Origin: Clostridia bacterium
GTDB lineage: Bacteria > Bacillota > Clostridia > Christensenellales > Borkfalkiaceae
Direction: 5' to 3'
Length of the DNA: 64,000 nt
Assembly (NCBI GenBank): GCA_017457225.1
Contig: JAFTHW010000004.1
Location: 43,919 to 107,918 of the forward strand
The notes beneath the pieces are model-generated. The model did no database searches. It was not told where the DNA came from and was given only the letters and a program-made list of their open reading frames with translations. Below, in pieces: positions 1-64,000 of this stretch; within the stretch, counting starts at the first letter, position 1, and each line of letters starts with the position of its first letter. Both the position numbers and the translations under genes were made by a program.

Positions 1-323
1 AACACGGCGAGATCGTACGCGCCGCTCATAAGATACACGGCTTTGACCTCGGGGAAAGCCGCGATCTGTTTCGCGATCCCGTCAAAGCCCTCTTTTTTCT
101 TGGGGGTGACCTTGACTTCGATCAACGCTTCCACGAGCGTGTTTTCCGATTTTTCGCTATTCACGATCGCGGTGTATTTGACGAGGAGTCCGCTCTTTTC
201 CATAGCCAAAATGCAAGTTTTTACTTCCTCTTCGCTGCGGGAGAGCATCGCCGCGATTTTCTTGGGCGCGATGCGCGCGTCATTCGTTAAAATATCGAGA
301 ATGTCTTTTTGCAGAGCTGTCAT
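1..323 (-). CDS. Lrp/AsnC-family transcriptional regulator (3' part outside window)
   Basis: The minus strand from an ATG at 323 reads MTALQKDILDIL followed by a winged helix-turn-helix and then a RAM-type ligand-binding start (VEALIEVKVTPKKKEGF, FPEVKAVYLMSGAYDL). That order and those phrases are typical of Lrp/AsnC feast-or-famine regulators, which bind DNA as oligomers and sense amino acids. AGGAGA lies about 6 nt before the ATG. It follows the small gene 350-604 by 26 bp on the same strand, so the two are probably co-transcribed. The C-terminal part of the RAM domain runs off the window. The family call is firm; the ligand and targets are unknown. Confidence 0.85.
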   Translation of the reverse strand, partial: MTALQKDILDILTNDARIAPKKIAAMLSRSEEEVKTCILAMEKSGLLVKYTAIVNSEKSENTLVEALIEVKVTPKKKEGFDGIAKQIAAFPEVKAVYLMSGAYDLAV

Positions 324-349
324 AATTTTTCTCCTTTTCGTTGATAGCG

Positions 350-604
350 TCAGTATAAATTTTCCAAAAACAAATGATCGTAAGACAACGTTTCTACGAA
401 ATCCCGCGCGATGAACTTCACGTGGTTGAATTTTGCGAAATTGAAAATATGCGTTTTCGTCAATACGGGAGTGGGAATATCCAGCTCCTTGCAGATATCC
501 GTTAAATAGTCGAAAAACCGCGAATACGTCAATTTCTCATTCCGTTCGTAGACGTATTGTTTTTTGATCCGTCCGTCCGTCATTAGTTTTGCCCAAATTC
601 TCAT
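350..604 (-). CDS. small hypothetical protein upstream of the Lrp-like gene
   Basis: This 84-residue protein (MRIWAKLMTDGRIKKQYVYE at the N terminus) has no membrane segment, signal peptide or recognisable domain. It is rich in aromatic and basic residues and reads like a compact soluble protein. It lies 26 bp upstream of the Lrp/AsnC-type gene on the same strand, which suggests one transcript and possibly a joint regulatory role. The function is not recognised. Confidence 0.6.
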   Translation of the reverse strand: MRIWAKLMTDGRIKKQYVYERNEKLTYSRFFDYLTDICKELDIPTPVLTKTHIFNFAKFNHVKFIARDFVETLSYDHLFLENLY

Positions 605-827
605 ATTCCATATTATACACGAAAACGTCGAAAAAGTAAAGTGTTTGAGCGGTTTGGATTTTTATTTTTCCGTTCTATTTCCGCTTAAAAAAGAATAGAT
701 TATGTTGTCCCGTCGAAAAAATCAAAAACGGCGAATCGCGCGGGAGCGGTTTTTTACAAAAAAGGACAAAAACCCCGACGCTCGTCGAAATTCCGACGGC
801 GACAACCTGCTATGATGGAGGAGTACA

Positions 828-1628
828 ATGATCGTATGTTTTCGGGCGAAACGTTTTTTATCGGGAATATCCCTTTGCGCACTGTGTCTTGCCGTGGTGG
901 TAGCGCTTGCCGCTACGATTACCTATTGCGTGCGAAAGCGTTCGGATGATATTACGCAAACAGCAGGGGCAGGTACGGGTTCAAACCGCGCCCTGCCCAT
1001 TTATTCGGTGGAGAGAACGGATAAAAAAATCGCCATCAGTTTCGATTGCGCGTGGGGAGTCGAACACACCGACGCGATTTTGAAAGCGATGGAACAAAAC
1101 GACGTGAAATGCACGTTTTTCGCCGTGCAATTTTGGGTGGAGAAATATCCCGAGTACGTAAAAAAGATTGTGGAAGCAGGACACGAAATGGGTACGCACA
1201 GCCGTACGCATTCGTATATGAGTAAACTCAGCGAAGAACAGATCCGCGACGAGCTGACTACTTCTTCCCAAGCGATTGAGAAAATTACTGGACAAAAAGT
1301 GACTCTGTTCCGTCCGCCTTACGGCGATTACGACGATCTGCTCGTAAATACGACGAGGAGTATGGAACTCTATCCGATTCAATGGGACGTGGATTCCTTG
1401 GATTGGAAAAATTTATCGGCGACGGAGATTGCGCTACGGATTGTCAACGGCGCAAAAGACGGCTCGATCATTCTTTGCCACAACAACGGCTTGCATACTG
1501 CGGAAGCGTTACCGCTCGTGTTCTCGACGTTACAAAACCGCGGTTATACGTTCGTACCCATCAGCGAGCTTATCTATAAGGGCGAATACACGCTCGACGT
1601 CAACGGACGGCAACACGCTTCGGCTTAA
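828..1628 (+). CDS. polysaccharide deacetylase (NodB/PdaB-like), membrane anchored
   Basis: The 266-residue protein has an N-terminal membrane segment (about 12-33) and an extracellular NodB carbohydrate-esterase 4 domain. Visible motifs are FDCAWG (72-77) in the place of the usual catalytic-Asp motif, HSRTH (124-128) as the metal-binding H-x3-H, RPPYG (162-166) and LCHN with a late His (about 218). The FDxAWG form and the single anchor recall PdaB, a sporulation deacetylase; this is inference from motif style. Such enzymes remove N-acetyl groups from peptidoglycan or related glycans. GGAGG precedes the ATG. The segment 966-983 in its 5' part carries a variant of the dispersed GGGCAGGTA motif, and an exact copy lies just after the stop. 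Confidence 0.85.
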   Translation: MIVCFRAKRFLSGISLCALCLAVVVALAATITYCVRKRSDDITQTAGAGTGSNRALPIYSVERTDKKIAISFDCAWGVEHTDAILKAMEQNDVKCTFFAVQFWVEKYPEYVKKIVEAGHEMGTHSRTHSYMSKLSEEQIRDELTTSSQAIEKITGQKVTLFRPPYGDYDDLLVNTTRSMELYPIQWDVDSLDWKNLSATEIALRIVNGAKDGSIILCHNNGLHTAEALPLVFSTLQNRGYTFVPISELIYKGEYTLDVNGRQHASA

Positions 1629-1711
1629 ACGGTTTTCAACGCATACCTGCCCCTGTTCTGTTTCGACTTAAATATTTACAAGACAATAAAAACAATACGT
1701 TAGGAGGTATT

Positions 1712-2419
1712 ATGAATTACGCAACGGAAAAAAACAACAAGGTTTACGTGATGGGCGAGATCGTAAGCGACGCGCGGTTTTCGCACGAGGTATACGGCGA
1801 GGGATTTTACGAATTCTTCGTTCGGGTGATGCGCCTTTCGGGTCAGGCGGATATTCTGCCCGTGACGCTTTCGGAACGGCTCATTCAAGGAGGAATGTTG
1901 GGCAAGGGAAAAAACATCTGCGCGGTGGGACAGTTCCGCAGCTACAACAAGATCGAAAACGGGAAATCCCGATTGATGCTCACGGTGTTCGTGCGCGAGC
2001 TTTTGGAAGAACTCCCGGGGAAAAATCCCAACAGCATTTTGCTTAGCGGGTATATTTGCAAACCGCCCGTCTATCGCACGACTCCCTTTAATCGGGAGAT
2101 TGCGGACGTTTTGGTGGCGGTAAATCGGGCGTACAATAAATCCGATTATATTCCCTGTATTGCGTGGGGACGGAACGCAAGATTCGTGAAAAATCTCGCG
2201 GTTGGGGATCGTATCGCCATTTCGGGTAGGATCCAGAGCCGCGAATACCAGAAAAAACTCACCGAGACGGACGTGCGGACGATGACGGCGTACGAAGTAT
2301 CCGTTTCCAAATTGGCGGCGTTCGACGCAGGCGAGGAGTTCGACATCGATACGGAGTTCGACCTTTATACCCTGCAAAACAAAGCGGACGGCGCGGTGGC
2401 GGCAAACGCGGAATATTAA
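1712..2419 (+). CDS. single-stranded DNA-binding protein-like, two OB-folds
   Basis: The 235-residue protein looks like two consecutive OB-fold units. The second (about 108-210) is SSB-like: SILLSGYICKPPVYR, then YIPCIAWGRNARF, VGDRIAISGRIQSREY and a final beta strand YEVSVSKL. The first half (KVYVMGEIVSDARF, KNICAVGQFRSYNK) has the same beta-rich rhythm in a weaker form. Standard bacterial SSB is about 150-180 residues with one OB-fold and an acidic tip; here there are two folds and the tail lacks the DDDIPF-type tip. It may be a specialised SSB paralogue. AGGAGG sits 6 nt before the ATG. A terminator follows at 2436. Confidence 0.75.
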   Translation: MNYATEKNNKVYVMGEIVSDARFSHEVYGEGFYEFFVRVMRLSGQADILPVTLSERLIQGGMLGKGKNICAVGQFRSYNKIENGKSRLMLTVFVRELLEELPGKNPNSILLSGYICKPPVYRTTPFNREIADVLVAVNRAYNKSDYIPCIAWGRNARFVKNLAVGDRIAISGRIQSREYQKKLTETDVRTMTAYEVSVSKLAAFDAGEEFDIDTEFDLYTLQNKADGAVAANAEY

Positions 2420-2435
2420 AGAAAATTGTAAACGA

Positions 2436-2462
2436 AAAGCTCCCAAAACGGGAGCTTTTTTG
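2436..2462 (+). terminator. intrinsic terminator after the SSB-like gene
   Basis: AAAGCTCCC and GGGAGCTTTTT form a short strong stem followed by a T run, 17 bp after the stop of the SSB-like gene. Confidence 0.85.
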
Positions 2463-2511
2463 TCTATTCTACCACACTAAATAGGACAACCTGCGTCCTA
2501 TTTATGAAATT

Positions 2512-3366
2512 TTAATTTTCTTCTTCGTAATAGTAAGAATAATCTATACCTTTCATAAAGATTTCACGGTCAGCAATCTTATCGGTTAGAGCGTTTTTGA
2601 TAAGCGTTAAAATATTCGTATAATCCACAACGCTTAATTTCATTGCTTCTAAATATTCCGTTTTATCAATCTTGCTCCAATCAACGCATTTAGAAAGATT
2701 TTTCTTAAATATTAAATCCAACCAAATACGAGTAGTTCTACCATTTCCTTCCATAAAAGGATGAGCAACGTTCATTTCAACGTACTTTTTAACGATTCCT
2801 TCAACTGTTGTTTCGGGCATTCTTTCAATGGTAGCAAGCGTTTCATCTAAATATCCAACACTTGCAAATACAAAGCCACCTTTAGAAATGTTCAATTTTC
2901 TAATTTGACCTGCAAAATCATATAAACCACCAAAAAGATAAGCGTGAATTTGTTGTAAGCCGTTTATCGTACCAACTTCAATGTCGTTAATAATTCCGCT
3001 TTCCAATAGTTCATAAGCCTTATTTTTGCTTTGCTCATCAATAGAAGTGCCTTTTGTTTTAATCCATTTTAAGAACAAGTTCGACTTTTTACTTGGAAGA
3101 ATTGCTATAAGCAAATTCAACCCGTCGTCATCTATAACGTCGGTTAAATACTTTTTGCCGTCTTTAGCCGTCAATTTCAGTTGTTTGCAAATTGCAATCA
3201 ACTGCGGATTTCTACGTTTCATAGTTGCCCAATATATTCTTGGCGAAGTACTTAAAGAAAGCGCTTCTATGATATCGACTGCGCATAACCACCAACGGGA
3301 AGTTTCTTCATCCCAAATAGAGCGAACGGGAACGTTATCAAAAAATCTAATAGAAGTTTTAATCAT
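2512..3366 (-). CDS. Fic-domain protein with BRO-like N-terminal domain
   Basis: The 284-residue protein has two parts. The N-terminal 100 residues resemble the BRO/antirepressor fold ([20 protein letters not shown], then AVDIIEALS and ISxxxL-type strands, ending LFLKWIK). The C-terminal part is a Fic domain with the signature HPFMEGNGR at 202-210, the catalytic His and the Mg/ATP loop, preceded by the usual helix [13 protein letters not shown]. Fic enzymes transfer AMP or other nucleotides onto protein hydroxyls, and many act as toxins. No antitoxin gene is adjacent and I see no clear inhibitory (S/T)xxxE(G/N) helix. GAGGAT precedes the ATG. The target is unknown. Confidence 0.85.
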
Positions 3367-3507
3367 TTTTATCCTCGCTCACGATTTCTAATATATCGTC
3401 TTTATTTCCTAAAAGGTCGTTTATAAATCATTTTAACGATTATACCACAACAAAATAATTTTATCAAGATATTCTCCAATATTTAGATGAAAATGTTTTT
3501 ATAAATG

Positions 3508-3545
3508 AAAAAAGAACTTGGATTTTTACGTCTAAGTTCTTTTTG
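3508..3545. terminator. bidirectional terminator between the Fic gene and the SAP/Rho_N-like gene
   Basis: AAAGAACTTGGA and TCTAAGTTCTTT form a stem with A and T runs on both sides. It can end the leftward transcript of the gene at 3559-3933 before the Fic gene. Confidence 0.75.
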
Positions 3546-3558
3546 TGAATAGCAAATT

Positions 3559-3933
3559 TTATTTGACGGAACGATATAACGACAATAAAAGAAGTTTCAA
3601 ATCCTTTAAAACGAGGTCGATTTTTTCTTCTATTTTTTCTAAACGTTGTTTTTCGAGTTTGCGTTCGCGTTCCTGCTCTTCGGTTTTTTGTTTTTCTTGT
3701 TCTAAGAGTAGTCGTTTTTCCAACGCTTCCTCTGAAAGATTTTCAATGGAAGCTTTTTTCGGTCTGCCGCGGTTGGTAAAAAACGGTTCGACTGCGCCCT
3801 CTTGCACTTTGATAATTTCTTGAATCAATTCGGCTTTTTTCAATTTCGTAGGAACTCGTACGCCGATCAACTGTCCGATCGTACGCAAAGAATAAATGGG
3901 CAAATCGTTTAGGAATTCAATCGTGTAAGTCAT
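3559..3933 (-). CDS. small SAP/Rho_N-like protein with AT-hook-like motif and charged coiled coil (locus A)
   Basis: The 124-residue protein starts with a helix-extended-loop-helix pattern (LPIYSLRTIGQLIGVRVPT, then LKKAELIQEII) typical of SAP/HeH/Rho_N modules, which bind nucleic acid. A GRPKK AT-hook-like patch follows near residue 58, then a Glu/Gln/Lys/Arg-rich coiled coil (about 70-110) and a Leu-rich end. The start is set by AAGGAAG 7 nt before the ATG. Upstream on the same strand are a terminator and a structured RNA (3960-4159). A relative with the same N-terminal signature lies behind a similar RNA at 35019. The domain reading is inference; the exact function is not recognised. Confidence 0.65.
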   Translation of the reverse strand: MTYTIEFLNDLPIYSLRTIGQLIGVRVPTKLKKAELIQEIIKVQEGAVEPFFTNRGRPKKASIENLSEEALEKRLLLEQEKQKTEEQERERKLEKQRLEKIEEKIDLVLKDLKLLLLSLYRSVK

Positions 3934-3959
3934 ATTTTTCTTCCTTTGTGTAGATTTTA

Positions 3960-4159
3960 TAAAAAGAGTGCGTCAACCGAAGCCGACGCACCGAAAAACG
4001 CCAAACTCCGATTGTTACCACACAAAACCCGATAGAATTTTACATACTCTAAAGCCGGTGGAATTCGCGCTTTTGCCTATTCTATAGGCTTTAAAGTATG
4101 AGATAAAAAAGGGAAAAATATTCCCTGCAAAGTTCTATCGATATTTTGTTTTGTGTGGT
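3960..4159 (-). ncRNA. structured leader RNA A with terminator
   Basis: Read on the minus strand, the RNA should start at about 4159 on the 5' arm of a 12-bp closing stem (ACCACACAAAAC with GTTTTGTGTGGT, 4148-4159 with 4017-4028). Inside are CGATAGAA/TTCTATCG, a small U-loop hairpin GGGAATATTTTTCCC, a 14-bp stem (CATACTTTAAAGCC with GGCTTTAGAGTATG) and an internal strand containing GCGCG. A terminator follows (GTGCGTC/GACGCAC plus TCTTTTT, 3959-3991), 26 bp before the gene at 3933. The plan suggests a riboswitch-like or protein-controlled attenuator, or a stable small RNA. It matches no Rfam class I can recall. The same layout recurs at 34735-34914. Confidence 0.7.
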
Positions 4160-4165
4160 TGTTTC

Positions 4166-4194
4166 AGTATAACACAAAAACGGGAAATTATCAA
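4166..4194 (-). promoter_or_regulatory. sigma-A promoter of structured RNA A
   Basis: On the minus strand TTGATA (4189-4194) and TATACT (4166-4171) are 17 bp apart. The expected start, 6-7 nt downstream, is the first base of the RNA closing stem. Confidence 0.8.
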
Positions 4195-4266
4195 CTGTTT
4201 TTTATAAAATAATGAAAAGATAAAAAATACTCACAAAAAATAATCGGGGATTTTTCCGATTCCCCA

Positions 4267-4455
4267 TTGACAATGCGATAAAACTGTGATATAATATCAA
4301 AGATAGAAAAAAGCACGGTAAAATTTCCGTAAAGACGCCTCGGCAAGCACGACCTCGAAGCAAGGAACGACGTTCCCCATAGCGTAGATAAGGGGAGATT
4401 GCGGAGGTATTTTTTTCGGATTTTTATAAAAATTTATTTTTACAGGAGTTTTTTT
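4267..4455 (+). promoter_or_regulatory. promoter and structured leader of the NCS2 permease gene
   Basis: TTGACA (4267-4272) and TATAAT (4290-4295) are 17 bp apart. The 150-nt leader contains ACGGTAAAATTTCCGT (near-palindrome), GGAAC-GAC-GTTCC (4364-4376) and a CCCC/GGGG pairing around 4375-4395. No reading frame of note lies in it. It does not match the purine riboswitch core or a PyrR site as I remember them, so the regulatory type is open. Confidence 0.55.
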
Positions 4456-5871
4456 ATGGAAAACACAACCGCAAAAAACGATCTTGTGTTGGACGTGCAC
4501 GAAGTACCTGCGAAAAAATCGCAGTGGGCGCTTCTGTCTATTCAACACATCCTGGCAATGTTCGTGGCTTGTATTACCGTACCCCTCATCATCGGTACGT
4601 CGATCCCCGCAACGATCATTTCCGCAGGCGTAGGTACGCTTATCTACATTCTGCTCACGAAACAGAAATCCCCCGTTGTATTGTCGAGCTCGTTCGCCTA
4701 TCTTTCGGCGATGGCGATCGTATTCAATCTCGGCGGCGGAAACAACTATCTCGCTCTTGCGATCGGTATGACGCTCGTTGGGCTCGTTTACGTAGCCGTA
4801 GCGCTCGTCGTTAAGAAAGTCGGTACGGGTTGGCTGTTTAAATTGTTGCCTACGATCGTAGTGGGTCCCGTTATTATGGTTATCGGTCTTGGTCTTTCCG
4901 GATCGGCGATCAACAACCTTACGGGCGCTGCTGTCGGTACGTATAACCTTTTGTATATCCTTTGCGGTGTAGTCGCGTTGTTTGTTACCGCGATCGCAGC
5001 GTACTACGGCAAGAAGACGATCTCCTTGATTCCGTTCGTAATCGGTATGGGTGCAGGCTATTTGTTGGCGCTGATCATCACGCTGATTGGGTACTACGCT
5101 TGCGATTGGGAATACGCGCAGATCATCAACTTCGCGCCCATCGTAGAGAACTTCAAAGATATAAAGGTTTCTAGCTTCATCGGTTACGATTGCTTCGGTT
5201 TCCTCGATTGGGGCGCAAATGCAAAGACTTGGGAATGGAGTCATCTTTTGACAATCGTTCTTGCCGTTGTTCCCGTATCGTTCGTTACGATCTGCGAACA
5301 CATCGGCGACCACCTCAACCTCGGCGGCGTTATCCATAAAGACCTTTTGAAAGATCCCGGACTTGACCGTACGCTTATGGGCGACGGTATCGCTACGGCG
5401 GTTTCGGGCTGGCTCTGCGGTTGCGCGAACACGACCTACGGCGAAAACGTAGCGGTTGTCGGCGTTACCAAAGTTGCTTCCGTAAAAGTTATTACGACGG
5501 CTTGTATCGCAACCATCGCGCTCGGCTTGTTCACGCCGCTTATGGTTGTCGTACAGACGATCCCCGCTTGCGTAACGGGCGGCGTATCCCTTGCTTTGTA
5601 CGGCTTCATCGCTTCTTCGGGCGTTAAGATGCTCATCAATGAAAAGGTGGACTTCTCGGAGAGCCGTAACATCTTCATCGCAGCTTCGATCCTCGTTGCA
5701 GGTATCGGCGGGCTTACCATTCAATTCAAGGTTGCAGGCGAAATGGTTACCATCACGTCTACGGCAATCGCGATGATCCTCGGTATCGTACTCAACGTAG
5801 TTTTGAAAGAAAAGAAAGCAGAAGCTACGGAAGAAGTAGTCGCAGAAGAAACGGCGGCGGAAATCGAGTAA
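4456..5871 (+). CDS. NCS2-family uracil/xanthine permease
   Basis: The 471-residue membrane protein has about 12-14 hydrophobic segments and opens with QHILAMFVACITVPLIIG, the NCS2 (nucleobase:cation symporter 2) first helix. Later phrases such as FVTICEHIGDH, GLDRTLMGDGIATAVSG and NTTYGENVAVVGVTKVAS carry the conserved Glu/His and NxTxxxEN-type substrate-site residues. The family imports uracil, xanthine or uric acid with protons; the exact base cannot be told. The C-terminal tail is Glu-rich. The ATG at 4456 is chosen for the GGAG 8 nt upstream. A structured leader precedes it and a terminator (5905-5933) follows. Confidence 0.9.
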   Translation: MENTTAKNDLVLDVHEVPAKKSQWALLSIQHILAMFVACITVPLIIGTSIPATIISAGVGTLIYILLTKQKSPVVLSSSFAYLSAMAIVFNLGGGNNYLALAIGMTLVGLVYVAVALVVKKVGTGWLFKLLPTIVVGPVIMVIGLGLSGSAINNLTGAAVGTYNLLYILCGVVALFVTAIAAYYGKKTISLIPFVIGMGAGYLLALIITLIGYYACDWEYAQIINFAPIVENFKDIKVSSFIGYDCFGFLDWGANAKTWEWSHLLTIVLAVVPVSFVTICEHIGDHLNLGGVIHKDLLKDPGLDRTLMGDGIATAVSGWLCGCANTTYGENVAVVGVTKVASVKVITTACIATIALGLFTPLMVVVQTIPACVTGGVSLALYGFIASSGVKMLINEKVDFSESRNIFIAASILVAGIGGLTIQFKVAGEMVTITSTAIAMILGIVLNVVLKEKKAEATEEVVAEETAAEIE

Positions 5872-5904
5872 CGATTCCATAAAAACAATCGAAAACGTTT
5901 TTGG

Positions 5905-5933
5905 GAAGAGTGGTTTTTCCACTCTTCTTTTTT
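5905..5933 (+). terminator. intrinsic terminator after the NCS2 gene
   Basis: GAAGAGTGG and CCACTCTTC form a stem with a T5 loop, followed by TTTTTT. Confidence 0.85.
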
Positions 5934-6006
5934 GTTTTCCGTTCTACTTGGCGAAAGGTTTGCATAGAATAAAACAGAGATAAAAAGCAAAGGGAAGGAG
6001 AACGAT

Positions 6007-6960
6007 ATGAACGAAGAAATCGAATACGCGGAAATGCTGGAAATACCCGTTTCTACCGTCAACGTAGTCAAAAATACGCCCCGTGGGCGCAAGCGCAAAC
6101 TTGGCGCAGCGTCGAGCGCGGAAACCGTTTTTTCCGGCTCGGATATTAAGGAGTCCGTCATCGCGCAGATTAACGGAAAGATCGACGGCTCGGAAAGCCC
6201 GAGCGCACAGATCCGCGCGGACGCCGAGCTGTTTGCCGAGGGCGCGAACAGTCAAGGAGAAGTCCTCTTTGACGTTCCCGACCGCATCGACACCATTCGG
6301 CTGTATTCCACGGAGAATGATAAACATAAATTCTGGGGGAATGAAGACGGAGAAACGCAGGAGGTTGGCGTGGACTTAGAATATGAAAATGAGGCGGGCA
6401 GGTACGGGTTGAAAGACGAAACCAACGTTTCCAAAGGGATCCGTATCGCCTTGGGCGCGGAATTTGCTTTGGCGTGCGCTTTGTGCGGCGCGATCTTTTT
6501 GACGAACGTGTTCGTGCCGGGGAGCGCGATCAATACGTTTTTCCGGTCGTTGACGGCGACGAAAGAGAGTAACGCGGACGCTCGTCCCTACACCGAGTTT
6601 ACGCTAGATAGCGTGGTTGGGGATTTTTCGGACGCGGAACTCAACCTCTCGCCGACGGGAATTTTGTCCTTTACCGACGAGGGGTGTGTGTACCCTGCCG
6701 CGAACGGTACGGTCAGCGAAGTGCGCGCCGTCGGGGATTTCTATAGTGTGAAGATTTCGTATTCCGACTCCTTTACGAGCGTGATCGACGGATTGAGCCA
6801 CGTGTACTACGCGGTGGGCGAGAGTGTAAAAGCCAACGTTCCCGTCGGATATTCGAGCGGAGAGAACGAAGTGCAGATGACAATGTATTCTTACGGGGAG
6901 CTTTTGAACTGTTTCGAGCTTACGGAAGAGAATTGTCTTGCTTGGGTGACGCAGGAATAA
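6007..6960 (+). CDS. spoIVFA: SpoIVFA-like protein (degenerate LytM/M23 domain)
   Basis: The 317-residue protein has a long charged cytoplasmic N-terminal region, one membrane segment at about 155-178 (FALACALCGAIFLTNVFV) and a C-terminal beta-rich domain like the M23/LytM fold (GTVSEVRAVGDFYSVKISYS, YYAVGESVKANVPVGYS). The zinc ligands of an active peptidase are not apparent. In Bacillus, SpoIVFA holds SpoIVFB inactive in the outer forespore membrane until engulfment is done. The partner SpoIVFB-like gene follows 12 bp later, which is the strongest support. The long N-terminal part is longer than in B. subtilis. Confidence 0.7.
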   Translation: MNEEIEYAEMLEIPVSTVNVVKNTPRGRKRKLGAASSAETVFSGSDIKESVIAQINGKIDGSESPSAQIRADAELFAEGANSQGEVLFDVPDRIDTIRLYSTENDKHKFWGNEDGETQEVGVDLEYENEAGRYGLKDETNVSKGIRIALGAEFALACALCGAIFLTNVFVPGSAINTFFRSLTATKESNADARPYTEFTLDSVVGDFSDAELNLSPTGILSFTDEGCVYPAANGTVSEVRAVGDFYSVKISYSDSFTSVIDGLSHVYYAVGESVKANVPVGYSSGENEVQMTMYSYGELLNCFELTEENCLAWVTQE

Positions 6961-6972
6961 AGGAGGCGCAGG

Positions 6973-7989
6973 TTGGCTCTTCACAAGCGCAAAACAAAAC
7001 GGGACGGGCGGCAAGGGAATTGCCGCCCGTCCGACTCTTCCTCCCGCCCTACTCGGCAAAAAAGCAAGGGCGCGTTCCGCGTGCATCCCCTCTTTCTCGC
7101 TGTGGGCGTTTGGTATTGTTTCAAAGGCGAACTTATGCTATTTTTGCTCAGTTGTCTTGTGGCGGTACAGCACGAGTGCGCGCACGCGTTCGCCGCGGCG
7201 CGGCTTGGGTATCGACTCAACAAAATCGTATTGATGCCGTTTGGCGCGGTCATTGACGGGGACCTCAAAAACATTACCCTAAAAGACGAGATTTACGTGG
7301 CGTTTTACGGCCCGTTTATCAATCTTGCAACGGCAATGTTTTTCGTTGCGGTTTGGTGGTTAGAGCCTACCGTGTACGCGTTCACGGATACCGCGTGCTT
7401 TTCTTCTCTTGCGATCGCGCTCGTCAATCTACTGCCTGCGTATCCTTTGGACGGCGGGCGGATTTTGCGGTGCGTACTAACGAAAGCGTTTTTGAAACGG
7501 AGCGTTCATCGCGCAAGGGCCGAGCGGACTTCCGAGCGGATTTGCCGCGGTGTGACGCTCCTGCTCGCGGCGGTTGCGCTCGGCGTATTCGTATTCCAAT
7601 GGATGGATTCTTCGCCAAATTTTTCGTTGTTGGCATTCGGGTTATTCTTGGCGGTTGGAGGGATAGGCAATCGAGAAAAAACCAATTACTGCCGCATTGA
7701 TTTTTCCAATCGGGAAGCGTTGTCAAGGGGAATGGAGATCCGCTTTTTCGCAATGCTCGATTCCCGTCCGATCAAGGATTGTTTTCGCTTGTTCTCGCCC
7801 GGAGAATACGTCGTCGTGGACGTTTACGACGAGCGGGAAAACCGTATCGGCAGTCTTTCGCAAAACGAGATTTCCCAGCTGTTTTTGTCCGCTCCCTCAC
7901 CCTATACGACTCTGCGGGAGCTGATGACTCCGATAGAGGAACAAGACTCGCTTTTTACGAACAATGCAACAAAAAACGTTAAAAAATGA
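6973..7989 (+). CDS. spoIVFB: SpoIVFB-like site-2 protease (M50)
   Basis: The 338-residue membrane metalloprotease has the zinc motif HECAH (HExxH form, about residues 66-70) in a hydrophobic helix and the second motif NLLPAYPLDGGRIL with the third zinc ligand Asp. In sporulation SpoIVFB cuts pro-sigma-K inside the mother cell membrane. The start is taken as TTG at 6973, 5 nt after AGGAGGCGCAGG; the first 35 residues are basic and unlike the family, so an internal start at 7135 (MLFLLSCLVAVQHE) is possible. The C-terminal domain (about 230-330) is CBS-like in position but not confidently recognised. It is paired with the SpoIVFA-like gene. Confidence 0.85.
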   Translation: MALHKRKTKRDGRQGNCRPSDSSSRPTRQKSKGAFRVHPLFLAVGVWYCFKGELMLFLLSCLVAVQHECAHAFAAARLGYRLNKIVLMPFGAVIDGDLKNITLKDEIYVAFYGPFINLATAMFFVAVWWLEPTVYAFTDTACFSSLAIALVNLLPAYPLDGGRILRCVLTKAFLKRSVHRARAERTSERICRGVTLLLAAVALGVFVFQWMDSSPNFSLLAFGLFLAVGGIGNREKTNYCRIDFSNREALSRGMEIRFFAMLDSRPIKDCFRLFSPGEYVVVDVYDERENRIGSLSQNEISQLFLSAPSPYTTLRELMTPIEEQDSLFTNNATKNVKK

Positions 7990-8040
7990 CAAAAAGCCGC
8001 TAAAAAAGGTATAAAATTGATAAAAAAAGGATAAAACTCC

Positions 8041-8069
8041 TTGCCAAAAGCAAAACGGAGTGTTATACT
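8041..8069 (+). promoter_or_regulatory. promoter of the RNase G gene
   Basis: TTGCCA near 8041 and TATACT near 8064 are about 17 bp apart, some 85 bp upstream of the RNase G start. Confidence 0.6.
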
Positions 8070-8152
8070 AATAAGGTATGCGCTTAAGATTGAGCGCTTA
8101 GGCGGAGAGAGCCCGCATTCCGCAAAATAGAAGGAAGGGCGAAGAATAACGC

Positions 8153-9661
8153 ATGAAAAAAGAATGGTTTTTTGACCGCTACTGCGGGCAACAATTTGCC
8201 GCCCTGCTCGAGGACGGAAAACTGACGGAGTTTTACGTGGAAGAAGAGCCGCGCCACGAGATCGTCGGCAATATTTATAAGGGAAAAGTGACCAACGTGC
8301 TTTCGGGAATGAATGCAGCGTTTATTTCCTGTGGACTTCATCGAAATTGCTATCTTTCTATGGACGAAACTTACACCGATTACAGCCAATACGACGGTAC
8401 CGTGTCCGAGGCGAATGTAAAGAAACTCGACATTCAAAAAGGGGACGAGATCGTGGTTCAGGTCGTAAAACCCGAGCGTGGAAACAAGGGCGCGAAAGTG
8501 ACGACCAGCCTTTCGTTCGTCGGGAAACGACTCATTTATCTTCCCGACAGCGATTTTGTGGGAATCTCCAGAAAAATCACGGACGAAAAGGCTCGGCAAT
8601 CTCTGTTAAATACGGCGGAGAAAATGCGCTCGAATAAGAAAACGGAGGGATTTATCCTGCGTACGCAAGCGCCGTTTGCCAGCGTAAAAGAGCTGAAAGC
8701 GGAAGCGAATTATTTGCGGAATTTATACGAAACGATGAAGAAGTCGGCAGATGGCGCGCCTGTTGGGGCGACGCTTTATGAGGACGACGATTTGCCTATG
8801 CGCGTGATGCGCGACAGCTTCGGCGAAGAGATCGCCGCCATTCACGTCGGCGACGAGGAGTTGTATCAAAAACTCTTAAAACTCGTGCGGCTTCGCGGGG
8901 ACTTCCCCGAGCGGAAACTGTTAAAATATACGGGCGAGCGCTCGATGATGTCTGAATACGGGATCTATCCGTTGGTGTATGACTCCATCAAGCCCACCGT
9001 GCCTTTGGAAAACGGCGGCTATATCGTGATCGATCACGCCGAGGCGATGACGGTCGTGGACGTGAATACGGGCAGTTTCGTGGGCAAGGACAGTTTGGAA
9101 GAAACGGTGTTCGAGGTCAATCTTGCGGCGGCGAAAGAGATCGCGCGGCAGGTTCGGCTCCGTAACATCGGCGGGATCGTCGTGGTGGACTTTATCGATA
9201 TGCTTTTGGAAGAGCACAAGCTCGCCGTGACGGAGGAGCTGAAAAAACATCTGGACAAGGACAAGGCGAAATGCAACGTATTGCCGATGAGCGAGTTTTG
9301 TCTAACGCAATTCACGCGTAAGCGCGTGGGCAAGGATATGTTGTCGTTTTTGGTAAAACCCTGTCCCCGTTGCGCGGGACGAGGATACGTACACGAGGAT
9401 ATTTTCGTTGTAGCGCAGATCCGCTCCGCCATTCTCGATTGTTTTGCCAACGGCTATCACGCGGCGATCGTGGAGCTCAACGACGGCATTATGCAAAAGA
9501 TTCTCAAAGAGAGAATGTTTGCAAAGGAAGTTGTGGGGCGTTGGAAGAATAAACGGATTTATTTCGTTCCGCACAGGACATATAAAGAGGAGTGTTTCTC
9601 CGTTCGCGGCGACAATGCGAGAGTATTGAGTCTGCCCGACAGAGCGCAGATCTTATATTGA
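8153..9661 (+). CDS. rng: ribonuclease G/E family endoribonuclease
   Basis: The 502-residue protein begins MKKEWFFDR and has an S1 RNA-binding segment (EIVGNIYKGKVTNVLSGMNAAFI), the RNase H-like and DNase I-like regions with catalytic acidic motifs (MTVVDVNTGSF and GGIVVVDFIDM) and the zinc-link CPRCAGRG that joins protomers. The length fits RNase G rather than the long RNase E. It processes rRNA and starts mRNA decay in the cytoplasm. In many Clostridia this gene stands before rplU-rpmA; here a lipoprotein unit and one minus-strand gene lie in between, which suggests a later insertion. Confidence 0.93.
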   Translation: MKKEWFFDRYCGQQFAALLEDGKLTEFYVEEEPRHEIVGNIYKGKVTNVLSGMNAAFISCGLHRNCYLSMDETYTDYSQYDGTVSEANVKKLDIQKGDEIVVQVVKPERGNKGAKVTTSLSFVGKRLIYLPDSDFVGISRKITDEKARQSLLNTAEKMRSNKKTEGFILRTQAPFASVKELKAEANYLRNLYETMKKSADGAPVGATLYEDDDLPMRVMRDSFGEEIAAIHVGDEELYQKLLKLVRLRGDFPERKLLKYTGERSMMSEYGIYPLVYDSIKPTVPLENGGYIVIDHAEAMTVVDVNTGSFVGKDSLEETVFEVNLAAAKEIARQVRLRNIGGIVVVDFIDMLLEEHKLAVTEELKKHLDKDKAKCNVLPMSEFCLTQFTRKRVGKDMLSFLVKPCPRCAGRGYVHEDIFVVAQIRSAILDCFANGYHAAIVELNDGIMQKILKERMFAKEVVGRWKNKRIYFVPHRTYKEECFSVRGDNARVLSLPDRAQILY

Positions 9662-9675
9662 TATAGTAGGAAACC

Positions 9676-9710
9676 AAGCCCGCCTTGCCGAATTGGCAAG
9701 GCGGGCTTTT
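9676..9710. terminator. bidirectional terminator hairpin after rng
   Basis: AAGCCCGCCTTGCC and GGCAAGGCGGGCTT form a perfect 14-bp stem followed by TT. Nearly the same hairpin ends the lipoprotein gene at 10746-10780. Confidence 0.85.
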
Positions 9711-9751
9711 ATATAAAAATAAAAATGTAATGAAATTTTTTTGAAAATCTA

Positions 9752-9961
9752 TTGACAAATACAAATTATATGATATAATGCAAGTGAAATAGGGAAATTT
9801 TTCCTAAATTTTGACAAGGACGATATACTCCAATGAACGACGAACAATTTCTTCCAGGAGGAACTATTTAGAATATTTTTTGAATAGAATATATATACCG
9901 TTCCTCCTTTGTTTTTTAGACAAAGGAGGATTTTTATATCCTGCTAAAAAAGGAGAAGTTT
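9752..9961 (+). promoter_or_regulatory. promoter and attenuator leader of lipoprotein gene A
   Basis: TTGACA (9752-9757) and TATAAT (9774-9779) have a 16-bp spacer. A GGAAATTTTTCC dyad lies at the start of the transcript. After a 12-codon leader frame (9833-9871), AGGAGGAAC (9856-9864, inside the leader codons) can pair with GTTCCTCCT (9900-9908). The overlapping TCCTCCTTTG (9902-9911) can instead pair with CAAAGGAGGA (9921-9930) before TTTTTA, giving a terminator. The two structures exclude each other, the classic ribosome-controlled attenuator layout. It is nearly identical to 19170-19378. What stalls or frees the ribosome is unknown. Confidence 0.75.
9833..9871 (+). CDS. leader peptide A, MNDEQFLPGGTI
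   Basis: A 12-residue frame with ATG and TAG. Copy B at 19251 encodes MNNEQFLQGGTI with the same start and stop, so length and frame are kept while bases change. AAGGA lies about 12 nt upstream, a rather long spacing. Its last codons form one arm of the antiterminator. Translation is not proven. Confidence 0.55.
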   Translation: MNDEQFLPGGTI

Positions 9962-10726
9962 ATGAAAAAATTATTAGCATTATTCATTTTACTTACAACG
10001 CTCGTGTTTAGCTCGTGCGCGTTCCCATTTACGCAGCAAGAGAGTAGCGAATCGGCTTCCTCTTCGCCTAAAGCAAGTTCGGAAGCTTTGCAAGACGAAA
10101 TCCATAATTATACTGCGGTTGGAGGGTACGTATACGAGGCGGTATCCAATCCCAAAGCCTTTTACAATCCGTATGCGGTGGGCTTGTATTTTTGCGTTCC
10201 CGATGAAATTCCCGTAAAGAACAATGTTGGACTCATTGCAGGGGACTCCGTCTGTATTCAATATAAAGGAAATACTTTCGACTTGTACACGCGAGAGGTA
10301 TATATCCCGCCTACGGAGGGCAATAATGGTACGTACCGCTCGAATTTTAGCCCTATCGGATTAGCGTCTGCGACTATGTTCGACGAAATCGTGTTGGATT
10401 GGTCTATATCTTTTGCAAACGTGATTAAGCTTCAATATTTCGCGCCGACGGAAACGGAATCCGCTCGTTTTGTGAAAATCAATGAAGACGGGAGCAACGA
10501 AGACGTGTGCATTTCCGAGGAAACGAATAAAAGTCAGGGCGGTGCAACATTAAAGAGATTTTGTTTGTCCGAGTGGACGGATTCGCCGTTATATGGGAAG
10601 GTAGTATTGGAAGAAGATTGGGAAGACGGTACGGTTTTGTACGCTTCCTACGGCACAGGAGATTACGATACAACTACGAATACGTATCGCATCCGTGGCT
10701 TCTACGACAAAAATCCCAGACCGTAA
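9962..10726 (+). CDS. putative lipoprotein A
   Basis: The 254-residue protein has a type II signal peptide (MKKLLALFILLTTLVFSSC) with the lipidated Cys at 19, then a Ser/Glu-rich linker and a domain I do not recognise. Its C-terminal 40 residues (EEDWEDGTVLYASYGTGDY to FYDKNPRP) closely match lipoprotein B (19379-20128), while the middle is diverged. It probably sits on the outer face of the membrane. AAAGGAG precedes the ATG. It stands alone between two near-identical terminators, under the attenuator leader at 9752. Confidence 0.75.
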   Translation: MKKLLALFILLTTLVFSSCAFPFTQQESSESASSSPKASSEALQDEIHNYTAVGGYVYEAVSNPKAFYNPYAVGLYFCVPDEIPVKNNVGLIAGDSVCIQYKGNTFDLYTREVYIPPTEGNNGTYRSNFSPIGLASATMFDEIVLDWSISFANVIKLQYFAPTETESARFVKINEDGSNEDVCISEETNKSQGGATLKRFCLSEWTDSPLYGKVVLEEDWEDGTVLYASYGTGDYDTTTNTYRIRGFYDKNPRP

Positions 10727-10745
10727 ATACAATAGAAAGAGAACG

Positions 10746-10780
10746 TAAGCCCGCCTTGCCAATTCGGCAAGGCGGGCTTA
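10746..10780. terminator. bidirectional terminator hairpin after lipoprotein gene A
   Basis: TAAGCCCGCCTTGCC and GGCAAGGCGGGCTTA form a long stem between the convergent lipoprotein gene and the gene at 10796. The stem matches the hairpin at 9676-9710. Confidence 0.8.
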
Positions 10781-10795
10781 CAGTTTACATACCGT

Positions 10796-11245
10796 TTATA
10801 AAAATTCTTTCCATCTCTTTTCAAACTGTTCTTCCGCTTTGATCGTTTCGTCCAAAAGCGCGAGGATCTCGCCGTCCCCCAGCCCGGTTGCTTCCCCTGC
10901 GGAAGTCCGCAAAGCCGTGATCCCCATCACCGTCCCCTGTACCATCATATCCGCGATATGCGAACGGGAATTGTTGGTGAGCGTGCTCATCTTGATCGAC
11001 CCCCACATCATCGCTTTTTTCATAGGATTCGGCTCTTTGAGCTCAATATTCTTGTTTTTGGCAAGAACCGCCGCTCGAGCGGAAAAACGCTCGTATTCTT
11101 CGTGCTGGGACAGAAGCTCCGCTCTCGTTTGTTCGTCCTCTACCGCAGGTAGAATGTCGGAAATGGACTCCAGCGCGAGTTGCGCGTTGCGGTAGATCTC
11201 TGCAAGAATTTCTTCCGTTTGTTTTTGTTGTGGTTGATTGCTCAT
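10796..11245 (-). CDS. hypothetical helical protein, possible ferritin-like four-helix bundle
   Basis: The 149-residue protein is almost wholly helical (EEILAEIYRNAQLALESISD, then EDEQTRAELLSQHEEYERF and so on) with evenly spaced acidic residues. Its length and the four long helices recall ferritin-like or DUF2383-type bundles, but a clear ExxH iron-site pattern is not evident. It has no signal peptide. AGGAGAACG precedes the ATG. It is transcribed alone on the minus strand between lipoprotein A and rplU. The function is not recognised. Confidence 0.6.
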   Translation of the reverse strand: MSNQPQQKQTEEILAEIYRNAQLALESISDILPAVEDEQTRAELLSQHEEYERFSARAAVLAKNKNIELKEPNPMKKAMMWGSIKMSTLTNNSRSHIADMMVQGTVMGITALRTSAGEATGLGDGEILALLDETIKAEEQFEKRWKEFL

Positions 11246-11405
11246 AAACGTTCTCCTTTTTGACTTTCCTTCTCAGTATTTCCATTCCCTTACTTTTTAT
11301 GTAGAACTCCCGAAAAATCCTTTAAAGACTTGGCTTATTTTTATAAATTTTTTGGGAATTTTCAAAAGAAAAGTGGGTTTTTTATGAAAAATAACGTAAA
11401 ATTGC

Positions 11406-11572
11406 TTGACGAACGGTTGACGATTGTGGTATATTTATACCCGAGCCGATAGAAACGGGCTTTTTTAAGTCGTTCTTTTTTCGGGATTTTGGCGGAGCGG
11501 AAACGCAACGCGGAACGGAAAAAGGCGCGCCTTGGTCATTCTTCGAGACTGGAAAGAGGAGGTAAAAAACTT
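11406..11572 (+). promoter_or_regulatory. promoter and L21-type leader upstream of rplU
   Basis: TTGACG (11406-11411) and TATATT (11430-11435) have an 18-bp spacer. The early transcript holds a CCCG/CGGG hairpin followed by CTTTTTT (11440-11466), a likely attenuator, and then a GC-rich leader up to the rplU ribosome site. Structured L21 leaders upstream of rplU are known in Firmicutes; assignment to that family is by position. Confidence 0.6.
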
Positions 11573-11878
11573 ATGTACGCTATTATCGACAACGGAAACA
11601 AGCAGTATAAAGTAGCGGAAGGCGATATCGTAAAGGTAGAGAAGCTCGCGGCAAGCGAAGGCGAAACGGTATCCTTCAAAGTGCTTATGGTTTCTGACGA
11701 GAACGGTATCAAGACGGGCGCGGAAGTAGAATCCGCAAAGGTTACCGCTACGGTCGTTAAACAGGATAAGGCTAGAAAGATCATCGTGTTCAAGTATAAG
11801 CCTAAGAAGAACGAACGTAAGAAGCAGGGTCACAGACAGCCCTTCACCGCAGTAAAAGTTGAAAAGATCGAACTTTGA
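11573..11878 (+). CDS. rplU: 50S ribosomal protein L21
   Basis: The 101-residue protein begins [20 protein letters not shown] and has the L21 C-terminal [17 protein letters not shown] signature for 23S rRNA binding. GGAGG lies 9 nt before the chosen ATG; frames extending upstream lack a ribosome site. rpmA follows after 55 bp without the usual prp (ysxB) gene between. Confidence 0.97.
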
Positions 11879-11933
11879 TTGCAGCCGCTCAAAATTCTTT
11901 GAGCAACAAAATACGAATTAAGGAGAAATAAAA

Positions 11934-12221
11934 ATGATTTTTATCAGTTTATTCGCTCATAAAAAAGGTACCGGTTCTTCTCACAACGGCAGAGACAGCG
12001 AAGCGAAAAGACTTGGCACGAAGCGTAGCGACGGTCAGGCAGTTCTCGCTGGAAACATTCTCGTTCGTCAGAGAGGCACGAAAATCCATCCCGGTGCAAA
12101 CGTAGGTATCGGCAAAGACGACACCTTGTTCGCTTTGGTAGACGGCATCGTTCGGTATGAAAGAATGGGCAAAGACAGAAAGAAAGCAAGCGTTTATCCC
12201 GTAGCGGCAGACGCTGAATAA
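11934..12221 (+). CDS. rpmA: 50S ribosomal protein L27 with cleavable N-terminal extension
   Basis: The 95-residue protein starts [20 protein letters not shown]. In Firmicutes the residues before A(H/K)KKG form an extension that the protease Prp removes, so that the N terminus can reach the peptidyl-transferase centre. Here the extension is short (seven residues, LF before AHKKG). The rest is standard L27. Prp is normally encoded between rplU and rpmA, but the 55-bp gap cannot hold it, so it must be elsewhere. GGAG precedes the ATG. A strong terminator follows. Confidence 0.95.
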
Positions 12222-12235
12222 GCAAAAGGAAAATC

Positions 12236-12280
12236 TACCGCGTAGCGTTGTTAGAACGCTACGCGGTAATTTTATTTTTT
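12236..12280 (+). terminator. intrinsic terminator after rpmA
   Basis: TACCGCGTAGCGTT and AACGCTACGCGGTA form a 14-bp stem followed by ATTTTATTTTTT. Confidence 0.9.
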
Positions 12281-12425
12281 AACGGATTCAGAAAAAAGTC
12301 GTAAATTCTCGCAAACGGAGAGAGATTGACGGTTTTGGGGGTTGTATTCTCTCCGACGGTATGGTAGAATAATCGTGCCGAAGAAAAGACGTCGCTTCGA
12401 CAATACGTCAAAAGGAAAGAAAGAT

Positions 12426-13685
12426 ATGGAAAAGAATACGATAGGTAGTTTTATCGCCGCGCTTCGGCGGGCGAAAGGAATGACGCAACGGGAACTTGCG
12501 GAGCAGTTGTTCGTATCCGACAAGACTGTGAGCCGTTGGGAACGGAACGAAAGCGAGCCCGAGCTTTCGTTGATTCCGATGATCGCTGATATTTTTGGAG
12601 TGACTTCCGACGAGCTATTGCGCGGTAAACGCATACCTGCCCTGCCCGTTTCGGAACGAATAGAGGAGGAAGAGGACGAGGAAACCAAACAGCGGTTACG
12701 GCGTGGAAACGAAAAACTGTTCAAAAAATCTTTACGCAAAAAGAGAACTCGGTTAAAACGTTTGTCGTTTATTTCGCTGGGAATCCCCTTGCTCGGATTT
12801 TTGGCGCAGATTATTTGTTGTTTTGCGTTGGAAACGGAGAAAGATTACACGATGTTGGGCGGATTTCTTTCGGTCGGGTGCATAGTGATTGCGCTCGTTT
12901 GCCAGGGCATTTTCTCTTCGTTCGCAATCCATAACGAGGAAGACGAGGAGTATGCTGCGCTGTCCGTAGAACACAACGGAAAAGCGGCGGCGTACAGCGA
13001 GAAGATCTTTTTAGCTATTTTTGCGGTTTTGGGGATTTCCCTGCCGTTGTTTGCGGTCAACGCTTCCGCAAGACACGATTACGACAATTATCAAAACGTA
13101 ATTTTATTCGGTTGCGTGGTTTTATCTTCGCAGTTGGTTGCATTGGCGCATTTCGTATATACGGTATGGATCGAGAAGAAATTGCTTTGGAATGAAAAAG
13201 ACAAGGAAAGACAAAAGCGCAAGATCAAAAACCGCGCGTTGCCGTGCGGCGGCGCATTCGTATTGATCGCCGTGGGAATCTTACTCGTCACGCAAATTTT
13301 CGACGTGTTCTCGTTTTCAAAGAGCAAAACGTTTACCGATTATGCGAAATTGCAAACGTATATGGAAACGGAAGTGGAGATGAGCGGTTACACCAACTTA
13401 GAGGGGGATCAATGGGTTCCGCAACTCGTGTATCTTCGGGAAGAGAATGCTTGGCTCGGCTTGGTAGACGAAAACGGCGAAGTGCTTTTGCATTGTCGTT
13501 GGGCAAACAGAGAAGTTCGCGCAGTTGCGGTAAAACGGATTGGAGCGGAGGGATTCCGCGCGGAAGTGTATACCGAAACGGCAATTCGGAAAGGTAAAGC
13601 CTTGGAACATACGTTGACCGTGTTGCTGTTATGCGCGTCGGTTGCGGACGCCGTAACCATTCTCGTCCTTACGCGTAAAAAATAA
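12426..13685 (+). CDS. XRE-family regulator with membrane domain
   Basis: The 419-residue protein has an N-terminal HTH_3 domain (about 5-60; GMTQRELAEQLFVSDKTVSR) and then a charged linker and about six hydrophobic segments, four between 115 and 240, one near 275-295 and one at the C terminus, with a polar external-looking loop at about 300-385. This fusion is seen in Clostridia as a membrane-tethered regulator that may sense envelope state; that role is inference. AAAGGAAAG precedes the ATG. The 15-bp dispersed motif lies in the coding sequence at 12628-12642. It is followed by a terminator shared with the convergent rqcH. Confidence 0.75.
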   Translation: MEKNTIGSFIAALRRAKGMTQRELAEQLFVSDKTVSRWERNESEPELSLIPMIADIFGVTSDELLRGKRIPALPVSERIEEEEDEETKQRLRRGNEKLFKKSLRKKRTRLKRLSFISLGIPLLGFLAQIICCFALETEKDYTMLGGFLSVGCIVIALVCQGIFSSFAIHNEEDEEYAALSVEHNGKAAAYSEKIFLAIFAVLGISLPLFAVNASARHDYDNYQNVILFGCVVLSSQLVALAHFVYTVWIEKKLLWNEKDKERQKRKIKNRALPCGGAFVLIAVGILLVTQIFDVFSFSKSKTFTDYAKLQTYMETEVEMSGYTNLEGDQWVPQLVYLREENAWLGLVDENGEVLLHCRWANREVRAVAVKRIGAEGFRAEVYTETAIRKGKALEHTLTVLLLCASVADAVTILVLTRKK

Positions 13686-13702
13686 AGACTCAAAAAAAGA
13701 AA

Positions 13703-13730
13703 ATATCCACCCGACTAGCGGGTGGATATT
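13703..13730. terminator. bidirectional terminator between the XRE gene and rqcH
   Basis: ATATCCACCCG and CGGGTGGATAT form a stem flanked by A and T tracts, between two convergent genes. Confidence 0.85.
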
Positions 13731-15436
13731 TATTCCTTATGCGCGTTGGGTTTTACCAATACGGTTTTATAATCGGTATACACGACGAAGCCGGCTTTGC
13801 TCTTGTTGGGCTTTTTCACGAATTTCCGTTTGCAGTAGTCCACGGGGATCTTGTCGCTCTCCCGTCCGTCCGAATAATACGCGCACAGCTCGGCGGCGAA
13901 CAGAAGCGTTTCATCGCGTACCTGCCTGCCCTCTGTGACGATAATCACGTGAGAGGAGTGGTATTTTTGCGTGTGTAACCATACATCGTCGGGGGAAGCG
14001 AACCGCAGAAGTCTGTCGTTTTGCAGGTTGTTTCTCCCCACGTAAATTTTCATTCCGCCGTGCTCGAATTCACGGAACGGAATTTCGGGCTCTTTCTTTT
14101 TTCCGCCGACTCTTTGTTTGGGGGCGCGAAGAAGTCCCGTTTCGATGAGCTCCGTTTCGATTTCCTTTAAATCGTCGTCCGTTTCCGCAAGGGCAAGGGC
14201 GACCGCCACGCTCTCGGCGTAGTCGATTTCCGCTTCTTCGGATTTTTGCATCGGCTCTAAAATCTCTTTCGCGCGTTTGCGTTTGTTGTAGGTCTTGAAA
14301 TACCGCTGCGCGTTTTTGGCGGGCGAGAGGGTGGAATCTAGCGAAATCTTGATCGTTCCGCCGTTTTCGTCGTACCAATTTTCCAGCTCCACGCTCGTCA
14401 TACCCTTTTCCACGCGGTATAAATTCGCCGTTAAAAGCTCCCCTTTGATGCGGTCTTCTTCCGCTTTTTCCGCGTCCTTTAAACGCTCCAGCGTATCCTG
14501 CAATTTTTTAGTCTGTTTTTTGCGGAGCGCGCGAACGGCGCTCTCCAATTTCCGCTTTTTGTCGGCAAAGCCTTTTTCGCTCTCCCGAGAATGGTAAAAC
14601 TCGTCCTCGGCTTTGCAAAGGGAGGGAGTTTCTACGCCGCCTGCTACGGGGAACGCGAAGAAGTCCGTAGGCGTTCCGTCACGTAAGGTGATACAGGGGC
14701 GACAAGGCTCTAAGGAACAAAACGTAGGAACAAACTCCCAAAGCGGAGTTTCGCTGTTCTCGTCCAAACAATGCTTGCCTGCGCGCAAAACGATCTCGCG
14801 TGACGTAGGCAAAGCAATGCCCGCAACGTTTTCAAAGAGGAATTTGGCAAGGCTCTCTTCCTCCCAACCTTCGGGGTGGGCAAGACGGAAGTTTTCCGCA
14901 AGTGAACGCATACCTGCCCCGTCGAAAGGGGAAATTTTATCCTGCGGCTCGGGGTAGGTATATTTCGCCCCCGCAAGCAAGATCCGACGGGAATCGTCAG
15001 ATAAAAACGTGGTTTTGAGCGCGCCTAAAATGACTCCCTTTTCCGTTAAAATGAGGTTGGAGTATTTGCCCATCAGTTCACAATGCAAAATGCGGTCGCA
15101 CTCCGAAAAATCGCTGCTACAATGCAAGGTGATCTCGACGATCCGTTCAAAGCCGTATTGCGTGATCGAAAGGATCTCGGCGTTTTGCAAGTGCTTGCGA
15201 AGCAGCATACAAAAATTGGGCGCGACGGGAGCGGGCTCTTTTTCGGTCGCAGAAAGGCACGCCCGCGCGTTGGACGCGTTCGTGGAAAGGACGAGCTTCA
15301 CCGTCGTTTTGCCCGTATATACGGTGAGTGTGACTTCGTCTTTATTTGCCTGCGTGATACGGTTGATTTTTCCGTGGGCGAGCAAGGTATTCAGTTCGTT
15401 TGCCAAGCGGCGGATATGAAAAGCGTCCTGTGGCAT
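13730..15436 (-). CDS. rqcH: NFACT-family protein RqcH (Rqc2 homologue)
   Basis: The 568-residue protein has the NFACT-N domain (MPQDAFHIRRLANELN; LHCELMGKYSNLIL), a long helical coiled coil (about 260-430) and the C-terminal NFACT-R domain (FEHGGMKIYVGRNNLQND, DDVWLHTQKYHSSHVII). RqcH binds 50S subunits with stalled peptidyl-tRNA and adds alanine tails for degradation. The ATG at 15436 is preceded by GGAGG; frames upstream are unsupported. The dispersed 15-bp motif lies in the gene at 14905-14919. Older databases call this family fibronectin-binding protein. Confidence 0.9.
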   Translation of the reverse strand: MPQDAFHIRRLANELNTLLAHGKINRITQANKDEVTLTVYTGKTTVKLVLSTNASNARACLSATEKEPAPVAPNFCMLLRKHLQNAEILSITQYGFERIVEITLHCSSDFSECDRILHCELMGKYSNLILTEKGVILGALKTTFLSDDSRRILLAGAKYTYPEPQDKISPFDGAGMRSLAENFRLAHPEGWEEESLAKFLFENVAGIALPTSREIVLRAGKHCLDENSETPLWEFVPTFCSLEPCRPCITLRDGTPTDFFAFPVAGGVETPSLCKAEDEFYHSRESEKGFADKKRKLESAVRALRKKQTKKLQDTLERLKDAEKAEEDRIKGELLTANLYRVEKGMTSVELENWYDENGGTIKISLDSTLSPAKNAQRYFKTYNKRKRAKEILEPMQKSEEAEIDYAESVAVALALAETDDDLKEIETELIETGLLRAPKQRVGGKKKEPEIPFREFEHGGMKIYVGRNNLQNDRLLRFASPDDVWLHTQKYHSSHVIIVTEGRQVRDETLLFAAELCAYYSDGRESDKIPVDYCKRKFVKKPNKSKAGFVVYTDYKTVLVKPNAHKE

Positions 15437-15670
15437 ACTTACCTCCCGAAAAACGCGACAAAATCCGTAAAAAAGAGGAATTTTGGCGCAAAAGCAAAAA
15501 TTCTTTCTTAAATTATACCGCAAATTTTGTAAATTGTAAATAAAAACGCTTCAAAAACGCTTTATTTTCTTTGATAAATGTGGTAAAATGTTAAAAGCGT
15601 AAAATCTACGCGCAAAAAATACGGTTCAAAATCATAAAAATTATTTATAGAAGTAGGAGAAAAAAGAATT

Positions 15671-16969
15671 ATGAAGTACACTACGAAAGCGGCGGCGAAA
15701 AGCACCGTAAAAATCACCATCAAATTCGACGGCGAAGAATGGAAAGAAGCGCTCAACAAAGCGTATACGAAGACGAGAGGCAGATTTGCGGTCAACGGAT
15801 TCCGTAAAGGCAAAGCTCCCAAGAGCGTGATCGAGCACGCGTACGGCAAAGGCGTATTCTATGAAGACGCGCTCAATCTTCTTTTCTCGGAGAATTACGA
15901 TAAGATTATCACGAAAGAAGAAAAGAAATTCACGGTGGTTGGCGATCCCGACGTTTCCGTGGATAAATTGGAAGACGACGGCGTAACGCTCGTTGCGGTC
16001 GTTCCCGTAAGACCCGAAGTGAAGATTTCCGAGTATAAGGGTATCAAAATCAAGGAATACGCGTATACTGTTAAGGAAGAAGAAATCGAAGCGGAGCTCA
16101 ATCGTCTGCTCGATAGAAACGCGCGCAAAGTGGAAGTTACCGACCGCGCGGCGCAAAACGGCGATATCGTAAACATCGACTTCGTCGGCACGGTAGACGG
16201 CGTGAAGTTCGACGGCGGCGAAGCGGAAGGTTTCGATCTTACGCTCGGCAGCGGTCAGTTCATTCCCGGCTTTGAAGATCAGGTTGTCGGTATGAACATT
16301 GGCGACAAAAAGGACGTCAACGTAACGTTCCCCGAAACCTATCAGGCGGAGAATTTGAAGGGCAAACCCGCGGTATTTGCGGTAACGCTTAACAAGATTC
16401 AGGGCAAAGAACTTCCCGAATTGACGGACGAGTTCGTGAAAGACGCGACAGGTTCGGAAACGGTAGAAGCGTACAAGGCAAAGACGAGAGAACGTTTGCA
16501 AAAGCAGGCGGACAGAAAGTCCACGGACGATACCGAAAACAGCATTCTCGAAGCGATTGCGGAAAAGACGGAAGTGGAAATCCCTCAAGCGATGATCGAC
16601 AGAGAGATCGACGGACTCGTACAGAAATTCGAGTATCAGCTTATGTATCAGGGTCTGAAGCTGCAGGACTATCTTGATTTCTTGAAGATGACGATGGCGG
16701 ACTTCAGAAAGAACTACGAAGAACAGGCGACGAAGAACGTGAAGAATCAGTTGATTTTGGCGGAGCTTATCAAGCTTGAAAACGTAGAAGCTACGGAAGA
16801 AGAAGTGGACGCGAAAGTCGCAGAGCAGGCTGCTTCGGTAGAAAAGACGGCGGAAGAATACAAGAAGAATATGGATCCCCGTCAGTTCGATTATATCCGC
16901 AACGACCTCGTATTGACCAAGTTGTTCAGCTTCTTGAAAGAAAACAACGAAATGTATAAAGAGGACTAA
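15671..16969 (+). CDS. tig: trigger factor
   Basis: The 432-residue chaperone has the ribosome-binding loop GFRKGKAP (about 43-50), the central FKBP-type prolyl isomerase domain ([36 protein letters not shown]) and a helical C-terminal arm region. It binds near the ribosomal exit tunnel and aids folding of new chains. GGAG lies before the ATG. The order tig-clpP-clpX is the common bacterial arrangement and is kept here. Confidence 0.96.
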
Positions 16970-17079
16970 TCGTCCCCATTCAAAACAAAAACGGAATCTT
17001 GCAGGCGTCCCGATCGGACGCCTTACAAGTTCATAGACGTAAAACTCTCAAAAGAGGCATTTTTCAAAGGAAAGGTATT

Positions 17080-17670
17080 ATGGAAAAGAACGTTTTAGTC
17101 CCTTACGTAGTAGAACGCACGTCCTCGGGCGAGCGCACGTACGATTTATATTCCCGTCTTTTGGACGACAGAATCGTCTTTTTGAGCGGCGAGATCAACG
17201 ACGCGGTGGCGAACACGGTCGTGGCACAGCTCATCTATTTGGAGGGAAAAGATCCTACGAAAGACATCAGTTTGTATATCAACTCCCCCGGCGGCTCGGT
17301 TTCGGCGGGTATGGCGATCTACGATACGATGAACTATATCAAGTGCGACGTTTCCACCATTTGTATCGGGCTTGCGGCGTCGATGGGCGCGTTCTTGCTC
17401 TCGAGCGGCGCGAAAGGCAAGCGTTTTGCTTTGCCCAACTCGGAAATTATGATCCATCAGCCCCTTGGCGGAGCGCAGGGTCAAGCGAGTGATATCAAGA
17501 TCCAAGCGGAGCATATTTTGAGGACGAAAGCGAAGCTCAACCGAATTTTAGCGGAGAATACGGGCAAGGATCTGGGAACGATCGAACGGGATACGGACAG
17601 GGACAATTATATGTCCGCAGACGAAGCCCGCGCTTACGGGTTGATCGACAGAGTCTTTCTCAGAAGATAA
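17080..17670 (+). CDS. clpP: ATP-dependent Clp protease proteolytic subunit
   Basis: The 196-residue serine protease shows the Ser in [11 protein letters not shown] (101), the His in MIHQPLGG (126) and the late Asp in [11 protein letters not shown]. It forms a two-ring chamber that works with ClpX. The ATG at 17080 is preceded by AAAGGAAAGG. A hairpin (AGGCGTCC/GGACGCCT) lies between tig and clpP at about 17002-17022. Confidence 0.97.
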
Positions 17671-17861
17671 TTTTTCTTGAAAACCAACCGAAAAACTTTT
17701 CGCCGCGCAAAACTCTATCACGGGTTTTGCGCCGAATTTTCTACGCTCGTTCCCTTTACAGGGTTTAAAAACGATTCAAACGGTGTAAAAATAGAGAGCG
17801 GTTGTATCAAAAGCAGTCGGCTGCCGCATACTATGCGGCGTATCAGAACAGGAGTGTAACT

Positions 17862-19103
17862 ATGGCAAATCATCATCAACGTTGTTCTTTTTGCGACAAA
17901 CAAAAGGAAGAAACGCGCCGTCTGATTACGGGCCCCGACGGGGTTTGTATTTGCGACGAGTGCGTGAAAATATGTAAATCTATGATCGAGGAGTGGGAGA
18001 GCGAAAAGACTCCCGAAACGGAAGTCCCTTTGAAAAAGCCTGCCGAGATCAAGGAGGAGCTGGATAAATACATCGTGGGGCAAGACAAGGCGAAACGGGT
18101 GTTGTCCGTTGCCGTGTATAACCATTACAAGCGGATCAACGCAACGATGAAACAAAAGAGAAACGACGGCGACGGCGTGGAGATCGAGAAGAGCAACGTG
18201 CTTTTGCTCGGTCCGACGGGTAGCGGTAAAACGTTGCTTGCCAGAACGCTGGCGAAGATCCTGAACGTACCGTTTGCAACTTCGGACGCAACGACGCTCA
18301 CTGAAGCGGGTTACGTAGGGGAAGACGTGGAAAATATCCTCTTAAAACTCATTCAAAACGCAGATTACGACATCGAACGCGCGCAGCGCGGCATCATCTA
18401 TATCGACGAGATCGACAAGATCGCGAGAAAGGGCGAAAACGTGTCCATTACCCGCGACGTTTCGGGCGAGGGCGTGCAACAGGCTTTGCTCAAAATCATT
18501 GAAAGCACGACGGCGAACGTTCCCCCGCAGGGCGGAAGAAAGCATCCCAACCAAGAATGTCTGCGCCTCGATACGACGAATATCTTATTCATTTGCGGCG
18601 GCGCGTTCGTGGGCTTGGATAAAATCGTATCTTCGAGAAAAGACGATACGACGCTGGGCTTCGGCGGTAAAGTCCGTCTTGGAGAGCACGAAGCGGACTA
18701 TTCGGTGCTCGACGACGTAAAACCGCAGGATTTGACCAAGTTTGGGCTCATTCCCGAATTCGTGGGCAGACTCCCCATTGTCGTCAATCTCGACCCCCTT
18801 GGCGAAGACGCGCTCGTGAAGATCTTGACCGAGCCGAAGAACGCGATCATTAAGCAGTATCAAAAGCTTTTGGGCTTTGACGGAGTGAAACTGACGGTGG
18901 AAGCGGAAGCGGTGCGCGAGATCGCGCAGACGGCGATCCGTTTGAAGACGGGCGCGAGAGGTTTGCGTACCATCATTGAGGGAGTTATGACCGAAGTGAT
19001 GTATAAGATTCCCTCCGAAGAAAACGTCGAAGAAGTCGTCGTCACGAAAGAGTGTTTGACGAGCGGCGCAACGCCGAAAGTCGTGTATAAACAATCCGCG
19101 TAA
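17862..19103 (+). CDS. clpX: ATP-dependent Clp protease ATP-binding subunit ClpX
   Basis: The 413-residue AAA+ unfoldase has the N-terminal zinc-binding domain (CSFCDKQ, CICDEC), Walker A GPTGSGKT, Walker [10 protein letters not shown], the pore and IGF-type regions (LGFGGKV in that position) and sensor 2 GARGLR. It unfolds tagged substrates and feeds ClpP. GGAG precedes the ATG. The 190-bp gap from clpP ends in a small GCCGCATA/TATGCGGC hairpin next to the ribosome site, so clpX may also have its own control. Confidence 0.97.
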
Positions 19104-19115
19104 AGCAAGAACGCA

Positions 19116-19143
19116 AGCGGCTTCCCGTAATCGGGAAGCCGCT
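19116..19143 (+). terminator. hairpin after clpX
   Basis: AGCGGCTTCCCG and CGGGAAGCCGCT form a 12-bp stem 13 bp after the stop; only a weak T tract (AATTT) follows. Confidence 0.7.
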
Positions 19144-19169
19144 AATTTGTAAAAAATTTTAAAAACCTA

Positions 19170-19378
19170 TTGACAAATACAAATAGTATGGTATAATGTA
19201 GCTACAAAAGGAAAATTTTTCCTAAATTTTGACAAGGACGGTATACTCCCATGAACAACGAACAATTTCTTCAAGGAGGAACTATTTAGGATATTTTTTG
19301 AATAGAATATATACCGTTCCTCCTTTGTTTTTTAGACAAAAGGAGGATTTTTATATCCTGCTTAAAAAGGAGAAGTTT
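19170..19378 (+). promoter_or_regulatory. promoter and attenuator leader of lipoprotein gene B
   Basis: This is the second copy of the leader at 9752. TTGACA (19170-19175) and TATAAT (19192-19197) have a 16-bp spacer, followed by an AGGAAAATTTTTCCT dyad. AGGAGGAAC (19274-19282) can pair with GTTCCTCCT (19316-19324); the overlapping TCCTCCTTT (19318-19326) can pair with AAAGGAGGA (19339-19347) before TTTTTA as a terminator. Both arms and both alternatives are conserved relative to copy A, while loop lengths differ by a few bases, which argues that the structures are functional. Confidence 0.75.
19251..19289 (+). CDS. leader peptide B, MNNEQFLQGGTI
   Basis: A 12-residue frame in the same place as leader peptide A (9833), differing at two residues. 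AAGGA lies about 11 nt upstream. The GGA GGA ACT codons form the antiterminator arm. Expression is inferred only from conservation. Confidence 0.55.
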   Translation: MNNEQFLQGGTI

Positions 19379-20128
19379 ATGAAAAAATTATTGACATTAT
19401 TGATTTTACTTACAACGCTCGTGTTTAGCTCGTGCGCGTTCCCGTTTACCCAACAAGAGAGTAGTGAGTCAGCTTCCTCTTCGCCTCAATCAAGTTCGGA
19501 AGCGATAGCAAACTCTAGCGAATCGTCCGAAATTTCTTCTTTAGAAGAACCTGAAGAAGAAATTAAGGTTTTTAATACCGTAGGTCAGTATGGTCGATAC
19601 CATTTTGAAGGTATAGAAGTGATTGGCTTAGATTTTGGGGTTCCCGACGAATTGAATTTAGACAATACACGGGGTTGGATAGGAGGCGACGTGATACGTC
19701 TTTGGTATACCGGTGATACCTTTTATGGTATCTGTCAAGAATTTATTGCATATAAAAAACTGGAAGACGGCTCTTTAGAGCTTGTGTTTGGGAAAATGAT
19801 AACCCCCTCTAACCTTAAAATAATCAAGTGGGAATATATCCCTGCCAAGATTATGCGTATCAAGTATTACAAAGCAACGGACACCGAAGACGCGCGTTTT
19901 GTTCAATTAGACGAAAATGACGTAGAAACACCTGTTCGCATTGGTAGATGGAGTCCCTTTTATTATCTAACGGATTTTGATACCGAACCTATGGACGGTA
20001 GAGGGATTGTTGAAGAAGATTGGGAAGACGGACAAATTTTATACGCTTCGTATAGCGCAACGGATTATAACGCAGAAACCGACACGTATCGCATTCGCGG
20101 CTTCTACTACAAAAATCCCAGACCGTAA
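19379..20128 (+). CDS. putative lipoprotein B (paralogue of 9962-10726)
   Basis: The 249-residue protein has almost the same lipoprotein signal as paralogue A (Cys at 19) and the same Ser-rich linker, then a diverged middle and a closely matching C terminus (VEEDWEDGQILYASYS to FYYKNPRP). It is probably anchored outside the cell membrane. The function is not recognised. It lies alone between clpX and fba under the leader at 19170, with a terminator after it. Confidence 0.75.
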   Translation: MKKLLTLLILLTTLVFSSCAFPFTQQESSESASSSPQSSSEAIANSSESSEISSLEEPEEEIKVFNTVGQYGRYHFEGIEVIGLDFGVPDELNLDNTRGWIGGDVIRLWYTGDTFYGICQEFIAYKKLEDGSLELVFGKMITPSNLKIIKWEYIPAKIMRIKYYKATDTEDARFVQLDENDVETPVRIGRWSPFYYLTDFDTEPMDGRGIVEEDWEDGQILYASYSATDYNAETDTYRIRGFYYKNPRP

Positions 20129-20144
20129 CAAAGAAAGAGAAAGA

Positions 20145-20190
20145 AAAGCCCTCGGCGGAATTTTCCGCCGAGGGCTTGTTTTGTTTTTAA
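20145..20190. terminator. terminator between lipoprotein gene B and fba
   Basis: AAGCCCTCGGCGG and CCGCCGAGGGCTT form a long stem followed by GTTTTGTTTTT; it can serve both convergent genes. Confidence 0.85.
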
Positions 20191-21129
20191 TTAAAACGCT
20201 TTGCCTGCCGAGCCGAGCACGTTGACGATCTTGTGTTTTACCATTTCTTTCATCATTGCGCGCGCGTCGCCAAGGTATTGACGGGGGTCGAAGTGACCGG
20301 GCTGTTCGGTGAAGTGCTTACGGATTGCAGCCGTGAACGCTACGCGAAGGTCAGAGTCGATATTGATCTTGCAAACCGCCATTTGCGCCGCTTTTCTAAG
20401 CTCCGATTCGGGAATACCGATTGCGTCGGGCATATGACCGCCGAACTGGTTGACGATCGCAACCTTGTCCTGAGGAACGGAGGAAGCGCCGTGCAAAACG
20501 ATGGGGAAGCCGGGCAAACGGTTGCCGATCTCTTCCAAGATATCCAAACGGAGTTTGGGATCTTGACCGGGTTTGAATTTATAAGCGCCGTGAGAAGTAC
20601 CGATCGCGATCGCAAGGGAGTCGATACCCGTCTTGCTTACGAATTCCTGTACTTCGTCGGGGGAGGTGAATTGCGCGTCTGCCGCGTCTACGTTAACGTC
20701 GTCTTCGATTCCTGCGAGTTTACCGAGTTCCGCTTCTACCACAACGCCGTGGTCGTGCGCGTATTCAACGACTTTCTTGGTGATTGCGATATTTTCTTCC
20801 CAAGGATGGGAGGAAGCGTCGATCATAACGGACGTGAAACCGCCGTCGATGGAAGCTTTACAAATTTCAAAATCCGCGCCGTGGTCGAGGTGCATCGCAA
20901 CGGGAATATCGTTCGTTTCCACAGCAGCTTGTACGAGGTGCTTCAAATATACGGGATTCGCATACTTTCTCGCGCCTGCGGAAACCTGCAAAATAACGGG
21001 AGATTTCTCTTCGTTAGCGGCTTCGACGATCGCTTGGATCATTTCCATGTTGTTCACGTTAAAAGCGCCGATTGCGTATTTTCCCGCGTAGGCTTTTTTA
21101 AACATTTCGGTAGTAGTAACCAAAGGCAT
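20191..21129 (-). CDS. fba: class II fructose-1,6-bisphosphate aldolase
   Basis: The 312-residue glycolytic enzyme has the class II zinc sites: HLDHG with the catalytic Asp-His pair, VVVEAELGKLAG, IAIGTSHGAYKF and VLHGASSVP. It splits fructose 1,6-bisphosphate into two triose phosphates. The length and the DPRQYLGDARAMMKEMV C terminus fit the Firmicutes form. The ATG at 21129 follows GGAGG. Confidence 0.96.
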   Translation of the reverse strand: MPLVTTTEMFKKAYAGKYAIGAFNVNNMEMIQAIVEAANEEKSPVILQVSAGARKYANPVYLKHLVQAAVETNDIPVAMHLDHGADFEICKASIDGGFTSVMIDASSHPWEENIAITKKVVEYAHDHGVVVEAELGKLAGIEDDVNVDAADAQFTSPDEVQEFVSKTGIDSLAIAIGTSHGAYKFKPGQDPKLRLDILEEIGNRLPGFPIVLHGASSVPQDKVAIVNQFGGHMPDAIGIPESELRKAAQMAVCKINIDSDLRVAFTAAIRKHFTEQPGHFDPRQYLGDARAMMKEMVKHKIVNVLGSAGKAF

Positions 21130-21502
21130 AATAAAATCCTCCAAATAAATTAACTTTTTCGTTCCGTTTCATTATAGCCCATTTTTCGATAAAAAGCAAA
21201 CAAAAGCGGCGAATTTATCAAAAATTTTTTAAAAGGAGTGGAATTTCAGATACTTTTTAAAAATCGCCTTAAACTCCGCAAATGAATTTTAAAAAAACGG
21301 ACCATAATACTAGGGAAAATGCATATGAATATTAATGAATTGATATAGTCATAAAAATTGCGAATTTTTAGATAAAACGTTTTGAAAAACACTTGACAAA
21401 GTTTCAGGCAGGGGGGTATAATTTTGTTAAGAGAGTTCTTTTAAAAGCGTCAAAAATTTATCTTTAGATAAATAAGTAGTAAAAGGTAAGGAGAAACGGA
21501 TT
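21130..21502 (+). promoter_or_regulatory. intergenic region with promoter of the hexapeptide gene-glmM operon
   Basis: The 370-bp gap between divergent genes holds TTGACA (21393-21398) and TATAAT (21417-21422) with an 18-bp spacer, 80 bp before the gene at 21503. The rest is AT-rich; I see no further gene or clear repeat. Confidence 0.65.
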
Positions 21503-22174
21503 ATGTATATCATAACAGAGCTGTTCGATCTAGCGCATACGCAAGCAAAGGACTACCTCGCTTCCTATCGTTATCCTTGGGAAGCATTGCAGGGGCTAAA
21601 AGAGTTTATCGTGAAACAAGGCGAGCTTCTTTCCCGAGCAGAATACGAAGAAATCTCGCTAAACGTCTGGGTTCACAAAACGGCGAAGATCGCGCCCACT
21701 GCGTATTTGGGCGCGCCCTGCATCGTCGGAGCGGATACGGAGATCCGCCATTGCGCGTTTATCCGTGGCAGCGCGTTGATCGGGAAAGGCTGCGTCGTGG
21801 GGAATTCTACCGAACTGAAAAACGTCATTTTATTCGACGGAGTTCAAGTACCCCATTACAATTACGTCGGGGACAGTATTCTTGGGTATAAAGCGCACTT
21901 GGGCGCAGGCGCAATCACTTCCAACGTCAAGTCGGATAAGACTCCCATTGCCGTGAAAGGGGCGCGGGAACGAGCGGAAACGGGCTTGAAAAAATTCGGC
22001 GCGGCGGTCGGGGATTACGTGGAAGTGGGCTGTAACAGCGTGCTTAATCCCGGTACTGTGATCGGGAGAAGGAGCGTAGTGTATCCTCTGTCCTGTGTGC
22101 GCGGCGTAGTGGAAGAGGACGGGATTTATAAGACGGGCGGCGTCATCGTAAAAAAGAACGCCGACAAACGTTAA
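21503..22174 (+). CDS. left-handed beta-helix (hexapeptide) acyltransferase-like protein
   Basis: The 223-residue protein carries hexapeptide repeats (ISLNVWVHKTAKIAPTAYLG; IVGADTEIRHCAFIRGSALI; AAVGDYVEVGCNSVLNPGTV), the fold of the GlmU acetyltransferase half and related enzymes. It lacks a nucleotidyltransferase domain. It is followed 10 bp later by glmM, so a role in UDP-GlcNAc synthesis, acetylating or binding glucosamine 1-phosphate, is a reasonable inference. AAGGAG precedes the ATG. Confidence 0.75.
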   Translation: MYIITELFDLAHTQAKDYLASYRYPWEALQGLKEFIVKQGELLSRAEYEEISLNVWVHKTAKIAPTAYLGAPCIVGADTEIRHCAFIRGSALIGKGCVVGNSTELKNVILFDGVQVPHYNYVGDSILGYKAHLGAGAITSNVKSDKTPIAVKGARERAETGLKKFGAAVGDYVEVGCNSVLNPGTVIGRRSVVYPLSCVRGVVEEDGIYKTGGVIVKKNADKR

Positions 22175-22184
22175 AGGAGAGAGT

Positions 22185-23567
22185 ATGGGAAAATATTTCG
22201 GAACGGACGGCTTCCGCGGGGAAGCGAACAAGGAACTGACGGCAGAGCACGCTTTCAAGATTGGCAGATTTTTAGGTTGGTATTTCCAGGAAAAAAAGCG
22301 TGGTGAGGGCGGCGAAAAAGCTCGTATCGTCATCGGAAAAGACACGCGCAGATCGGGGTATATGTTCGAGTACGCTTTATCGGGCGGAATCGTATCCTCG
22401 GGCGCGGACGTGTATCTTTTGCACGTGACGACGACTCCGTCGGTGGGGTATGTGGTACGCTCGGAGGGGTTTGATTGCGGAATTATGATCTCCGCCAGCC
22501 ATAACCCGTTCCACGACAACGGGATCAAGCTGTTCAACGGCGCGGGCGAGAAAATGGACGAGGAAACGATTGCGCTTATTGAGAGTTATTTAGACGGGGC
22601 GGCGGACGTATTTGGACAACGGTTTTTGGAAGCGCCGTACGCTACGGGCGCGAATATCGGCAGGACGGTGGACTACGTGGCGGGCAGGAATCGGTACGTG
22701 GGGTATCTCATTTCCCTTGGCGTATATAGTTTCAAGGGTTGGAAAGTGGGGTTGGACTGCGCGAACGGGAGCGCTTGGAACATCGCGAAAAACGTATTCG
22801 ACGCGCTGGGCGCGACGACGTTTACGATGGGGGCAGAGCCCGACGGAACGAACATCAATGCCGGCGTGGGGTCTACGCAAATTCACGCGCTCCGTAAATT
22901 CGTTGTAGAAAAAGGCTTGGATATCGGGTTTGCCTACGACGGGGACGCAGACCGTTGCCTGTGCGTGGACGAGAACGGGGAGCTTGTAGACGGAGATAAA
23001 ATTATGTACGCGTACGCGCGATATATGAAAGAGCACGGAAAACTCGTCAAAAATACAGTCGTAACGACGGTAATGTCCAATTTCGGATTATACAAAGCTC
23101 TGGACGAGATCGGGATTGCTTACGAGAAAACGGCGGTGGGAGATAAATACGTGTACGAGCGTATGGCGGAGGGAGGATTCGTGCTCGGCGGCGAACAGTC
23201 GGGGCATATCATTTTCTCCAAGTACGCGAGTACGGGGGACGGGATTTTGACGAGCCTGAAAGTGATGCAGGCGTTGGTGGATAAAAAGACGACGCTTTCC
23301 AAGCTCGTCGAGCCGATGAAGACGTATCCGCAGGCGTTGGAAAACGTCCGAGTCAAGGACAAAAAAGCCGTTTGCGCGGACAAAGACGTTTTGGAAGCGT
23401 TGCGGCTGGGGGAAGAAAAGATCGGGGATACGGGTAGAATGATGCTTCGGGAGTCGGGAACAGAGCCGGTTGTCCGCGTCATGGCGGAGGCGGAGAACGA
23501 GGAATTGTGCCGCGAGTGCGTAGCGCGCGTCGTGCGAATGATCGAAGAAAAAGGCTATTTGGCGTGA
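22185..23567 (+). CDS. glmM: phosphoglucosamine mutase
   Basis: The 460-residue enzyme converts glucosamine 6-phosphate to the 1-phosphate. Visible motifs are the start GKYFGTDGFRGEANKELT, the phosphoserine loop ISASHNPFHDNG, the metal loop AYDGDADRC and the sugar loop GGEQSGHI, with the phosphate-binding RESGTEPVVRVM at the C terminus. AAAGGAGAG precedes the ATG. It is the second gene of the operon starting at about 21430. Confidence 0.95.
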   Translation: MGKYFGTDGFRGEANKELTAEHAFKIGRFLGWYFQEKKRGEGGEKARIVIGKDTRRSGYMFEYALSGGIVSSGADVYLLHVTTTPSVGYVVRSEGFDCGIMISASHNPFHDNGIKLFNGAGEKMDEETIALIESYLDGAADVFGQRFLEAPYATGANIGRTVDYVAGRNRYVGYLISLGVYSFKGWKVGLDCANGSAWNIAKNVFDALGATTFTMGAEPDGTNINAGVGSTQIHALRKFVVEKGLDIGFAYDGDADRCLCVDENGELVDGDKIMYAYARYMKEHGKLVKNTVVTTVMSNFGLYKALDEIGIAYEKTAVGDKYVYERMAEGGFVLGGEQSGHIIFSKYASTGDGILTSLKVMQALVDKKTTLSKLVEPMKTYPQALENVRVKDKKAVCADKDVLEALRLGEEKIGDTGRMMLRESGTEPVVRVMAEAENEELCRECVARVVRMIEEKGYLA

Positions 23568-23626
23568 AGAAAAAGTAAGAAGTAAGAGTGAATAGTGAAT
23601 AAGTAAGGAGAGATTTATCAAAGATA

Positions 23627-23830
23627 CGTTCGACTACGGCTGTCGCCTCCGCTCAGTATGACACAAACACTTTAAATCTTACCACAACTTCGGCAAAGCC
23701 GAAATATCACTTGCCGCCAGGCGAATATCACTCTTCGCAAAGCGAAGAATATCACTGCGAAGCAATCTCACTTGCCTCTTGCCTTCTCCTGGAGGAGAAG
23801 GGGGACCGCTTGCGGTGGATGAGGAGTAAA
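23627..23830. repeat. cluster of REP-like palindromic repeats
   Basis: Between glmM and a broken SDR gene lies a run of small palindromes joined by a common AATATCACT tag: CTTCGGCAAAGCCGAA (near 23690), TTGCCGCCAGGCGAA, CTTCGCAAAGCGAAG (near 23736) and a further AATCTCACTTGCC. It is flanked by CGACTACGGCTGTCGCCTCC (near 23632) and TCTCCTGGAGGAGAAGG (near 23785). This composition is that of dispersed intergenic repeats. An 81-codon frame across it is chance. Confidence 0.6.
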
Positions 23831-23915
23831 AAAGGAAAGGATTTTGACGTCCTTTCCTTTTATCTTTTAATTCTTCAAGCTGTTTTTGAATTTATTCAAT
23901 CATTGGGTTTTTCTT

Positions 23916-24047
23916 TTACTCTTTCAGTTGATCGGGCAATAGGTATTTATGTTTGATTTTCAAATATCTCTTGCCACCTTTAAATTGTTTTGCCGTTTCC
24001 AGACCGAATCCGTTGGTCGCGCCGATAATGACGATAATCTTATCCAT
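23916..24047 (-). pseudogene. N-terminal remnant of a short-chain dehydrogenase
   Basis: The frame from ATG at 24047 gives 43 residues: MDKIIVIIGATNGFGLETAK, then QFKGGKRYLKIKHKYLL and a stop. The first 22 residues are the beta-alpha-beta start of an SDR Rossmann fold with the GxxxGxG NAD(P) loop. A full SDR is about 250 residues, so this is a truncated gene, joined to unrelated sequence next to the repeat cluster. AAGGAG precedes the ATG. Confidence 0.65.
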
Positions 24048-24275
24048 ATAAACTCCTTGCCTTGTCGTTCGGGTTTGATTCGTTGAGACTGTTATAACAA
24101 AAAGCGAGAAAAAGACAATGCTATCGGTATCTTTTTTCTGCGCTCAAACGGGAAAGCAAGCTACAATATTATATAATAATAGAGTGAAAAATAAAGGGAA
24201 AGAGGCAAAAAAGCAAAAAGGTAAAAAATTTTTTGAAAAAATTAAAAAAAGTTAAAAAAGTAGGCTCAAAACAGC

Positions 24276-24436
24276 TTGACTTAAATTTCTTTTCATACTA
24301 CAATAAATAGGAAGTTGCGGAGGTAGCGTGAAAAAACCGCTTTTCCCCGTTAGTTGAGCGGCTTTTTAAAAGCGTTCCGCGACCAGTGAAGAGAAAATCA
24401 AGCGAAAAATACACACGAAATAAGGAGTAACATATT
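24276..24436 (+). promoter_or_regulatory. promoter and L13-type leader upstream of rplM
   Basis: TTGACT (24276-24281) and TACAAT (24299-24304) have a 17-bp spacer. The leader contains AACCGC/GCGGCTT around 24335-24367 with a following T tract, a possible attenuator that would fit autoregulation by L13. L13 leaders are known in Firmicutes; assignment is by position and hairpin. Confidence 0.6.
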
Positions 24437-24868
24437 ATGAAAACCTATATGGCGCATGCCGAAACGGTTGAAAGAAAGTGGTACGTGGTAGATGCGGCGG
24501 GCGTTCCTCTCGGTCGTCTGGCAAGTCACGTTGCGATGGTGCTTCGCGGCAAGCACAAACCCGTTTACACTCCCAACGTTGACACGGGTGATTTCGTCAT
24601 CGTTATCAACACGGACAAAACCGTTCTCACGGGCAAAAAATTGGAAGACAAATACTACAGATATCACAGCGGCTACATCGGTGGCTTGAAAGAAATCGCA
24701 TACAAGAAGTTGATGGCGGAAAAGAGTGACCTTGCCGTATACGAAGCGGTAAAAGGTATGTTGCCTAAAAACAGCTTGGGCAGAGCGATGCTGAAAAAGC
24801 TGAGAGTGTACAAGGGCGCAGAGCACAAGCACGAAGCGCAGAAACCCGAAGTACTCAAACTTGACTAA
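24437..24868 (+). CDS. rplM: 50S ribosomal protein L13
   Basis: The 143-residue protein has the L13 landmarks [33 protein letters not shown] and [18 protein letters not shown]. It binds 23S rRNA early in 50S assembly. It is followed 15 bp later by rpsI, the usual pair. Confidence 0.97.
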
Positions 24869-24883
24869 GGAGAGGATTGAAAA

Positions 24884-25297
24884 ATGGCAAAAGCTAATGT
24901 AAAGAAGAAAATTCAATTCTGGGGCACGGGTAGAAGAAAGAAAGCAATCGCTCGTGTACGTCTGATCCCCGGCGGCAACGGTACGATCGTGATCAACGAC
25001 CGTACGTTTGAAGACTACTTCCCTCAGGGAACCCTTCAGTACATCGTAAAACAGCCTCTCGTTGCAGTAGAAGCGGAAGCGAAATACGACGTTATGGTAA
25101 ACGTAATTGGCGGCGGTTACACCGGCCAGGCGGGCGCGATCCGTTTGGGCGTAGCGCGCGCGTTGTTGGAGGCGGAAGAAAACAGCCGTCCCGTATTGAA
25201 AGCGGCAGGATTCCTTACGAGAGACCCTCGCGCAAAGGAAAGAAAGAAGTACGGCTTGAAGAAAGCACGTCGCGCTCCTCAGTTCTCGAAGAGATAA
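24884..25297 (+). CDS. rpsI: 30S ribosomal protein S9
   Basis: The 137-residue protein has the S9 core [36 protein letters not shown] and the C-terminal SKR tail that reaches tRNA in the P site. It is co-transcribed with rplM; a terminator follows at 25326. Confidence 0.97.
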
Positions 25298-25325
25298 TTT
25301 TCAGGAGTTTGGAACAAAGAAAATC

Positions 25326-25353
25326 ACCGAACGGATTGTCCGTTCGGTTTTTC
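25326..25353 (+). terminator. intrinsic terminator after rpsI
   Basis: ACCGAACGGA and TCCGTTCGGT form a stem followed by TTTTC. Confidence 0.88.
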
Positions 25354-25398
25354 TTATTTGCGGAAGATTTAACGGCGTTTGCGAGTCTTAAACGGCTT

Positions 25399-25599
25399 TT
25401 ATTTTTTCAGCCGTTTTGCGCGCTCGTCGTGCTGTTTCGCAAAATCCAAAAACGCATTGTTTTTGGACGGAGCGGATTCCGCCGTTTCGCTTTCTATGGT
25501 CGGTTCTTCGCTCGCAGGGCGCGCGTTCTCCGAGTTTTCGGTAGGCGGAGAGGGGAGGAGAGATTGTAACAAATGAAACAAAGAAAAGGGTTCAGACAC
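25399..25599 (-). CDS. small hypothetical protein, 66 residues
   Basis: A GTG start at 25599 lies 7 nt after GGAGG, a strong ribosome site that supports a real gene. The product (MSEPFSLFHLLQSLLPSPP...) has a hydrophobic N-terminal helix, an acidic Ser/Glu-rich middle and a basic end, FLDFAKQHDERAKRLKK. It is not recognised. It is divergent from the large lipoprotein gene at 25762. Confidence 0.55.
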   Translation of the reverse strand: MSEPFSLFHLLQSLLPSPPTENSENARPASEEPTIESETAESAPSKNNAFLDFAKQHDERAKRLKK

Positions 25600-25761
25600 A
25601 AAAAAACCTCCAAAACTGAAAAAATCACGTAAAATAGCAAAAAAAACGGGCGGTTTTTGGTTGCTTTAATTGACGTTTTGATATATAATAGAATATGCGT
25701 TAATATTGTCGGTCAATGCACGTTGACGACAAAACTTTATAATTAAGGAGTCCTTACTATA

Positions 25762-28014
25762 ATGAGGAATAAGAGCAAGAAAATACTTGGCGTAGTAGCG
25801 GCGGCTACGATGCTGTGCGCGACCGCATTTGCAGGTTGCGGCGACAAATCCTACCAAGGAGACGCTTTGGACGCAGGATACGTTTCGGCGGCTGCGGTCA
25901 GTTCGCAAGGCGGTTTCGTGGTAGAGAAAGGTGATTACGTATACTTTATCAACGGCGCGGAGAGCTATCAAGCGAGCAACAAATACGGCGACGTCGTAAA
26001 AGGCTCTTTGATGCGTATTTCCAAGGCGCAACTGAGTGCTGGGGAATACGACAAAGCACAGATCGTCGTACCCTCGTTGTTCGTAGCGCAAAACTTCAAC
26101 GCGGGCGTTTATATCTACGGCGATTACGTATATTACGCAACGCCTACGACGGATAGAGACCCGAACACGGACAAGATTGAAAATTCGTACATCGACTTCA
26201 AACGCGCGAAGATTGACGGCACGGAAGCTCCTATGAGCGGATATTTCCACCGTCTTTCCAACAACGCGGCGGCATACCGTTTCGTACAGGTTTCGGGTTC
26301 GGACAAGAATGCGGACGGCGAAGCGGACGTGTACTGCTTGTATGAAGACAGCAGCAAGCTGTACTCTCTCAATACCGCAACGGGCGAGAACACGCTCCTC
26401 GTTTCGGGCGCAACCGGTTCGTTCTATTATAACACCGCGGATCTTGCAGATCCCAACGTATATTATACGATGGCGGTTACGGATGCGGAATATAATCAGC
26501 TTTACACCGTAAACGCGGCGGCGGCGGTTACCGAAACCAAGAAAGTGGACGGCAACTATACCTATACCGTATCGAACGGTAAACAGTATTCGTTCACGCA
26601 GACGGAAATGGATACCGCAAAATCGACGGCAGGGGATTACACGACGTATCCGTACGTCAACCTCGGTACTCCCATTCTCGACGGCGTTGGCGAAAGCTCG
26701 AAAGTCACGCAGTATAACTGGGCGGGCAAAACGGGCACGATTATGGCAAAGGGTTACACCTACTCCATTATTCAGTTCGCAAACGACGGTATTTACTTTA
26801 CGAGAGCGGACGTAAACAAGACGAGCTCGGATGCGGAAGACGAAAAGTTGTACTATCTCGCGATTGCGGACGCGGCGGATACGGCGGCGGTTGTTACCCG
26901 GAACGATAGCGAAGCGATCAAAGAAGTGGCGCCCAACACGGATAACGCAAATGCAAAAGCTTTGTTCTATATTGACGGAGAAGGCAAGCACAACTATATG
27001 TACTTCAATTCCTCGGAGAGCAAGATTTACAAAGCGCAATACGATCAAGCGGTAGCATTGACGAGCGCGTCCAGCGCGAGCCTTTGGACGCTCAAGGGCG
27101 ATTATCTGTATTACACGTCCAGCAGTTCGATTTACAGAATCGATTACACGGGCGGAAAGACGGACTACGGCTTCTTGCCTACGGACGAATATAAAGCGCA
27201 TCAGCTCGCAGGCGTGGCGTGGAACTCTAGCTGGTACAAGCCCGAATTTATCGGCGATACCAATACGATGTTGTATTCCAACAACCAAACGCTTGCAGGT
27301 ACTTCTTACAATTATATTTATGCGAAGAACGTAGGCGTTGATCAGGCGGCGTTGGTAGCGGATCAGGAATTGTACGATGAAACGATGGAATACATCAACG
27401 GCTATGAGGGCGACAATGCGAAAGCGGCGCTTCAGTACTATTTCTACGCAGAAGAAACGGCGAAATTCGACGCGTTGAGAACGACAGATTTGTATGCAAA
27501 GCACCAACTCAAAGCGTTTGACGACTTCGTAACCGGCGACAAGAAAGACCTCAAGAAATATTCCTATTTCGTAAACGCGATCGGTAGAATGAGCGACGCG
27601 GATCAAGAAGCATTGGAAGAGGGTTGGGTGAATTATCTTTTGAAAGAAACGGAAGACGATAGCGCTGACGAGGGCTTGAAAGGCTGGCAGATCGCATTGA
27701 TCGTCGTAGGCAGCGTAATCGTAGTGGCTGCGGCTGCGTTGATCCCGACCTGCATCTATCTTAAGAATAAGAAAGCGCAGAAGTTGGAAGCGGAAGCAAC
27801 CGTAAACGCTTACAAGCGTAAGAAGATCGATACGACGGACGATAAGAGCATCGACGTTTACGCAACCGAAGAAGAAACGGTAGAAGAGGCGGAAGCACCT
27901 GCGGAAGAAGTGGTAGAAGCACCCGTAGAAGAAGCAGAAGCTCCTGCGGAAGAAGTGGTAGAAGCTCCCGTAGAAGAAACGGAAGCTCCCATTGAAGAGA
28001 AAACCGAAGAATAA
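25762..28014 (+). CDS. large lipoprotein with C-terminal membrane helix and acidic repeat tail
   Basis: The 750-residue protein has a lipoprotein signal (MRNKSKKILG to AFAGC, Cys 26), a long extracellular part of repeated Tyr-rich beta elements (GDYVYFINGAE, GDYVYYATPT, GDYLYYTSSS), suggesting a propeller like DUF5050 families, one membrane helix at about 642-668 and a cytoplasmic tail with repeats of the type EAPAEEVVEAPVEE (four units, about 710-745). A double anchor, lipid at one end and helix at the other, is unusual. A promoter TTGCTT-N17-TATAAT lies near 25660-25688. The function is not recognised. Confidence 0.75.
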   Translation: MRNKSKKILGVVAAATMLCATAFAGCGDKSYQGDALDAGYVSAAAVSSQGGFVVEKGDYVYFINGAESYQASNKYGDVVKGSLMRISKAQLSAGEYDKAQIVVPSLFVAQNFNAGVYIYGDYVYYATPTTDRDPNTDKIENSYIDFKRAKIDGTEAPMSGYFHRLSNNAAAYRFVQVSGSDKNADGEADVYCLYEDSSKLYSLNTATGENTLLVSGATGSFYYNTADLADPNVYYTMAVTDAEYNQLYTVNAAAAVTETKKVDGNYTYTVSNGKQYSFTQTEMDTAKSTAGDYTTYPYVNLGTPILDGVGESSKVTQYNWAGKTGTIMAKGYTYSIIQFANDGIYFTRADVNKTSSDAEDEKLYYLAIADAADTAAVVTRNDSEAIKEVAPNTDNANAKALFYIDGEGKHNYMYFNSSESKIYKAQYDQAVALTSASSASLWTLKGDYLYYTSSSSIYRIDYTGGKTDYGFLPTDEYKAHQLAGVAWNSSWYKPEFIGDTNTMLYSNNQTLAGTSYNYIYAKNVGVDQAALVADQELYDETMEYINGYEGDNAKAALQYYFYAEETAKFDALRTTDLYAKHQLKAFDDFVTGDKKDLKKYSYFVNAIGRMSDADQEALEEGWVNYLLKETEDDSADEGLKGWQIALIVVGSVIVVAAAALIPTCIYLKNKKAQKLEAEATVNAYKRKKIDTTDDKSIDVYATEEETVEEAEAPAEEVVEAPVEEAEAPAEEVVEAPVEETEAPIEEKTEE

Positions 28015-28026
28015 AAAGGCGAATAC

Positions 28027-28056
28027 GCCGTTCCGATAGCGGAACGGTGTATTTTT
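28027..28056 (+). terminator. intrinsic terminator after the large lipoprotein gene
   Basis: CCGTTCCG and CGGAACGG form a stem followed by TGTATTTTTT. Confidence 0.85.
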
Positions 28057-28180
28057 TACAAAAAAATCAAAAAATTTTATAAAAGATTGCAAAACAGGGT
28101 AAAAAACAGTTTACAAAATCCGTAAATCTTAATATAATATAGCAAAATCAAGATATAAGGATAACGAGGGAGAAAACTTT

Positions 28181-28705
28181 ATGGCAAGATACGTATTATG
28201 TCCAAGATGTGAATTGAATTTCATTGACGCGGATTCGCAGGAATATTGTGAGGTCTGTGTCAAGGAAATGAGCGGTGAGGAAACTTATACAGACGATTTC
28301 GATTTAAAAGAAGAAACGGAGCTCTGTCCCGTCTGCGGAGAGAACTATATGATCCCCGGCGAGAAGATGTGCGAGGAGTGCAAGAAAAAGAGCCAATACG
28401 AAGAAGAGGTTCAAGAGGAAGACGAAGAGAAGGAAGACGCGTCCTGGAGAAGCTATCTCGACGACGAAGAGGACGATATTGATTTGGGGATTCCCGATTC
28501 GGAATTCGACGAGGAAGAAGAGGAAGAGGTCGAAGAGGAAGAAGAAGTCGAAGAAGACGATTTCGAGTACGTTAGCGCCCACGATTATTACGATATGGAC
28601 GAAGACGATGACGACGATGAGGACGACGACGATTTTGATGACGACGACGCGCCGACCCCTCGTTCAGGCAATAAAAAGAAAAAGAAAAAAGACGACGATT
28701 TTTAA
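28181..28705 (+). CDS. zinc-ribbon protein with very acidic low-complexity tail
   Basis: The 174-residue protein has two Cys4 units in the first 70 residues (CPRCELNF with CEVC; CPVCGENY with CEECKKK), then about 90 residues of mainly Asp and Glu including runs of D, and a final KKKKKKDDDF. The zinc ribbons suggest nucleic-acid or protein binding in the cytoplasm; the acidic tail could mimic nucleic acid. A TATAAT lies near 28133. The function is unknown. Confidence 0.7.
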   Translation: MARYVLCPRCELNFIDADSQEYCEVCVKEMSGEETYTDDFDLKEETELCPVCGENYMIPGEKMCEECKKKSQYEEEVQEEDEEKEDASWRSYLDDEEDDIDLGIPDSEFDEEEEEEVEEEEEVEEDDFEYVSAHDYYDMDEDDDDDEDDDDFDDDDAPTPRSGNKKKKKKDDDF

Positions 28706-28712
28706 TGGAAAA

Positions 28713-28743
28713 GAAAGCCCTGCCTTCAAGGCAGGGCTTTGGT
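28713..28743. terminator. terminator hairpin after the acidic zinc-ribbon gene
   Basis: AAAGCCCTGCCTT and AAGGCAGGGCTTT form a 13-bp stem between convergent genes. Confidence 0.85.
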
Positions 28744-28763
28744 ATTTTCCGTAACAGTCGCTT

Positions 28764-28937
28764 TTAAAGATCGTCCGCGTCCTGCACGGGAATTTCCCGT
28801 TTGTTTTTAGGCTTCCCCGTATAGCTGCCGTTGACGTCCGTTGAGGACGGATCGCTGAATAAATCCAAAGCGCGTTTTGTGGGGGCAGGTATGCGTTGAG
28901 TTGCCTTTTTTTTGTGATTAGTCGTTGTTGCCGCCAT
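28764..28937 (-). CDS. hypothetical small protein, start uncertain
   Basis: The conserved-looking part is the C terminus (DVNGSYTGKP, then PVQDADDL), a pattern I associate with small Clostridial proteins of unknown role. The ATG at 28937 has no good ribosome site and overlaps the end of the gene at 28918-29058, so translational coupling is possible. The dispersed 15-bp motif (28883-28897) lies inside the N-terminal part and may have been inserted there. Confidence 0.45.
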   Translation of the reverse strand: MAATTTNHKKKATQRIPAPTKRALDLFSDPSSTDVNGSYTGKPKNKREIPVQDADDL

Positions 28938-29058
28938 TCTTATAGCTATGGTTGTCGCTGTTTTTGGAGCAGTTTCTGCCACAGTTTTTCGAGCCGCAGT
29001 TCTTTTCTTTGTTTTGGTTCTGGTTCTGGTTTTGGTTTTGGTTTTGATTACGTTTCAT
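28918..29058 (-). CDS. Asn/Gln-rich small protein with Cys motifs
   Basis: The ATG at 29058 is preceded by AGGAG and opens a 46-residue protein: MKRNQNQNQN and further NQ repeats to residue 16, then NCGSKNCGRNCSKN and a polar end. The (CAAAAC)n DNA repeat encodes the NQ tract. Short NQ-rich proteins with Cys are common in spore-formers and may be coat or matrix components; that is inference. Its end overlaps the next gene by 20 bp. Confidence 0.55.
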   Translation of the reverse strand: MKRNQNQNQNQNQNQNKEKNCGSKNCGRNCSKNSDNHSYKNGGNND

Positions 29059-29111
29059 AATAAATCTCCTTAAAAATTAAAAATCAGAAAACGCCTTGGA
29101 AAGAAAAGGAG

Positions 29112-29708
29112 TTATTCTCTTACTCCTTCAAAAGGCAGATGCAAATCCACGTAGCCTTGTTCCGCTTTGCAAAGAGGACATACTTTCCAAGCCTGCGTGC
29201 CTACGTGCATATAACCGCATTCGCTACAAATCCATAAGATCGGAGATTCGCTTTTATACAACGTACCGTTTTTGACAGCGTCGTGCAGATACGAAAATAC
29301 GATCTTATGCTGACCTTCCACTTCCGCGATCATTTTATAGAGAGCTGCTACGTCTTCAAATCCTTCTTTTTCCGCCGTAACGGCAAAGTCGGGATAGATG
29401 TCTTCCATTTCGTTTTTCTCGTCCATAGCCGCGAAGCGAAGCCCTTCTTCCAACGTTCCCATATGGAACGGATACCCTGCGTCGAACGAAATATTGTCCC
29501 TGCTACCCGATTTTTCGATAATTTTATTAAAAAATTGCGTAGCGTGCAGCGTTTCGTTTTTCGCAATGGTACGGACGGCGTCCGCAAGAGTCTTTAATTT
29601 CTCTTTCATAGCGAGTTTTGCGATCATTTGATACCGCATTCCCGCTTGACATTCCCCCGCAAAGCTGCGAGCTAAGTTTTTAAAAGTTTCCGTTTTTTCA
29701 AATTGCAT
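29112..29708 (-). CDS. rubrerythrin
   Basis: The 198-residue protein has a ferritin-like di-iron domain (GECQAGMRYQMIAK, NETLHATQFF, EVEGQHKIVF supply the Glu and His ligands) and a C-terminal rubredoxin-like domain with CSECGYMH and CPLCKAEQ. Rubrerythrins reduce hydrogen peroxide in anaerobes. It is transcribed alone, 200 bp from the divergent trmL gene. The ATG at 29708 is chosen from family length. Confidence 0.92.
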   Translation of the reverse strand: MQFEKTETFKNLARSFAGECQAGMRYQMIAKLAMKEKLKTLADAVRTIAKNETLHATQFFNKIIEKSGSRDNISFDAGYPFHMGTLEEGLRFAAMDEKNEMEDIYPDFAVTAEKEGFEDVAALYKMIAEVEGQHKIVFSYLHDAVKNGTLYKSESPILWICSECGYMHVGTQAWKVCPLCKAEQGYVDLHLPFEGVRE

Positions 29709-29916
29709 AATCGATCACTCCATTTTATTTCCGAAGGCGTGCCTTCTACGAGTCAGTATGCTCCGTTTTTTGCTACTCATTCCTTTGAAAAGTTGTCAAT
29801 GAATACCAGAATTGATAAAAATTCCATTCAAAATACTTGCCAAAACGCGCGCGGGGGAGTACAATATTATTAGATGAGTATCAAAGAAAGCCGCGTTTTG
29901 CGGCGAAGAGGTGACT

Positions 29917-30417
29917 ATGTTTCATATCGTTTTGGTCGAGCCTGAAATTCCGCAAAATGCGGGAAATATCGCGCGGACTTGCGCGGCGACGGGCACGCAT
30001 TTACATTTTATCCGTCCGCTCGGGTTTGAAGTGACGGACAAGCATTTGAAACGCGCGGGGTTGGATTATTGGAGTCTCGTGACGATTTCCTATTACGACA
30101 GCTTTGACGAACTTCGGGAAAAATACCCCGACGGTCGGTTTTTCTATTTCACGACCAAAGGCAGACACCGCCACAGCGACGTTCAATTCCAAGACGGAGA
30201 TTTTCTCGTGTTCGGGAAAGAAACGAAAGGACTTCCCGAAGAGCTTCTGATGAAACACGAGGGGGAGTGTTTGCGAATCCCGATGTTTTCGGAGGCTCGG
30301 TCGTTGAACTTGAGTAATTCGGCGGCGATTGCCTTATACGAGGCGTTAAGGCAAACCGATTATCGGGGGCTGTTGGAAGAGGGCGAGCTCCACGACCACC
30401 GCTGGGACGAAGTGTAA
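29917..30417 (+). CDS. trmL: tRNA (cytidine/uridine(34)-2'-O)-methyltransferase
   Basis: The 166-residue SPOUT methyltransferase has the motifs EPEIPQNAGNIARTCAATG, LVFGKETKGLPEEL and RSLNLSNSAAIALYEALRQ that build the knotted SAM site. It methylates the wobble ribose of certain Leu tRNAs. The ATG at 29917 is preferred over the in-frame GTG at 29911, because GAGGTG then serves as ribosome site. Confidence 0.93.
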   Translation: MFHIVLVEPEIPQNAGNIARTCAATGTHLHFIRPLGFEVTDKHLKRAGLDYWSLVTISYYDSFDELREKYPDGRFFYFTTKGRHRHSDVQFQDGDFLVFGKETKGLPEELLMKHEGECLRIPMFSEARSLNLSNSAAIALYEALRQTDYRGLLEEGELHDHRWDEV

Positions 30418-30473
30418 AAGGAACGGATAAATTTCCGTAATAAAGCCGTATAAATTCATAAAATTATGTCAAT

Positions 30474-30504
30474 AACTTCCGTGTAATCACGGAGGTTTTT
30501 TATT
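30474..30504 (+). promoter_or_regulatory. hairpin that includes the spoIIR ribosome site
   Basis: AACTTCCGTG (30474-30483) and CACGGAGGTT (30488-30497) pair with a TAAT loop, followed by TTTTTATT and the spoIIR ATG. The GGAGG of spoIIR is inside the 3' arm. The hairpin can act as terminator for trmL and masks the ribosome site in read-through RNA. A GTATA near 30449 is a possible sigma-F -35. Confidence 0.55.
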
Positions 30505-31041
30505 ATGAAAAATTTTTGCATAATTTTTTTGTTGTCAATCATAATAAGTGTAACGGCGCTCGGATTTTCCTACGGCGGCAGAGTTGACAAGATCAACGGC
30601 GAATATTTACGCATTCACATTCGCGCGGATTCCAACGATCCCACGGCGCAGGCAGTCAAATATCTCGTCCGCGACGACGTCGTGGCGTATCTGACTCCCG
30701 TCGTGGCAAATTGCGAAAGCCGCTTACAGGCGGAAGAAGAAATTGCCCGTCGTTTACCCGAGCTGGAAACCGTAGCGAACGCCACGCTCCGCAAAAATGG
30801 ATTCACCTACGGCGCGAGCGCGCGGCTCACGCAAGAAAAATTCCCTACGCGAGTGTACGGGGAATACACGTTGCCCGAGGGCACGTATTCCGCGCTCGTG
30901 ATCGAGCTTGGCAGCGGAGTGGGGAATAATTGGTGGTGCGTGGTTTATCCGCCCCTGTGCTTTGCTGCTCCGAGCGGACAAAACGTAATTTATAAGAGCA
31001 AGATCGCGCAAATCATACAAAATTGGAAGAAAAACCGATAA
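30505..31041 (+). CDS. spoIIR: stage II sporulation protein R
   Basis: The 178-residue protein has an N-terminal membrane or signal segment and the SpoIIR core: YLRIHIRADSNDPTAQAVKY, RVYGEYTLPEGTYSALVIEL and GNNWWCVVYPPLCF. SpoIIR is made in the forespore under sigma-F and signals across the septum so that SpoIIGA processes pro-sigma-E in the mother cell. The position beside sleB-ypeB fits a sporulation cluster. Confidence 0.9.
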   Translation: MKNFCIIFLLSIIISVTALGFSYGGRVDKINGEYLRIHIRADSNDPTAQAVKYLVRDDVVAYLTPVVANCESRLQAEEEIARRLPELETVANATLRKNGFTYGASARLTQEKFPTRVYGEYTLPEGTYSALVIELGSGVGNNWWCVVYPPLCFAAPSGQNVIYKSKIAQIIQNWKKNR

Positions 31042-31101
31042 ACACCCCTACCGTGTACGCGTTGAATTTCTTTTTTGTTTTTACATACAGGAGGGAAAAG
31101 T

Positions 31102-31860
31102 ATGAAGAAATCAATAAAGAAAGGCTTATTGATCGCTGCGTTAGCGGGCGCGTTTACTGTACCTGTCGTATGCGGCGTAGCAGCGGCTCGGTCGGAAACG
31201 ACAGAAACCATCGCCTTATCCGAAGGCGAAATTGCAACGACGAGCGCGGCGATTTTAAGACAGGGCGCAAAGGGCGGCGAAGTCAAAGAAGTACAACGTC
31301 GCTTAAAACTTTGGGGGTATTATAAAGGAAGTGTGGACGGAGTGTTCGGCGCGGCGACGAGATCGGCGGTGATTGCATTCCAGAGAAAGAACGGCTTGAC
31401 GGCGGACGGGATCGTTGGAAAAGCGACGTACAAGGCGCTGGGAATGACGGCTTCGTATAACGCGCTGGCAGGACAGACGCAATCGAGCGGCGGAGTCAAC
31501 GGATTTTCGAGCTCGGACGTGTACCTGCTTGCAAGAACGATTTACGCCGAGGGCAGAGGGGAGCCGTACGTGGGACAGGTGGCGATCGGCGCGGTGGTGA
31601 TGAATCGAATCCGTAGTTCTTCGTTCCCCAACACGATTTCGGGTGTAGTGTATCAAAAGCACGCGTTTACGGCGGTTTCGGACGGGCAGATTAACCTGAC
31701 TCCTAACGATACGGCGATGAAAGCGGCTCGCGACGCGATCAACGGTTGGGATCCCACAGGCGGAGCGTTGTATTATTACAATCCTGCGGTGGCGACGAGC
31801 GCTTGGATTTTCGAGCGCCAGACGATCACGACGATCGGAAAACACGTATTTGCGATTTAA
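31102..31860 (+). CDS. sleB: spore cortex-lytic enzyme SleB
   Basis: The 252-residue protein has a signal peptide (1 to about 28), a peptidoglycan-binding repeat (about 53-112; KGGEVKEVQRRLKLWGYYKG) and the SleB/CwlJ lytic transglycosylase domain (YLLARTIYAEGRGEPYVGQV, with the catalytic Glu in YAEGRGE; ALYYYNP at the end). It degrades spore cortex at germination. AGGAGG precedes the ATG. ypeB follows 24 bp later, as in Bacillus. Confidence 0.95.
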   Translation: MKKSIKKGLLIAALAGAFTVPVVCGVAAARSETTETIALSEGEIATTSAAILRQGAKGGEVKEVQRRLKLWGYYKGSVDGVFGAATRSAVIAFQRKNGLTADGIVGKATYKALGMTASYNALAGQTQSSGGVNGFSSSDVYLLARTIYAEGRGEPYVGQVAIGAVVMNRIRSSSFPNTISGVVYQKHAFTAVSDGQINLTPNDTAMKAARDAINGWDPTGGALYYYNPAVATSAWIFERQTITTIGKHVFAI

Positions 31861-31884
31861 CGGCGCAGTAAAAGGAGAAAGGAT

Positions 31885-33633
31885 ATGAAAAAGAAAACGG
31901 AAACGGCAACGAACGTCTCTTCGGGGGCGGAAAAAGTACAAAAAATCGAAAAAGAAATCAAAAAAGAAACTGTGAGCGCGACTGCGCCCGAGAAAGAAGT
32001 CCTTGTCAAGAAAAAGGAAACACTTTCGACGAAAAAACCCGTCGGCAAAGCAGAAAAGGAAAGCGAGGCGGCAAAAGCCAGAGTGGAAAAGGCTTTGAAA
32101 AAGAAAAAGGCAGCAGAGCAAAAAAAAGAAGAACGTTTGAAGAAAATGGAAAAGCGTAAAGCCGAGATAGAAAAACTCCGTAAAAAACGCTTGGAAGAAC
32201 GCAAAGCGAGAGAGGAAAAGAAAAAACAAATTCGCGAAGAACGGATTCGCGAACGTGCGCACGCCAAAGCGAATAAACGGCAGGCTAAAAATCACGCGAA
32301 AGCCAAAAAATCCGAAAACAAAAAAGGGGAAAGAAAGGGGTACGGCGGCTGGCTCGCTGCGGTCATTTCCCTCAGCGCAGTCACGTTGGCGCTCGCTACG
32401 GCGCTCACCGTAGGCGCGATCGATATGTCCAAGACCAAAAAAGGCGCGATGAGCGGTTACAAGGCTACCATGTACGAGTTGACTTCGGTAATGGAGAACG
32501 TGGAAAACGATCTGGACAGAGCCCGTCTTTCCGCTTCTCCCGCGCAGCAGAGCCGAATTTTGACCGATCTTTTGGTGCAGGCTCGCGTGGCGGAAACCGA
32601 TCTTGAAAAAATGCCGATTAAAATGGAAGAAGATCAAAACTTGACGGCGTTTTTGAACCGTACGGCGGCGGAAAGCGAGCGTATGCTTTCCAAACTCCGT
32701 CACGGAGAATCCCTTTCGGAAGAAGATTATGAGACGCTCGAGCGGTTGTATCAAACCAACCACACCATCTTACAGGATTGGTCGGAAATGATGCGGACGA
32801 TCTCGGATAAAGATATGACGAAGTTTTTAAAAAAAGGCGAGGGAATGTTCTCGGAAACGATGCGTCGGATTGAAAACGCTACCCTCGAAGAGAACGGAAA
32901 AATGCTCCATCGGGAAATGAAAGGAGAGAAAAAAGCTCCCGAAGCCAAAGCTGTAGAGTCGTCCATCGACAGCTTACGCGCGGAAGAATTGTGCCGAAAC
33001 TATTTTTCTGAATATGCGATCAAGGAATTTCAATGCGTCGGGCAAACGATGGCGAGAGGATATTCCGCCTATAATGTGCAGGGTTACGACGAGAAAGGCA
33101 CGATGCTGTACGCGGAGATCGACGAAAAGAGCGGTGCGCTGATCGGGTTCGATTATCACGAAGACTGTGAAACCGAACATTTTGACAGAGGTAATTCCGA
33201 GAAAATCGCAACGCAGTTTTTGGAAAAACTCGGTTATGACAATATGACCGTGACTCGTGTGAGCGAAAGCGGAACGAACTCCGACTTCACGTTCGTGTAT
33301 GAGACGGACGGAGTGGCGTTCTATCCCGACTCCGTACACGTAAAAGTATGCCGTTCCCGCGGCGTGGTGACGGGCTTCGACGCTAGAGCGTTTTTAAAAA
33401 ACCACACGACCAGGGTTGAGCCGAATGTGCGTTTGAGTATGTCTGAGGCAAGAGAAAAACTCCGCGAGGGACTGAGCGTAGAGGCGTCTAAACTCGCTGT
33501 GATTCGAGCAGGCGGAAAAGAGCGCGCCGCGTATGAATTTTTGTGTGACTACCAAGGAGAAAAATATTTTATCTTCACCGATGCAAACAGCGGAGAAGAA
33601 CTCTCGATTGTGAACGTCAATAAACTCGGTTAA
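31885..33633 (+). CDS. ypeB: germination protein YpeB with long charged N-terminal extension
   Basis: The 582-residue protein has a membrane helix at about 156-180 (GWLAAVISLSAVTLALATAL), then the YpeB helical region and PepSY-type repeats (NYFSEYAIKEFQCVGQTMAR, YAEIDEKSGALIGFDYHEDC). YpeB stabilises SleB in the spore. In B. subtilis YpeB is about 450 residues with the anchor near the N terminus; here about 150 residues of Lys/Glu/Arg-rich, coiled-coil-like sequence come first and would face the cytoplasm. AGGAG precedes the ATG. A terminator follows. Confidence 0.88.
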   Translation: MKKKTETATNVSSGAEKVQKIEKEIKKETVSATAPEKEVLVKKKETLSTKKPVGKAEKESEAAKARVEKALKKKKAAEQKKEERLKKMEKRKAEIEKLRKKRLEERKAREEKKKQIREERIRERAHAKANKRQAKNHAKAKKSENKKGERKGYGGWLAAVISLSAVTLALATALTVGAIDMSKTKKGAMSGYKATMYELTSVMENVENDLDRARLSASPAQQSRILTDLLVQARVAETDLEKMPIKMEEDQNLTAFLNRTAAESERMLSKLRHGESLSEEDYETLERLYQTNHTILQDWSEMMRTISDKDMTKFLKKGEGMFSETMRRIENATLEENGKMLHREMKGEKKAPEAKAVESSIDSLRAEELCRNYFSEYAIKEFQCVGQTMARGYSAYNVQGYDEKGTMLYAEIDEKSGALIGFDYHEDCETEHFDRGNSEKIATQFLEKLGYDNMTVTRVSESGTNSDFTFVYETDGVAFYPDSVHVKVCRSRGVVTGFDARAFLKNHTTRVEPNVRLSMSEAREKLREGLSVEASKLAVIRAGGKERAAYEFLCDYQGEKYFIFTDANSGEELSIVNVNKLG

Positions 33634-33637
33634 AATC

Positions 33638-33668
33638 GAAACGCCGCGTAAAACGCGGCGTTTTTAAC
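33638..33668 (+). terminator. intrinsic terminator after ypeB
   Basis: AACGCCGCGT and ACGCGGCGTT form a stem with loop AAA, followed by TTTAAC. Confidence 0.85.
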
Positions 33669-33717
33669 GCGCGTAAACACTTCCTTTTTTTGGATACGAA
33701 AAAATTTGCAAAAACTC

Positions 33718-33746
33718 TTGACGAATGGACAAGAATATGATATACT
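33718..33746 (+). promoter_or_regulatory. promoter of the Fur/PerR-type gene
   Basis: TTGACG (33718-33723) and TATACT (33741-33746) have a 17-bp spacer, 40 bp before the gene at 33787. Confidence 0.75.
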
Positions 33747-33786
33747 TTAATCAGTATTCAATCTCAATAAGAAAGGAGGAATCGGA

Positions 33787-34173
33787 GTGCAAGAGAGGCA
33801 AACGAAGCAAAAGGCGATTATATACGACGCGTTAAAGACGTTGAATCATCCGACGGCGACGGAAGTTTACGGATACGTACATAAGACGGCGCCGACGGTT
33901 TCGCGTGCGACGGTATTCCGTGTTCTGGGAGGCTTTGCGGCGAGCGGAAAGGCGATAGAATTACGTAAAGCGGGGGCGGAAGTGCGGTATGATTACAACG
34001 TAGAGCCGCATATACACGCTCGTTGTACGGAATGTGGGCAGTTATCGGACGTATGGGTAACGCTTCCGGAGTTTGACGGTGGCATAAACGACGAGGGGTT
34101 TTTCCTGGAGGGTTATACGCTCGAATTTTACGGAAAGTGTTTAGAGTGTCGAAGCGAGTCGAAAAGAAGTTGA
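33787..34173 (+). CDS. Fur-family regulator, PerR-like
   Basis: The 128-residue protein has the Fur winged helix (KQKAIIYDALKTLNHPTATE; VSRATVFRVLGGFAASGKAI) and the dimer domain with EPHIHARCTECGQL and a C-terminal CLEC, the two Cys pairs of the structural zinc site. The short length and the HxHxxC pattern fit PerR rather than classic Fur; the sensed metal or peroxide is inference. The start is GTG, 7 nt after AGGAGG. tRNA-Gly follows. Confidence 0.85.
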   Translation: MQERQTKQKAIIYDALKTLNHPTATEVYGYVHKTAPTVSRATVFRVLGGFAASGKAIELRKAGAEVRYDYNVEPHIHARCTECGQLSDVWVTLPEFDGGINDEGFFLEGYTLEFYGKCLECRSESKRS

Positions 34174-34267
34174 GAAAAATTTTCGTGGAGCTAAAAAAGC
34201 GTTGACATTTCTAAAGAAAAGGATTATAATGGAACAACAAAAGAGAGCGAGATCCGCTCTCCACCCT

Positions 34268-34342
34268 GCAGGTGTCGCCTAGCGGTATGGCGGCAGCTTC
34301 CCAAGCTGCTTCCGGCGAGTTCGACTCTCGTCACCTGCTCCA
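34268..34342 (+). tRNA. tRNA-Gly(CCC)
   Basis: The acceptor stem GCAGGTG pairs with CACCTGC (34332-34338), the anticodon arm is GCAGC-TTCCCAA-GCTGC with anticodon CCC, the T arm holds GTTCGAC and CCA is encoded. A promoter TTGACA-N17-TATAAT lies at about 34202-34231. A terminator (34347-34379) follows. The 3' end is repeated at 34514. Confidence 0.95.
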
Positions 34343-34534
34343 AAAAGAAAAACGTCCCAACGGGGCGTTTTTCTTTTTGGCATTAGATAATGAGGGAGAG
34401 TCGAACTCCAAGGGGGAATTTTGCGTATAAAAAACGGTTAATAATCGTTTTTAGCAAAATTAGCCGAGCAATTTATAATTGCGAAGGCGGTGGTTTTCCC
34501 TAGGAAAAACACGGACTCTCGTCACCTGCTCCAA
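34323..34534. repeat. 21-bp direct repeat of the tRNA-Gly 3' end, att-like scar
   Basis: The last 20 bases of tRNA-Gly plus one A (34323-34343) recur exactly at 34514-34534. Between them lie the tRNA terminator and about 130 bp without a gene, including GAGAGTCGAACTC near 34394, an inverted copy of the T-arm. This is what remains when an element integrated at a tRNA 3' end is lost by deletion, or a minimal cassette. No integrase is near. Confidence 0.6.
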
Positions 34535-34539
34535 CCAAG

Positions 34540-34594
34540 CACACTTCCTTTCGCCTAAAGTATTAGGGGTATGGAAGTGTGTTTTGCTTTTTAT
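34540..34594 (+). terminator. hairpin after the att-like repeat
   Basis: CACACTTCC and GGAAGTGTG pair across a 27-base loop, followed by TTTTGCTTTTT. Confidence 0.5.
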
Positions 34595-34699
34595 CCCCGT
34601 TTTCCCCTGTCGAATTAGGAGTAGCCGTCAATACCATAAGAAATCCTATCGTAGTTCGGGTAAAAGAATATTCAAACAAAAAAGTTAATACAAAAATTA

Positions 34700-34728
34700 T
34701 TGACTTTTGAAGAAAAATTGCATATAAT
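34700..34728 (+). promoter_or_regulatory. sigma-A promoter of structured RNA B
   Basis: TTGACT (34700-34705) and TATAAT (34723-34728) have a 17-bp spacer; the start falls at about 34735, the first base of the closing stem. Confidence 0.85.
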
Positions 34729-34734
34729 ATAGAT

Positions 34735-34914
34735 GGCACTTCAAATTGCGGCTTTTTTCCGTATAATATTTAATCTCAAAGGATATAGTTCTGGTAGGAC
34801 TATATCTTAATCGCGTATACAAAATCCTTTGAGATAAGTATTTGGAGTGCCAACTCAAGCGATAACGGTATATTCTACGGTGCCGTTCTCGTGTAGGACG
34901 GCATCTTTTTATTT
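34735..34914 (+). ncRNA. structured leader RNA B with terminator
   Basis: The 180-nt RNA starts on the 5' arm of a 13-bp closing stem (TGGCACTTCAAAT 34734-34746 with ATTTGGAGTGCCA 34840-34852, one G-U). Inside are a small CGG-U6-CCG hairpin, a perfect 12-bp stem ATCTCAAAGGAT/ATCCTTTGAGAT (34773-34784 with 34824-34835), a terminal hairpin GATATAGT/ACTATATC, and an internal strand with TCGCG. An AACGG/CCGTT pairing competes with the terminator stem TGCCG...CGGCA (34881-34903) before TCTTTTTATTTT. The order of parts matches RNA A (3960-4159) with different bases. The gene at 35019 follows. Confidence 0.72.
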
Positions 34915-35018
34915 TAAAAATCCGTAAAAATATTAAATAAGGGACGCAAAAGAAAAATGAGCAAACAAGATATTTCGGAGTTTAAAATCTCCTGCCACCG
35001 GTATTAATTTCACTAAGT

Positions 35019-35411
35019 GTGAACGCATTACGTTCTTATGGTAGATCGTTGGAATTAAGAACGCCGACCGTACTAAAAAAATCCCAACTCGTTCAGGAAA
35101 TCGTAGGGGTGCTGTGCGGCGAAATTGCTCCCAAAAGGAATAAACGTGGCGCGCCTGTGAAAGATAAAAGCGTGCCGCAAGAGATTGTGGATAAGATAGA
35201 GGAGTTAAAACAGAAATATTTGTCCGAAGATACGGAGATTTTTGAAGAAAAGAATCAGAGCGATACCGCCGTAGATTGTGTGCAAGAGTCCTTGCCTTTG
35301 GCAACTGCGGTAGAATCAAAAGCGTCTGTTTCCATACAGCTTGCCGTGGAAGTTTCTTCCCTTAACGAAAGACAAAAACAACTGTTACACGAATTTTTAA
35401 AGAGTTTATAA
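35019..35411 (+). CDS. SAP/Rho_N-like small protein (locus B), 5' end possibly frameshifted
   Basis: The frame carries ALRSYGRSLELRTPTVLKKS then QLVQEIVGVL, matching the N-terminal signature of the protein at 3559-3933 (LRTIGQLIGVRVPTKLKKAE, LIQEII), then a basic KRNKRGAPVK patch and an acidic, helical C-terminal part. The listed GTG start has no ribosome site. An ATG at 34957 in another frame gives MSKQDISEFKIS before a stop at 35005, and the frame used here reads on from LPPVLISLSVNALRS just after that, so one base may be missing or extra between 34986 and 35004. Function unknown; nucleic-acid binding is inferred. Confidence 0.55.
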   Translation: MNALRSYGRSLELRTPTVLKKSQLVQEIVGVLCGEIAPKRNKRGAPVKDKSVPQEIVDKIEELKQKYLSEDTEIFEEKNQSDTAVDCVQESLPLATAVESKASVSIQLAVEVSSLNERQKQLLHEFLKSL

Positions 35412-35432
35412 ACTCCGCTCGATTTTGTAAGT

Positions 35433-35458
35433 AAAAGCACCCTGAGGGGTGCTTTTTT
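35433..35458 (+). terminator. intrinsic terminator after the locus B gene
   Basis: AAAAGCACCC and GGGTGCTTTTTT form a stem; nearly the same hairpin ends the next gene (36951). Confidence 0.9.
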
Positions 35459-35537
35459 CGGTATCTATAAAATCCAAAATTTTTTAAACTCCAAGAACAA
35501 AAAAATTTCAATTTACATAGGATACATATGAACCGTT

Positions 35538-36926
35538 TTGAACGGAAATATGAGATTATGGATAAAAGATATGGGTGTAACGAATTATAATAAAGAATTA
35601 AGTGTAGAACAAATTTCCTGTGACGAAGCGTTTAACGTACGCTTGTCTTTAACGGCAACGCCGGATATTACGTCGAATCCCGTGGACATCGTATTGATTT
35701 TAGACCGCTCCGGGAGTATGTCGGGCAGCGCGATTGCAAACCTGAAAAACGGCGCGAAAGCGTTTATCGATATCATTTACGGCGCAACGGGCGGAACAGG
35801 CGGACAGATCGCCGGCGGTACGCATATCGGCATCGTTAGTTTTGCCGACGTTGCCACGCAAGACGAAGGGTTGATCACAGACGTTGCGGATTTAAAAGCG
35901 GCGGTGGACGGCTTGACCGCGGGCGGATCGACCAATCACTTTGACGCCTTTACCAAATCCTTGGCGCTGTTGCAAAACTCCACGGCGAACGAGCAAGTGA
36001 TGGTAATGTTCACGGACGGGTTTACGACGACGGGCGGAGATCCGAATCCCGTTGCCACGCAAGCTAAAGCGCAAGGCGTGATCATCTATTCCATCGGCCT
36101 TTCGGGGAACGGCGGAATTGATCAACAAGCGTTGGAAGATTGGGCTTCCGATCCCTCGTCGGCTTACGTGGTCATCACTCCCGACGACGCCGAGCTGGAA
36201 CAAATTTTTAAAGACTTAGCGGAAAACATTTCCAATCCCGGCGCGACGAACGTCGTGATCACGGACACGGTATTGCCTTGTTTTACGATCACGGCGTTGT
36301 CGTCGCCCACGAAAGGTACCGCAACGATGGTGAACTCGAACACGGTAGAGTGGAAAATCGACGAGCTGGGCGTGAACGGTAGCGAGGGCGCGACGTTTGA
36401 GTTTACTGTCCGCCATACGGGGGATTGTAACGGCGAAACGGAAGTCAACGAATCGGTTGCTTACAGCGACACCGAGGGGAACGTCGTGAATTTCCCGTCC
36501 CCGACTCTAGTCGTAGAATGCGGTACGCCGATCGTAGAGCCTTGTCCCGAGCCTGTAGATGAAACGGCTTCGGGATGCACGGAAACGATTGAGTTCGACG
36601 CGGGCGAAGTCGAAATGCAATCCCTGGGGAGTATCGTTTTGGTCAATTTTACGATTCCGCGCGTTTGTCCGAACAAAAGGGTAGCCGTCGCCGTGATTTT
36701 AAACGAAGTAGACGAGGAGGGGAACGAACACAAACGCGGGTTCAAAACGTTGACGATTCCCGCTCATACGCAGGATAGTTGCCGCGACGTATTCGTCCGT
36801 TGCGTAAAATTCGTTCTGCCTGAAGATTTAGACGTTGCGACTCCCACGGGTATGTGTAACGAGCGCAATTTGCGCGTGAGAATTCTTGCCAATTATATCG
36901 ATAACGATTTTGAATGTTGCGAGTAA
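35538..36926 (+). CDS. VWA-domain protein with DUF11/isopeptide-like repeat
   Basis: The 462-residue protein has a von Willebrand A domain with a full MIDAS (DRSGSMSGS at about 56; later GGSTNH and MFTDGFTT), then a beta-rich region like DUF11 (TNVVITDTVLPCFTITALSS) and a Cys-rich C-terminal domain (about 340-462). No signal peptide or membrane helix is visible, which is odd for a surface-style protein. The start is unsure: TTG at 35538, ATG at 35550 or ATG at 35571; the last gives MGVTNYNKELS, which resembles family N termini I recall. Metal-dependent protein binding is the family role. Confidence 0.75.
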   Translation: MNGNMRLWIKDMGVTNYNKELSVEQISCDEAFNVRLSLTATPDITSNPVDIVLILDRSGSMSGSAIANLKNGAKAFIDIIYGATGGTGGQIAGGTHIGIVSFADVATQDEGLITDVADLKAAVDGLTAGGSTNHFDAFTKSLALLQNSTANEQVMVMFTDGFTTTGGDPNPVATQAKAQGVIIYSIGLSGNGGIDQQALEDWASDPSSAYVVITPDDAELEQIFKDLAENISNPGATNVVITDTVLPCFTITALSSPTKGTATMVNSNTVEWKIDELGVNGSEGATFEFTVRHTGDCNGETEVNESVAYSDTEGNVVNFPSPTLVVECGTPIVEPCPEPVDETASGCTETIEFDAGEVEMQSLGSIVLVNFTIPRVCPNKRVAVAVILNEVDEEGNEHKRGFKTLTIPAHTQDSCRDVFVRCVKFVLPEDLDVATPTGMCNERNLRVRILANYIDNDFECCE

Positions 36927-36950
36927 ACGGAACGTTTCAAGTCTATAACA

Positions 36951-36976
36951 AAAAGCACCCTAAAGGGTGCTTTTTT
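36951..36976 (+). terminator. intrinsic terminator after the VWA gene
   Basis: AAAAGCACCC and GGGTGCTTTTTT form the stem and T run. Confidence 0.9.
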
Positions 36977-37168
36977 GAATGCGGAATCTTTTATTCCTTT
37001 TAGAAGAACGCTACGGATATCGTTTCTCGTAAGGCTTGGCAATCGTTGCCTCAAAGTTATTGGAGAAAAATCCTTTAAAACGCTTGTAAAAGTAACAAAA
37101 AAATGTTACAATAAATACGTATATAAAGGCATAAAGTACGGATAGAGAGGAAAAAGGAGATTTTGTCC

Positions 37169-38845
37169 GTGATAAACGAAAGAAAAACGATAGACGGCGA
37201 GCTGTTTGAAAAGATGATTTTGGGCGGCGTTGGGAATTTGCAGGCGAACTTGCAAAAAGTAAACGATCTCAACGTTTTTCCCATTCCCGACGGTGATACG
37301 GGCGAGAATATGTATCTTACTTTGCAAAGCGGCTTGCAGGAACTGAGAAACGTCAAAAATATTTCCATCGGCGATAAAGCGTACGCGATGGCGCAGGGTA
37401 TGTTATTCGGCGCGAGAGGCAATTCGGGCGTAATCTTATCCCAGCTCTTTTTCGGGCTGGGGAAAGGCTTGCAAGGCTTAATCGAGGCAACCGTGGAGCA
37501 ACTTGGTTCGGCGCTTCGCGAGGGGGTCAAGTGCGCGTACGGAGCGGTGGCGCATCCCGTAGAGGGCACGATTTTAACGGTGGCGCGCGAAGCGGTGGAA
37601 AATATCTGCGACAAACGCTATGAAGAGATGACTGTGGCGGAATTTTTCAGCGGTTATCTGATGGAAATGAAGAAATCTTTGGAAAAAACGCCCAATTTAC
37701 TCGCGGTGTTAAAAGAAGCGGGGGTCATTGACAGCGGCGGCGCGGGACTCGTGTATATCACCGAGGGATTTTGCAAAACGCTCGGCGGCGAGCGGGTAGA
37801 AAACGCCGAGGGGTTGGCGGAAAACGTTCAAAAATCGGTGGATTTTTCTAAATTTGACGAAAATTCCGTTATGGAATTTGGGTATTGTACGGAACTGTTA
37901 CTTCGCTTGCAAACGAGTAAAACGGACGTAGAAGCATTTTCGGTGGACGAGTTGATCGCGTTTTTGGAGAGCGTAGGGGATTCGGTCGTGGCGTTCCGAA
38001 CGGGAACGATCGTGAAATTGCACGTGCATACGATGGAGCCTTGGAAAGTCTTGCAGTATTGTCAACGATACGGCGAGTATTTGACGGTTAAAATCGAAAA
38101 TATGACGTTACAACACAACGAAACGCACGAGGAAGCGGCGGCGGCTTTGGCGGAAGAGGTAAAAATGCCCAAGCGCGCCCGTCGGAAGTTCGCGACGGTG
38201 ACGGTGGCTTCGGGCGAGGGCTTAAAAAAAACGTTTTTGGAGATGGGCGCAGACTACGTTGTTTCCGGCGGGCAAACCAACAATCCCTCTTCGGAAGATA
38301 TGATCCGCGCGTTTGAAGAGGTCAACGCCGACTGCATATTCGTGTTGCCCAACAACGGAAATATCGTTTTGGCGGCGAAACAGGCGGCGAGTATTTATCA
38401 GGATTCGGAGATCCGAGTCATTGAAAGTAAGAGCGTAGGCGAGGGGTATTCGGCGCTTTCTATGATCGATTACGGCTTAGACGACGCGGACGCGATCGAA
38501 GAGCAGATGAAAGAGAGTATGCAAGGCACGGTGACGGGTATGGTCGCGCGGGCGGTGCGCTCGGCAACGCTCAACGGCGTGGAAGTGGAAAAAGACGGAT
38601 ATATGGGCTTTACCGATCATACGATGCTTTTGTGTAAACCTACGAAAACGGAGGCGGTTTGCACGCTCGTCAAAGACCTGGGTGTGGCGAATAAGGAATT
38701 TTTGATCGTCGTGTACGGCGGTAGCGTAACGGAGGAAGAGAAAGAAACGCTCCGCAATCATATGTCGGAAGCATATCCGAGCGTAGAAGTGTACGAGATC
38801 GAGGGCGGACAAGACGTGTACGATTTCCTGCTCATTATCGAATAA
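37169..38845 (+). CDS. fakA: fatty acid kinase catalytic subunit FakA (DAK/DhaL domain)
   Basis: The 558-residue protein has the DhaL-like ATP domain (LNVFPIPDGDTGENMYLTL; MLFGARGNSGVILSQLFFG) and a long C-terminal part with the DegV-interacting and Cys-containing regions of the YloV/FakA family. FakA phosphorylates a fatty acid held by FakB. GTG at 37169 is chosen for AAGGAG 9 nt upstream; the in-frame TTG at 37163 is too close to it. A promoter TTGTAA-N17-TACAAT lies near 37084-37112. It is the first gene of a three-gene operon with a DegV protein and an acyltransferase. Confidence 0.9.
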   Translation: MINERKTIDGELFEKMILGGVGNLQANLQKVNDLNVFPIPDGDTGENMYLTLQSGLQELRNVKNISIGDKAYAMAQGMLFGARGNSGVILSQLFFGLGKGLQGLIEATVEQLGSALREGVKCAYGAVAHPVEGTILTVAREAVENICDKRYEEMTVAEFFSGYLMEMKKSLEKTPNLLAVLKEAGVIDSGGAGLVYITEGFCKTLGGERVENAEGLAENVQKSVDFSKFDENSVMEFGYCTELLLRLQTSKTDVEAFSVDELIAFLESVGDSVVAFRTGTIVKLHVHTMEPWKVLQYCQRYGEYLTVKIENMTLQHNETHEEAAAALAEEVKMPKRARRKFATVTVASGEGLKKTFLEMGADYVVSGGQTNNPSSEDMIRAFEEVNADCIFVLPNNGNIVLAAKQAASIYQDSEIRVIESKSVGEGYSALSMIDYGLDDADAIEEQMKESMQGTVTGMVARAVRSATLNGVEVEKDGYMGFTDHTMLLCKPTKTEAVCTLVKDLGVANKEFLIVVYGGSVTEEEKETLRNHMSEAYPSVEVYEIEGGQDVYDFLLIIE

Positions 38846-38900
38846 AAGGAACGGATTCGCCGCTTGGCGGCGGTCAAGATAAACCACAAGGAGAAAAGAG

Positions 38901-39797
38901 ATGAAAAAATACGTAATTTTGACGGATACCGGTTGTGATTTGGACAAGTCTTTAAGAGAAAAATACGATATCGAATACGTTTGTATGCGCGTTTCGTACG
39001 ACGGGAAAGATTACCCTGCCGATTTGGATTGGAAGCAGATGCCCGCGAACGAGTTCTATAACGCTATGCGCGAGGGCAAGCGCTTTATGACAGGGCAGGT
39101 AAACGTCGAAGCGTACAAGGAGGCGTTTGAAAAATATATTCAGGCAGGTTACGACGTATTGTCCGTTTCCACTTCGTCGAATATCTCTTCGAGTATTCAA
39201 TCGAGCTACGTGGCTCGCGACGAAATGTTGAAAGAATATCCCGAAGCGAAGATTATTTGCGTGGATACTCTCCGCGCGTGCTACGCGTTGGGCTTGCTTG
39301 CGATCCGCGCTAGCGAATTGAGAGCAGAGGGCAAGACGATTGAAGAAACGGCGGCTTGGTTGGAAGAACACAGACTCACCGTCAATATGATCGGCTCGGT
39401 GGACAAGCTCACGTACTTGCGCCAAGCGGGCAGAGTGAGCGCGGCGAGTGCGTTCTTCGGCGGACTGTTGAATATCAAACCCATCATTATCGCGGATGCG
39501 CAGGGGCGTAATTTTGCGGTCAGCAAAGTAAAGGGCAGAAAAGTTTCGCTGGAGCGCATTGCGGAAATGGCGAAAGAAGCTTACGAAGAAGTCCCTTATC
39601 AAAGAGTGATGATCTCTCACGCGGATTGCGCGGAAGAAGCGGAAGAACTCAAGCAAATGTTCTATGAAAAACTCGGGAAAGAAGTGGAAGTGTATATCGG
39701 CTACGTCGGCGTATGCGTAGGCTCGTCGGTGGGACCTGGAATGATCGGTATCTATTTCTTCGGTAAGGAAGTAACGGTGAACAAAGAGGAACAATAA
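38901..39797 (+). CDS. fakB: DegV-family fatty acid-binding protein (FakB)
   Basis: The 298-residue protein has the DegV fold: ILTDTGCDLDKSL at the N terminus, the fatty acid carboxylate site STSSNISSSIQSSY, LGLLAIRASEL and LRQAGRVSAASAFFGGLLNI. FakB proteins carry a fatty acid into the FakA active site. Placement directly after fakA supports the pairing. AAGGAG precedes the ATG. Confidence 0.9.
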   Translation: MKKYVILTDTGCDLDKSLREKYDIEYVCMRVSYDGKDYPADLDWKQMPANEFYNAMREGKRFMTGQVNVEAYKEAFEKYIQAGYDVLSVSTSSNISSSIQSSYVARDEMLKEYPEAKIICVDTLRACYALGLLAIRASELRAEGKTIEETAAWLEEHRLTVNMIGSVDKLTYLRQAGRVSAASAFFGGLLNIKPIIIADAQGRNFAVSKVKGRKVSLERIAEMAKEAYEEVPYQRVMISHADCAEEAEELKQMFYEKLGKEVEVYIGYVGVCVGSSVGPGMIGIYFFGKEVTVNKEEQ

Positions 39798-39802
39798 GCT
39801 TT

Positions 39803-40552
39803 ATGGCAAAGAAAGAAAAAGAATTTAAAGTATTCAGCAGAAGGCAGCCGTTTTATAAGATTATGCGGGTGTTTATGCGTATGATTTTCAAACGTCCCGA
39901 AATTATCAATTTGACGGGCGAGATCGCGGATAAGAGCATTATTGTCGTCAACCATTCGGCAAAGAGCGGCCCTCCGGGATTGGATTTGTATTTCCCGAAG
40001 AAAACGGCGAAGTGGGGCGCGCACGAAATGTTCGGAAATTATCAGAGCCGCAAAGCGTATCTCCGCGATATTTTGTATATCAAAAAATGCGGGAAAAAGC
40101 CCGGCTTTAAGACTTCTTTGATTGCCTCCGTACTTGCGGCGCTCAATCCCGGGATTTATAAGGGAATGTGGATGATGCCGACGTATCCCGACGGACGGCT
40201 GATGAAGACGCTTCGTAACAGCGCGAAAGTGCTGGATGCGGATATTCCCGTTATGGTCTATCCCGAGAACTCCAACGAAGGCTACAAGGACGTTTTGACG
40301 GAATTCTTCCCCGGATTTGTAATGCTTGCGGAAAAGTATTACCGCTCTACGGGAGTGGATTTGCCCGTATATCCCGTCTATTACAGCGTGAAGAAACGCT
40401 TAATGATCATCGACAAGCCGATGTACGTGCAGGAGTTGATGAAAGAGGGCTTGACGAGAGAGCAAGTCGCGGGGCGGTTCTGCGACAAAGTAAACGCCTT
40501 GTATTTCGAATACGTTGCCGACAAGGAAGAAACGGCGCAAAAAGCGGAATGA
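39803..40552 (+). CDS. PlsC-like acyltransferase
   Basis: The 249-residue protein resembles lysophosphatidic-acid acyltransferases: VVNHSAKSGPPGLDLYF stands in the place of the NHxxxxD catalytic motif and VMVYPENSNEGYKD in the place of the acceptor-binding FPEGTR motif. One weak hydrophobic stretch lies near 100-120. It follows fakB by 5 bp, so it may use the acyl product of the kinase for membrane lipid. The exact acceptor is unknown. Confidence 0.7.
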   Translation: MAKKEKEFKVFSRRQPFYKIMRVFMRMIFKRPEIINLTGEIADKSIIVVNHSAKSGPPGLDLYFPKKTAKWGAHEMFGNYQSRKAYLRDILYIKKCGKKPGFKTSLIASVLAALNPGIYKGMWMMPTYPDGRLMKTLRNSAKVLDADIPVMVYPENSNEGYKDVLTEFFPGFVMLAEKYYRSTGVDLPVYPVYYSVKKRLMIIDKPMYVQELMKEGLTREQVAGRFCDKVNALYFEYVADKEETAQKAE

Positions 40553-40561
40553 ACGAAAAAC

Positions 40562-40589
40562 AAAAAACGCCCGAGGTGGGCGTTTTTTG
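40562..40589 (+). terminator. intrinsic terminator after the acyltransferase gene
   Basis: AAAAACGCCC and GGGCGTTTTTT form the stem; the dispersed motif at 40613 lies just beyond. Confidence 0.85.
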
Positions 40590-40648
40590 TTGCGTTTTTG
40601 AAAATTTTCATAGGGCAGGTATGCGTTGAACTTTGTAATGTTCTGCCG

Positions 40649-41194
40649 TTATTCGAATTGATTGGCGAGAATATCCGCCGTCAATCGGGCAAGGTTCATA
40701 TCTGAGCCGTCCATTTTTGCTCCGTCCTCTTTCGAGAGTACGGCAACAGCGCCGAGGCAGTCGCCGCCCGACACGATGGGAACGATCACTTGCGCGGTGA
40801 TGCCCTCTTCACGAAGAGTGGTGAGAGGCAGAATATCGCCGCCTTCGGCTGCGTTCGCAAGATAGCTACGACGTTCTTTTAAGATGCGATCCATTTCCTC
40901 GGATAAATTTTTCCCGTCGAGATCTTTTTTACCCTCGCCGCAGGCGTGTAAGACTCCGTCGGTATCGCAAATGACGGCGAGTTTACCGCTCAGGTCGTTG
41001 AGCGTACGCGCGGTTGCTTTGCTGAAGCGCTCCAGCGTGGCGATAGGCGAATATTTTTTGAGCATCAGCTCGTCGCGATCCGTAAAGATTTCGAGGGGAT
41101 CGCCCTCTTTAATACGAAGAGTCCGACGGATTTCTTTAGGGATGACGACACGTCCCAATTCGTCGATTCTTCTGACAATTCCGGTTGCTTTCAT
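40649..41194 (-). CDS. spoVT: stage V sporulation protein T
   Basis: The 181-residue regulator has an N-terminal AbrB swapped-hairpin domain (MKATGIVRRIDELGRVVIPK, LRIKEGDPLEIF) and a C-terminal GAF domain (about 55-178). SpoVT tunes sigma-G genes in the forespore. The ATG at 41194 is preceded by GGAGG; upstream codons in frame are not supported. It is transcribed toward the acyltransferase operon. Confidence 0.93.
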   Translation of the reverse strand: MKATGIVRRIDELGRVVIPKEIRRTLRIKEGDPLEIFTDRDELMLKKYSPIATLERFSKATARTLNDLSGKLAVICDTDGVLHACGEGKKDLDGKNLSEEMDRILKERRSYLANAAEGGDILPLTTLREEGITAQVIVPIVSGGDCLGAVAVLSKEDGAKMDGSDMNLARLTADILANQFE

Positions 41195-41307
41195 AAAAAT
41201 TCCTCCATTTACAAGTATTGTGCGTAGCGAGCGTGAGAATATACGCGGTTGGAGAAAAAAGCAAAGCGAAAATTTTTTAATTTTTTTAAAAACAGCGATA
41301 AAATGAG

Positions 41308-41336
41308 TTGACAAACGGTATGGATTAAGCTATAAT
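41308..41336 (+). promoter_or_regulatory. promoter of tRNA-Leu
   Basis: TTGACA (41308-41313) and TATAAT (41331-41336) have a 17-bp spacer, 12 bp before the tRNA. Confidence 0.85.
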
Positions 41337-41348
41337 GATTTCGTTAAT

Positions 41349-41433
41349 GCGGTCGTGGCGGAACTGGCAGACGCGCAAGACTAAGGATCTTGTGGGTAAC
41401 TCCATGCAGGTTCAATTCCTGTCGACCGCACCA
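41349..41433 (+). tRNA. tRNA-Leu(AAG), integration target
   Basis: Acceptor GCGGTCG pairs with CGACCGC (41423-41429); the anticodon arm CAAGA-CTAAGGA-TCTTG has anticodon AAG; a long variable arm (TGGGTAACTCCA) marks class II; CCA is encoded. Its 3' end from 41408 is the attL of the element that follows. Confidence 0.95.
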
Positions 41434-41553
41434 AAAACGGGTATTTTTGAGCGAAAAACAGCTTGAAATCGCCCGTTTTTTGCATTTATTCGCCACCTAA
41501 ATCTTTGGAATTTGGGTCATTTTTGGGTCATAAAATAAATCGACTTGCAGGGA

Positions 41554-42750
41554 TTACCAAGCATTGAGCTTTGCGCCCTCTTTCAAAAGATATTCGTTTG
41601 ATAAATCGCGGTAGGTGTTCGTCAAAACGCCGCTTGAATGTCCTACAAACTCATCACGAGCAGGTGGAGCAACGCCCATTTCGTCGCAACGTGTATAAAA
41701 CGTCGTTCGTAAATCGTAGAGCTTATGCCCCGGCAGGGCTTTTTTTATTGCTCGTCGTAGCATATCTAAATTCGGGATAGAGAAAACGCCGTCGGCAGGC
41801 AGGAACGGGCGCAAGCGGTTAATAATCGGGATATATTTATATTCGACCTTTCCACCTTTCCTTTTGGAGTTTATCGCCTTTATAAAATCGCCGTGAATTT
41901 GGGCTGTTTCAAGCTCGTTCGGGCGCAATCCACAATATAACGCAAGGGCGGCGGACACCTCAAAAATAGAGCCTTTTAACGCATTGAAAAGCATTGTTTC
42001 GTCTGCTTTTGTTAGTGCCTGTCCATTTTTCCTTTCGTGTTGTACATGAAGAATAAGCGCAAGTGGATTACGTTCAATTAGAGCGTGAGCAATAGCATTT
42101 TTGAAAATACCGTTTAATATCGAATGCAGGTCATCGGCGGTTTTGCCTTTGCCTTGCCCCTTTACCTCGTTAATGATTGTTTTGCAATCGGACGGGGTTA
42201 TTTTTATTAACGGCGTTTCCTTAAAGCGTGGGAATAAATAACGGTTGAATAAATACAGGCTGTTTTCGTAGTGTTTCGGGGAAACCTTTTCCTTTTTGAA
42301 GTTCTCGAAATGGTAAAGGGAAAAGGCGGTAAACGTTGCGGGGATCTCCGAGCCGCCGCCCGTTTCCTTATGGGTAGGTTGCGCGGTTTTCAATTTTTCA
42401 ATGAAATTCGCCTTTGCGATCTCGATTGTTTTTCCGCAGGCGTGGACGTCGTAACCGTCGCGCCTATATCGTATTTCGTATGTCGTGCCGTCTTTCCCGC
42501 TTTGTCGCGTGCGTAGGCGGCAACGTTTATTTTGTAGAATTATCAAACGTCTAAACGTTTTCGGCATTGTTTTAATCTCCTCGTCGGTAAATTCCACAAT
42601 GCCCCATTTTGCAAGCCCTTTTGCCTTTATTTCGTCCTTTTGACCGCCGCCTGCCTTGTTGTTTTGGTTGGATAATGCGGCGGCTAAAATGCCCGCATAA
42701 TCGCGATCATCGAACACTTTTATTTTGTTGTCGCTGTCGTTGTTATTCAT
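41554..42750 (-). CDS. int: tyrosine recombinase / integrase of element 1
   Basis: The 398-residue protein has an N-terminal arm-binding domain (about 50-110; RQSGKDGTTYEIRYRRDGYD), a SAM-like core-binding domain (about 150-235) and the catalytic domain with Arg in YCGLRPNELE, the DLRTTF box, the VGHSS box and the Tyr in TNTYRDL. It should join attP to the tRNA-Leu 3' end; it lies 120 bp from attL as expected. Its start overlaps the end of the DinD-like gene, suggesting coupling. Confidence 0.92.
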   Translation of the reverse strand: MNNNDSDNKIKVFDDRDYAGILAAALSNQNNKAGGGQKDEIKAKGLAKWGIVEFTDEEIKTMPKTFRRLIILQNKRCRLRTRQSGKDGTTYEIRYRRDGYDVHACGKTIEIAKANFIEKLKTAQPTHKETGGGSEIPATFTAFSLYHFENFKKEKVSPKHYENSLYLFNRYLFPRFKETPLIKITPSDCKTIINEVKGQGKGKTADDLHSILNGIFKNAIAHALIERNPLALILHVQHERKNGQALTKADETMLFNALKGSIFEVSAALALYCGLRPNELETAQIHGDFIKAINSKRKGGKVEYKYIPIINRLRPFLPADGVFSIPNLDMLRRAIKKALPGHKLYDLRTTFYTRCDEMGVAPPARDEFVGHSSGVLTNTYRDLSNEYLLKEGAKLNAW

Positions 42751-43597
42751 CGTCCGTTTCGTCTATCTTTTCTTGTTTTGTCGTTGTGAGCAGGTCAACG
42801 TCGTTTGCGTTGAGAGGGGAAACAACCGATTGCCCAAGCCGTTTTTCAATATCTCGCCGTGCGTTCCTCGCAACCTTTCCACCGTCGCGGGCAATCTTGC
42901 GGCTTTCGTCGAACGTTTCGGGCTGTTCCTGTTTGGAAAACGCCGTCGTCGTAACCTCTGCAAGCATATTCAAAGCAAGTTCAATATCGGTCATATTATC
43001 CCGCAGGCTTTCTTTTTTCAAGCCTTTAAGCTCCTTATATTCGCGGACAGTTTTTCCGCTCCACGCTTTCGTCATTTCGCTTGTAAGTATGGCATATTCC
43101 CGATCGGTTTCAATTCCACGTGCGCGCCACTCGTCCGTCAATTTCTTTCTTGCCCGTATCGTTTGCATACGTTGGTTTATCCATTCATCGGAATAGCCCT
43201 TTTGACGGTAGAAGTCCGCGCCGCGCTTAAAAGCCTTTTCGGGGTCTGCGATCTCGTCGAGCCTTTCCGCGCCTACTTGTGCAAGCCACATTTTGAACGG
43301 TTCGGCTTTTGGCGACGGTATCGACTGAACAAGGCGCAAAATGCCTTTTGTGGACAATACGTCCGTCATACGCATTTTACCGTCGGCGGCGGGCATTTTC
43401 AACCCGTGACAATTTGTCACGGTTTCGTTTCCCTCGTCTTTTAGACGTTGTTTGAGCTTGCGCCAATATGCGGGCGGGTCAATACTTTCCGTCAGAACGG
43501 CGACAACGTCCACGACGGCAAAATACCATTCTTCCTCGTCGGCATTCCAAGACGTGCGGATTTGTTTTTCGTTGAAAAGTTTTAATTTCGTTTCCAT
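42743..43597 (-). CDS. DinD-like / BRO-N domain protein
   Basis: The 284-residue protein has a BRO-N domain in the first 110 residues (IRTSWNADEEEWYFAVVDVV, then YWRKLKQRLKDEG) and a C-terminal region like DNA-damage-inducible protein D (KTVREYKELKGLKKESLRDN, then LNMLAEVTTTAFS). DinD of E. coli is an SOS protein that inhibits RecA filaments; BRO-N domains often belong to phage antirepressors. The ATG at 43597 is preceded by AAAGGAG. It lies between integrase and repressor, so a role in induction is inferred. Confidence 0.75.
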   Translation of the reverse strand: METKLKLFNEKQIRTSWNADEEEWYFAVVDVVAVLTESIDPPAYWRKLKQRLKDEGNETVTNCHGLKMPAADGKMRMTDVLSTKGILRLVQSIPSPKAEPFKMWLAQVGAERLDEIADPEKAFKRGADFYRQKGYSDEWINQRMQTIRARKKLTDEWRARGIETDREYAILTSEMTKAWSGKTVREYKELKGLKKESLRDNMTDIELALNMLAEVTTTAFSKQEQPETFDESRKIARDGGKVARNARRDIEKRLGQSVVSPLNANDVDLLTTTKQEKIDETDDE

Positions 43598-43760
43598 TGT
43601 CTTTTTCTCCTTTGCTTTATTTGAAATAATTTCCACGCCGTTTTTAATGCGTAAAATGAACGTAGAACGGCGTTTTTATTTTCGTGATAGTTTCCTTATC
43701 GTGGATATTTTCACGCGCCCACGCTTTGAAAAACGGCATTAAAAACAAAATGGGCGGCGG

Positions 43761-44585
43761 TTAAAGGGAAATGCGCACCTCTACAACCTTTCCGAGTATA
43801 AGAAAATCTGCGCCTTTCAAAACAGGAATCGGTTCGTAGGCGGGATTTTCGGGCATTAAGAAAATGCTATCCCCATACATTTTGAAACGTTTGACGGTGC
43901 TTTCTCCATTGATCAGAGCAACGACAATATCGCCGTTTTCGGCATAAGATTGTTTATGCACCACTAAAACCGATTTATCGCGTATGCCCGCATTTATCAT
44001 ACTATCGCCGTGAACGCGCAAAGCAAAATAATTTTCTTTCGGCTTATAGCTGATATAAATATATCCCTCTAAATTCTCTTGACTTTCAAGCGGTATTCCT
44101 GCAACCACTCGACCGAGCAAGGGGATCGCGTAACGGTCATTTAATTCAACCTCGTTTTCAATAACGGGGCTTTTTTTATTTTCCGTTCTACCAAGTAAAT
44201 AATCAACCGATACCCCGAAATAGTCCGCTATGTTTTTTAACATATCGCTGTCGGGTTGTCTTTTCCCTGTTTCCCACATAGCAACCGCACCGTGCGAAAC
44301 GCTCAAAGCTTTTGAAAGTTCGATTTGTGTGAGATTATTTTTTTTTCTAAGCGTTTTTAAGATGAAAGAAAAATCCGTATTATATTCTTCGCACAAATTT
44401 TCAATGCCTGTAATTTCATTAAAAGAAACACCGTATTTGTTACATAAAATTGTAAGCGTTTCAATAGAGGGTTGGGCTGTCCCACACTCGTATTTTGAGT
44501 ATGCCGCTTGCGTGATTGAAAGCCATTTCGCTACCTGCGCTTGTGTTTTTCCGTGTAAAATTCTTAATTCTTTTAATCGGTTCAT
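43761..44585 (-). CDS. phage repressor, two HTH domains fused to S24 peptidase
   Basis: The 274-residue protein has two XRE-type HTH domains in tandem (about 5-58, GKTQAQVAKWLSITQAAYSK; about 74-130, NLTQIELSKALSVSHGAVAM) and a LexA/CI-type S24 domain with cleavage site VAG (about 161-163), catalytic Ser in HGDSM (195) and Lys in STVKRF (232). It should hold the element silent and self-cleave under RecA. The ATG at 44585 is preceded by GGAGG. It is divergent from the gene at 44757. Confidence 0.9.
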   Translation of the reverse strand: MNRLKELRILHGKTQAQVAKWLSITQAAYSKYECGTAQPSIETLTILCNKYGVSFNEITGIENLCEEYNTDFSFILKTLRKKNNLTQIELSKALSVSHGAVAMWETGKRQPDSDMLKNIADYFGVSVDYLLGRTENKKSPVIENEVELNDRYAIPLLGRVVAGIPLESQENLEGYIYISYKPKENYFALRVHGDSMINAGIRDKSVLVVHKQSYAENGDIVVALINGESTVKRFKMYGDSIFLMPENPAYEPIPVLKGADFLILGKVVEVRISL

Positions 44586-44756
44586 TGTAAAACCTCCAAA
44601 ATATCTTTGTATATTCATTATACAACTTTTAGTAATAAAAAGAAAGTGTTTTTAATAAAAAATATACTATTTTTGGTTGTATTTTGCTTGATTATTTTAA
44701 CTGAACGTGATAATATAATAATATCGGTTGTAAAAAACAGCGACGGAGGTATTAAA
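44586..44756. promoter_or_regulatory. divergent operator-promoter region of element 1
   Basis: Leftward TATAAT (complement of about 44615-44620) and rightward TTGATT-N17-TAATAT before 44757 flank the region. The inverted half-sites ACAAC (44620s) and GGTTGTA (near 44676 and 44727) are candidate repressor sites. Confidence 0.5.
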
Positions 44757-44957
44757 ATGTTTAAGAAACTTTTAGCAAATTGTGAAGTAAAACAAGAAAT
44801 GTTGGCGAAACAGTTAAACGTTACGCAAGCACTTGTTTCAAAGTGGGTAACGGGTAAAGGCGTACCGAAAGTTACAATGGTTGCGGATATAGCCGCCGCC
44901 CTCGATGTTTCGATTGAAACGGTTGTTGCGTGCTTTACGAGGAAGAAGGGAGAATAA
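44757..44957 (+). CDS. small XRE/Cro-like regulator
   Basis: The 66-residue protein is a single HTH (MFKKLLANCEVKQEMLAKQL, then NVTQALVSKWVTGKGVPKVT). Its place opposite the repressor is that of Cro. GGAGG lies 7 nt before the ATG. It heads the early operon. Confidence 0.8.
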   Translation: MFKKLLANCEVKQEMLAKQLNVTQALVSKWVTGKGVPKVTMVADIAAALDVSIETVVACFTRKKGE

Positions 44958-44962
44958 AAGAG

Positions 44963-45358
44963 ATGGAAAACGTACTGAAAAATGAAGAAGTAAACGCCCT
45001 TTCGCGGGGCATAGAGAACGGAACGCCGCTTGAAGAATTGGCGGCGCAATTTAACGCGCTCATTGAAAAAATGATTGCAAACCCTACAGCATACGAAAGA
45101 CCGCGCCCCCGCGTTGCTTATGCGGGTATTAAGTTCAAACGGAGCGAATGCCGGGGAATGGAAAAGACGTTTAGAAAGGAATTTGCGGCGGTGGGCAGAG
45201 TGGCCCGCGTAAGTAAGCGCGAGAACGACGACGGGCGAACGTTTACATACACGATTTTGTATAACTCAAACGCCTATAATTTCCGCGTTTCCTCTACCGA
45301 TTTACGAGAGGCAAAGCGGCTGTTCGTGGAAGAAACACACAAGGGGGCGAGAGTATGA
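44963..45358 (+). CDS. free-standing integrase arm-binding domain homologue
   Basis: The 131-residue protein is not a full integrase but its region 50-125 (GIKFKRSECRGMEKTFRKEF, RVSKRENDDGRTFTYTILY, AYNFRVSSTDLREAKRLFVE) matches the N-terminal arm-binding domain of the integrase of element 2 (IKFTKEEVANMAETLKKEF, YEIRYRRNGYNISASSKDI, KEAKRKFIEM) and less closely that of element 1. Such domains bind arm sites of att DNA. The gene lies 5 bp after the Cro-like gene. Acting as a directionality or competitor protein is inference. AAAGAG precedes the ATG. Confidence 0.7.
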   Translation: MENVLKNEEVNALSRGIENGTPLEELAAQFNALIEKMIANPTAYERPRPRVAYAGIKFKRSECRGMEKTFRKEFAAVGRVARVSKRENDDGRTFTYTILYNSNAYNFRVSSTDLREAKRLFVEETHKGARV

Positions 45359-45597
45359 AAAGCGGATTAGAAAAAAAGCCGACACAATGTAGCCGCCTTG
45401 TGAAGTTTATTGAAATGTACGGGAGCATTAGCACAATGCAGGCGATCGTCGAATTGGGCATTATCAACCCGTCGGCGCGTGTTATGGAATTACGGGCGGC
45501 GGGAATCAACGTTATAACGACGATAACCGAGGGGCGCAACCGTTTTGATGAGCCTTGCCGTTATGCCGTCTATACCATCAAAAAGGACGGTGTTTGA
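45355..45597 (+). CDS. helix-turn-helix protein (HTH_39-like)
   Basis: The 80-residue protein (CSRLVKFIEMYGSISTMQAI, then VELGIINPSARVMELRAAGI) has the winged-helix pattern of small phage proteins grouped as HTH_39. It overlaps the upstream gene by 4 bp (ATGA). DNA binding is inferred. Confidence 0.7.
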   Translation: MKSGLEKKPTQCSRLVKFIEMYGSISTMQAIVELGIINPSARVMELRAAGINVITTITEGRNRFDEPCRYAVYTIKKDGV

Positions 45598-45599
45598 CA

Positions 45600-46325
45600 A
45601 TGGATAGTGTGAAATGGATTAAGATTTGCACGGATATTTTCGACGATGAAAAAATGTGCTTAATCGAAAGTATGCCGAATACTGACGGAATAATTGTTTG
45701 TTGGTTCAAGTTGCTTTGTATGGCAGGCAAGCAAAACAATAGCGGCGTGTTTATGTTTAATAAAATCGCCTACACGGACGAAATGCTTGCAACGATTTTC
45801 CGCCGCCCTATCGAATTAGTGCGCCTTTCCCTTGAAACGTTTGTTTCTTTTGGTATGGTGGAAATTGTCGATAACGTCTATACAATCCCGAATTGGGAAA
45901 AACACCAAAGCCTTGACGCATTAGAAACAGCAAGAGAAAAAACACGTCAGCGTGTTGCGGCGTTCCGAGCGAAACAAAAGCAGCTTGCAAATGGTAACGC
46001 TACAAGTAACGTTACAGTAACGGCGTGTAACGTCGTAGAAGAAGATATAGAAGAAGAAAAGAAAGAAAGTAAAAAGAAAGAAACGGCACGCCGTTTCACT
46101 CCCCCCACCATTGAAGAAGTACGCGCCTATTGTGAAGAACGCGGAAACAACGTAAGCCCCGAAAGGTTTATTGATTATTACTCGTCCATTGGTTGGAAAG
46201 TTGGTAAAAACTCAATGAAAGATTGGCGGGCGGCGGTTAGAACGTGGGAGAGAAAAGAAACACCCAAGCAGGAGCAGGAAACAACCGAGCCGCGTAAAAC
46301 AGCGTACTTTTGGGAGGGCGATTGA
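45600..46325 (+). CDS. phage replisome organiser-like protein
   Basis: The 241-residue protein opens with VKWIKICTDIFDDEKMCLIE, the start of the phage replisome organiser N-terminal domain, a winged helix (about 5-100) that binds the element origin. A polar linker with a K/E run follows and a C-terminal helical domain (about 165-225; TPPTIEEVRAYCEERGNNVS). The ATG is 2 bp after the previous stop; the frame overlaps the helicase gene by one base (TGATG). Confidence 0.85.
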   Translation: MDSVKWIKICTDIFDDEKMCLIESMPNTDGIIVCWFKLLCMAGKQNNSGVFMFNKIAYTDEMLATIFRRPIELVRLSLETFVSFGMVEIVDNVYTIPNWEKHQSLDALETAREKTRQRVAAFRAKQKQLANGNATSNVTVTACNVVEEDIEEEKKESKKKETARRFTPPTIEEVRAYCEERGNNVSPERFIDYYSSIGWKVGKNSMKDWRAAVRTWERKETPKQEQETTEPRKTAYFWEGD

Positions 46326-47296
46326 TGGAATATGACCTTATCCCCTTTGACGAAATAGAAGTTGTTGATTTTGACGAAACGCAATACTTAAAAACGGGCA
46401 TAAAACAGCTTGATAAAATGATATGCGGTTTCGGGTTGGGTCAGCTCGTCGTTTTGACGGGACCGCGTGCAGGCGGAAAAACAACGTTAATCGGCAACGT
46501 TATTTGCAATTTCATTGAGCAAGGACATTACGGCTTTTTATTCTCTTTCGAGATGGCAAACCCGCGTTTGCGGCGTTGGTTGACGTTGCAGGCGTTAGGT
46601 AAAGACAATCTGAAAGAACGGCGCACACAAACGGGGCGGACTATATCCTATCCCGCAAGCAAAGAGAAAGAGCAGGCGGCGGCAAGTTGGATAGGCAAGC
46701 GGTTGCGGGTTTTTAATAACGCGGGCTTTAACAAAAATAACATAATGAATTTGATTAAACGCTATATCAAAGAGATCCCGCAAACAAAATTTATCGTGCT
46801 TGACAACCTTATGAAGATTGACTTTTCGGGCGGCGGCGATCAAAAGTATTCACGCCAAAGCGAATTTGTCAAAGAGTTGCAGGCGTTCGCGCAGGCAAAC
46901 AATATTTGCGTTATTCTCGTAGCGCACCCGAACAAGGTTAAAACGATACCCCGCATTGAGGACGTAGGCGGGAGCGGGGATATTATCAACACCGCCGACA
47001 CCGTCGTTTTCGTGCATAGGGTAACAACGGATTTCAAGAAACGTGCTATTGACGAGCTGAAATGGGAAGTAACCGCCCCCGAATTTAAGGCGGACAACCT
47101 TATTGAAGTTGTGAAAGACCGCGAATTTGGCGACGATAACAGCTTTATAGCGGTATATTTCGAGCCGAAAGCAAAGCGATTTTTGAATAAACGCGACGAA
47201 AACGCGGTTTATGGTTTTGATATTCGCACCTATCAACCAAAAATGCGCCCGACCTTAACGGAGATAACGGACGATGACGGAGAAATCCCCTTTTAA
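46325..47296 (+). CDS. DnaB-like replicative helicase core (RecA fold)
   Basis: The 323-residue protein has Walker A GPRAGGKTT (46-54), Walker B KFIVLDNLMKID, the motif ILVAHPNK and a final SFIAVYFEPKAKRF. It is the C-terminal ATPase part of a DnaB family helicase without the N-terminal primase-binding domain. With the initiator before it, it forms the replication module. Confidence 0.85.
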   Translation: MEYDLIPFDEIEVVDFDETQYLKTGIKQLDKMICGFGLGQLVVLTGPRAGGKTTLIGNVICNFIEQGHYGFLFSFEMANPRLRRWLTLQALGKDNLKERRTQTGRTISYPASKEKEQAAASWIGKRLRVFNNAGFNKNNIMNLIKRYIKEIPQTKFIVLDNLMKIDFSGGGDQKYSRQSEFVKELQAFAQANNICVILVAHPNKVKTIPRIEDVGGSGDIINTADTVVFVHRVTTDFKKRAIDELKWEVTAPEFKADNLIEVVKDREFGDDNSFIAVYFEPKAKRFLNKRDENAVYGFDIRTYQPKMRPTLTEITDDDGEIPF

Positions 47297-47708
47297 TAAA
47301 AGCGGCAATTCGGGCGGCGGCTTTGATTTCTATGATTTCAAAACCGCCCTTGCGAAACAATACGGCGTACAAAATGCGGAGTTTTTCGCGGCGGCGTGGC
47401 GGGAGCTTTCCGACGTTTGTTTCGAGATTGCAAGCCGATATTCAAAGCTTGTTGCGTGGTGCGATAAAGAGATACGGCAAGCGGGCGGAATTATCAACGC
47501 CTTTTCCCCTGCGGATAAAACGGCGGACTATACGACGGAGCATGCGAAATTATGGCGGGAGCAAGTGCATTACGTTGCGGAATTGGTATATTTTCGGGGG
47601 TTGCTTTTAGACCATCGAACAACGAACAAACAACGGGAAAATATCGAATATACCATTTGCAAATTGTACGGCATACATTACAGCGAACATTTAGAGGATT
47701 ACGTATGA
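47274..47708 (+). CDS. hypothetical element protein
   Basis: The 144-residue, mostly helical protein starts with a Ser/Gly-rich stretch and has no known domain (FYDFKTALAKQYGVQNAEFF). It overlaps the helicase gene by 23 bp and the next by 4 bp, which suggests translational coupling. The function is not recognised. Confidence 0.6.
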   Translation: MTEKSPFNKSGNSGGGFDFYDFKTALAKQYGVQNAEFFAAAWRELSDVCFEIASRYSKLVAWCDKEIRQAGGIINAFSPADKTADYTTEHAKLWREQVHYVAELVYFRGLLLDHRTTNKQRENIEYTICKLYGIHYSEHLEDYV

Positions 47709-47920
47709 ACACACAATTTATACAGGACATTATCAGAGAGTTAAAAACGGAGCTTTACCACGCCAAGAAAAAGGCGCGTGCTTTGAGTGCAACGGACGAG
47801 GCGCAACTGTACTATAACGGCGTGATCGTCGGCTTGCAGGTTTCCATCGGCAAATATGAACAATGGCTTTATAACGTGCAACCGAAAGCCAAGAAACAGC
47901 GCAAACGCAAAGGAGCTTGA
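47705..47920 (+). CDS. small helical element protein with basic tail
   Basis: The 71-residue protein is helical (FIQDIIRELKTELYHAKKKA) with the basic end KAKKQRKRKGA. It overlaps the previous gene by ATGA-type coupling. Unknown function. Confidence 0.55.
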   Translation: MNTQFIQDIIRELKTELYHAKKKARALSATDEAQLYYNGVIVGLQVSIGKYEQWLYNVQPKAKKQRKRKGA

Positions 47921-47923
47921 ACA

Positions 47924-48139
47924 ATGGGCAGGACAAACAAAAGCGGTAAGATTTATAAACCGCCCGAAAACGAAATATATTCCCCACGGGTGGAAAAGGC
48001 AATCGTCGAAATATGTTTGTTTTGCCCTTTGCCCGTCAAAAAATGCCGTCCGCACGTTTGCAAACGGTATCGCGAAGAAGTGCGAAAAATCAAAGAACAG
48101 GAGAAAACGAGAAATGACAAAAAAGAAAAATGCGCTTAA
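47924..48139 (+). CDS. small Cys-containing element protein
   Basis: The 71-residue protein has CLFCPLPVKKCRPHVC, a possible zinc site, and a basic helical end. Unknown function; three bases after the previous gene. Confidence 0.55.
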   Translation: MGRTNKSGKIYKPPENEIYSPRVEKAIVEICLFCPLPVKKCRPHVCKRYREEVRKIKEQEKTRNDKKEKCA

Positions 48140-48333
48140 TCATCAACGAAATAGTGAAACCCGATGAACGGATAACGGGCGCGGAGTTTGTAAACCGTCT
48201 TTGTGAGAAGATAGGAGAGCAACCGACGTTGAAGAAAAGCAAGCCCTATTTCAAGGTTTTGAAAAAGTGGTTGAAACAGGAAGAAAAACGCAATAGAGAT
48301 AAGCGGCCCGAAGATATTATTTTCGAGGTGTAA
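48130..48333 (+). CDS. small basic element protein
   Basis: The 67-residue protein (MRLIINEIVKPDERITGAEF) overlaps the previous gene by 10 bp. No domain is recognised. Confidence 0.5.
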   Translation: MRLIINEIVKPDERITGAEFVNRLCEKIGEQPTLKKSKPYFKVLKKWLKQEEKRNRDKRPEDIIFEV

Positions 48334-48337
48334 GGAA

Positions 48338-48652
48338 ATGCACGTTGACGAAGTAGGGCGGCGGCTTGACGAAATACGGGATATTTGGGCGGAAGTGCGG
48401 CGGCTTAATATTCCCTATTCGGCGGTATCAAAGGACGACCAAGAGCAAATGCAAGTGCTTATAGAAACGCTTTTTGACCGTTACGAAGAGGCGATAGAAA
48501 ACGACGTCGAATATATCAACCATATCCGAAAGCCCCTAAACCGTTTGAAATTCGAGTTGCAACGGTGGATTTCCTACTATTGGAAAGACGACGAGCGCAA
48601 ATGGCCGCATTTTGTAAATTGGTATGCTTTTCACTCTCCGAAATGGAAATAA
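48338..48652 (+). CDS. hypothetical element protein
   Basis: The 104-residue protein is helical and Trp/Tyr-rich at the end (FELQRWISYYWKDDERKWPH). It follows the previous gene by 4 bp with AAGG before the ATG. Not recognised. The 240 bp after it hold no clear gene. Confidence 0.55.
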   Translation: MHVDEVGRRLDEIRDIWAEVRRLNIPYSAVSKDDQEQMQVLIETLFDRYEEAIENDVEYINHIRKPLNRLKFELQRWISYYWKDDERKWPHFVNWYAFHSPKWK

Positions 48653-48894
48653 AAAGTTTCAAAAAGTTTCAAAAAAAAGATTTCGCCGCCCTCTCGTGCA
48701 TTATGCGCAAGGGTGCTTGCGTGCGCGGACACGCGAAAAAGATTTTGCGCTTGATTACTTTCACACGCGCGATATAGGCGGAAAAACGGGGGCAATTTTG
48801 CAGTTGATTGCAAGATCCGCCGCCCCATCGGCGCGACCTATCCCGAAAAATAATTGTTTTGACGATGGAAAACGATATTTCGACGGGGTGCAGT

Positions 48895-49293
48895 ATGACG
48901 GAAAAAGAACGGTATATAAAACAAGCGTTCAAACACTACAACGAGAACAAAAAACGCCTGCGTGAGCTTTCATTTGACGGCGTGCGCGGCGTGGATTATT
49001 CCAAAGCAAGAACAGGCAAAGCAACGCCGCAGGGCAACGAAACCGCCCTTGTTCGATATTTGGACGAAAAGCGGACTATCGAAAAGCAGGTTGAAATTGT
49101 TGACCGCGTTTTGTGGTTTTACCGATTGGACGGCAAAGGAAAGGACGAATACATTACGCAACGTTATTTGAAAGGAAAGAAAGTTTTTCAAGTTGCGATG
49201 GATTTATATATTTCCGATCGCACGTTGTTGCATTGGAATAAAGACATTGAGGCAACGGCGGCGCGTTGTGCTGATTTGTTCAATTTGTGGTGA
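48895..49293 (+). CDS. ArpU/RinA-like late transcription regulator, copy 1
   Basis: The 132-residue protein (MTEKERYIKQAFKHYNENKK; VEIVDRVLWFYRLDGKGKDE; AMDLYISDRTLLHWNKDIEA) has the sigma-region-4-like helix-turn-helix end of the ArpU family, which switches on late genes in phages. An earlier start at 48865 is possible. A paralogue with the same neighbour gene lies at 51234. Confidence 0.65.
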   Translation: MTEKERYIKQAFKHYNENKKRLRELSFDGVRGVDYSKARTGKATPQGNETALVRYLDEKRTIEKQVEIVDRVLWFYRLDGKGKDEYITQRYLKGKKVFQVAMDLYISDRTLLHWNKDIEATAARCADLFNLW

Positions 49294-49303
49294 GGTGCAG
49301 AAG

Positions 49304-49522
49304 ATGAACACAAGCGGAATTTATCAAAGCCCGAAACAAAAGAGATTCGCCGACGTGCGCGAACGGTTGCTTGACCTTTGCGAACGAGTGGAAAACGGCG
49401 GAGAGATAACCAAAGCCGAAAAATATTTTTATTGCTCCCTTTGTTATTTCCAAGACCGCGACGGGAACGACGGAGCGATTGACGAGTTTTTGAACGTTGT
49501 ACAGGCGGCGGGGCTATTATGA
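49304..49522 (+). CDS. small element protein, copy 1 (GIYQSP type)
   Basis: The 72-residue protein (MNTSGIYQSPKQKRFADVRE; YFYCSLCYFQDRDGNDGAID) is about 65 percent identical by eye to the protein at 51655. It follows the ArpU-like gene in both copies. The function is unknown. Confidence 0.6.
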   Translation: MNTSGIYQSPKQKRFADVRERLLDLCERVENGGEITKAEKYFYCSLCYFQDRDGNDGAIDEFLNVVQAAGLL

Positions 49523-49845
49523 AAGACAAACAAACCATTTCAACAATACGCGCCTTTTTGCGTGATTATCCCCGGCGTAAGGCATTAGCCGCCGCCCATT
49601 TGGAACAATCGAACGGCGAACAATCGGAGAGCCTGCGGGCGTTTATGGCGTGGAATGAGCGCATAGACAAGGCTTTTACGGTCATTGACGAGCCTTTGCG
49701 CGTTGGTATGTTCCAAGACATAGCAAGCGGCAAGGGATATAAGGCAAGCCCTTTGCGGGAACGCTTGACGATCCACCGCTACCACGCCGCCAAAAATAAG
49801 GTTTTGGAGAGTTTGGCGCGGGAATTGAATTTGATTTTAATATGA
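49519..49845 (+). CDS. sigma-like/ArpU-type small regulator
   Basis: The 108-residue protein overlaps the previous gene by 4 bp. Its end (LRERLTIHRYHAAKNKVLES) looks like the helix that follows an HTH in phage RinA/ArpU-type proteins. This is a weak inference. Confidence 0.45.
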   Translation: MKDKQTISTIRAFLRDYPRRKALAAAHLEQSNGEQSESLRAFMAWNERIDKAFTVIDEPLRVGMFQDIASGKGYKASPLRERLTIHRYHAAKNKVLESLARELNLILI

Positions 49846-50161
49846 TTTTTGATTTCGCGATTTTATGCGTGAGCCTGCGCCCCCGTTGACGTTTTCCGAG
49901 CGTGTAGAGATTTCCGCCGCCCCTACCCCGTTTTGTTGCAAAAATGCGCTTTTCGGTAAGCAGGTTAAGAAAACCGCAACAAAGCACGATTTCGGGGGTG
50001 TTCGATAAGCAGGAAACCTGCCTTTTCGTTCGGTATTAAAAAACAAGCGATTTACGGCGCGATTTTATCACGGACGGGGAAATTATCAAGGACAAGGCAA
50101 ACGCGCGAAATACGCGATACAAACACAATAGAACGAATTAAAAACAGGAGAATAAAGAATT
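49846..50161. other. gap without a convincing gene
   Basis: The 316 bp hold a GCAGG/CCTGC hairpin followed by TTTT (near 50008) and the 27-bp segment from about 50071 that recurs near 54411. A 47-codon frame at 49866 has no ribosome site. This is where structural genes would be expected. Confidence 0.5.
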
Positions 50162-50398
50162 ATGATTTACATTAACGACCATTTACGCATTAAGGTATTA
50201 GATGATAGGAATTTGCAATTAGAAGAATACCGAGAGGGAAAAAGCGCAAGCGGAAAGAAAGGCGCGTTGTTAGGTGCATTGTCTAAACAGCTTTTCGATA
50301 GCGCACAAAACGAAATGACGATTAAGGAAGTGATCGCCAAAATCGACGAGGCGCGGGCGGAGATTCTCCAAGCGGTCGGAGAATTGAAAAACGGATAA
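50162..50398 (+). CDS. small element protein, copy 1 (MIYIN type)
   Basis: The 78-residue protein (MIYINDHLRIKVLDDRNLQL; ALSKQLFDSAQNEMTIKEVI) matches the protein at 54490, also in the 55 bp of DNA after the stop. The C-terminal helix is amphipathic. Unknown function; it may be a tail accessory protein. Confidence 0.6.
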   Translation: MIYINDHLRIKVLDDRNLQLEEYREGKSASGKKGALLGALSKQLFDSAQNEMTIKEVIAKIDEARAEILQAVGELKNG

Positions 50399-50502
50399 TT
50401 TCGGCAGTTTCGGCTGCCTAAAAATGCGCGCGTATGCGTGAGAGCGTGAGCGCAGGAAGGAAGTGAAAAAATTCTAAAAATAAAATTATAGGAGAAGAAA
50501 AA

Positions 50503-51147
50503 ATGATCACAGCAAAACTTTATATCAACGACGGAACGTGGACGGAATTGCCCGTGTATAACAACGTGGAATTTGACGAACGATTGGACGAAGAGCTCGA
50601 TAGCGGTAGCGTACAGGTGATAAGCAAAAGCGGCATGCCGTTTGCGGATTATACGCTGTATAGATTGAAATTCATGCAAGACGACGAAACGATTATTGAT
50701 GAAAGCTATTTCGGATTTGATACGGTGGAACAGCGTGGCGAGGACTATTATATCCACACGATCGAGCTTGTAGAGATTACCCGTATCGCAATGGGTATTC
50801 CCATTGACGGTTGCAAGGTCACGCAACCGATTGAGGGCGAGAAGAAATCGCTTTACGACGTGGCGTTTAGCTTTGAGGGCGGATTGATCTCCAAGGCGAA
50901 GTTGGAAAGCGTAGCGGACAGAGAGTTATATCTTCATCCAGCCAGTGGGGACATGATCGAGAAAATGAAAAACGTTCCTTCTCCTGAATTTCATTGGGAG
51001 TGCGGAACGCTTCTTTGGGAGTGCTTATGCGATGTGGGAAACGTGATCAACTGTATTCCACGCGCAAGATTTGTCGGAACGAACACCGATCGCCTGTTTA
51101 TCGAGTTTATACCCGTCAACGATATTACGGAGGAGTATGAACTCTGA
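50503..51147 (+). CDS. N-terminal part of a phage tail/baseplate-like protein
   Basis: The 214-residue product starts MITAKLYINDGTWTELPVYN and is beta-rich; it contains FHWECGTLLWECLCDVGNVI and stops at VNDITEEYEL. By style it is the start of a large tail-tip or baseplate protein whose continuation seems to be the frame at 52217 (LSYSSIGNIVDGTTF). The two are split by a 1-kb segment that holds duplicate regulatory genes. AGGAG precedes the ATG. The tail assignment is inference. Confidence 0.45.
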   Translation: MITAKLYINDGTWTELPVYNNVEFDERLDEELDSGSVQVISKSGMPFADYTLYRLKFMQDDETIIDESYFGFDTVEQRGEDYYIHTIELVEITRIAMGIPIDGCKVTQPIEGEKKSLYDVAFSFEGGLISKAKLESVADRELYLHPASGDMIEKMKNVPSPEFHWECGTLLWECLCDVGNVINCIPRARFVGTNTDRLFIEFIPVNDITEEYEL

Positions 51148-51233
51148 TTATCCGCCGCCCAAGCGGCGCGATTTATATACATTCCGATGATAGTGTTTTG
51201 CGGTGGATAATACCATATTCACGGAGTTGTATT

Positions 51234-51644
51234 ATGACGGATAAGGAAAAGTATATCAAAAGGGCGTTCAAGTGCTACAAAGAGAATAAAAAGAAGCTGC
51301 GCGAAGCTTCCTTTGAGAGCGTGCGTGCCGTGGATTATTCAAGGGTAATGGGCGGCGGCAATCGTCGTCCTGACGGATTGGAAAGCGCTTTGGTACAGTA
51401 TATCGATGACAAGACGGAGCTTGAAAAGCAGATTATGATCGTTGAAAAAATACTTTGGTATTATCAACTTGACGACAAAACGGGAAACGATAAGATTAAA
51501 TACATTCATTTCCGTTGGGAGAAAGGTTATCCGATCTATCGAGTCGCAATGGAATGTTGTATTGGAACAACAACAGCATGTGCATGGGCGAGAGAGATTT
51601 TAAAACGTGCGGCGGCAGTCGCGGACTTGTACGATTTATGGTGA
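51234..51644 (+). CDS. ArpU/RinA-like late transcription regulator, copy 2
   Basis: The 136-residue paralogue of 48895-49293 (MTDKEKYIKRAFKCYKENKK; IMIVEKILWYYQLDDKTGND; AREILKRAAAVADLYDLW). CGGAG precedes the ATG. The DNA just upstream (CCGCCGCCCAAGCGGCGCGA) also resembles that upstream of copy 1. Confidence 0.65.
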   Translation: MTDKEKYIKRAFKCYKENKKKLREASFESVRAVDYSRVMGGGNRRPDGLESALVQYIDDKTELEKQIMIVEKILWYYQLDDKTGNDKIKYIHFRWEKGYPIYRVAMECCIGTTTACAWAREILKRAAAVADLYDLW

Positions 51645-51654
51645 GGTGTAGAAG

Positions 51655-51873
51655 ATGAACGAAAACGGAATTTATCAAAGCCCAAGACAAAAGAAGATTG
51701 CGGCAATACGGGCGCGCTTGCAAGAGATTTGCCAACGCGTGGAAAGCGGCGAGGAAACGACCACAGCCGAAAGATATTTCTATTGCTCCCTGGTTTACTT
51801 CCAGGAACGTGACGGAAACGACGGCGCGATCAACGAGTTTTTGAACGTTGCGCAGGCGGCGGGCTTGTTCTAA
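51655..51873 (+). CDS. small element protein, copy 2 (GIYQSP type)
   Basis: The 72-residue paralogue of 49304-49522 (MNENGIYQSPRQKKIAAIRA; YFYCSLVYFQERDGNDGAIN). Same gene order as copy 1. Confidence 0.6.
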   Translation: MNENGIYQSPRQKKIAAIRARLQEICQRVESGEETTTAERYFYCSLVYFQERDGNDGAINEFLNVAQAAGLF

Positions 51874-51931
51874 GCTAAGGAATTAGCCGCCGCCCCGGTT
51901 GCGAAGATTTAAGCATGAAAAAAGACAAGGA

Positions 51932-52168
51932 TTACTCCTCGTCTTTGTCGTCATCATTCAATCCGTTAAGATTTTTTAAGCGTTTAATTTCTGCCTCATT
52001 TTTATTCGCTTTCGTTTCAAGGCTTAATAGCTTATAGCAAAGCACGGTGGAAAAAGCCAATGATAAAAAAGACGTTAAGTATTCCGTACTTTGAAAATCC
52101 GCAAGTGCCCAACCGATAAACATATACAGAGCCCCGATAAAGCCAGCAATTAACAAAACAACAAACAT
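51932..52168 (-). CDS. small membrane protein, two helices
   Basis: The 78-residue protein has two hydrophobic helices (MFVVLLIAGFIGALYMFIG; YLTSFLSLAFSTVLCYKLL) and a charged C-terminal tail. Size and shape recall a holin, but it is on the opposite strand to its neighbours and there is no endolysin gene. GAGGTG precedes the ATG at 52168. Confidence 0.5.
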   Translation of the reverse strand: MFVVLLIAGFIGALYMFIGWALADFQSTEYLTSFLSLAFSTVLCYKLLSLETKANKNEAEIKRLKNLNGLNDDDKDEE

Positions 52169-52216
52169 TATGCACCTCATAAGATTTTTATTTAAGTATA
52201 AAGGAGAAAAACAAAA

Positions 52217-54358
52217 ATGTCAAACAAATTAAGTTACTCATCCATAGGAAATATCGTAGATGGAACAACGTTTTGTTCGGGCGTTGAAACGCTTGCAGAA
52301 AATCTCATAGAAGATAACGAAGCTGATGCAACACTTATTTTCCCTTCCGCAACAGGCTGGGCAAGTTTACGTTCTGCTTCATACACAATGACAGACCAAA
52401 ATACCGAAGCACATTTGCCATTGCCGATTTATAAGATTAAAAAGTTTTTAATAAAGCCTGTTGGAACATCAATACGTACTGATATGCCAGGTATTACCGC
52501 GTTTCCTGATTATGATTATACAAGATATACCAATGATGATGGTCAACCATTGGATTATTTTGATATAACAAAATATATAGTGACCGCAACAGAATGGAAA
52601 GGTTTACCCGCGGCGGGCTCCATAAGTGAGTATTTATCGAAAGTAATGAAAGATAATACGCTCTATTGGGAGGAGAATGCAAGTAAAATAGCATTTTTGG
52701 GGGATGTTTATAAAATTCCCGATAGTCTTTCAAGTGTTTGGCCTTCCCCGGATATAACCCCTGCCTTTTTAAGAGTGTTAAGATCAGCACTTTATGAGGT
52801 TTCGGATAAATATTTCGTTAGATATAACGATACGGATGGTACGGAGATAAAAGTATCAATGCGTAATACGATAGAGGATGTGGACTTTTTAACAACTGAT
52901 GTCCGCAAATGGCAATTCCGTATTGAATATATACCTATGTCCTCAAAAATGAAGATCCGCGCAAGGAAGAACGCGCCCACAAAGGTGGAATACATACAAC
53001 CGTTTAACCAACGCGCAGAAATCAATGCGGCATCCGCATTTGGTAAAAATATGTGGCTCACGGCGCAGAAAACGGGCGTAAGGGAAATTAAGTTCATAAA
53101 GAATTATCCCAATATAAAGAAAATCCCGCCTTTAGGCGCATTGATACGGTGTGGCGGCAAAAAATATCGCCTCGTTGCAAAACACCACGGTATGACAAAT
53201 CATCAATATATTCGAGTAACGCATACGCTATCCGAGAATTGGTCGGAGAAATCGAAACACGTGGCGGTGGATCAGAAATACCGAAACTGGTCTATCCCGC
53301 AAGATACGCTATGGCGCAACCTCTATTGGGAAGATTACCTGCGCGTGGGAACAAGCCTTAAAACGAGCGATAACGTAACAAGCGGAGCTTCCCTTGCAGA
53401 TATTATGAAAGGGCTGTGCGTGGCTTCTACCGATGATAAAACGGTGGACACCTTTGCGTGGTATTCTTCGGACGATTTAGGGAAGATCGGCGAGGCAAAA
53501 ATCGTAGGTGCAACGGTGCCGTGTTCTACATACGGTATCGCCAACAGTTTGATTTTCACTGCGACATTCCAGGATAATCTTTCCGCAGGCTTACGCGCCA
53601 ATGAATGGGGCAAAGTGGAAGAAATATCACAGGAGGTCAGCTATACCTGCGAAGAAGCTCTGTATTGCAAGGCAGATGGCACGTTAAGCACGGCAAGAGT
53701 GGTTTTATCGGAAGGTTGCGGGACGAGCGCTTCGGTTGAGTTGGATGAAAATATCGATACTCTGCCTGAGGCGATAGCCGCGGAGTTGGATGAAAAACGC
53801 CACGAATTTTATCCGTCTGTTATAGAAACCTCATACACAGATAGCGCGGGCGCGGAATATACCTTTACACTAAACGCACCGTTAAACCCCGTATTCGATA
53901 AAGAGTTTTATATCTACAAAGATCCGGGCGAAGCACTTAAATTCACCTACCAAATCCATTTAATCGGGGAGGATGATTGCTTCTTCGGCAATAAATTTGC
54001 AGAGCATAACCCGCTTATCAAGGGTTGGAAGGGCGCGGATAGAAAGTTTAAGGTATGGGCGCTAAAGCATTACGCGCGTGAAGGCTCGGATATTCTTGAA
54101 ACGATTTCGGGCGATACGGCTTATGTGCATACGTCAGACGGCGCGTGCTTCACGATTGCGGAGCTTGAGCAAAACGCTTTTGAGATTAAGAAGTACGGCG
54201 AAGTATTCACGCTTACGCTTAGCGAGGCGTTAGCGAATACGCTTGCAGGCGGGGGATACCTCTCCTGGGCCATCACGGACGAAAATAACAATCTGTACGT
54301 GGCGTGCAACGATGTAAGCGTTAAGACGTTATATTTCCAGTTACACCATAAGCGATAA
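52217..54358 (+). CDS. C-terminal part of a phage tail/baseplate-like protein
   Basis: The 713-residue product is rich in beta structure and aromatic residues, with no enzyme motif. Its opening (LSYSSIGNIVDGTTFCSGVE) reads like a mid-protein segment that would follow the end of the frame at 50503-51147. The new start at 52217 has AAGGAG 8 nt upstream, so the piece may be expressed alone. The tail assignment rests on length, composition and context. Confidence 0.45.
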   Translation: MSNKLSYSSIGNIVDGTTFCSGVETLAENLIEDNEADATLIFPSATGWASLRSASYTMTDQNTEAHLPLPIYKIKKFLIKPVGTSIRTDMPGITAFPDYDYTRYTNDDGQPLDYFDITKYIVTATEWKGLPAAGSISEYLSKVMKDNTLYWEENASKIAFLGDVYKIPDSLSSVWPSPDITPAFLRVLRSALYEVSDKYFVRYNDTDGTEIKVSMRNTIEDVDFLTTDVRKWQFRIEYIPMSSKMKIRARKNAPTKVEYIQPFNQRAEINAASAFGKNMWLTAQKTGVREIKFIKNYPNIKKIPPLGALIRCGGKKYRLVAKHHGMTNHQYIRVTHTLSENWSEKSKHVAVDQKYRNWSIPQDTLWRNLYWEDYLRVGTSLKTSDNVTSGASLADIMKGLCVASTDDKTVDTFAWYSSDDLGKIGEAKIVGATVPCSTYGIANSLIFTATFQDNLSAGLRANEWGKVEEISQEVSYTCEEALYCKADGTLSTARVVLSEGCGTSASVELDENIDTLPEAIAAELDEKRHEFYPSVIETSYTDSAGAEYTFTLNAPLNPVFDKEFYIYKDPGEALKFTYQIHLIGEDDCFFGNKFAEHNPLIKGWKGADRKFKVWALKHYAREGSDILETISGDTAYVHTSDGACFTIAELEQNAFEIKKYGEVFTLTLSEALANTLAGGGYLSWAITDENNNLYVACNDVSVKTLYFQLHHKR

Positions 54359-54489
54359 AAAAGATATCGAAAATCGCTTATTTATCGCACGATAATTTGA
54401 CGGACGGGGAAATTATCAAGGACAAGCAAAAAACGCTTTCCTCGTCCGTCTGTATCAAATAACAAGAAAATAGGAGTATAAAACAAAAT

Positions 54490-54777
54490 ATGATTTACAT
54501 AAATAACACTTTAAGAATTAGACGACTTGACCCTAACTGTTTGCAGCTTGAAGAATATCGTAAGCCTGATGAAAAAAGCGGAACAACAAAAGACAATGCG
54601 GCAAAATGGCGCAGGTGTGGATATTACGGCGACATTAAAACCGCTTTATTAGGTGCGTTGAGCAAACAGCTCTTCGATTGCGCTAAAAATGAAATGACGA
54701 TTAAGGAAGTGATCGCCAAGATTGACGAGGCGCGGGCGGAGATTATCCAAGCAATCGGAGAATTGAAAAACGGATAA
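54490..54777 (+). CDS. small element protein, copy 2 (MIYIN type)
   Basis: The 95-residue paralogue of 50162-50398 with a 17-residue insert in the middle (KDNAAKWRRCGYYGDIK). The last 40 residues are almost identical and the DNA after the stop (GGCAG-TTTCGG-CTGCC hairpin and on) is the same for about 55 bp. Confidence 0.6.
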   Translation: MIYINNTLRIRRLDPNCLQLEEYRKPDEKSGTTKDNAAKWRRCGYYGDIKTALLGALSKQLFDCAKNEMTIKEVIAKIDEARAEIIQAIGELKNG

Positions 54778-55073
54778 TTTCGGCAGTTTCGGCTGCCTAA
54801 AAATGCGCGCGTATGCGTGAGAGCGTGAGCGAGGGCGACAGCCGCGTATAATGCTTTTTGATAATTTTTCACATTTTTTCGTGTGTGTTTGCTTTCCGAT
54901 CGGCGCGATCGTCGCCGTCGAAGATCCACAAATGCCCGTTTTTTGATAATTTTTCACATTTTGGGCGGCGGATAAATGGAGTTTTCGCAGGCAAAAACGC
55001 GCGGGCGCACGTGGGAAAAAGAAAAAAGAGCTTGACGGGCTTTCGTCAAACTCTTTGCGCGGCGGGTATGCCG

Positions 55074-55415
55074 TTATTTTTCTTGCTTTATGTAGGCGTG
55101 TATGTCGTGTATCGCCGCTTCCATAACGTCTTGCAATCGTATTACATAATCGATCGCAACGGTGCAAAACTGATCGAGAACGGGCTGACGGTGGGCGAGA
55201 TTGCGGATTTCTTTTTCATCTTCCTTGCTCCCGTCAAGTTTGATTGTGTGCATAAGATCGTTTGCCATTTCTCCAAGCACGGTGCGGAGAGTGTCAAAGG
55301 CGTAACTATTGCTTTCCAAGTTTTCGAGAACGTCGAAAAGGTCAAGGTCAAGTTCCTTTTCAACGTCTGCCTGCGGTTGCGTTTGGGTTTCGGTGGTATT
55401 ATTTGCGTTTTGCAT
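55074..55415 (-). CDS. hypothetical helical element protein
   Basis: The 113-residue acidic, helical protein (MQNANNTTETQTQPQADVEK; YAFDTLRTVLGEMANDLMHT) follows the gene at 55444 by 28 bp on the same strand. A terminator (GAGTTTGACG/CGTCAAGCTC plus TTTTTT) lies at 55030-55056. Not recognised. Confidence 0.55.
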   Translation of the reverse strand: MQNANNTTETQTQPQADVEKELDLDLFDVLENLESNSYAFDTLRTVLGEMANDLMHTIKLDGSKEDEKEIRNLAHRQPVLDQFCTVAIDYVIRLQDVMEAAIHDIHAYIKQEK

Positions 55416-55443
55416 TTTCTTTCATTCTCCTTTGTCGTTTTCT

Positions 55444-55890
55444 TTATGCCGCCGCCTGTTCGCGGTATGTAATAGCGATTATGTTTTCCAAAGCGTAGCA
55501 CAGCGTTACGGGCTTTTCGCTTTTCTCGTCCTCTCTGATAGCTCCCATTTCCACAAGCTCCGCTTTCGTCGTGGGTGTTCCATCGGCAAGGAAGAACGCC
55601 GTTTTGATATTGCAGGGGTTCATAATTTGCAAGTAAAGTTTCGTTTCGTCTTTCTTGCTTTTCACAATGCTTGCGTGTTCCGTGTGTTCAAACCACGTGG
55701 GGAGCGTTCCGCCCTGCTCCGCGATTCTATCCTTTACGCTTGCGACGTTGGCATAATTCACGCCAAATTGCGCCGTCAAGGTGGTGCGCTTGCGATATGT
55801 AATGCCCTTGCGTTTCTTTTCCGTTTCCGCCTCGATGGCGAAGAAACGACCGTTTGTAATGTTCTTGCTCAAAATTTCGTTAAGTGTCAT
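55444..55890 (-). CDS. hypothetical element protein
   Basis: The 148-residue protein (MTLNEILSKNITNGRFFAIE; TAQFGVNYANVASVKDRIAE; LYLQIMNPCNIKTAFFLADG) is mixed alpha/beta with no known domain. It and the next two genes downstream form a leftward accessory operon. Not recognised. Confidence 0.55.
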   Translation of the reverse strand: MTLNEILSKNITNGRFFAIEAETEKKRKGITYRKRTTLTAQFGVNYANVASVKDRIAEQGGTLPTWFEHTEHASIVKSKKDETKLYLQIMNPCNIKTAFFLADGTPTTKAELVEMGAIREDEKSEKPVTLCYALENIIAITYREQAAA

Positions 55891-56006
55891 TTTGCATTTT
55901 ACCTCGTATTTTTATTTGACATTCTTTGCCGTTTGTGGTAAAATGCTCGTAGTAGATATAGAGCATTTACCTTTGTTTTCGGCATTGTTGGGTGTTCTGT
56001 TATCGG

Positions 56007-56141
56007 TTAGACGGTTTCAATGTGTATCTCGTTTTCGCAGGCGATCACACAGCGCAAGCCGTCTTTTTTGTTTTTAAGGTTTCGCATTAGTGCTTGCATA
56101 TCCTTTTGCGTTGCCTTTATTCCGTTAATAAAGATTTTCAC
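56007..56141 (-). CDS. small element protein, GTG start
   Basis: A GTG at 56141, 8 nt after GAGGAG, opens a 44-residue frame (MKIFINGIKATQKDMQALMR, then NLKNKKDGLRCVIACENEIH). It heads the leftward operon and is divergent from the RHH gene, with the operator array between. Not recognised. Confidence 0.55.
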   Translation of the reverse strand: MKIFINGIKATQKDMQALMRNLKNKKDGLRCVIACENEIHIETV

Positions 56142-56234
56142 GCTTTTTTCTCCTCGCGGTGGGGGCTTGCTCATCTACTCGCAGCCGTCCGCCGTCTTGT
56201 CGGTTTCGGTGTTCCCTCAACCTTTGTAATACCA

Positions 56235-56401
56235 TTATACCACAATCGGCATACAAACGCAAGCGAATTTATACCACAATCGGCATTTTATATATTCGTT
56301 TTGCTTATACCACATACGGCATATACGGCAAACACCATAACTTTTATTTATACCACATACGGCATATAAAAAACACTTGACAATATGCCGTTAGTGTGAT
56401 A
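56235..56401. repeat. array of five operator-like repeats before the RHH gene
   Basis: TTATACCACAATCGGCAT at 56235 and 56269, and TTATACCACATACGGCAT at 56305 and 56348, are four direct copies 34-43 bp apart; a fifth, inverted copy (TATGCCGTTAGTGTGATAT) fills the spacer of the rightward promoter TTGACA-N17-TATAAT at about 56378-56405. On the minus strand each direct copy ends in TATAA, so the repeats also overlap leftward -10 sites. Confidence 0.75.
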
Positions 56402-56430
56402 TAATAAAGAAAAAACGGAGGTATGGCAGT

Positions 56431-56640
56431 ATGGCACAAACGGAAGCCCAAAAGAGAGCGCGGGAAAAGTATAATGCAAAAAATCCGAACAAATACAAAC
56501 GGATAGGAATAACGCTACCTGCGGAAGAAGCGGACTACCACCGCGACCTTATGGACACGATCGGCGCAACGCCCGTGCAGGTATGGCGTGCAGGGATAAA
56601 GACGATTACGGACGAAAACAACGAGAAAGGGAGCGACTAA
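56431..56640 (+). CDS. ribbon-helix-helix-like small regulator
   Basis: The 69-residue protein has a basic N terminus, a short beta strand (YKRIGITLP) and two helices (EEADYHRDLMDTIGATPVQV), the order of Arc/CopG/Omega-type RHH repressors. GGAGG lies 9 nt before the ATG. The repeated operators upstream suggest autoregulation and control of the leftward operon. Confidence 0.7.
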   Translation: MAQTEAQKRAREKYNAKNPNKYKRIGITLPAEEADYHRDLMDTIGATPVQVWRAGIKTITDENNEKGSD

Positions 56641-57791
56641 CCGCCGCCCCTTTTTCTTTTCTATTTCGTGGAATATATTTCCATTACGATTTTAAGCCGT
56701 CAAACGCTCATAATCGAACGAAAGGCGGCGGCTGATAGATTGACCGAGAAAACGAATAAAACGCTATCCTGCAAAGCTGACGAAGAAAAAACGGGCTTTC
56801 CGTTTAATCTTTCCCGACGACGTGGAAAAATACGGGTTTCCCGTTTCTTTTTGGGGTTGAGTTGACGGCAAAGCGCGTCTACTCTTTATCCTGCTACCCT
56901 AAATTGATTGTGTGTGTAAAAAAGTGGTTAACTTTTTTCTTTTATATTTCTTTTTTATTCTCTTTCTTATTCTTATTCTAGGACACTAACATTAGCTTTA
57001 CAGTAAACTTTACTGTAAACTTAACGCAAAAAGGGATATAAAAAGCAACGATTTTTGATGATAGAAAACACGCTAAATTAGGTGTAAAGGCTTATCCCTA
57101 CCTTTTGCCCTTTTCCGTCGAAAGTTCGTCAAAGTTCGTAACAAAAACGCACACGCGCAGGCGCGAGAGCAAGCCCCCTACACCTTTCTTTGTGGGGTGG
57201 GGTTTGATCGTCGGCATACATCGGAAAATACACCCGCGAACGGAAAGCCCCTATATCCTTTTTTTGGGGCGGTTGAGTGTTAGGCGTGCGCTTGTTATAT
57301 ATACAAGTGGCGGCGCGTTCGCTTGCCAAAACAAGCGCACGCCCGCACAATCGAGCAAAGAGAGAAAACGGACAAAATGAAAGCCGAGGGAAAGGCGCAC
57401 ACGCTGACCCGCTTTTGTACGCCGTTTCCCGTCGGCAACGTCTATTTTTTATCCCGTTTCCGATTGTCTTTTCTTTCTGATCGGGCGGCGGCTATTGTTC
57501 ATCGAACTCCGAACGAACTCCGAAAAAATAAAATTTCTTTTGCAATCAAATGCAAAAATGGGGTGAGTTTTGCGGAGTTCCCATATAAAAGAGAATCGGG
57601 GAAAAAGTTTCCCCCATTGAACAAAGAACGAACAAAGAAAAAACACCCGTTTAAGCGTGGTTAAGCGTGGACGTTTTTTCAGTGGCGAGCAGTGGACGGT
57701 TTTATTATTTTACGAGCGGAGAACAGCGGACGATCCTTTCCTGCGTGCGCGTATGTGAGAACGTGGGCGGCGGTCAGTTATCAAAAAACGC
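56641..57791. other. 1.15-kb stretch without a convincing gene
   Basis: Only short frames without ribosome sites occur. I see an AT-rich, pyrimidine-rich tract (56930-56990), the repeat TTTACAGTAAACTTTACTGT near 56998, TTCGTCAAAGTTCGT near 57124, the dyad CTTGTTATATATACAAG near 57291 and GAACTCCGAACGAACTCCGA near 57509. It could hold the element origin; this is a guess. Confidence 0.45.
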
Positions 57792-57898
57792 TTGACAAGT
57801 GGAAAAAGAAAGTTTATAATAATTCTACCATCGACAAAGCAATTTGTTTTTCAGTACGAAAAAGCGCGGTAGGCAATCGCCCGCCGCGTTTTGCTTTT
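57792..57898 (+). ncRNA. putative small RNA at the right end of element 1
   Basis: TTGACA (57792-57797) and TATAAT (57815-57820) with a 17-bp spacer are followed, with no gene, by a hairpin CGCGGTAGGC-AATC-GCCCGCCGCG and TTTTGCTTTT (57865-57898). A second hairpin (AACACGG/CCGTGTT plus TTTT) lies at 57920-57955. The transcript would be about 70 nt. Confidence 0.5.
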
Positions 57899-58244
57899 CT
57901 ATGCGTTTATGCAAAAGGAAACACGGCAGAGTTCGACTGTTCCACCGTGTTTTTACTTGCAAAATGGGTTTTAATTGTGGTTAAAAATGTTGATATTTCG
58001 ACCTTGAAATTTTGGGGCAGTTTCGCGCAGTATTCGCGCAATCCCTTTATTTTCAAGGGGTTTAGGGGTATTGTGGTTAGGTTCAATTCCTGTCGACCGC
58101 ACCAAATATGCAGTTTTTTAAGGATTTTTCCCGAAAAACTGCTATTTTTTTGCCTCTATTTAGCTAATTATACAATTATTTTTTGCAATTTGTCAATCAT
58201 TTGGGGAGAGAATTGGGGAACAATTTTCTCCCCAATTTCTTTTT

Positions 58245-59486
58245 TTATACATCAAATTTTACTTTTGCCATTTGCTCTTTCATGAACTCGTCGGAGAAAT
58301 GTGTGTAAACACGTCCTACGAGTCTTTCGCTGCTATCGCCCATCCATATATCGACAATGTCCGGGCGAACATATTGTTGGCATACCGTTGCGAACGTATG
58401 GCGTAAATAATATTGAGTGATTTGTTCGCTACCCATTATTCTTTTGAATATTCTATTAAGAACGTCTGTTCTATGGGGGTTGACAATGGGTTGCTCTAAA
58501 TTGAGCTTTTCCCGTGCCTGTAAGGGTACGGGAATTTTTTTGTATTCAATTTTCCCGTTTTTCCGTTTTGCATTACGGACGATCAAAAAATCTCCCTCAA
58601 TGCGGGCGTCGCTCAATTCGCAAGGGCGAAGACCGAAATAAAGCATAAAAAGGAAAGTGGACTTGTAGGACGAAAATTCATTGGTAGACAGCCGATCCAA
58701 AAGGTGCTTTTGTTCCTCCTTAGTCAAAGCTCTACGTTCGGATATGCGTTCAGCCTTTTTAAAAGGAATCAGCATAACGGGATTATAAGTTAAGATACCG
58801 CTTGCAATTGCATATTTAAATATAGAATTGAAGATTGTTCTTAAATCTTCGTATAAGCGTGGCTTTTTACCATTAAGGATTTTATCGATATCCAAAGTAC
58901 GTATTTCTTTTATTGGTTTTTCGCCTAACGTAGCGCGCATATAGCGCCGATAATAACTTTCGTAATTGTTATATGTACGTTCGTGAATTTTACCTTTCTT
59001 AAATGCAAGCCATTCCGCAGCGATTTCTCGAAAAAGATTTTTCTCGCTACGAATAATACGGACTTGATATTGATCGATATTTTCGGGCTTTGTCATTTCA
59101 ATAAATTTTCGCTTGGCTTCCTTAATATCTTTAGAGGAAGCCGAAATATTATATCCATTCCGTCTATATCTGATTTCATAAACAAAAGTCTTTTTATGCT
59201 TTAAGCCGCTTTCCCGTTTAAGAATACGAGCGACTAATCCGTTTGCAATGAACTCTTTTTTTAATGTTTCTGCCATGTTTGCGACCTCTTCTTTTGTGAA
59301 TTTTATGGTCGCTGTTATCGATTTTTCTATTTGAGTATACGGAGTATACGTTTTGTTTTCTTCATCAATGACTTTCTCTATAAGCTTTCCAAATTCGCCT
59401 GAGAGATTGATGATTTCTCGTCTACTGCCACACATCATTAAACGTGTGGTAAGCATTGTCAATTCGTCTGATATTCTACTTTTCAT
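58245..59486 (-). CDS. int: tyrosine recombinase / integrase of element 2
   Basis: The 413-residue protein has an N-terminal arm-binding domain (about 50-115; FVYEIRYRRNGYNISASSKD), a core-binding domain and the catalytic domain with Arg in YFGLRPCELS, the box YYLRHTFATVC (Tyr in place of the first His), GDSSERLVGR and the Tyr in RVYTHF. The ATG at 59486 is preceded by AAGGAG. It is 140 bp from the central att site. A LexA-type box lies just upstream. Confidence 0.92.
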   Translation of the reverse strand: MKSRISDELTMLTTRLMMCGSRREIINLSGEFGKLIEKVIDEENKTYTPYTQIEKSITATIKFTKEEVANMAETLKKEFIANGLVARILKRESGLKHKKTFVYEIRYRRNGYNISASSKDIKEAKRKFIEMTKPENIDQYQVRIIRSEKNLFREIAAEWLAFKKGKIHERTYNNYESYYRRYMRATLGEKPIKEIRTLDIDKILNGKKPRLYEDLRTIFNSIFKYAIASGILTYNPVMLIPFKKAERISERRALTKEEQKHLLDRLSTNEFSSYKSTFLFMLYFGLRPCELSDARIEGDFLIVRNAKRKNGKIEYKKIPVPLQAREKLNLEQPIVNPHRTDVLNRIFKRIMGSEQITQYYLRHTFATVCQQYVRPDIVDIWMGDSSERLVGRVYTHFSDEFMKEQMAKVKFDV

Positions 59487-59518
59487 GACAAAAATCTCCT
59501 TTTTCATACGTAAAATTG

Positions 59519-59549
59519 CGAACATATGTTCGTTGTTTCACGTATTATA
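59519..59549 (-). promoter_or_regulatory. LexA-type SOS box at the integrase 2 promoter
   Basis: CGAACATATGTTCG (59519-59532) is a perfect palindrome that fits the Gram-positive LexA consensus CGAACRNRYGTTYG. A minus-strand TATAAT lies at 59544-59549, so the box covers the first transcribed bases before the integrase gene. Confidence 0.7.
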
Positions 59550-59606
59550 TCATAAAAAACGAGACAACTATTGTCACGTATTGGAATATTTTTCAAAAAG
59601 TAAAAA

Positions 59607-59960
59607 TTATTTTGCGTTCAATAAGTTTTGCATCATTGTTTTGATGGCGCGAACGGTTTGTTCGCCTTTTTCGCTCTTTAAAGCACGATATAAATCGATC
59701 CAATCTCTCTCGTCAGGGGAGAGTTTTTCTTTATACTCGGCGACGACTCCAGCTTCTTTATCTTCGTCAGTCCATTCTAAGGGCGACCGATTTAATTCCA
59801 AAGCTGCTTCGATGGCTTGCATAGTATCGATGCGAGGGTATCTTGCGTAGCCCGCAAAGATTTTTGTGATACAACTTTTTGAAAGACCTGTACGCCTTGC
59901 TAATTCGTCGTAGGTAATTTTATTGTCTTTCATATATTTTTTAATCGTTTGAATTTCCAT
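59607..59960 (-). CDS. CI-like repressor of element 2 (XRE HTH)
   Basis: The 117-residue protein has an HTH (about 5-60; ITYDELARRTGLSKSCITKI) and a helical C-terminal part without an S24 peptidase. It should repress the divergent early promoter at 60050. AGGAGG precedes the ATG. A promoter TTTACA-N17-TATAAT lies at 59992-60020 on the minus strand. Having no self-cleavage domain, it cannot respond to RecA by itself. Confidence 0.8.
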   Translation of the reverse strand: MEIQTIKKYMKDNKITYDELARRTGLSKSCITKIFAGYARYPRIDTMQAIEAALELNRSPLEWTDEDKEAGVVAEYKEKLSPDERDWIDLYRALKSEKGEQTVRAIKTMMQNLLNAK

Positions 59961-60049
59961 TTTTGCACCTCCTTTATTATTTAGTAAGGATATTATAAAT
60001 AAAAAATTCATTTTTGTAAACTTTTTTTCAAAAAAATAGTGAAATTTGC

Positions 60050-60105
60050 TTGACAAGTTCACAAAGATGAAGTATAATTACATCATAAAAGTTCACGAAA
60101 GTGAA
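60050..60105 (+). promoter_or_regulatory. early promoter of element 2 with repressor-type operators
   Basis: TTGACA (60050-60055) and TATAAT (60073-60078) have a 17-bp spacer. Two 14-bp sites, TTCACAAAGATGAA (60058-60071, in the spacer) and TTCACGAAAGTGAA (60092-60105, after the start), fit a dimeric repressor. Confidence 0.75.
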
Positions 60106-60440
60106 GTTTTTTCAAAGAGTAGACATAGAAATGTTGAAACAAAAAGAAGCCGTTTCCTAAATACGCTTTCGCGCAAACGACTTCTTTCCGCACAATTTGT
60201 TTAGCTACGCTTTGCAGCGTTCTACGGAGTAACGCTCTCCAACTGCGAAGATTCGGCATAGCCGATTCCTTGTGTTTAACGCCCACGCGGCAGTAGAACA
60301 ACGGAGCATATTTAGGTCTACTCTTCTTCAAGCCGTATCACTTTGAGCAGTTGTGTTCTGCTACAAATTTAGCCCTTAGTCGATACGCTTGCGGTAGCAA
60401 CGGGCAAATTCAAAAGTTTGGACAAAGTAGTGTCCTCCTT
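60085..60440 (+). ncRNA. long structured RNA or leader at the start of the early operon
   Basis: Between the early promoter and the first HTH gene lie about 430 bp without a plus-strand gene but with many pairings: AAGAGTAGAC/GTCTACTCTT (60115-60124 with 60316-60325), AAAGAAGCCGTTT/AAACGACTTCTTT (60143-60155 with 60175-60187, one mismatch), AGCGTT/AACGCT, GGC-ATA-GCC, CGTATC/GATACG (60334-60339 with 60382-60387), AATTTAGCCC/GGGCAAATT and GGACA/TGTCC. No U-tailed terminator is clear. It matches no RNA class I can name. Confidence 0.5.
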
Positions 60441-60517
60441 ATGTATGGATTTGCCTGTTAGGCTATCGAATATATAAACACTATTTAATAAATCAAAACA
60501 TATTGAGGTGGAAAAAT

Positions 60518-60733
60518 ATGAAAAAAAACAAAGAATTTTTGAAGCTATTAATAGACAAAGATTTGTCTAAGGTAAAAGTGGCTCAATTTGTAGGCGTATC
60601 ATGGCAAACGATTTATTATTGGTCGATAGGAAGAAGCAAGCCTTCAGCGGGTGCGTTGATAAAATTATCTGAAATTTTGGATATGTCTATTGAGCAATTA
60701 TATAAACTGTTTTCAAACAAGGAGACAAAATAA
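60518..60733 (+). CDS. small XRE regulator 1
   Basis: The 71-residue HTH protein (FLKLLIDKDLSKVKVAQFVG; VSWQTIYYWSIGRSKPSAGA) is the first of four consecutive HTH genes. GAGGTGG precedes the ATG. It is in the Cro position, behind the long leader. Confidence 0.75.
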   Translation: MKKNKEFLKLLIDKDLSKVKVAQFVGVSWQTIYYWSIGRSKPSAGALIKLSEILDMSIEQLYKLFSNKETK

Positions 60734-60746
60734 AGGAGGTAAAAAA

Positions 60747-60986
60747 ATGCTACAAGAATTAAAAGAAATGGGATTGTCGCAGGCTATGATTGCGCGAGAG
60801 ATGAAAACCCATCGTCAAACGGTCAACCAATGGTTTATGGGAAATCGAGTTCCAACGGCGCGGTCAATCAGTAAAATGGCGACAGCAATGAGCACGTTGA
60901 CGGGGAAGAAAGTTGTTCCAGCCGACGTATACAATCTCATTACGACGGTTGTAGAAAGAATTGAAAGAGAAAAGGAGAGTATTTAA
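60747..60986 (+). CDS. small HTH regulator 2
   Basis: The 79-residue protein (MLQELKEMGLSQAMIAREMK; THRQTVNQWFMGNRVPTARS) is a second HTH. AAAGGAGG lies 7 nt before the ATG. Its stop overlaps the next start. Confidence 0.75.
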   Translation: MLQELKEMGLSQAMIAREMKTHRQTVNQWFMGNRVPTARSISKMATAMSTLTGKKVVPADVYNLITTVVERIEREKESI

Positions 60987-61225
60987 TGACGGCACACAAA
61001 ATCAACAGGAAAAGATTGGCAGAGCTTTTAAGCTCGCGGAAGATCACGGCGTATAAGCTTGCTCAAATGCTTGGGTACAAGGATTCGTCCAAAACGACGG
61101 TCTACAAATGGATTTATGGCGAAGGCGAGCCTAATGCGGCAACGATGCTAAAGCTTATGGAAATACTTGACGTTTCGGCGTTGGACATTTTGCGAATCTT
61201 TGCGGAGGGGACTGAAAAAGTATGA
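60986..61225 (+). CDS. small XRE regulator 3
   Basis: The 79-residue protein (RKITAYKLAQMLGYKDSSKT; TVYKWIYGEGEPNAATMLKL) is a third HTH, overlapping its neighbours by 1 and 4 bp. Confidence 0.75.
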   Translation: MTAHKINRKRLAELLSSRKITAYKLAQMLGYKDSSKTTVYKWIYGEGEPNAATMLKLMEILDVSALDILRIFAEGTEKV

Positions 61226-61431
61226 GGTTTGGCGCGAATAAAAACTTTTTTAAGAAGCTACAGGAAAAGAAATGGACGTTCACGCAGTTATCCGAACGCT
61301 TAAAACAAAAAGGTGTAAGTCTAAATCCTCAAACGCTTTTTCAGTATGCGGATGGGCGAAGAGTGCCGAATAAGTCTGAGCAGAAAGCGATTGCAGAAGT
61401 GTTTGGCTGTTTGGTACGCGATATATTTTGA
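61222..61431 (+). CDS. small XRE regulator 4
   Basis: The 69-residue protein (KKWTFTQLSERLKQKGVSLN; PQTLFQYADGRRVPNKSEQK) is a fourth HTH, start overlapping the third gene by 4 bp. Confidence 0.7.
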   Translation: MRFGANKNFFKKLQEKKWTFTQLSERLKQKGVSLNPQTLFQYADGRRVPNKSEQKAIAEVFGCLVRDIF

Positions 61432-61447
61432 CGGAGGGACAAGCAGG

Positions 61448-61666
61448 ATGTCAAAGATTGTGGTAACGAATTGGAATAAAGAGCAACACCCGATATGTTC
61501 GGAGTTTTGCGAACTTATCAACGACGCTTTGGAGCGTAGACCTGATATGTCGCTTGCGGAGTTTGCGGAGATTTTAAACGAAGCAAATCAATACGCAATG
61601 CGCGAAATGTTATACGAAGTGGAAAAAAGACAACTCAAGGAGATAAAAGCAAATGCAAGCAGTTAA
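61448..61666 (+). CDS. small hypothetical early protein
   Basis: The 72-residue protein (MSKIVVTNWNKEQHPICSEF) is helical and acidic. GGAGGG precedes the ATG. No domain is recognised; it overlaps the next gene by 14 bp. Confidence 0.55.
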   Translation: MSKIVVTNWNKEQHPICSEFCELINDALERRPDMSLAEFAEILNEANQYAMREMLYEVEKRQLKEIKANASS

Positions 61667-61955
61667 GAAAAAGCTTTTAGAAGAATTGTATGAGTTGTAC
61701 GGAAAGCGTTTCAACTTTATGAAAGAGCATATGGAATATTCGATTGAGAATATAGATCATCCAAAAGCGTTGGAGGCGTATAAAAACTCGTTAAAAACGG
61801 ATGAGGCGATCGAGAACAAAGCGGATGAGATTTCTAAGGAAACGGACGTAGCAACGTCGATATTTCTCACGCGGCTGATGGATGCGGTATTCCCAAAAGC
61901 GCTTTCAAGATACATAAAGTGTTGCGAGGTTTGCGGGTTGGAGGTATTGGAATGA
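61653..61955 (+). CDS. hypothetical early protein
   Basis: The 100-residue protein is helical (KKKLLEELYELYGKRFNFMK) and ends with CCEVCGLEVLE. Not recognised. Its end overlaps the next gene by 4 bp. Confidence 0.55.
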   Translation: MQAVKKKLLEELYELYGKRFNFMKEHMEYSIENIDHPKALEAYKNSLKTDEAIENKADEISKETDVATSIFLTRLMDAVFPKALSRYIKCCEVCGLEVLE

Positions 61956-62482
61956 AGATTGAGTGTAAAGGCAGTCAAATCTTGATTGAGATCCCGCCCA
62001 AGGAAACAAGCGAGCGCACGGCAATTTTATCGGCGTTATCGGGAGTAATGTTTGCCGGGTGGAGTGGAGCGGATACGATTATTTACGATACGACTTTATT
62101 CAGTTTAGGGGCAACGGCGAGTCATTTGCGAATGATCGAGCTTGTCGCGAAAGGTAGAGGATACGACGTGTCAGCCGAGGCTTTGGGCTTGATGGCAAAA
62201 ATCAAGCGAAAATACGCCGAAGAACAAGAAGTCGAGAGAATGATCGAGCAACAACGAGAATCGCGAAAAACAGCAATTTCACGGCTCAAAAACGGGTGTG
62301 AATTTTGCGGGCTGTTGACGTGGAACGGAGTTCGTTACGTGTGCGGTGGGAACGATAAGCCCTGCGCGACGGATCCTGAAGAAGTAGAACGGAATTTTGA
62401 GGAATGGAAGTTGACGAGAGTTTTTAAACGTTTAACTCCGTTTCCAAATAACGATTGTCAGTATTTGGAGGTGCTGAGATGA
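61952..62482 (+). CDS. hypothetical early protein with Cys motif
   Basis: The 176-residue protein has an alpha/beta N-terminal part (MKIECKGSQILIEIPPKETS), a charged helix and a C-terminal CEFCGLLTW...CGGNDKPC zinc-like site. GGAGG precedes the ATG. Not recognised. Confidence 0.55.
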   Translation: MKIECKGSQILIEIPPKETSERTAILSALSGVMFAGWSGADTIIYDTTLFSLGATASHLRMIELVAKGRGYDVSAEALGLMAKIKRKYAEEQEVERMIEQQRESRKTAISRLKNGCEFCGLLTWNGVRYVCGGNDKPCATDPEEVERNFEEWKLTRVFKRLTPFPNNDCQYLEVLR

Positions 62483-63168
62483 AGAATTTAGAATTATATG
62501 AAAGAGTGCGTAATGTTCCGAAAGAAGCGCAAAAGACGATTGAGGCGGGGCGCTTGAAAGGGAAGACGGACATCAATCCTATGTGGAGGATCAAGAAGCT
62601 GACGGAAGAGTTTGGACCCTGTGGCTTTTGTTGGTATGCACCGATTACGGAGAGATGGATAGAAGAGGGGGCGAACGGTGAAAAGACCGCAAATATCCGT
62701 ATCAATCTATTCGTGAAAATGAATGGAGAATGGAGCGAGCCGATTGAAGGTATTGGTGGCAGTCTTTTGATTGCGAAAGAAACGTCGGGTTTAAGAACGG
62801 ACGACGATTGTTTCAAGAAGGCGTACACGGACGCGATCTCGGTTGCCTGTAAGGCGCTTGGTTTCGGTGGGGATATTTATTGGCAAAAGGATCCTACGAA
62901 GTACGACGAAGACCAAAACACAGGGGGCAGGTACGAGAATACGGACAAAAAGCCATTGTCCAAGAAAGAGTTTTGCGACCGTTACAGCGTTATTGAATTT
63001 GAGAAGTGTATAGCGTGGTATGAAATGAGACTCGGCAATCATCCATACGAGAAATGGACGGCGGACGAGATTGCAATCGTGGAAGAGGATTTGGCGAGAT
63101 CTCAAAAGGATAGAGAAGCAAAGCATAGAGCGAAAGCTGCGTCGGGAGAGGTGCCGTTCAAAGTATGA
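62479..63168 (+). CDS. Rad52/Sak-like single-strand annealing protein
   Basis: The 229-residue protein (MKNLELYERVRNVPKEAQKT; TDINPMWRIKKLTEEFGPCG; CFKKAYTDAISVACKALGFG) has the phrase order of phage Rad52-like annealing proteins, in which TDA(I/L)(S/K)xACKxLG closes the fold. Such proteins anneal complementary DNA and work with a nuclease or SSB. GAGGTG precedes the ATG. The HNH gene follows with a 4-bp overlap. Confidence 0.75.
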   Translation: MKNLELYERVRNVPKEAQKTIEAGRLKGKTDINPMWRIKKLTEEFGPCGFCWYAPITERWIEEGANGEKTANIRINLFVKMNGEWSEPIEGIGGSLLIAKETSGLRTDDDCFKKAYTDAISVACKALGFGGDIYWQKDPTKYDEDQNTGGRYENTDKKPLSKKEFCDRYSVIEFEKCIAWYEMRLGNHPYEKWTADEIAIVEEDLARSQKDREAKHRAKAASGEVPFKV

Positions 63169-63818
63169 TAAAAGGCAGAGTAAAAGAAGTCTATGCGGAT
63201 GGAACCGCTCTTATTATAGCTCCGATTGACTTATACCAAGCGACGCATAGGCAAGTGAAAGAGTGTTACGTCGATTACATAGATAGTAGAAAATTATCGG
63301 ACAAGCAACGCAGAATGTGTTATTCGTTGGTAAATGCGATTGCGGAATGGAGCGGAAGCGAGGTTGAAGACGTAAAAGAGGCGTTTAAGCTTGATTTTTG
63401 GGCGGACAACGTAGATACGCTTGCGGACAAGATATTTTCCTTGTCGGACGCGCCTATGAGCCTTGTAGCGGCGTTTCAGAAGTTTCTGATCAAGTTTATT
63501 TTGGCGAACGACGTGCCGTTGAAATTCTCGCTGTTGGATTACGTAGACGATACGAGAGATTACGTGTATCAATGCCTTATCCATAAAAAGTGTTGTATCT
63601 GTGGAAAGAAAGCGGATTTGCATCATTTAGAAACCATTGGAATGGGGAACGACCGAACGCAAGTACAACATCTTGGGCGAGAAGTAATGAGTCTTTGTAG
63701 AGTTCATCACGGGGAATATCATACGTCGGGGAAAATCGAGTTTTTGAGCAAGTACCATTTGGACGGTGGTATAGAGGCGGATAAGACAATATTAAAAATT
63801 TACGGGTTAAAGAGGTAG
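63165..63818 (+). CDS. putative HNH nuclease (HNHc_6 type)
   Basis: The 217-residue protein has a C-terminal treble-clef HNH site (CCICGKKADLHHLETIGMGN; REVMSLCRVHHGEYHTSGKI) behind a helical N-terminal domain (about 40-140). Position after a recombinase fits the phage HNHc_6 family, whose role may be recombination or DNA processing. Confidence 0.8.
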   Translation: MIKGRVKEVYADGTALIIAPIDLYQATHRQVKECYVDYIDSRKLSDKQRRMCYSLVNAIAEWSGSEVEDVKEAFKLDFWADNVDTLADKIFSLSDAPMSLVAAFQKFLIKFILANDVPLKFSLLDYVDDTRDYVYQCLIHKKCCICGKKADLHHLETIGMGNDRTQVQHLGREVMSLCRVHHGEYHTSGKIEFLSKYHLDGGIEADKTILKIYGLKR

Positions 63819-63822
63819 GAGT

Positions 63823-64000
63823 ATGGGAGGATTTACGTTCTATCAAGAGTATTATGAGACGCTTTGTAAAATGAAAAAAACAAGCGATAGGCAAGCTGTA
63901 TTGTCGGCAATGCTGGAGTTTGTTTTTGATGATAAAGAGCCTCAAGGGTTGTCAGAAGTGGCTGAAATCGTCTTTGAAATGTTTAGAAAAAATCTTACAA
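63823..64000 (+). CDS. DUF6291-like phage protein, cut by window end
   Basis: The partial frame (MGGFTFYQEYYETLCKMKKT; SAMLEFVFDDKEPQGLSEVA) resembles small phage replication-region proteins of the DUF6291 kind, which precede replication initiators. AGGAG precedes the ATG. The rest is outside the window. Confidence 0.6.
   Translation, partial: MGGFTFYQEYYETLCKMKKTSDRQAVLSAMLEFVFDDKEPQGLSEVAEIVFEMFRKNLT

Follow-up and report, generated by a model that had tools for sequence, protein, structure and literature searches.

The promoter, leader RNA and small gene at two loci

The window, that is, the whole 64,000-nucleotide stretch of Clostridia bacterium DNA that we analyzed, contains two loci, A on the minus strand and B on the plus strand, at which a predicted promoter, a structured RNA, an intrinsic terminator and a gene for a small protein follow one another (Table 1). 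A preliminary description had proposed this order for locus A, with the RNA running from a 12-bp closing stem through inner stems to the terminator, and the fold of RNA A agrees: the segment 4165-3955 folds at -77.8 kcal/mol, shuffled versions of it average -42.4 (z -9.1), and none of 200 does as well. It had also stated that locus B repeats the order of promoter, closing stem, terminator and Rho_N-like gene, which we confirmed (z -6.1 for the fold of RNA B; 0 of 200 shuffles were as good). The scan expects 1.2 sites like promoter A by chance, so the weight of that promoter comes from the family described below.

In both RNAs one strand, S2, has two possible partners. In RNA A, strand S1 (CGAATTCC) can form a pseudoknot with GGAGTTTG (4009-4002) at -10.1 kcal/mol, and the alternative antiterminator hairpin is present in the computed fold of 4165-3955; the script value of -4.1 for this antiterminator arises because row A is misaligned in that alignment. 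In RNA B, S2 can take S1 as its partner or, alternatively, the stretch around CCGTTCTCG (34883-34891, -11.1 kcal/mol). By eye, a small hairpin is also possible on the loop side of P3 in RNA A (4089-4075).

The ATG of gene A lies about 28 nt downstream of the RNA A terminator. For gene B, the ATG expected from its relatives (34957) is out of frame with the open frame 34986-35411, so the gene looks frame-broken; the apparent break just after the start (34957-35020) may be an assembly error, decay or a programmed frameshift. Close to locus A, a leader-like intergenic stretch (4297-4455) lies ahead of a gene that by eye resembles a permease gene (ATG near 4456), and this stretch had no Rfam match.

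Table 1. Predicted features of loci A and B, in window positions.
Feature	Position	Strand	Basis or detail
Promoter of RNA A, TTGATA-17-TATACT	4166-4194	-	Sequence scan and family pattern
RNA A, switch-like leader of about 198 nt, closing stem to terminator end	3962-4160	-	Fold; R3 model
RNA A closing stem P1 (12 bp), 5' arm	4148-4159	-	Fold
RNA A closing stem P1, 3' arm	4017-4028	-	Fold
RNA A second stem (9 bp)	4141-4133 / 4037-4029	-	Fold
RNA A hairpin P2, U-rich loop	4110-4126	-	Fold
RNA A long inner stem P3, arms about 4100-4087 / 4056-4043	4043-4100	-	Fold
RNA A GCGCG strand	4070-4066	-	
RNA A pseudoknot strand S1 (CGAATTCC)	4060-4067	-	Pairing energy
RNA A switching strand S2 (CAATCGGAGTTTGGC)	4000-4014	-	4009-4002 pairs S1; 4014-4006 pairs S3
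RNA A intrinsic terminator, -12.0 kcal/mol, then T	3967-3992	-	Fold; energy
RNA A antiterminator partner S3, within terminator	3982-3974	-	
Gene A, 124 aa, relative of the Rho N-terminal module, GRPKK patch	3559-3933	-	Open frame; protein matches
Promoter of RNA B, TTGACT-17-TATAAT	34700-34728	+	Sequence scan
RNA B, switch-like leader of about 178 nt	34733-34910	+	Fold; R2 and R3 models
RNA B closing stem P1	34734-34746 (5' arm) / 34840-34852 (3' arm)	+	Fold; positions approximate
RNA B stem P3, 34775-34781 / 34827-34833	within 34775-34833	+	Fold; covariation in 22 and 101 relatives
RNA B apical hairpin P4, stacked on P3	34782-34789 / 34799-34806	+	Fold; covariation in 22 and 101 relatives
RNA B pseudoknot strand S1 (ATCGC)	34810-34814	+	Pairs GCGAT 34859-34863, -7.1 kcal/mol
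RNA B switching strand S2 (ACTCAAGCGATAACGG)	34853-34868	+	Pairing energies
RNA B intrinsic terminator, -12.3 kcal/mol, overlapping antiterminator partner S3	34879-34905	+	
Gene B, small Rho-N-like protein	34957-35411	+	Open frame 34986-35411

RNAs A and B belong to one family

We searched 57 genomes of the genus with the pattern GGTATATNNTACNGTGCCG, allowing at most one mismatch. The pattern matched in 19 of the 57 genomes and its reversed control in none. Twenty-two of the 27 places that it matched were aligned with MAFFT to give the core alignment A2. Four others (L050, L051, L060 and L072) were left out as unrelated by eye, and a fifth (L062) was left out because it is cut by the contig end. 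Model R1, built from A2, gave 111 matches (A3), from which model R2 was built; A3 keeps one antisense match (L048:1584-1668), which is counted both in the 111 and in the 78 gene-linked RNAs given below. The weak, mostly antisense matches of A4 were excluded from the counts, and alignment A5 (101 rows) was made from 93 of the 96 sources of A4. With R2 we recruited 60 RNAs from genomes in other orders of the class, and these gave model R3 and alignment A7 (60 rows, 58 distinct, including one weak match, L240:1150-1261, E 0.0093).

R2 was built without RNA A and had RNA B in its training set. It has only two matches in the window at E<=1, 34769-34910 (119.9 bits) and 3962-4101 (26.2 bits, E 0.028 in 321 kb), and RNA A was absent from the R2 search of the whole own genome at E<=0.01. 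R3 recovered both RNAs in the window, RNA B at 63.4 bits (E 3.2e-10) and RNA A (3962-4107) at 56.8 bits (E 7.2e-9), and it also found an A-like RNA in a sister species (L041; 49.8 bits, E 1.9e-7). These two are the only clear R3 matches in the window; the next, at 58191-58281 (21.4 bits), was rejected because it reads as an ordinary terminator. With filters off RNA A scored 57 bits, and the next match in 3 kb scored 14.4. RNA A deviates from the family form in its apical part, and its R3 score indicates that it is a family member nearer the class-wide form than the form dominant in its own genus. By these model scores RNAs A and B are homologous, and the earlier proposal that two unlinked loci represent a real RNA family holds.

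Covariation and mutually exclusive pairings

We then compared the pairings among relatives. The preliminary description had named covariation in homologues as a check, and the signal is strong, with two-sided changes on both A2 and A5. On A2 (22 rows, pseudoknot included), which was not fitted to the structure, two-sided changes occur in 12 of 27 pairs versus 8.1 in shuffled alignments, and in 9 of the 15 pairs of P3 and P4. In 500 shuffles of A2, three of five covariation measures stayed above all shuffles, one was reached by 1 and one by 22. A5 and A7 were fitted to the structure. On A5 all 20 model pairs (P3, P4 and the terminator) have two-sided changes, in 587 cells versus 188 shuffled, and 93.3% of the cells are paired versus 65.2% shuffled. 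On A7 the paired cells are 94.9% versus 63.0% shuffled, and 19 pairs have a two-sided change, a number reached by 53 of 500 shuffles. A structured core supported by covariation, as expected of a riboswitch, was thus found on A2, A5 and A7.

The P1, S1:S2 and S2:S3 pairings were part of no model, and for these we compared the energies of matched and permuted strands. Among the A5 family members, P1 reached -16.7 kcal/mol matched versus -9.9 permuted (z -31), the S1:S2 pseudoknot -6.77 versus -5.07 (z -9.4; -6.7 in 29 diverse rows) and the S2:S3 antiterminator -11.32 versus -7.09 (z -18.5; -9.6 in the diverse rows), whereas the control pairing S1:S3 gave z +1.4 (-0.3). For the 60 RNAs of other orders (A7), z was -3.7 for S1:S2, -12.1 for S2:S3 and +0.7 for the control (-3.9, -10.1 and +0.5 in 31 diverse rows). 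The pseudoknot signal is weak in this wider class (z -3.7), and one pseudoknot position is unpaired in 14 of the 22 genus members of A2.

By computation, the pseudoknot, the antiterminator and the terminator are mutually exclusive in 96 of 101 members; the criterion was an overlap of 3 nt or more between antiterminator and terminator, together with 3 nt or more of S2 used by both antiterminator and pseudoknot. The mean energies of antiterminator and terminator are the same over the 101 rows (-13.1 and -13.1). The computed folds thus provide what the expression platform of a riboswitch would have, namely mutually exclusive structures.

Promoter position and downstream genes

A -10-like box lies 4-9 nt upstream of P1 in 92 of 101 members, versus 19 of 101 at random positions. 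On the other side of the RNA, 78 of the 111 R1 matches have a same-strand gene within 130 nt downstream, and 48 of these 78 genes start 15-41 nt after the RNA. The 33 that fail the 130-nt rule comprise 10 upstream tandem copies, 2 with mis-called starts and about 21 others, which run off the contig or have no clear same-strand gene. The position directly upstream of a same-strand gene, which is expected of a riboswitch, was therefore found with about 21 exceptions in 111.

Eleven of these exceptions face a convergent regulator gene, which is Cro/C1-like in seven cases (L055, L063, L066, L078, L142, L179 and L181) and AraC-type in four (L052, L090, L128 and L174). Pfam confirmed the regulators in all four AraC-type cases and in the two Cro/C1-type cases that were scanned (L055 and L066). 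Read-through of such RNAs would be antisense to the regulator. Tandem RNAs make up 11 listed pairs at 9 loci of the 111-set, each copy having its own terminator. At one locus (L040 3684-4303, genome G026) three tandem family RNAs with their own terminators precede one Rho-N gene, and the stems differ between the copies.

SD-like sites precede the downstream ORF in 69 of 107 cases in the 111-set and in 40 of 57 in other orders; for the divergent side the counts are 12 of 66 and 5 of 19. ORFs of at least 50 aa are common on that side too (46 of 66 and 12 of 19), so that the presence of an ORF alone says little.

One alternative is that the short terminated RNA is itself what the locus makes and acts in trans as a small RNA, while neighboring genes receive some read-through. 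The promoter-like box in 92 of 101 members together with the terminator, the tandem copies at 9 loci and the roughly 21 RNAs without a clear same-strand gene would all fit such an RNA. A stand-alone RNA would, however, not be expected to have a conserved pairing between S2 and part of the terminator (z -18.5 and -12.1), nor nearby genes preceded by SD-like sites, and we consider this explanation improbable. The tandem copies and the 11 regulator-facing copies go beyond what a plain leader explains.

The genes behind the leader are diverse, the commonest being those of YpsA-like SLOG proteins, BspA/SLH-type surface proteins and small proteins. The 111 R1 matches, with upstream tandem copies counted with their gene, fall into downstream clusters of 30 (SLOG), 27 (lipoprotein or surface protein) and 10 (Rho-N), two clusters of 5 and smaller ones. 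Simple motif rules applied to the 87 called ORFs of the same set found 19 SLOG, 17 BspA-like and 6 Rho-N proteins. Of two SLOG-like proteins scanned, one matched Pfam YpsA at 3e-5, just under the cut-off, the second (its first 110 aa) had no Pfam match, and NCBIfam named neither. Both lipoproteins scanned at length have BspA-type LRR_5 repeats. At three SLOG loci (L086, L096 and L104) the start codon follows the terminator immediately, so the 3' arm of the terminator may also cover the ribosome site.

In other orders a same-strand ORF lies within 150 nt in 49 of the 57 matches with enough sequence. By simple rules, 27 of these 49 ORFs have a signal- or membrane-like start and 9 have a BspA-like motif, and LRR_5, SLH, Cu_amine_oxidN1, RCC1 and GDSL were each found in one of five other-order proteins scanned. 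NCBIfam named one of nine proteins scanned, and PHROGs two of five, weakly.

The Rho-N-like proteins and their relation to the RNA

Protein A matches protein B (36%, E 1.9e-8). It also matches a 516-aa frame of its own genome, whose 515-aa product aligns over residues 188-504 with solved structures of Rho (best 5.8e-54) and has a match to Pfam ATP-synt_ab. Matches to protein A were found in 36 of 61 genomes (own included), mostly as frames of about 500 aa, Rho-like where read and confirmed as Rho only for the window's own genome, the rest being small stand-alone frames. Both proteins align with the first 60-95 residues of the 500-aa proteins of related genomes. By these alignments, proteins A and B are relatives of the Rho N-terminal module; Rho has RNA-binding and ATPase domains, whereas proteins A and B lack both and have C-terminal parts of their own instead. 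Protein A was unmatched by Pfam Rho_N (PF07498, cut-off 24.9 bits) at E<=1, and protein B and a relative scored below the cut-off (14.5 and 18.7 bits).

We asked how closely the RNA is tied to these proteins. The preliminary description had proposed an RNA-protein pair, in which the SAP/Rho_N protein would bind its own leader or have the RNA as a stable partner. Some of the RNAs are indeed linked in cis to Rho_N-like genes, namely 10 of the 111 (8 adjacent, 2 upstream tandem copies). Seen from the protein, 13 small or partial Rho-N frames comprise six with the RNA upstream, four without it and three that are cut or resemble pieces of Rho. Among stand-alone Rho-N genes found via the protein or in the window, A and B included, the RNA lies in front of 8 of 12, a count that becomes 10 of 14 if genome G063 (L121, L180) is added, which is biased because these were found via the RNA. 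These fractions are what a dedicated pair would have in its favor. Against it, the other genes downstream of the RNA outnumber Rho_N (30 SLOG and 27 lipoprotein versus 10), and among the 49 called ORFs of other orders (60 matches) the simple rule, which undercounts (it found 6 in the set of 111), found a Rho_N motif in none. In addition, four stand-alone Rho_N genes (in G036, G003, G034 and G035C19) have a divergent HTH gene ahead of them and not the RNA, the HTH assignment being Pfam HTH_3 for the first three and by eye for G035C19. RNAs lying apart from SAP/Rho_N genes had been named in advance as evidence against the pair, and most RNAs do lie elsewhere. As an exclusive pairing it is already contradicted, autoregulation by the protein is unsupported, and we regard a dedicated pair as highly unlikely. 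Because the leader precedes many different genes, among them those of surface proteins and small regulators, it would be a general gene switch, not a private partner.

A broader possibility is that an RNA-binding protein, perhaps a SLOG or Rho-N-like product, switches the leader by stabilizing one of its folds. Rho-N relatives, one sigma-70 region 4 protein and AbrB-type proteins are among the downstream products and would be candidates, but no one protein family is linked to all members, and by the simple rule the called downstream ORFs of other orders include no Rho-N gene. We hold such a protein switch to be possible, though doubtful.

Comparison with known RNA classes

A comparison with all Rfam families had been suggested at the outset, and no known class was matched. 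At the gathering cut-off, Rfam 15 found only tRNA and 5S in the window and 36 related loci. Low-threshold scans of A, B and one further member (L231) yielded no score close to a gathering cut-off; the matches of this kind on A and B, among them group I intron, proV and fstAT, were dismissed as far below their gathering scores. In the titles and openings of abstracts of a library that has few subscription papers, and in passages of PMC11109978 and PMC8632094, we found no published description of the leader RNA. The family has apparently not been described so far.

Several known systems resemble the leader in part. Terminator-type riboswitches (preQ1, c-di-GMP I and II) have a pseudoknot core, a shared switching strand and a terminator before the gene; the leader likewise has a core with a predicted pseudoknot, an S2 shared by core and antiterminator, and a terminator ahead of the gene. 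The gene set of c-di-GMP riboswitches is rich in surface proteins, which that of the leader recalls. Unlike the preQ1 and c-di-GMP riboswitches, however, the leader has its own promoter at P1 in nearly every copy, and it is without an Rfam match. T-box leaders choose between terminator and antiterminator in Firmicutes, and the leader shares this choice; no T-box match was found in the window, and the genes seen behind the leader are of other kinds than the aminoacyl-tRNA and amino-acid genes that T-boxes precede. Type III toxin-antitoxin loci have the same order of promoter, structured RNA, terminator and small gene. Pfam scans of the downstream proteins scanned found no ToxN-type endoribonuclease or other toxin family, and, unlike in type III loci, the proteins come from many unrelated families. 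The raiA motif is an Rfam family, whereas the leader matched no Rfam family at gathering score. According to PMC11706538, the raiA motif or ModT RNA is a large structured RNA conserved in Clostridia, and in these respects the leader is like it.

Distribution of the family

R1 found the family in 48 of 57 genus genomes, as did R2. In the order, R1 found it in at least 54 of 396 genomes and at least 18 of 142 genera. In the class, R2 found it in at least 45 of 391 sampled genomes (28 of 223 genera), 40 of the 45 belonging to other orders. Among 299 sampled genomes of the phylum, at least 9 of them from the same class, R2 matched only in the window's own genome. These counts are lower bounds because 7-10 candidates were scored per genome (54-55 in the genus).

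A genus genome carries up to 11 copies by R2. G029 has 11 family RNAs (L057, L175, L176, L177, L178, L185 and L188), several before paralogous small proteins, of which the one member scanned had no Pfam or NCBIfam match. The exact RNA pattern occurs in six named records, five ruminant-gut Clostridia bacterium MAGs of the RGIG series and one Clostridiales MAG. A viral scan with protein A found no relative, and searches of viral contigs (two exact RNA patterns) and plasmids (one RNA, distant blastn) gave no match, so searches of this sensitivity gave no indication that phages or plasmids carry the unit.

A model for the leader

Taken together, these data suggest that RNAs A and B very probably belong to a class-wide family of cis-acting leaders, terminator-type riboswitch-like attenuators with a putative ligand, which form a portable unit with their promoter. 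The comparison of related sequences shows the homology of the RNAs, the pairings and how they exclude one another, the place of the promoter and the linkage to genes. From these we infer that the leader changes between its two states in vivo, that the choice would be made by a small molecule or ion binding to the P3/P4/S1 core, and that the bound state would be OFF.

In the proposed mechanism, a dedicated sigma-70-type promoter would start the RNA at the first base of P1. P1 would enclose a variable hairpin and a long stem with an apical hairpin, leaving S1 unpaired on the 3' side of that stem, and S2, directly after P1, could pair either with S1 (pseudoknot) or with S3, a part of the terminator (antiterminator). 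When S2 is held by the pseudoknot, S3 would be free, the terminator would form and the RNA would end at about 200 nt (OFF). When S2 takes S3, RNA polymerase would read through into the gene that starts shortly after. The same promoter and leader would thereby serve genes for surface, SLOG, Rho-N-like and other small proteins.

What the leader might sense is more speculative. As a tentative proposal, this riboswitch class would respond to a signal inside the cell, perhaps a messenger derived from a nucleotide and handled by SLOG proteins, and set the make-up of the cell surface through BspA-type, SLH and other secreted proteins, with the promoter-leader unit moving as a cassette. The gene set points to surface remodelling, and as a leader without an Rfam match and with a clearly switch-like layout, the RNA would offer a testable entry point to a signal in uncultured Clostridia.

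Movement of the unit may have left a trace in genome G018 (L061 1230-1600), where the RNA and its promoter are flanked by a Rho-N gene on one side and, on the other, by a divergent Cro/C1-type gene and its promoter region. Ahead of the RNA is a gene-start vestige of 34 nt, 76% identical to the present start. In G036, G003 and G034 a divergent gene of the same kind lies directly before the Rho-N gene and the RNA is absent; the divergent gene is Pfam HTH_3 in all four genomes. This arrangement suggests to us that in G018 an already present gene acquired the promoter-leader unit upstream of it. It would be a regulatory unit that moves between genes, here set between a repressor-type promoter and the Rho-N gene which that promoter directly serves in relatives.

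Near locus B, the 3' end of the tRNA-Gly gene (34268-34342) recurs downstream, near 34513-34535, which resembles an integration scar. Similar tRNA-end sequence also precedes the Rho-N genes of G036 and G003.
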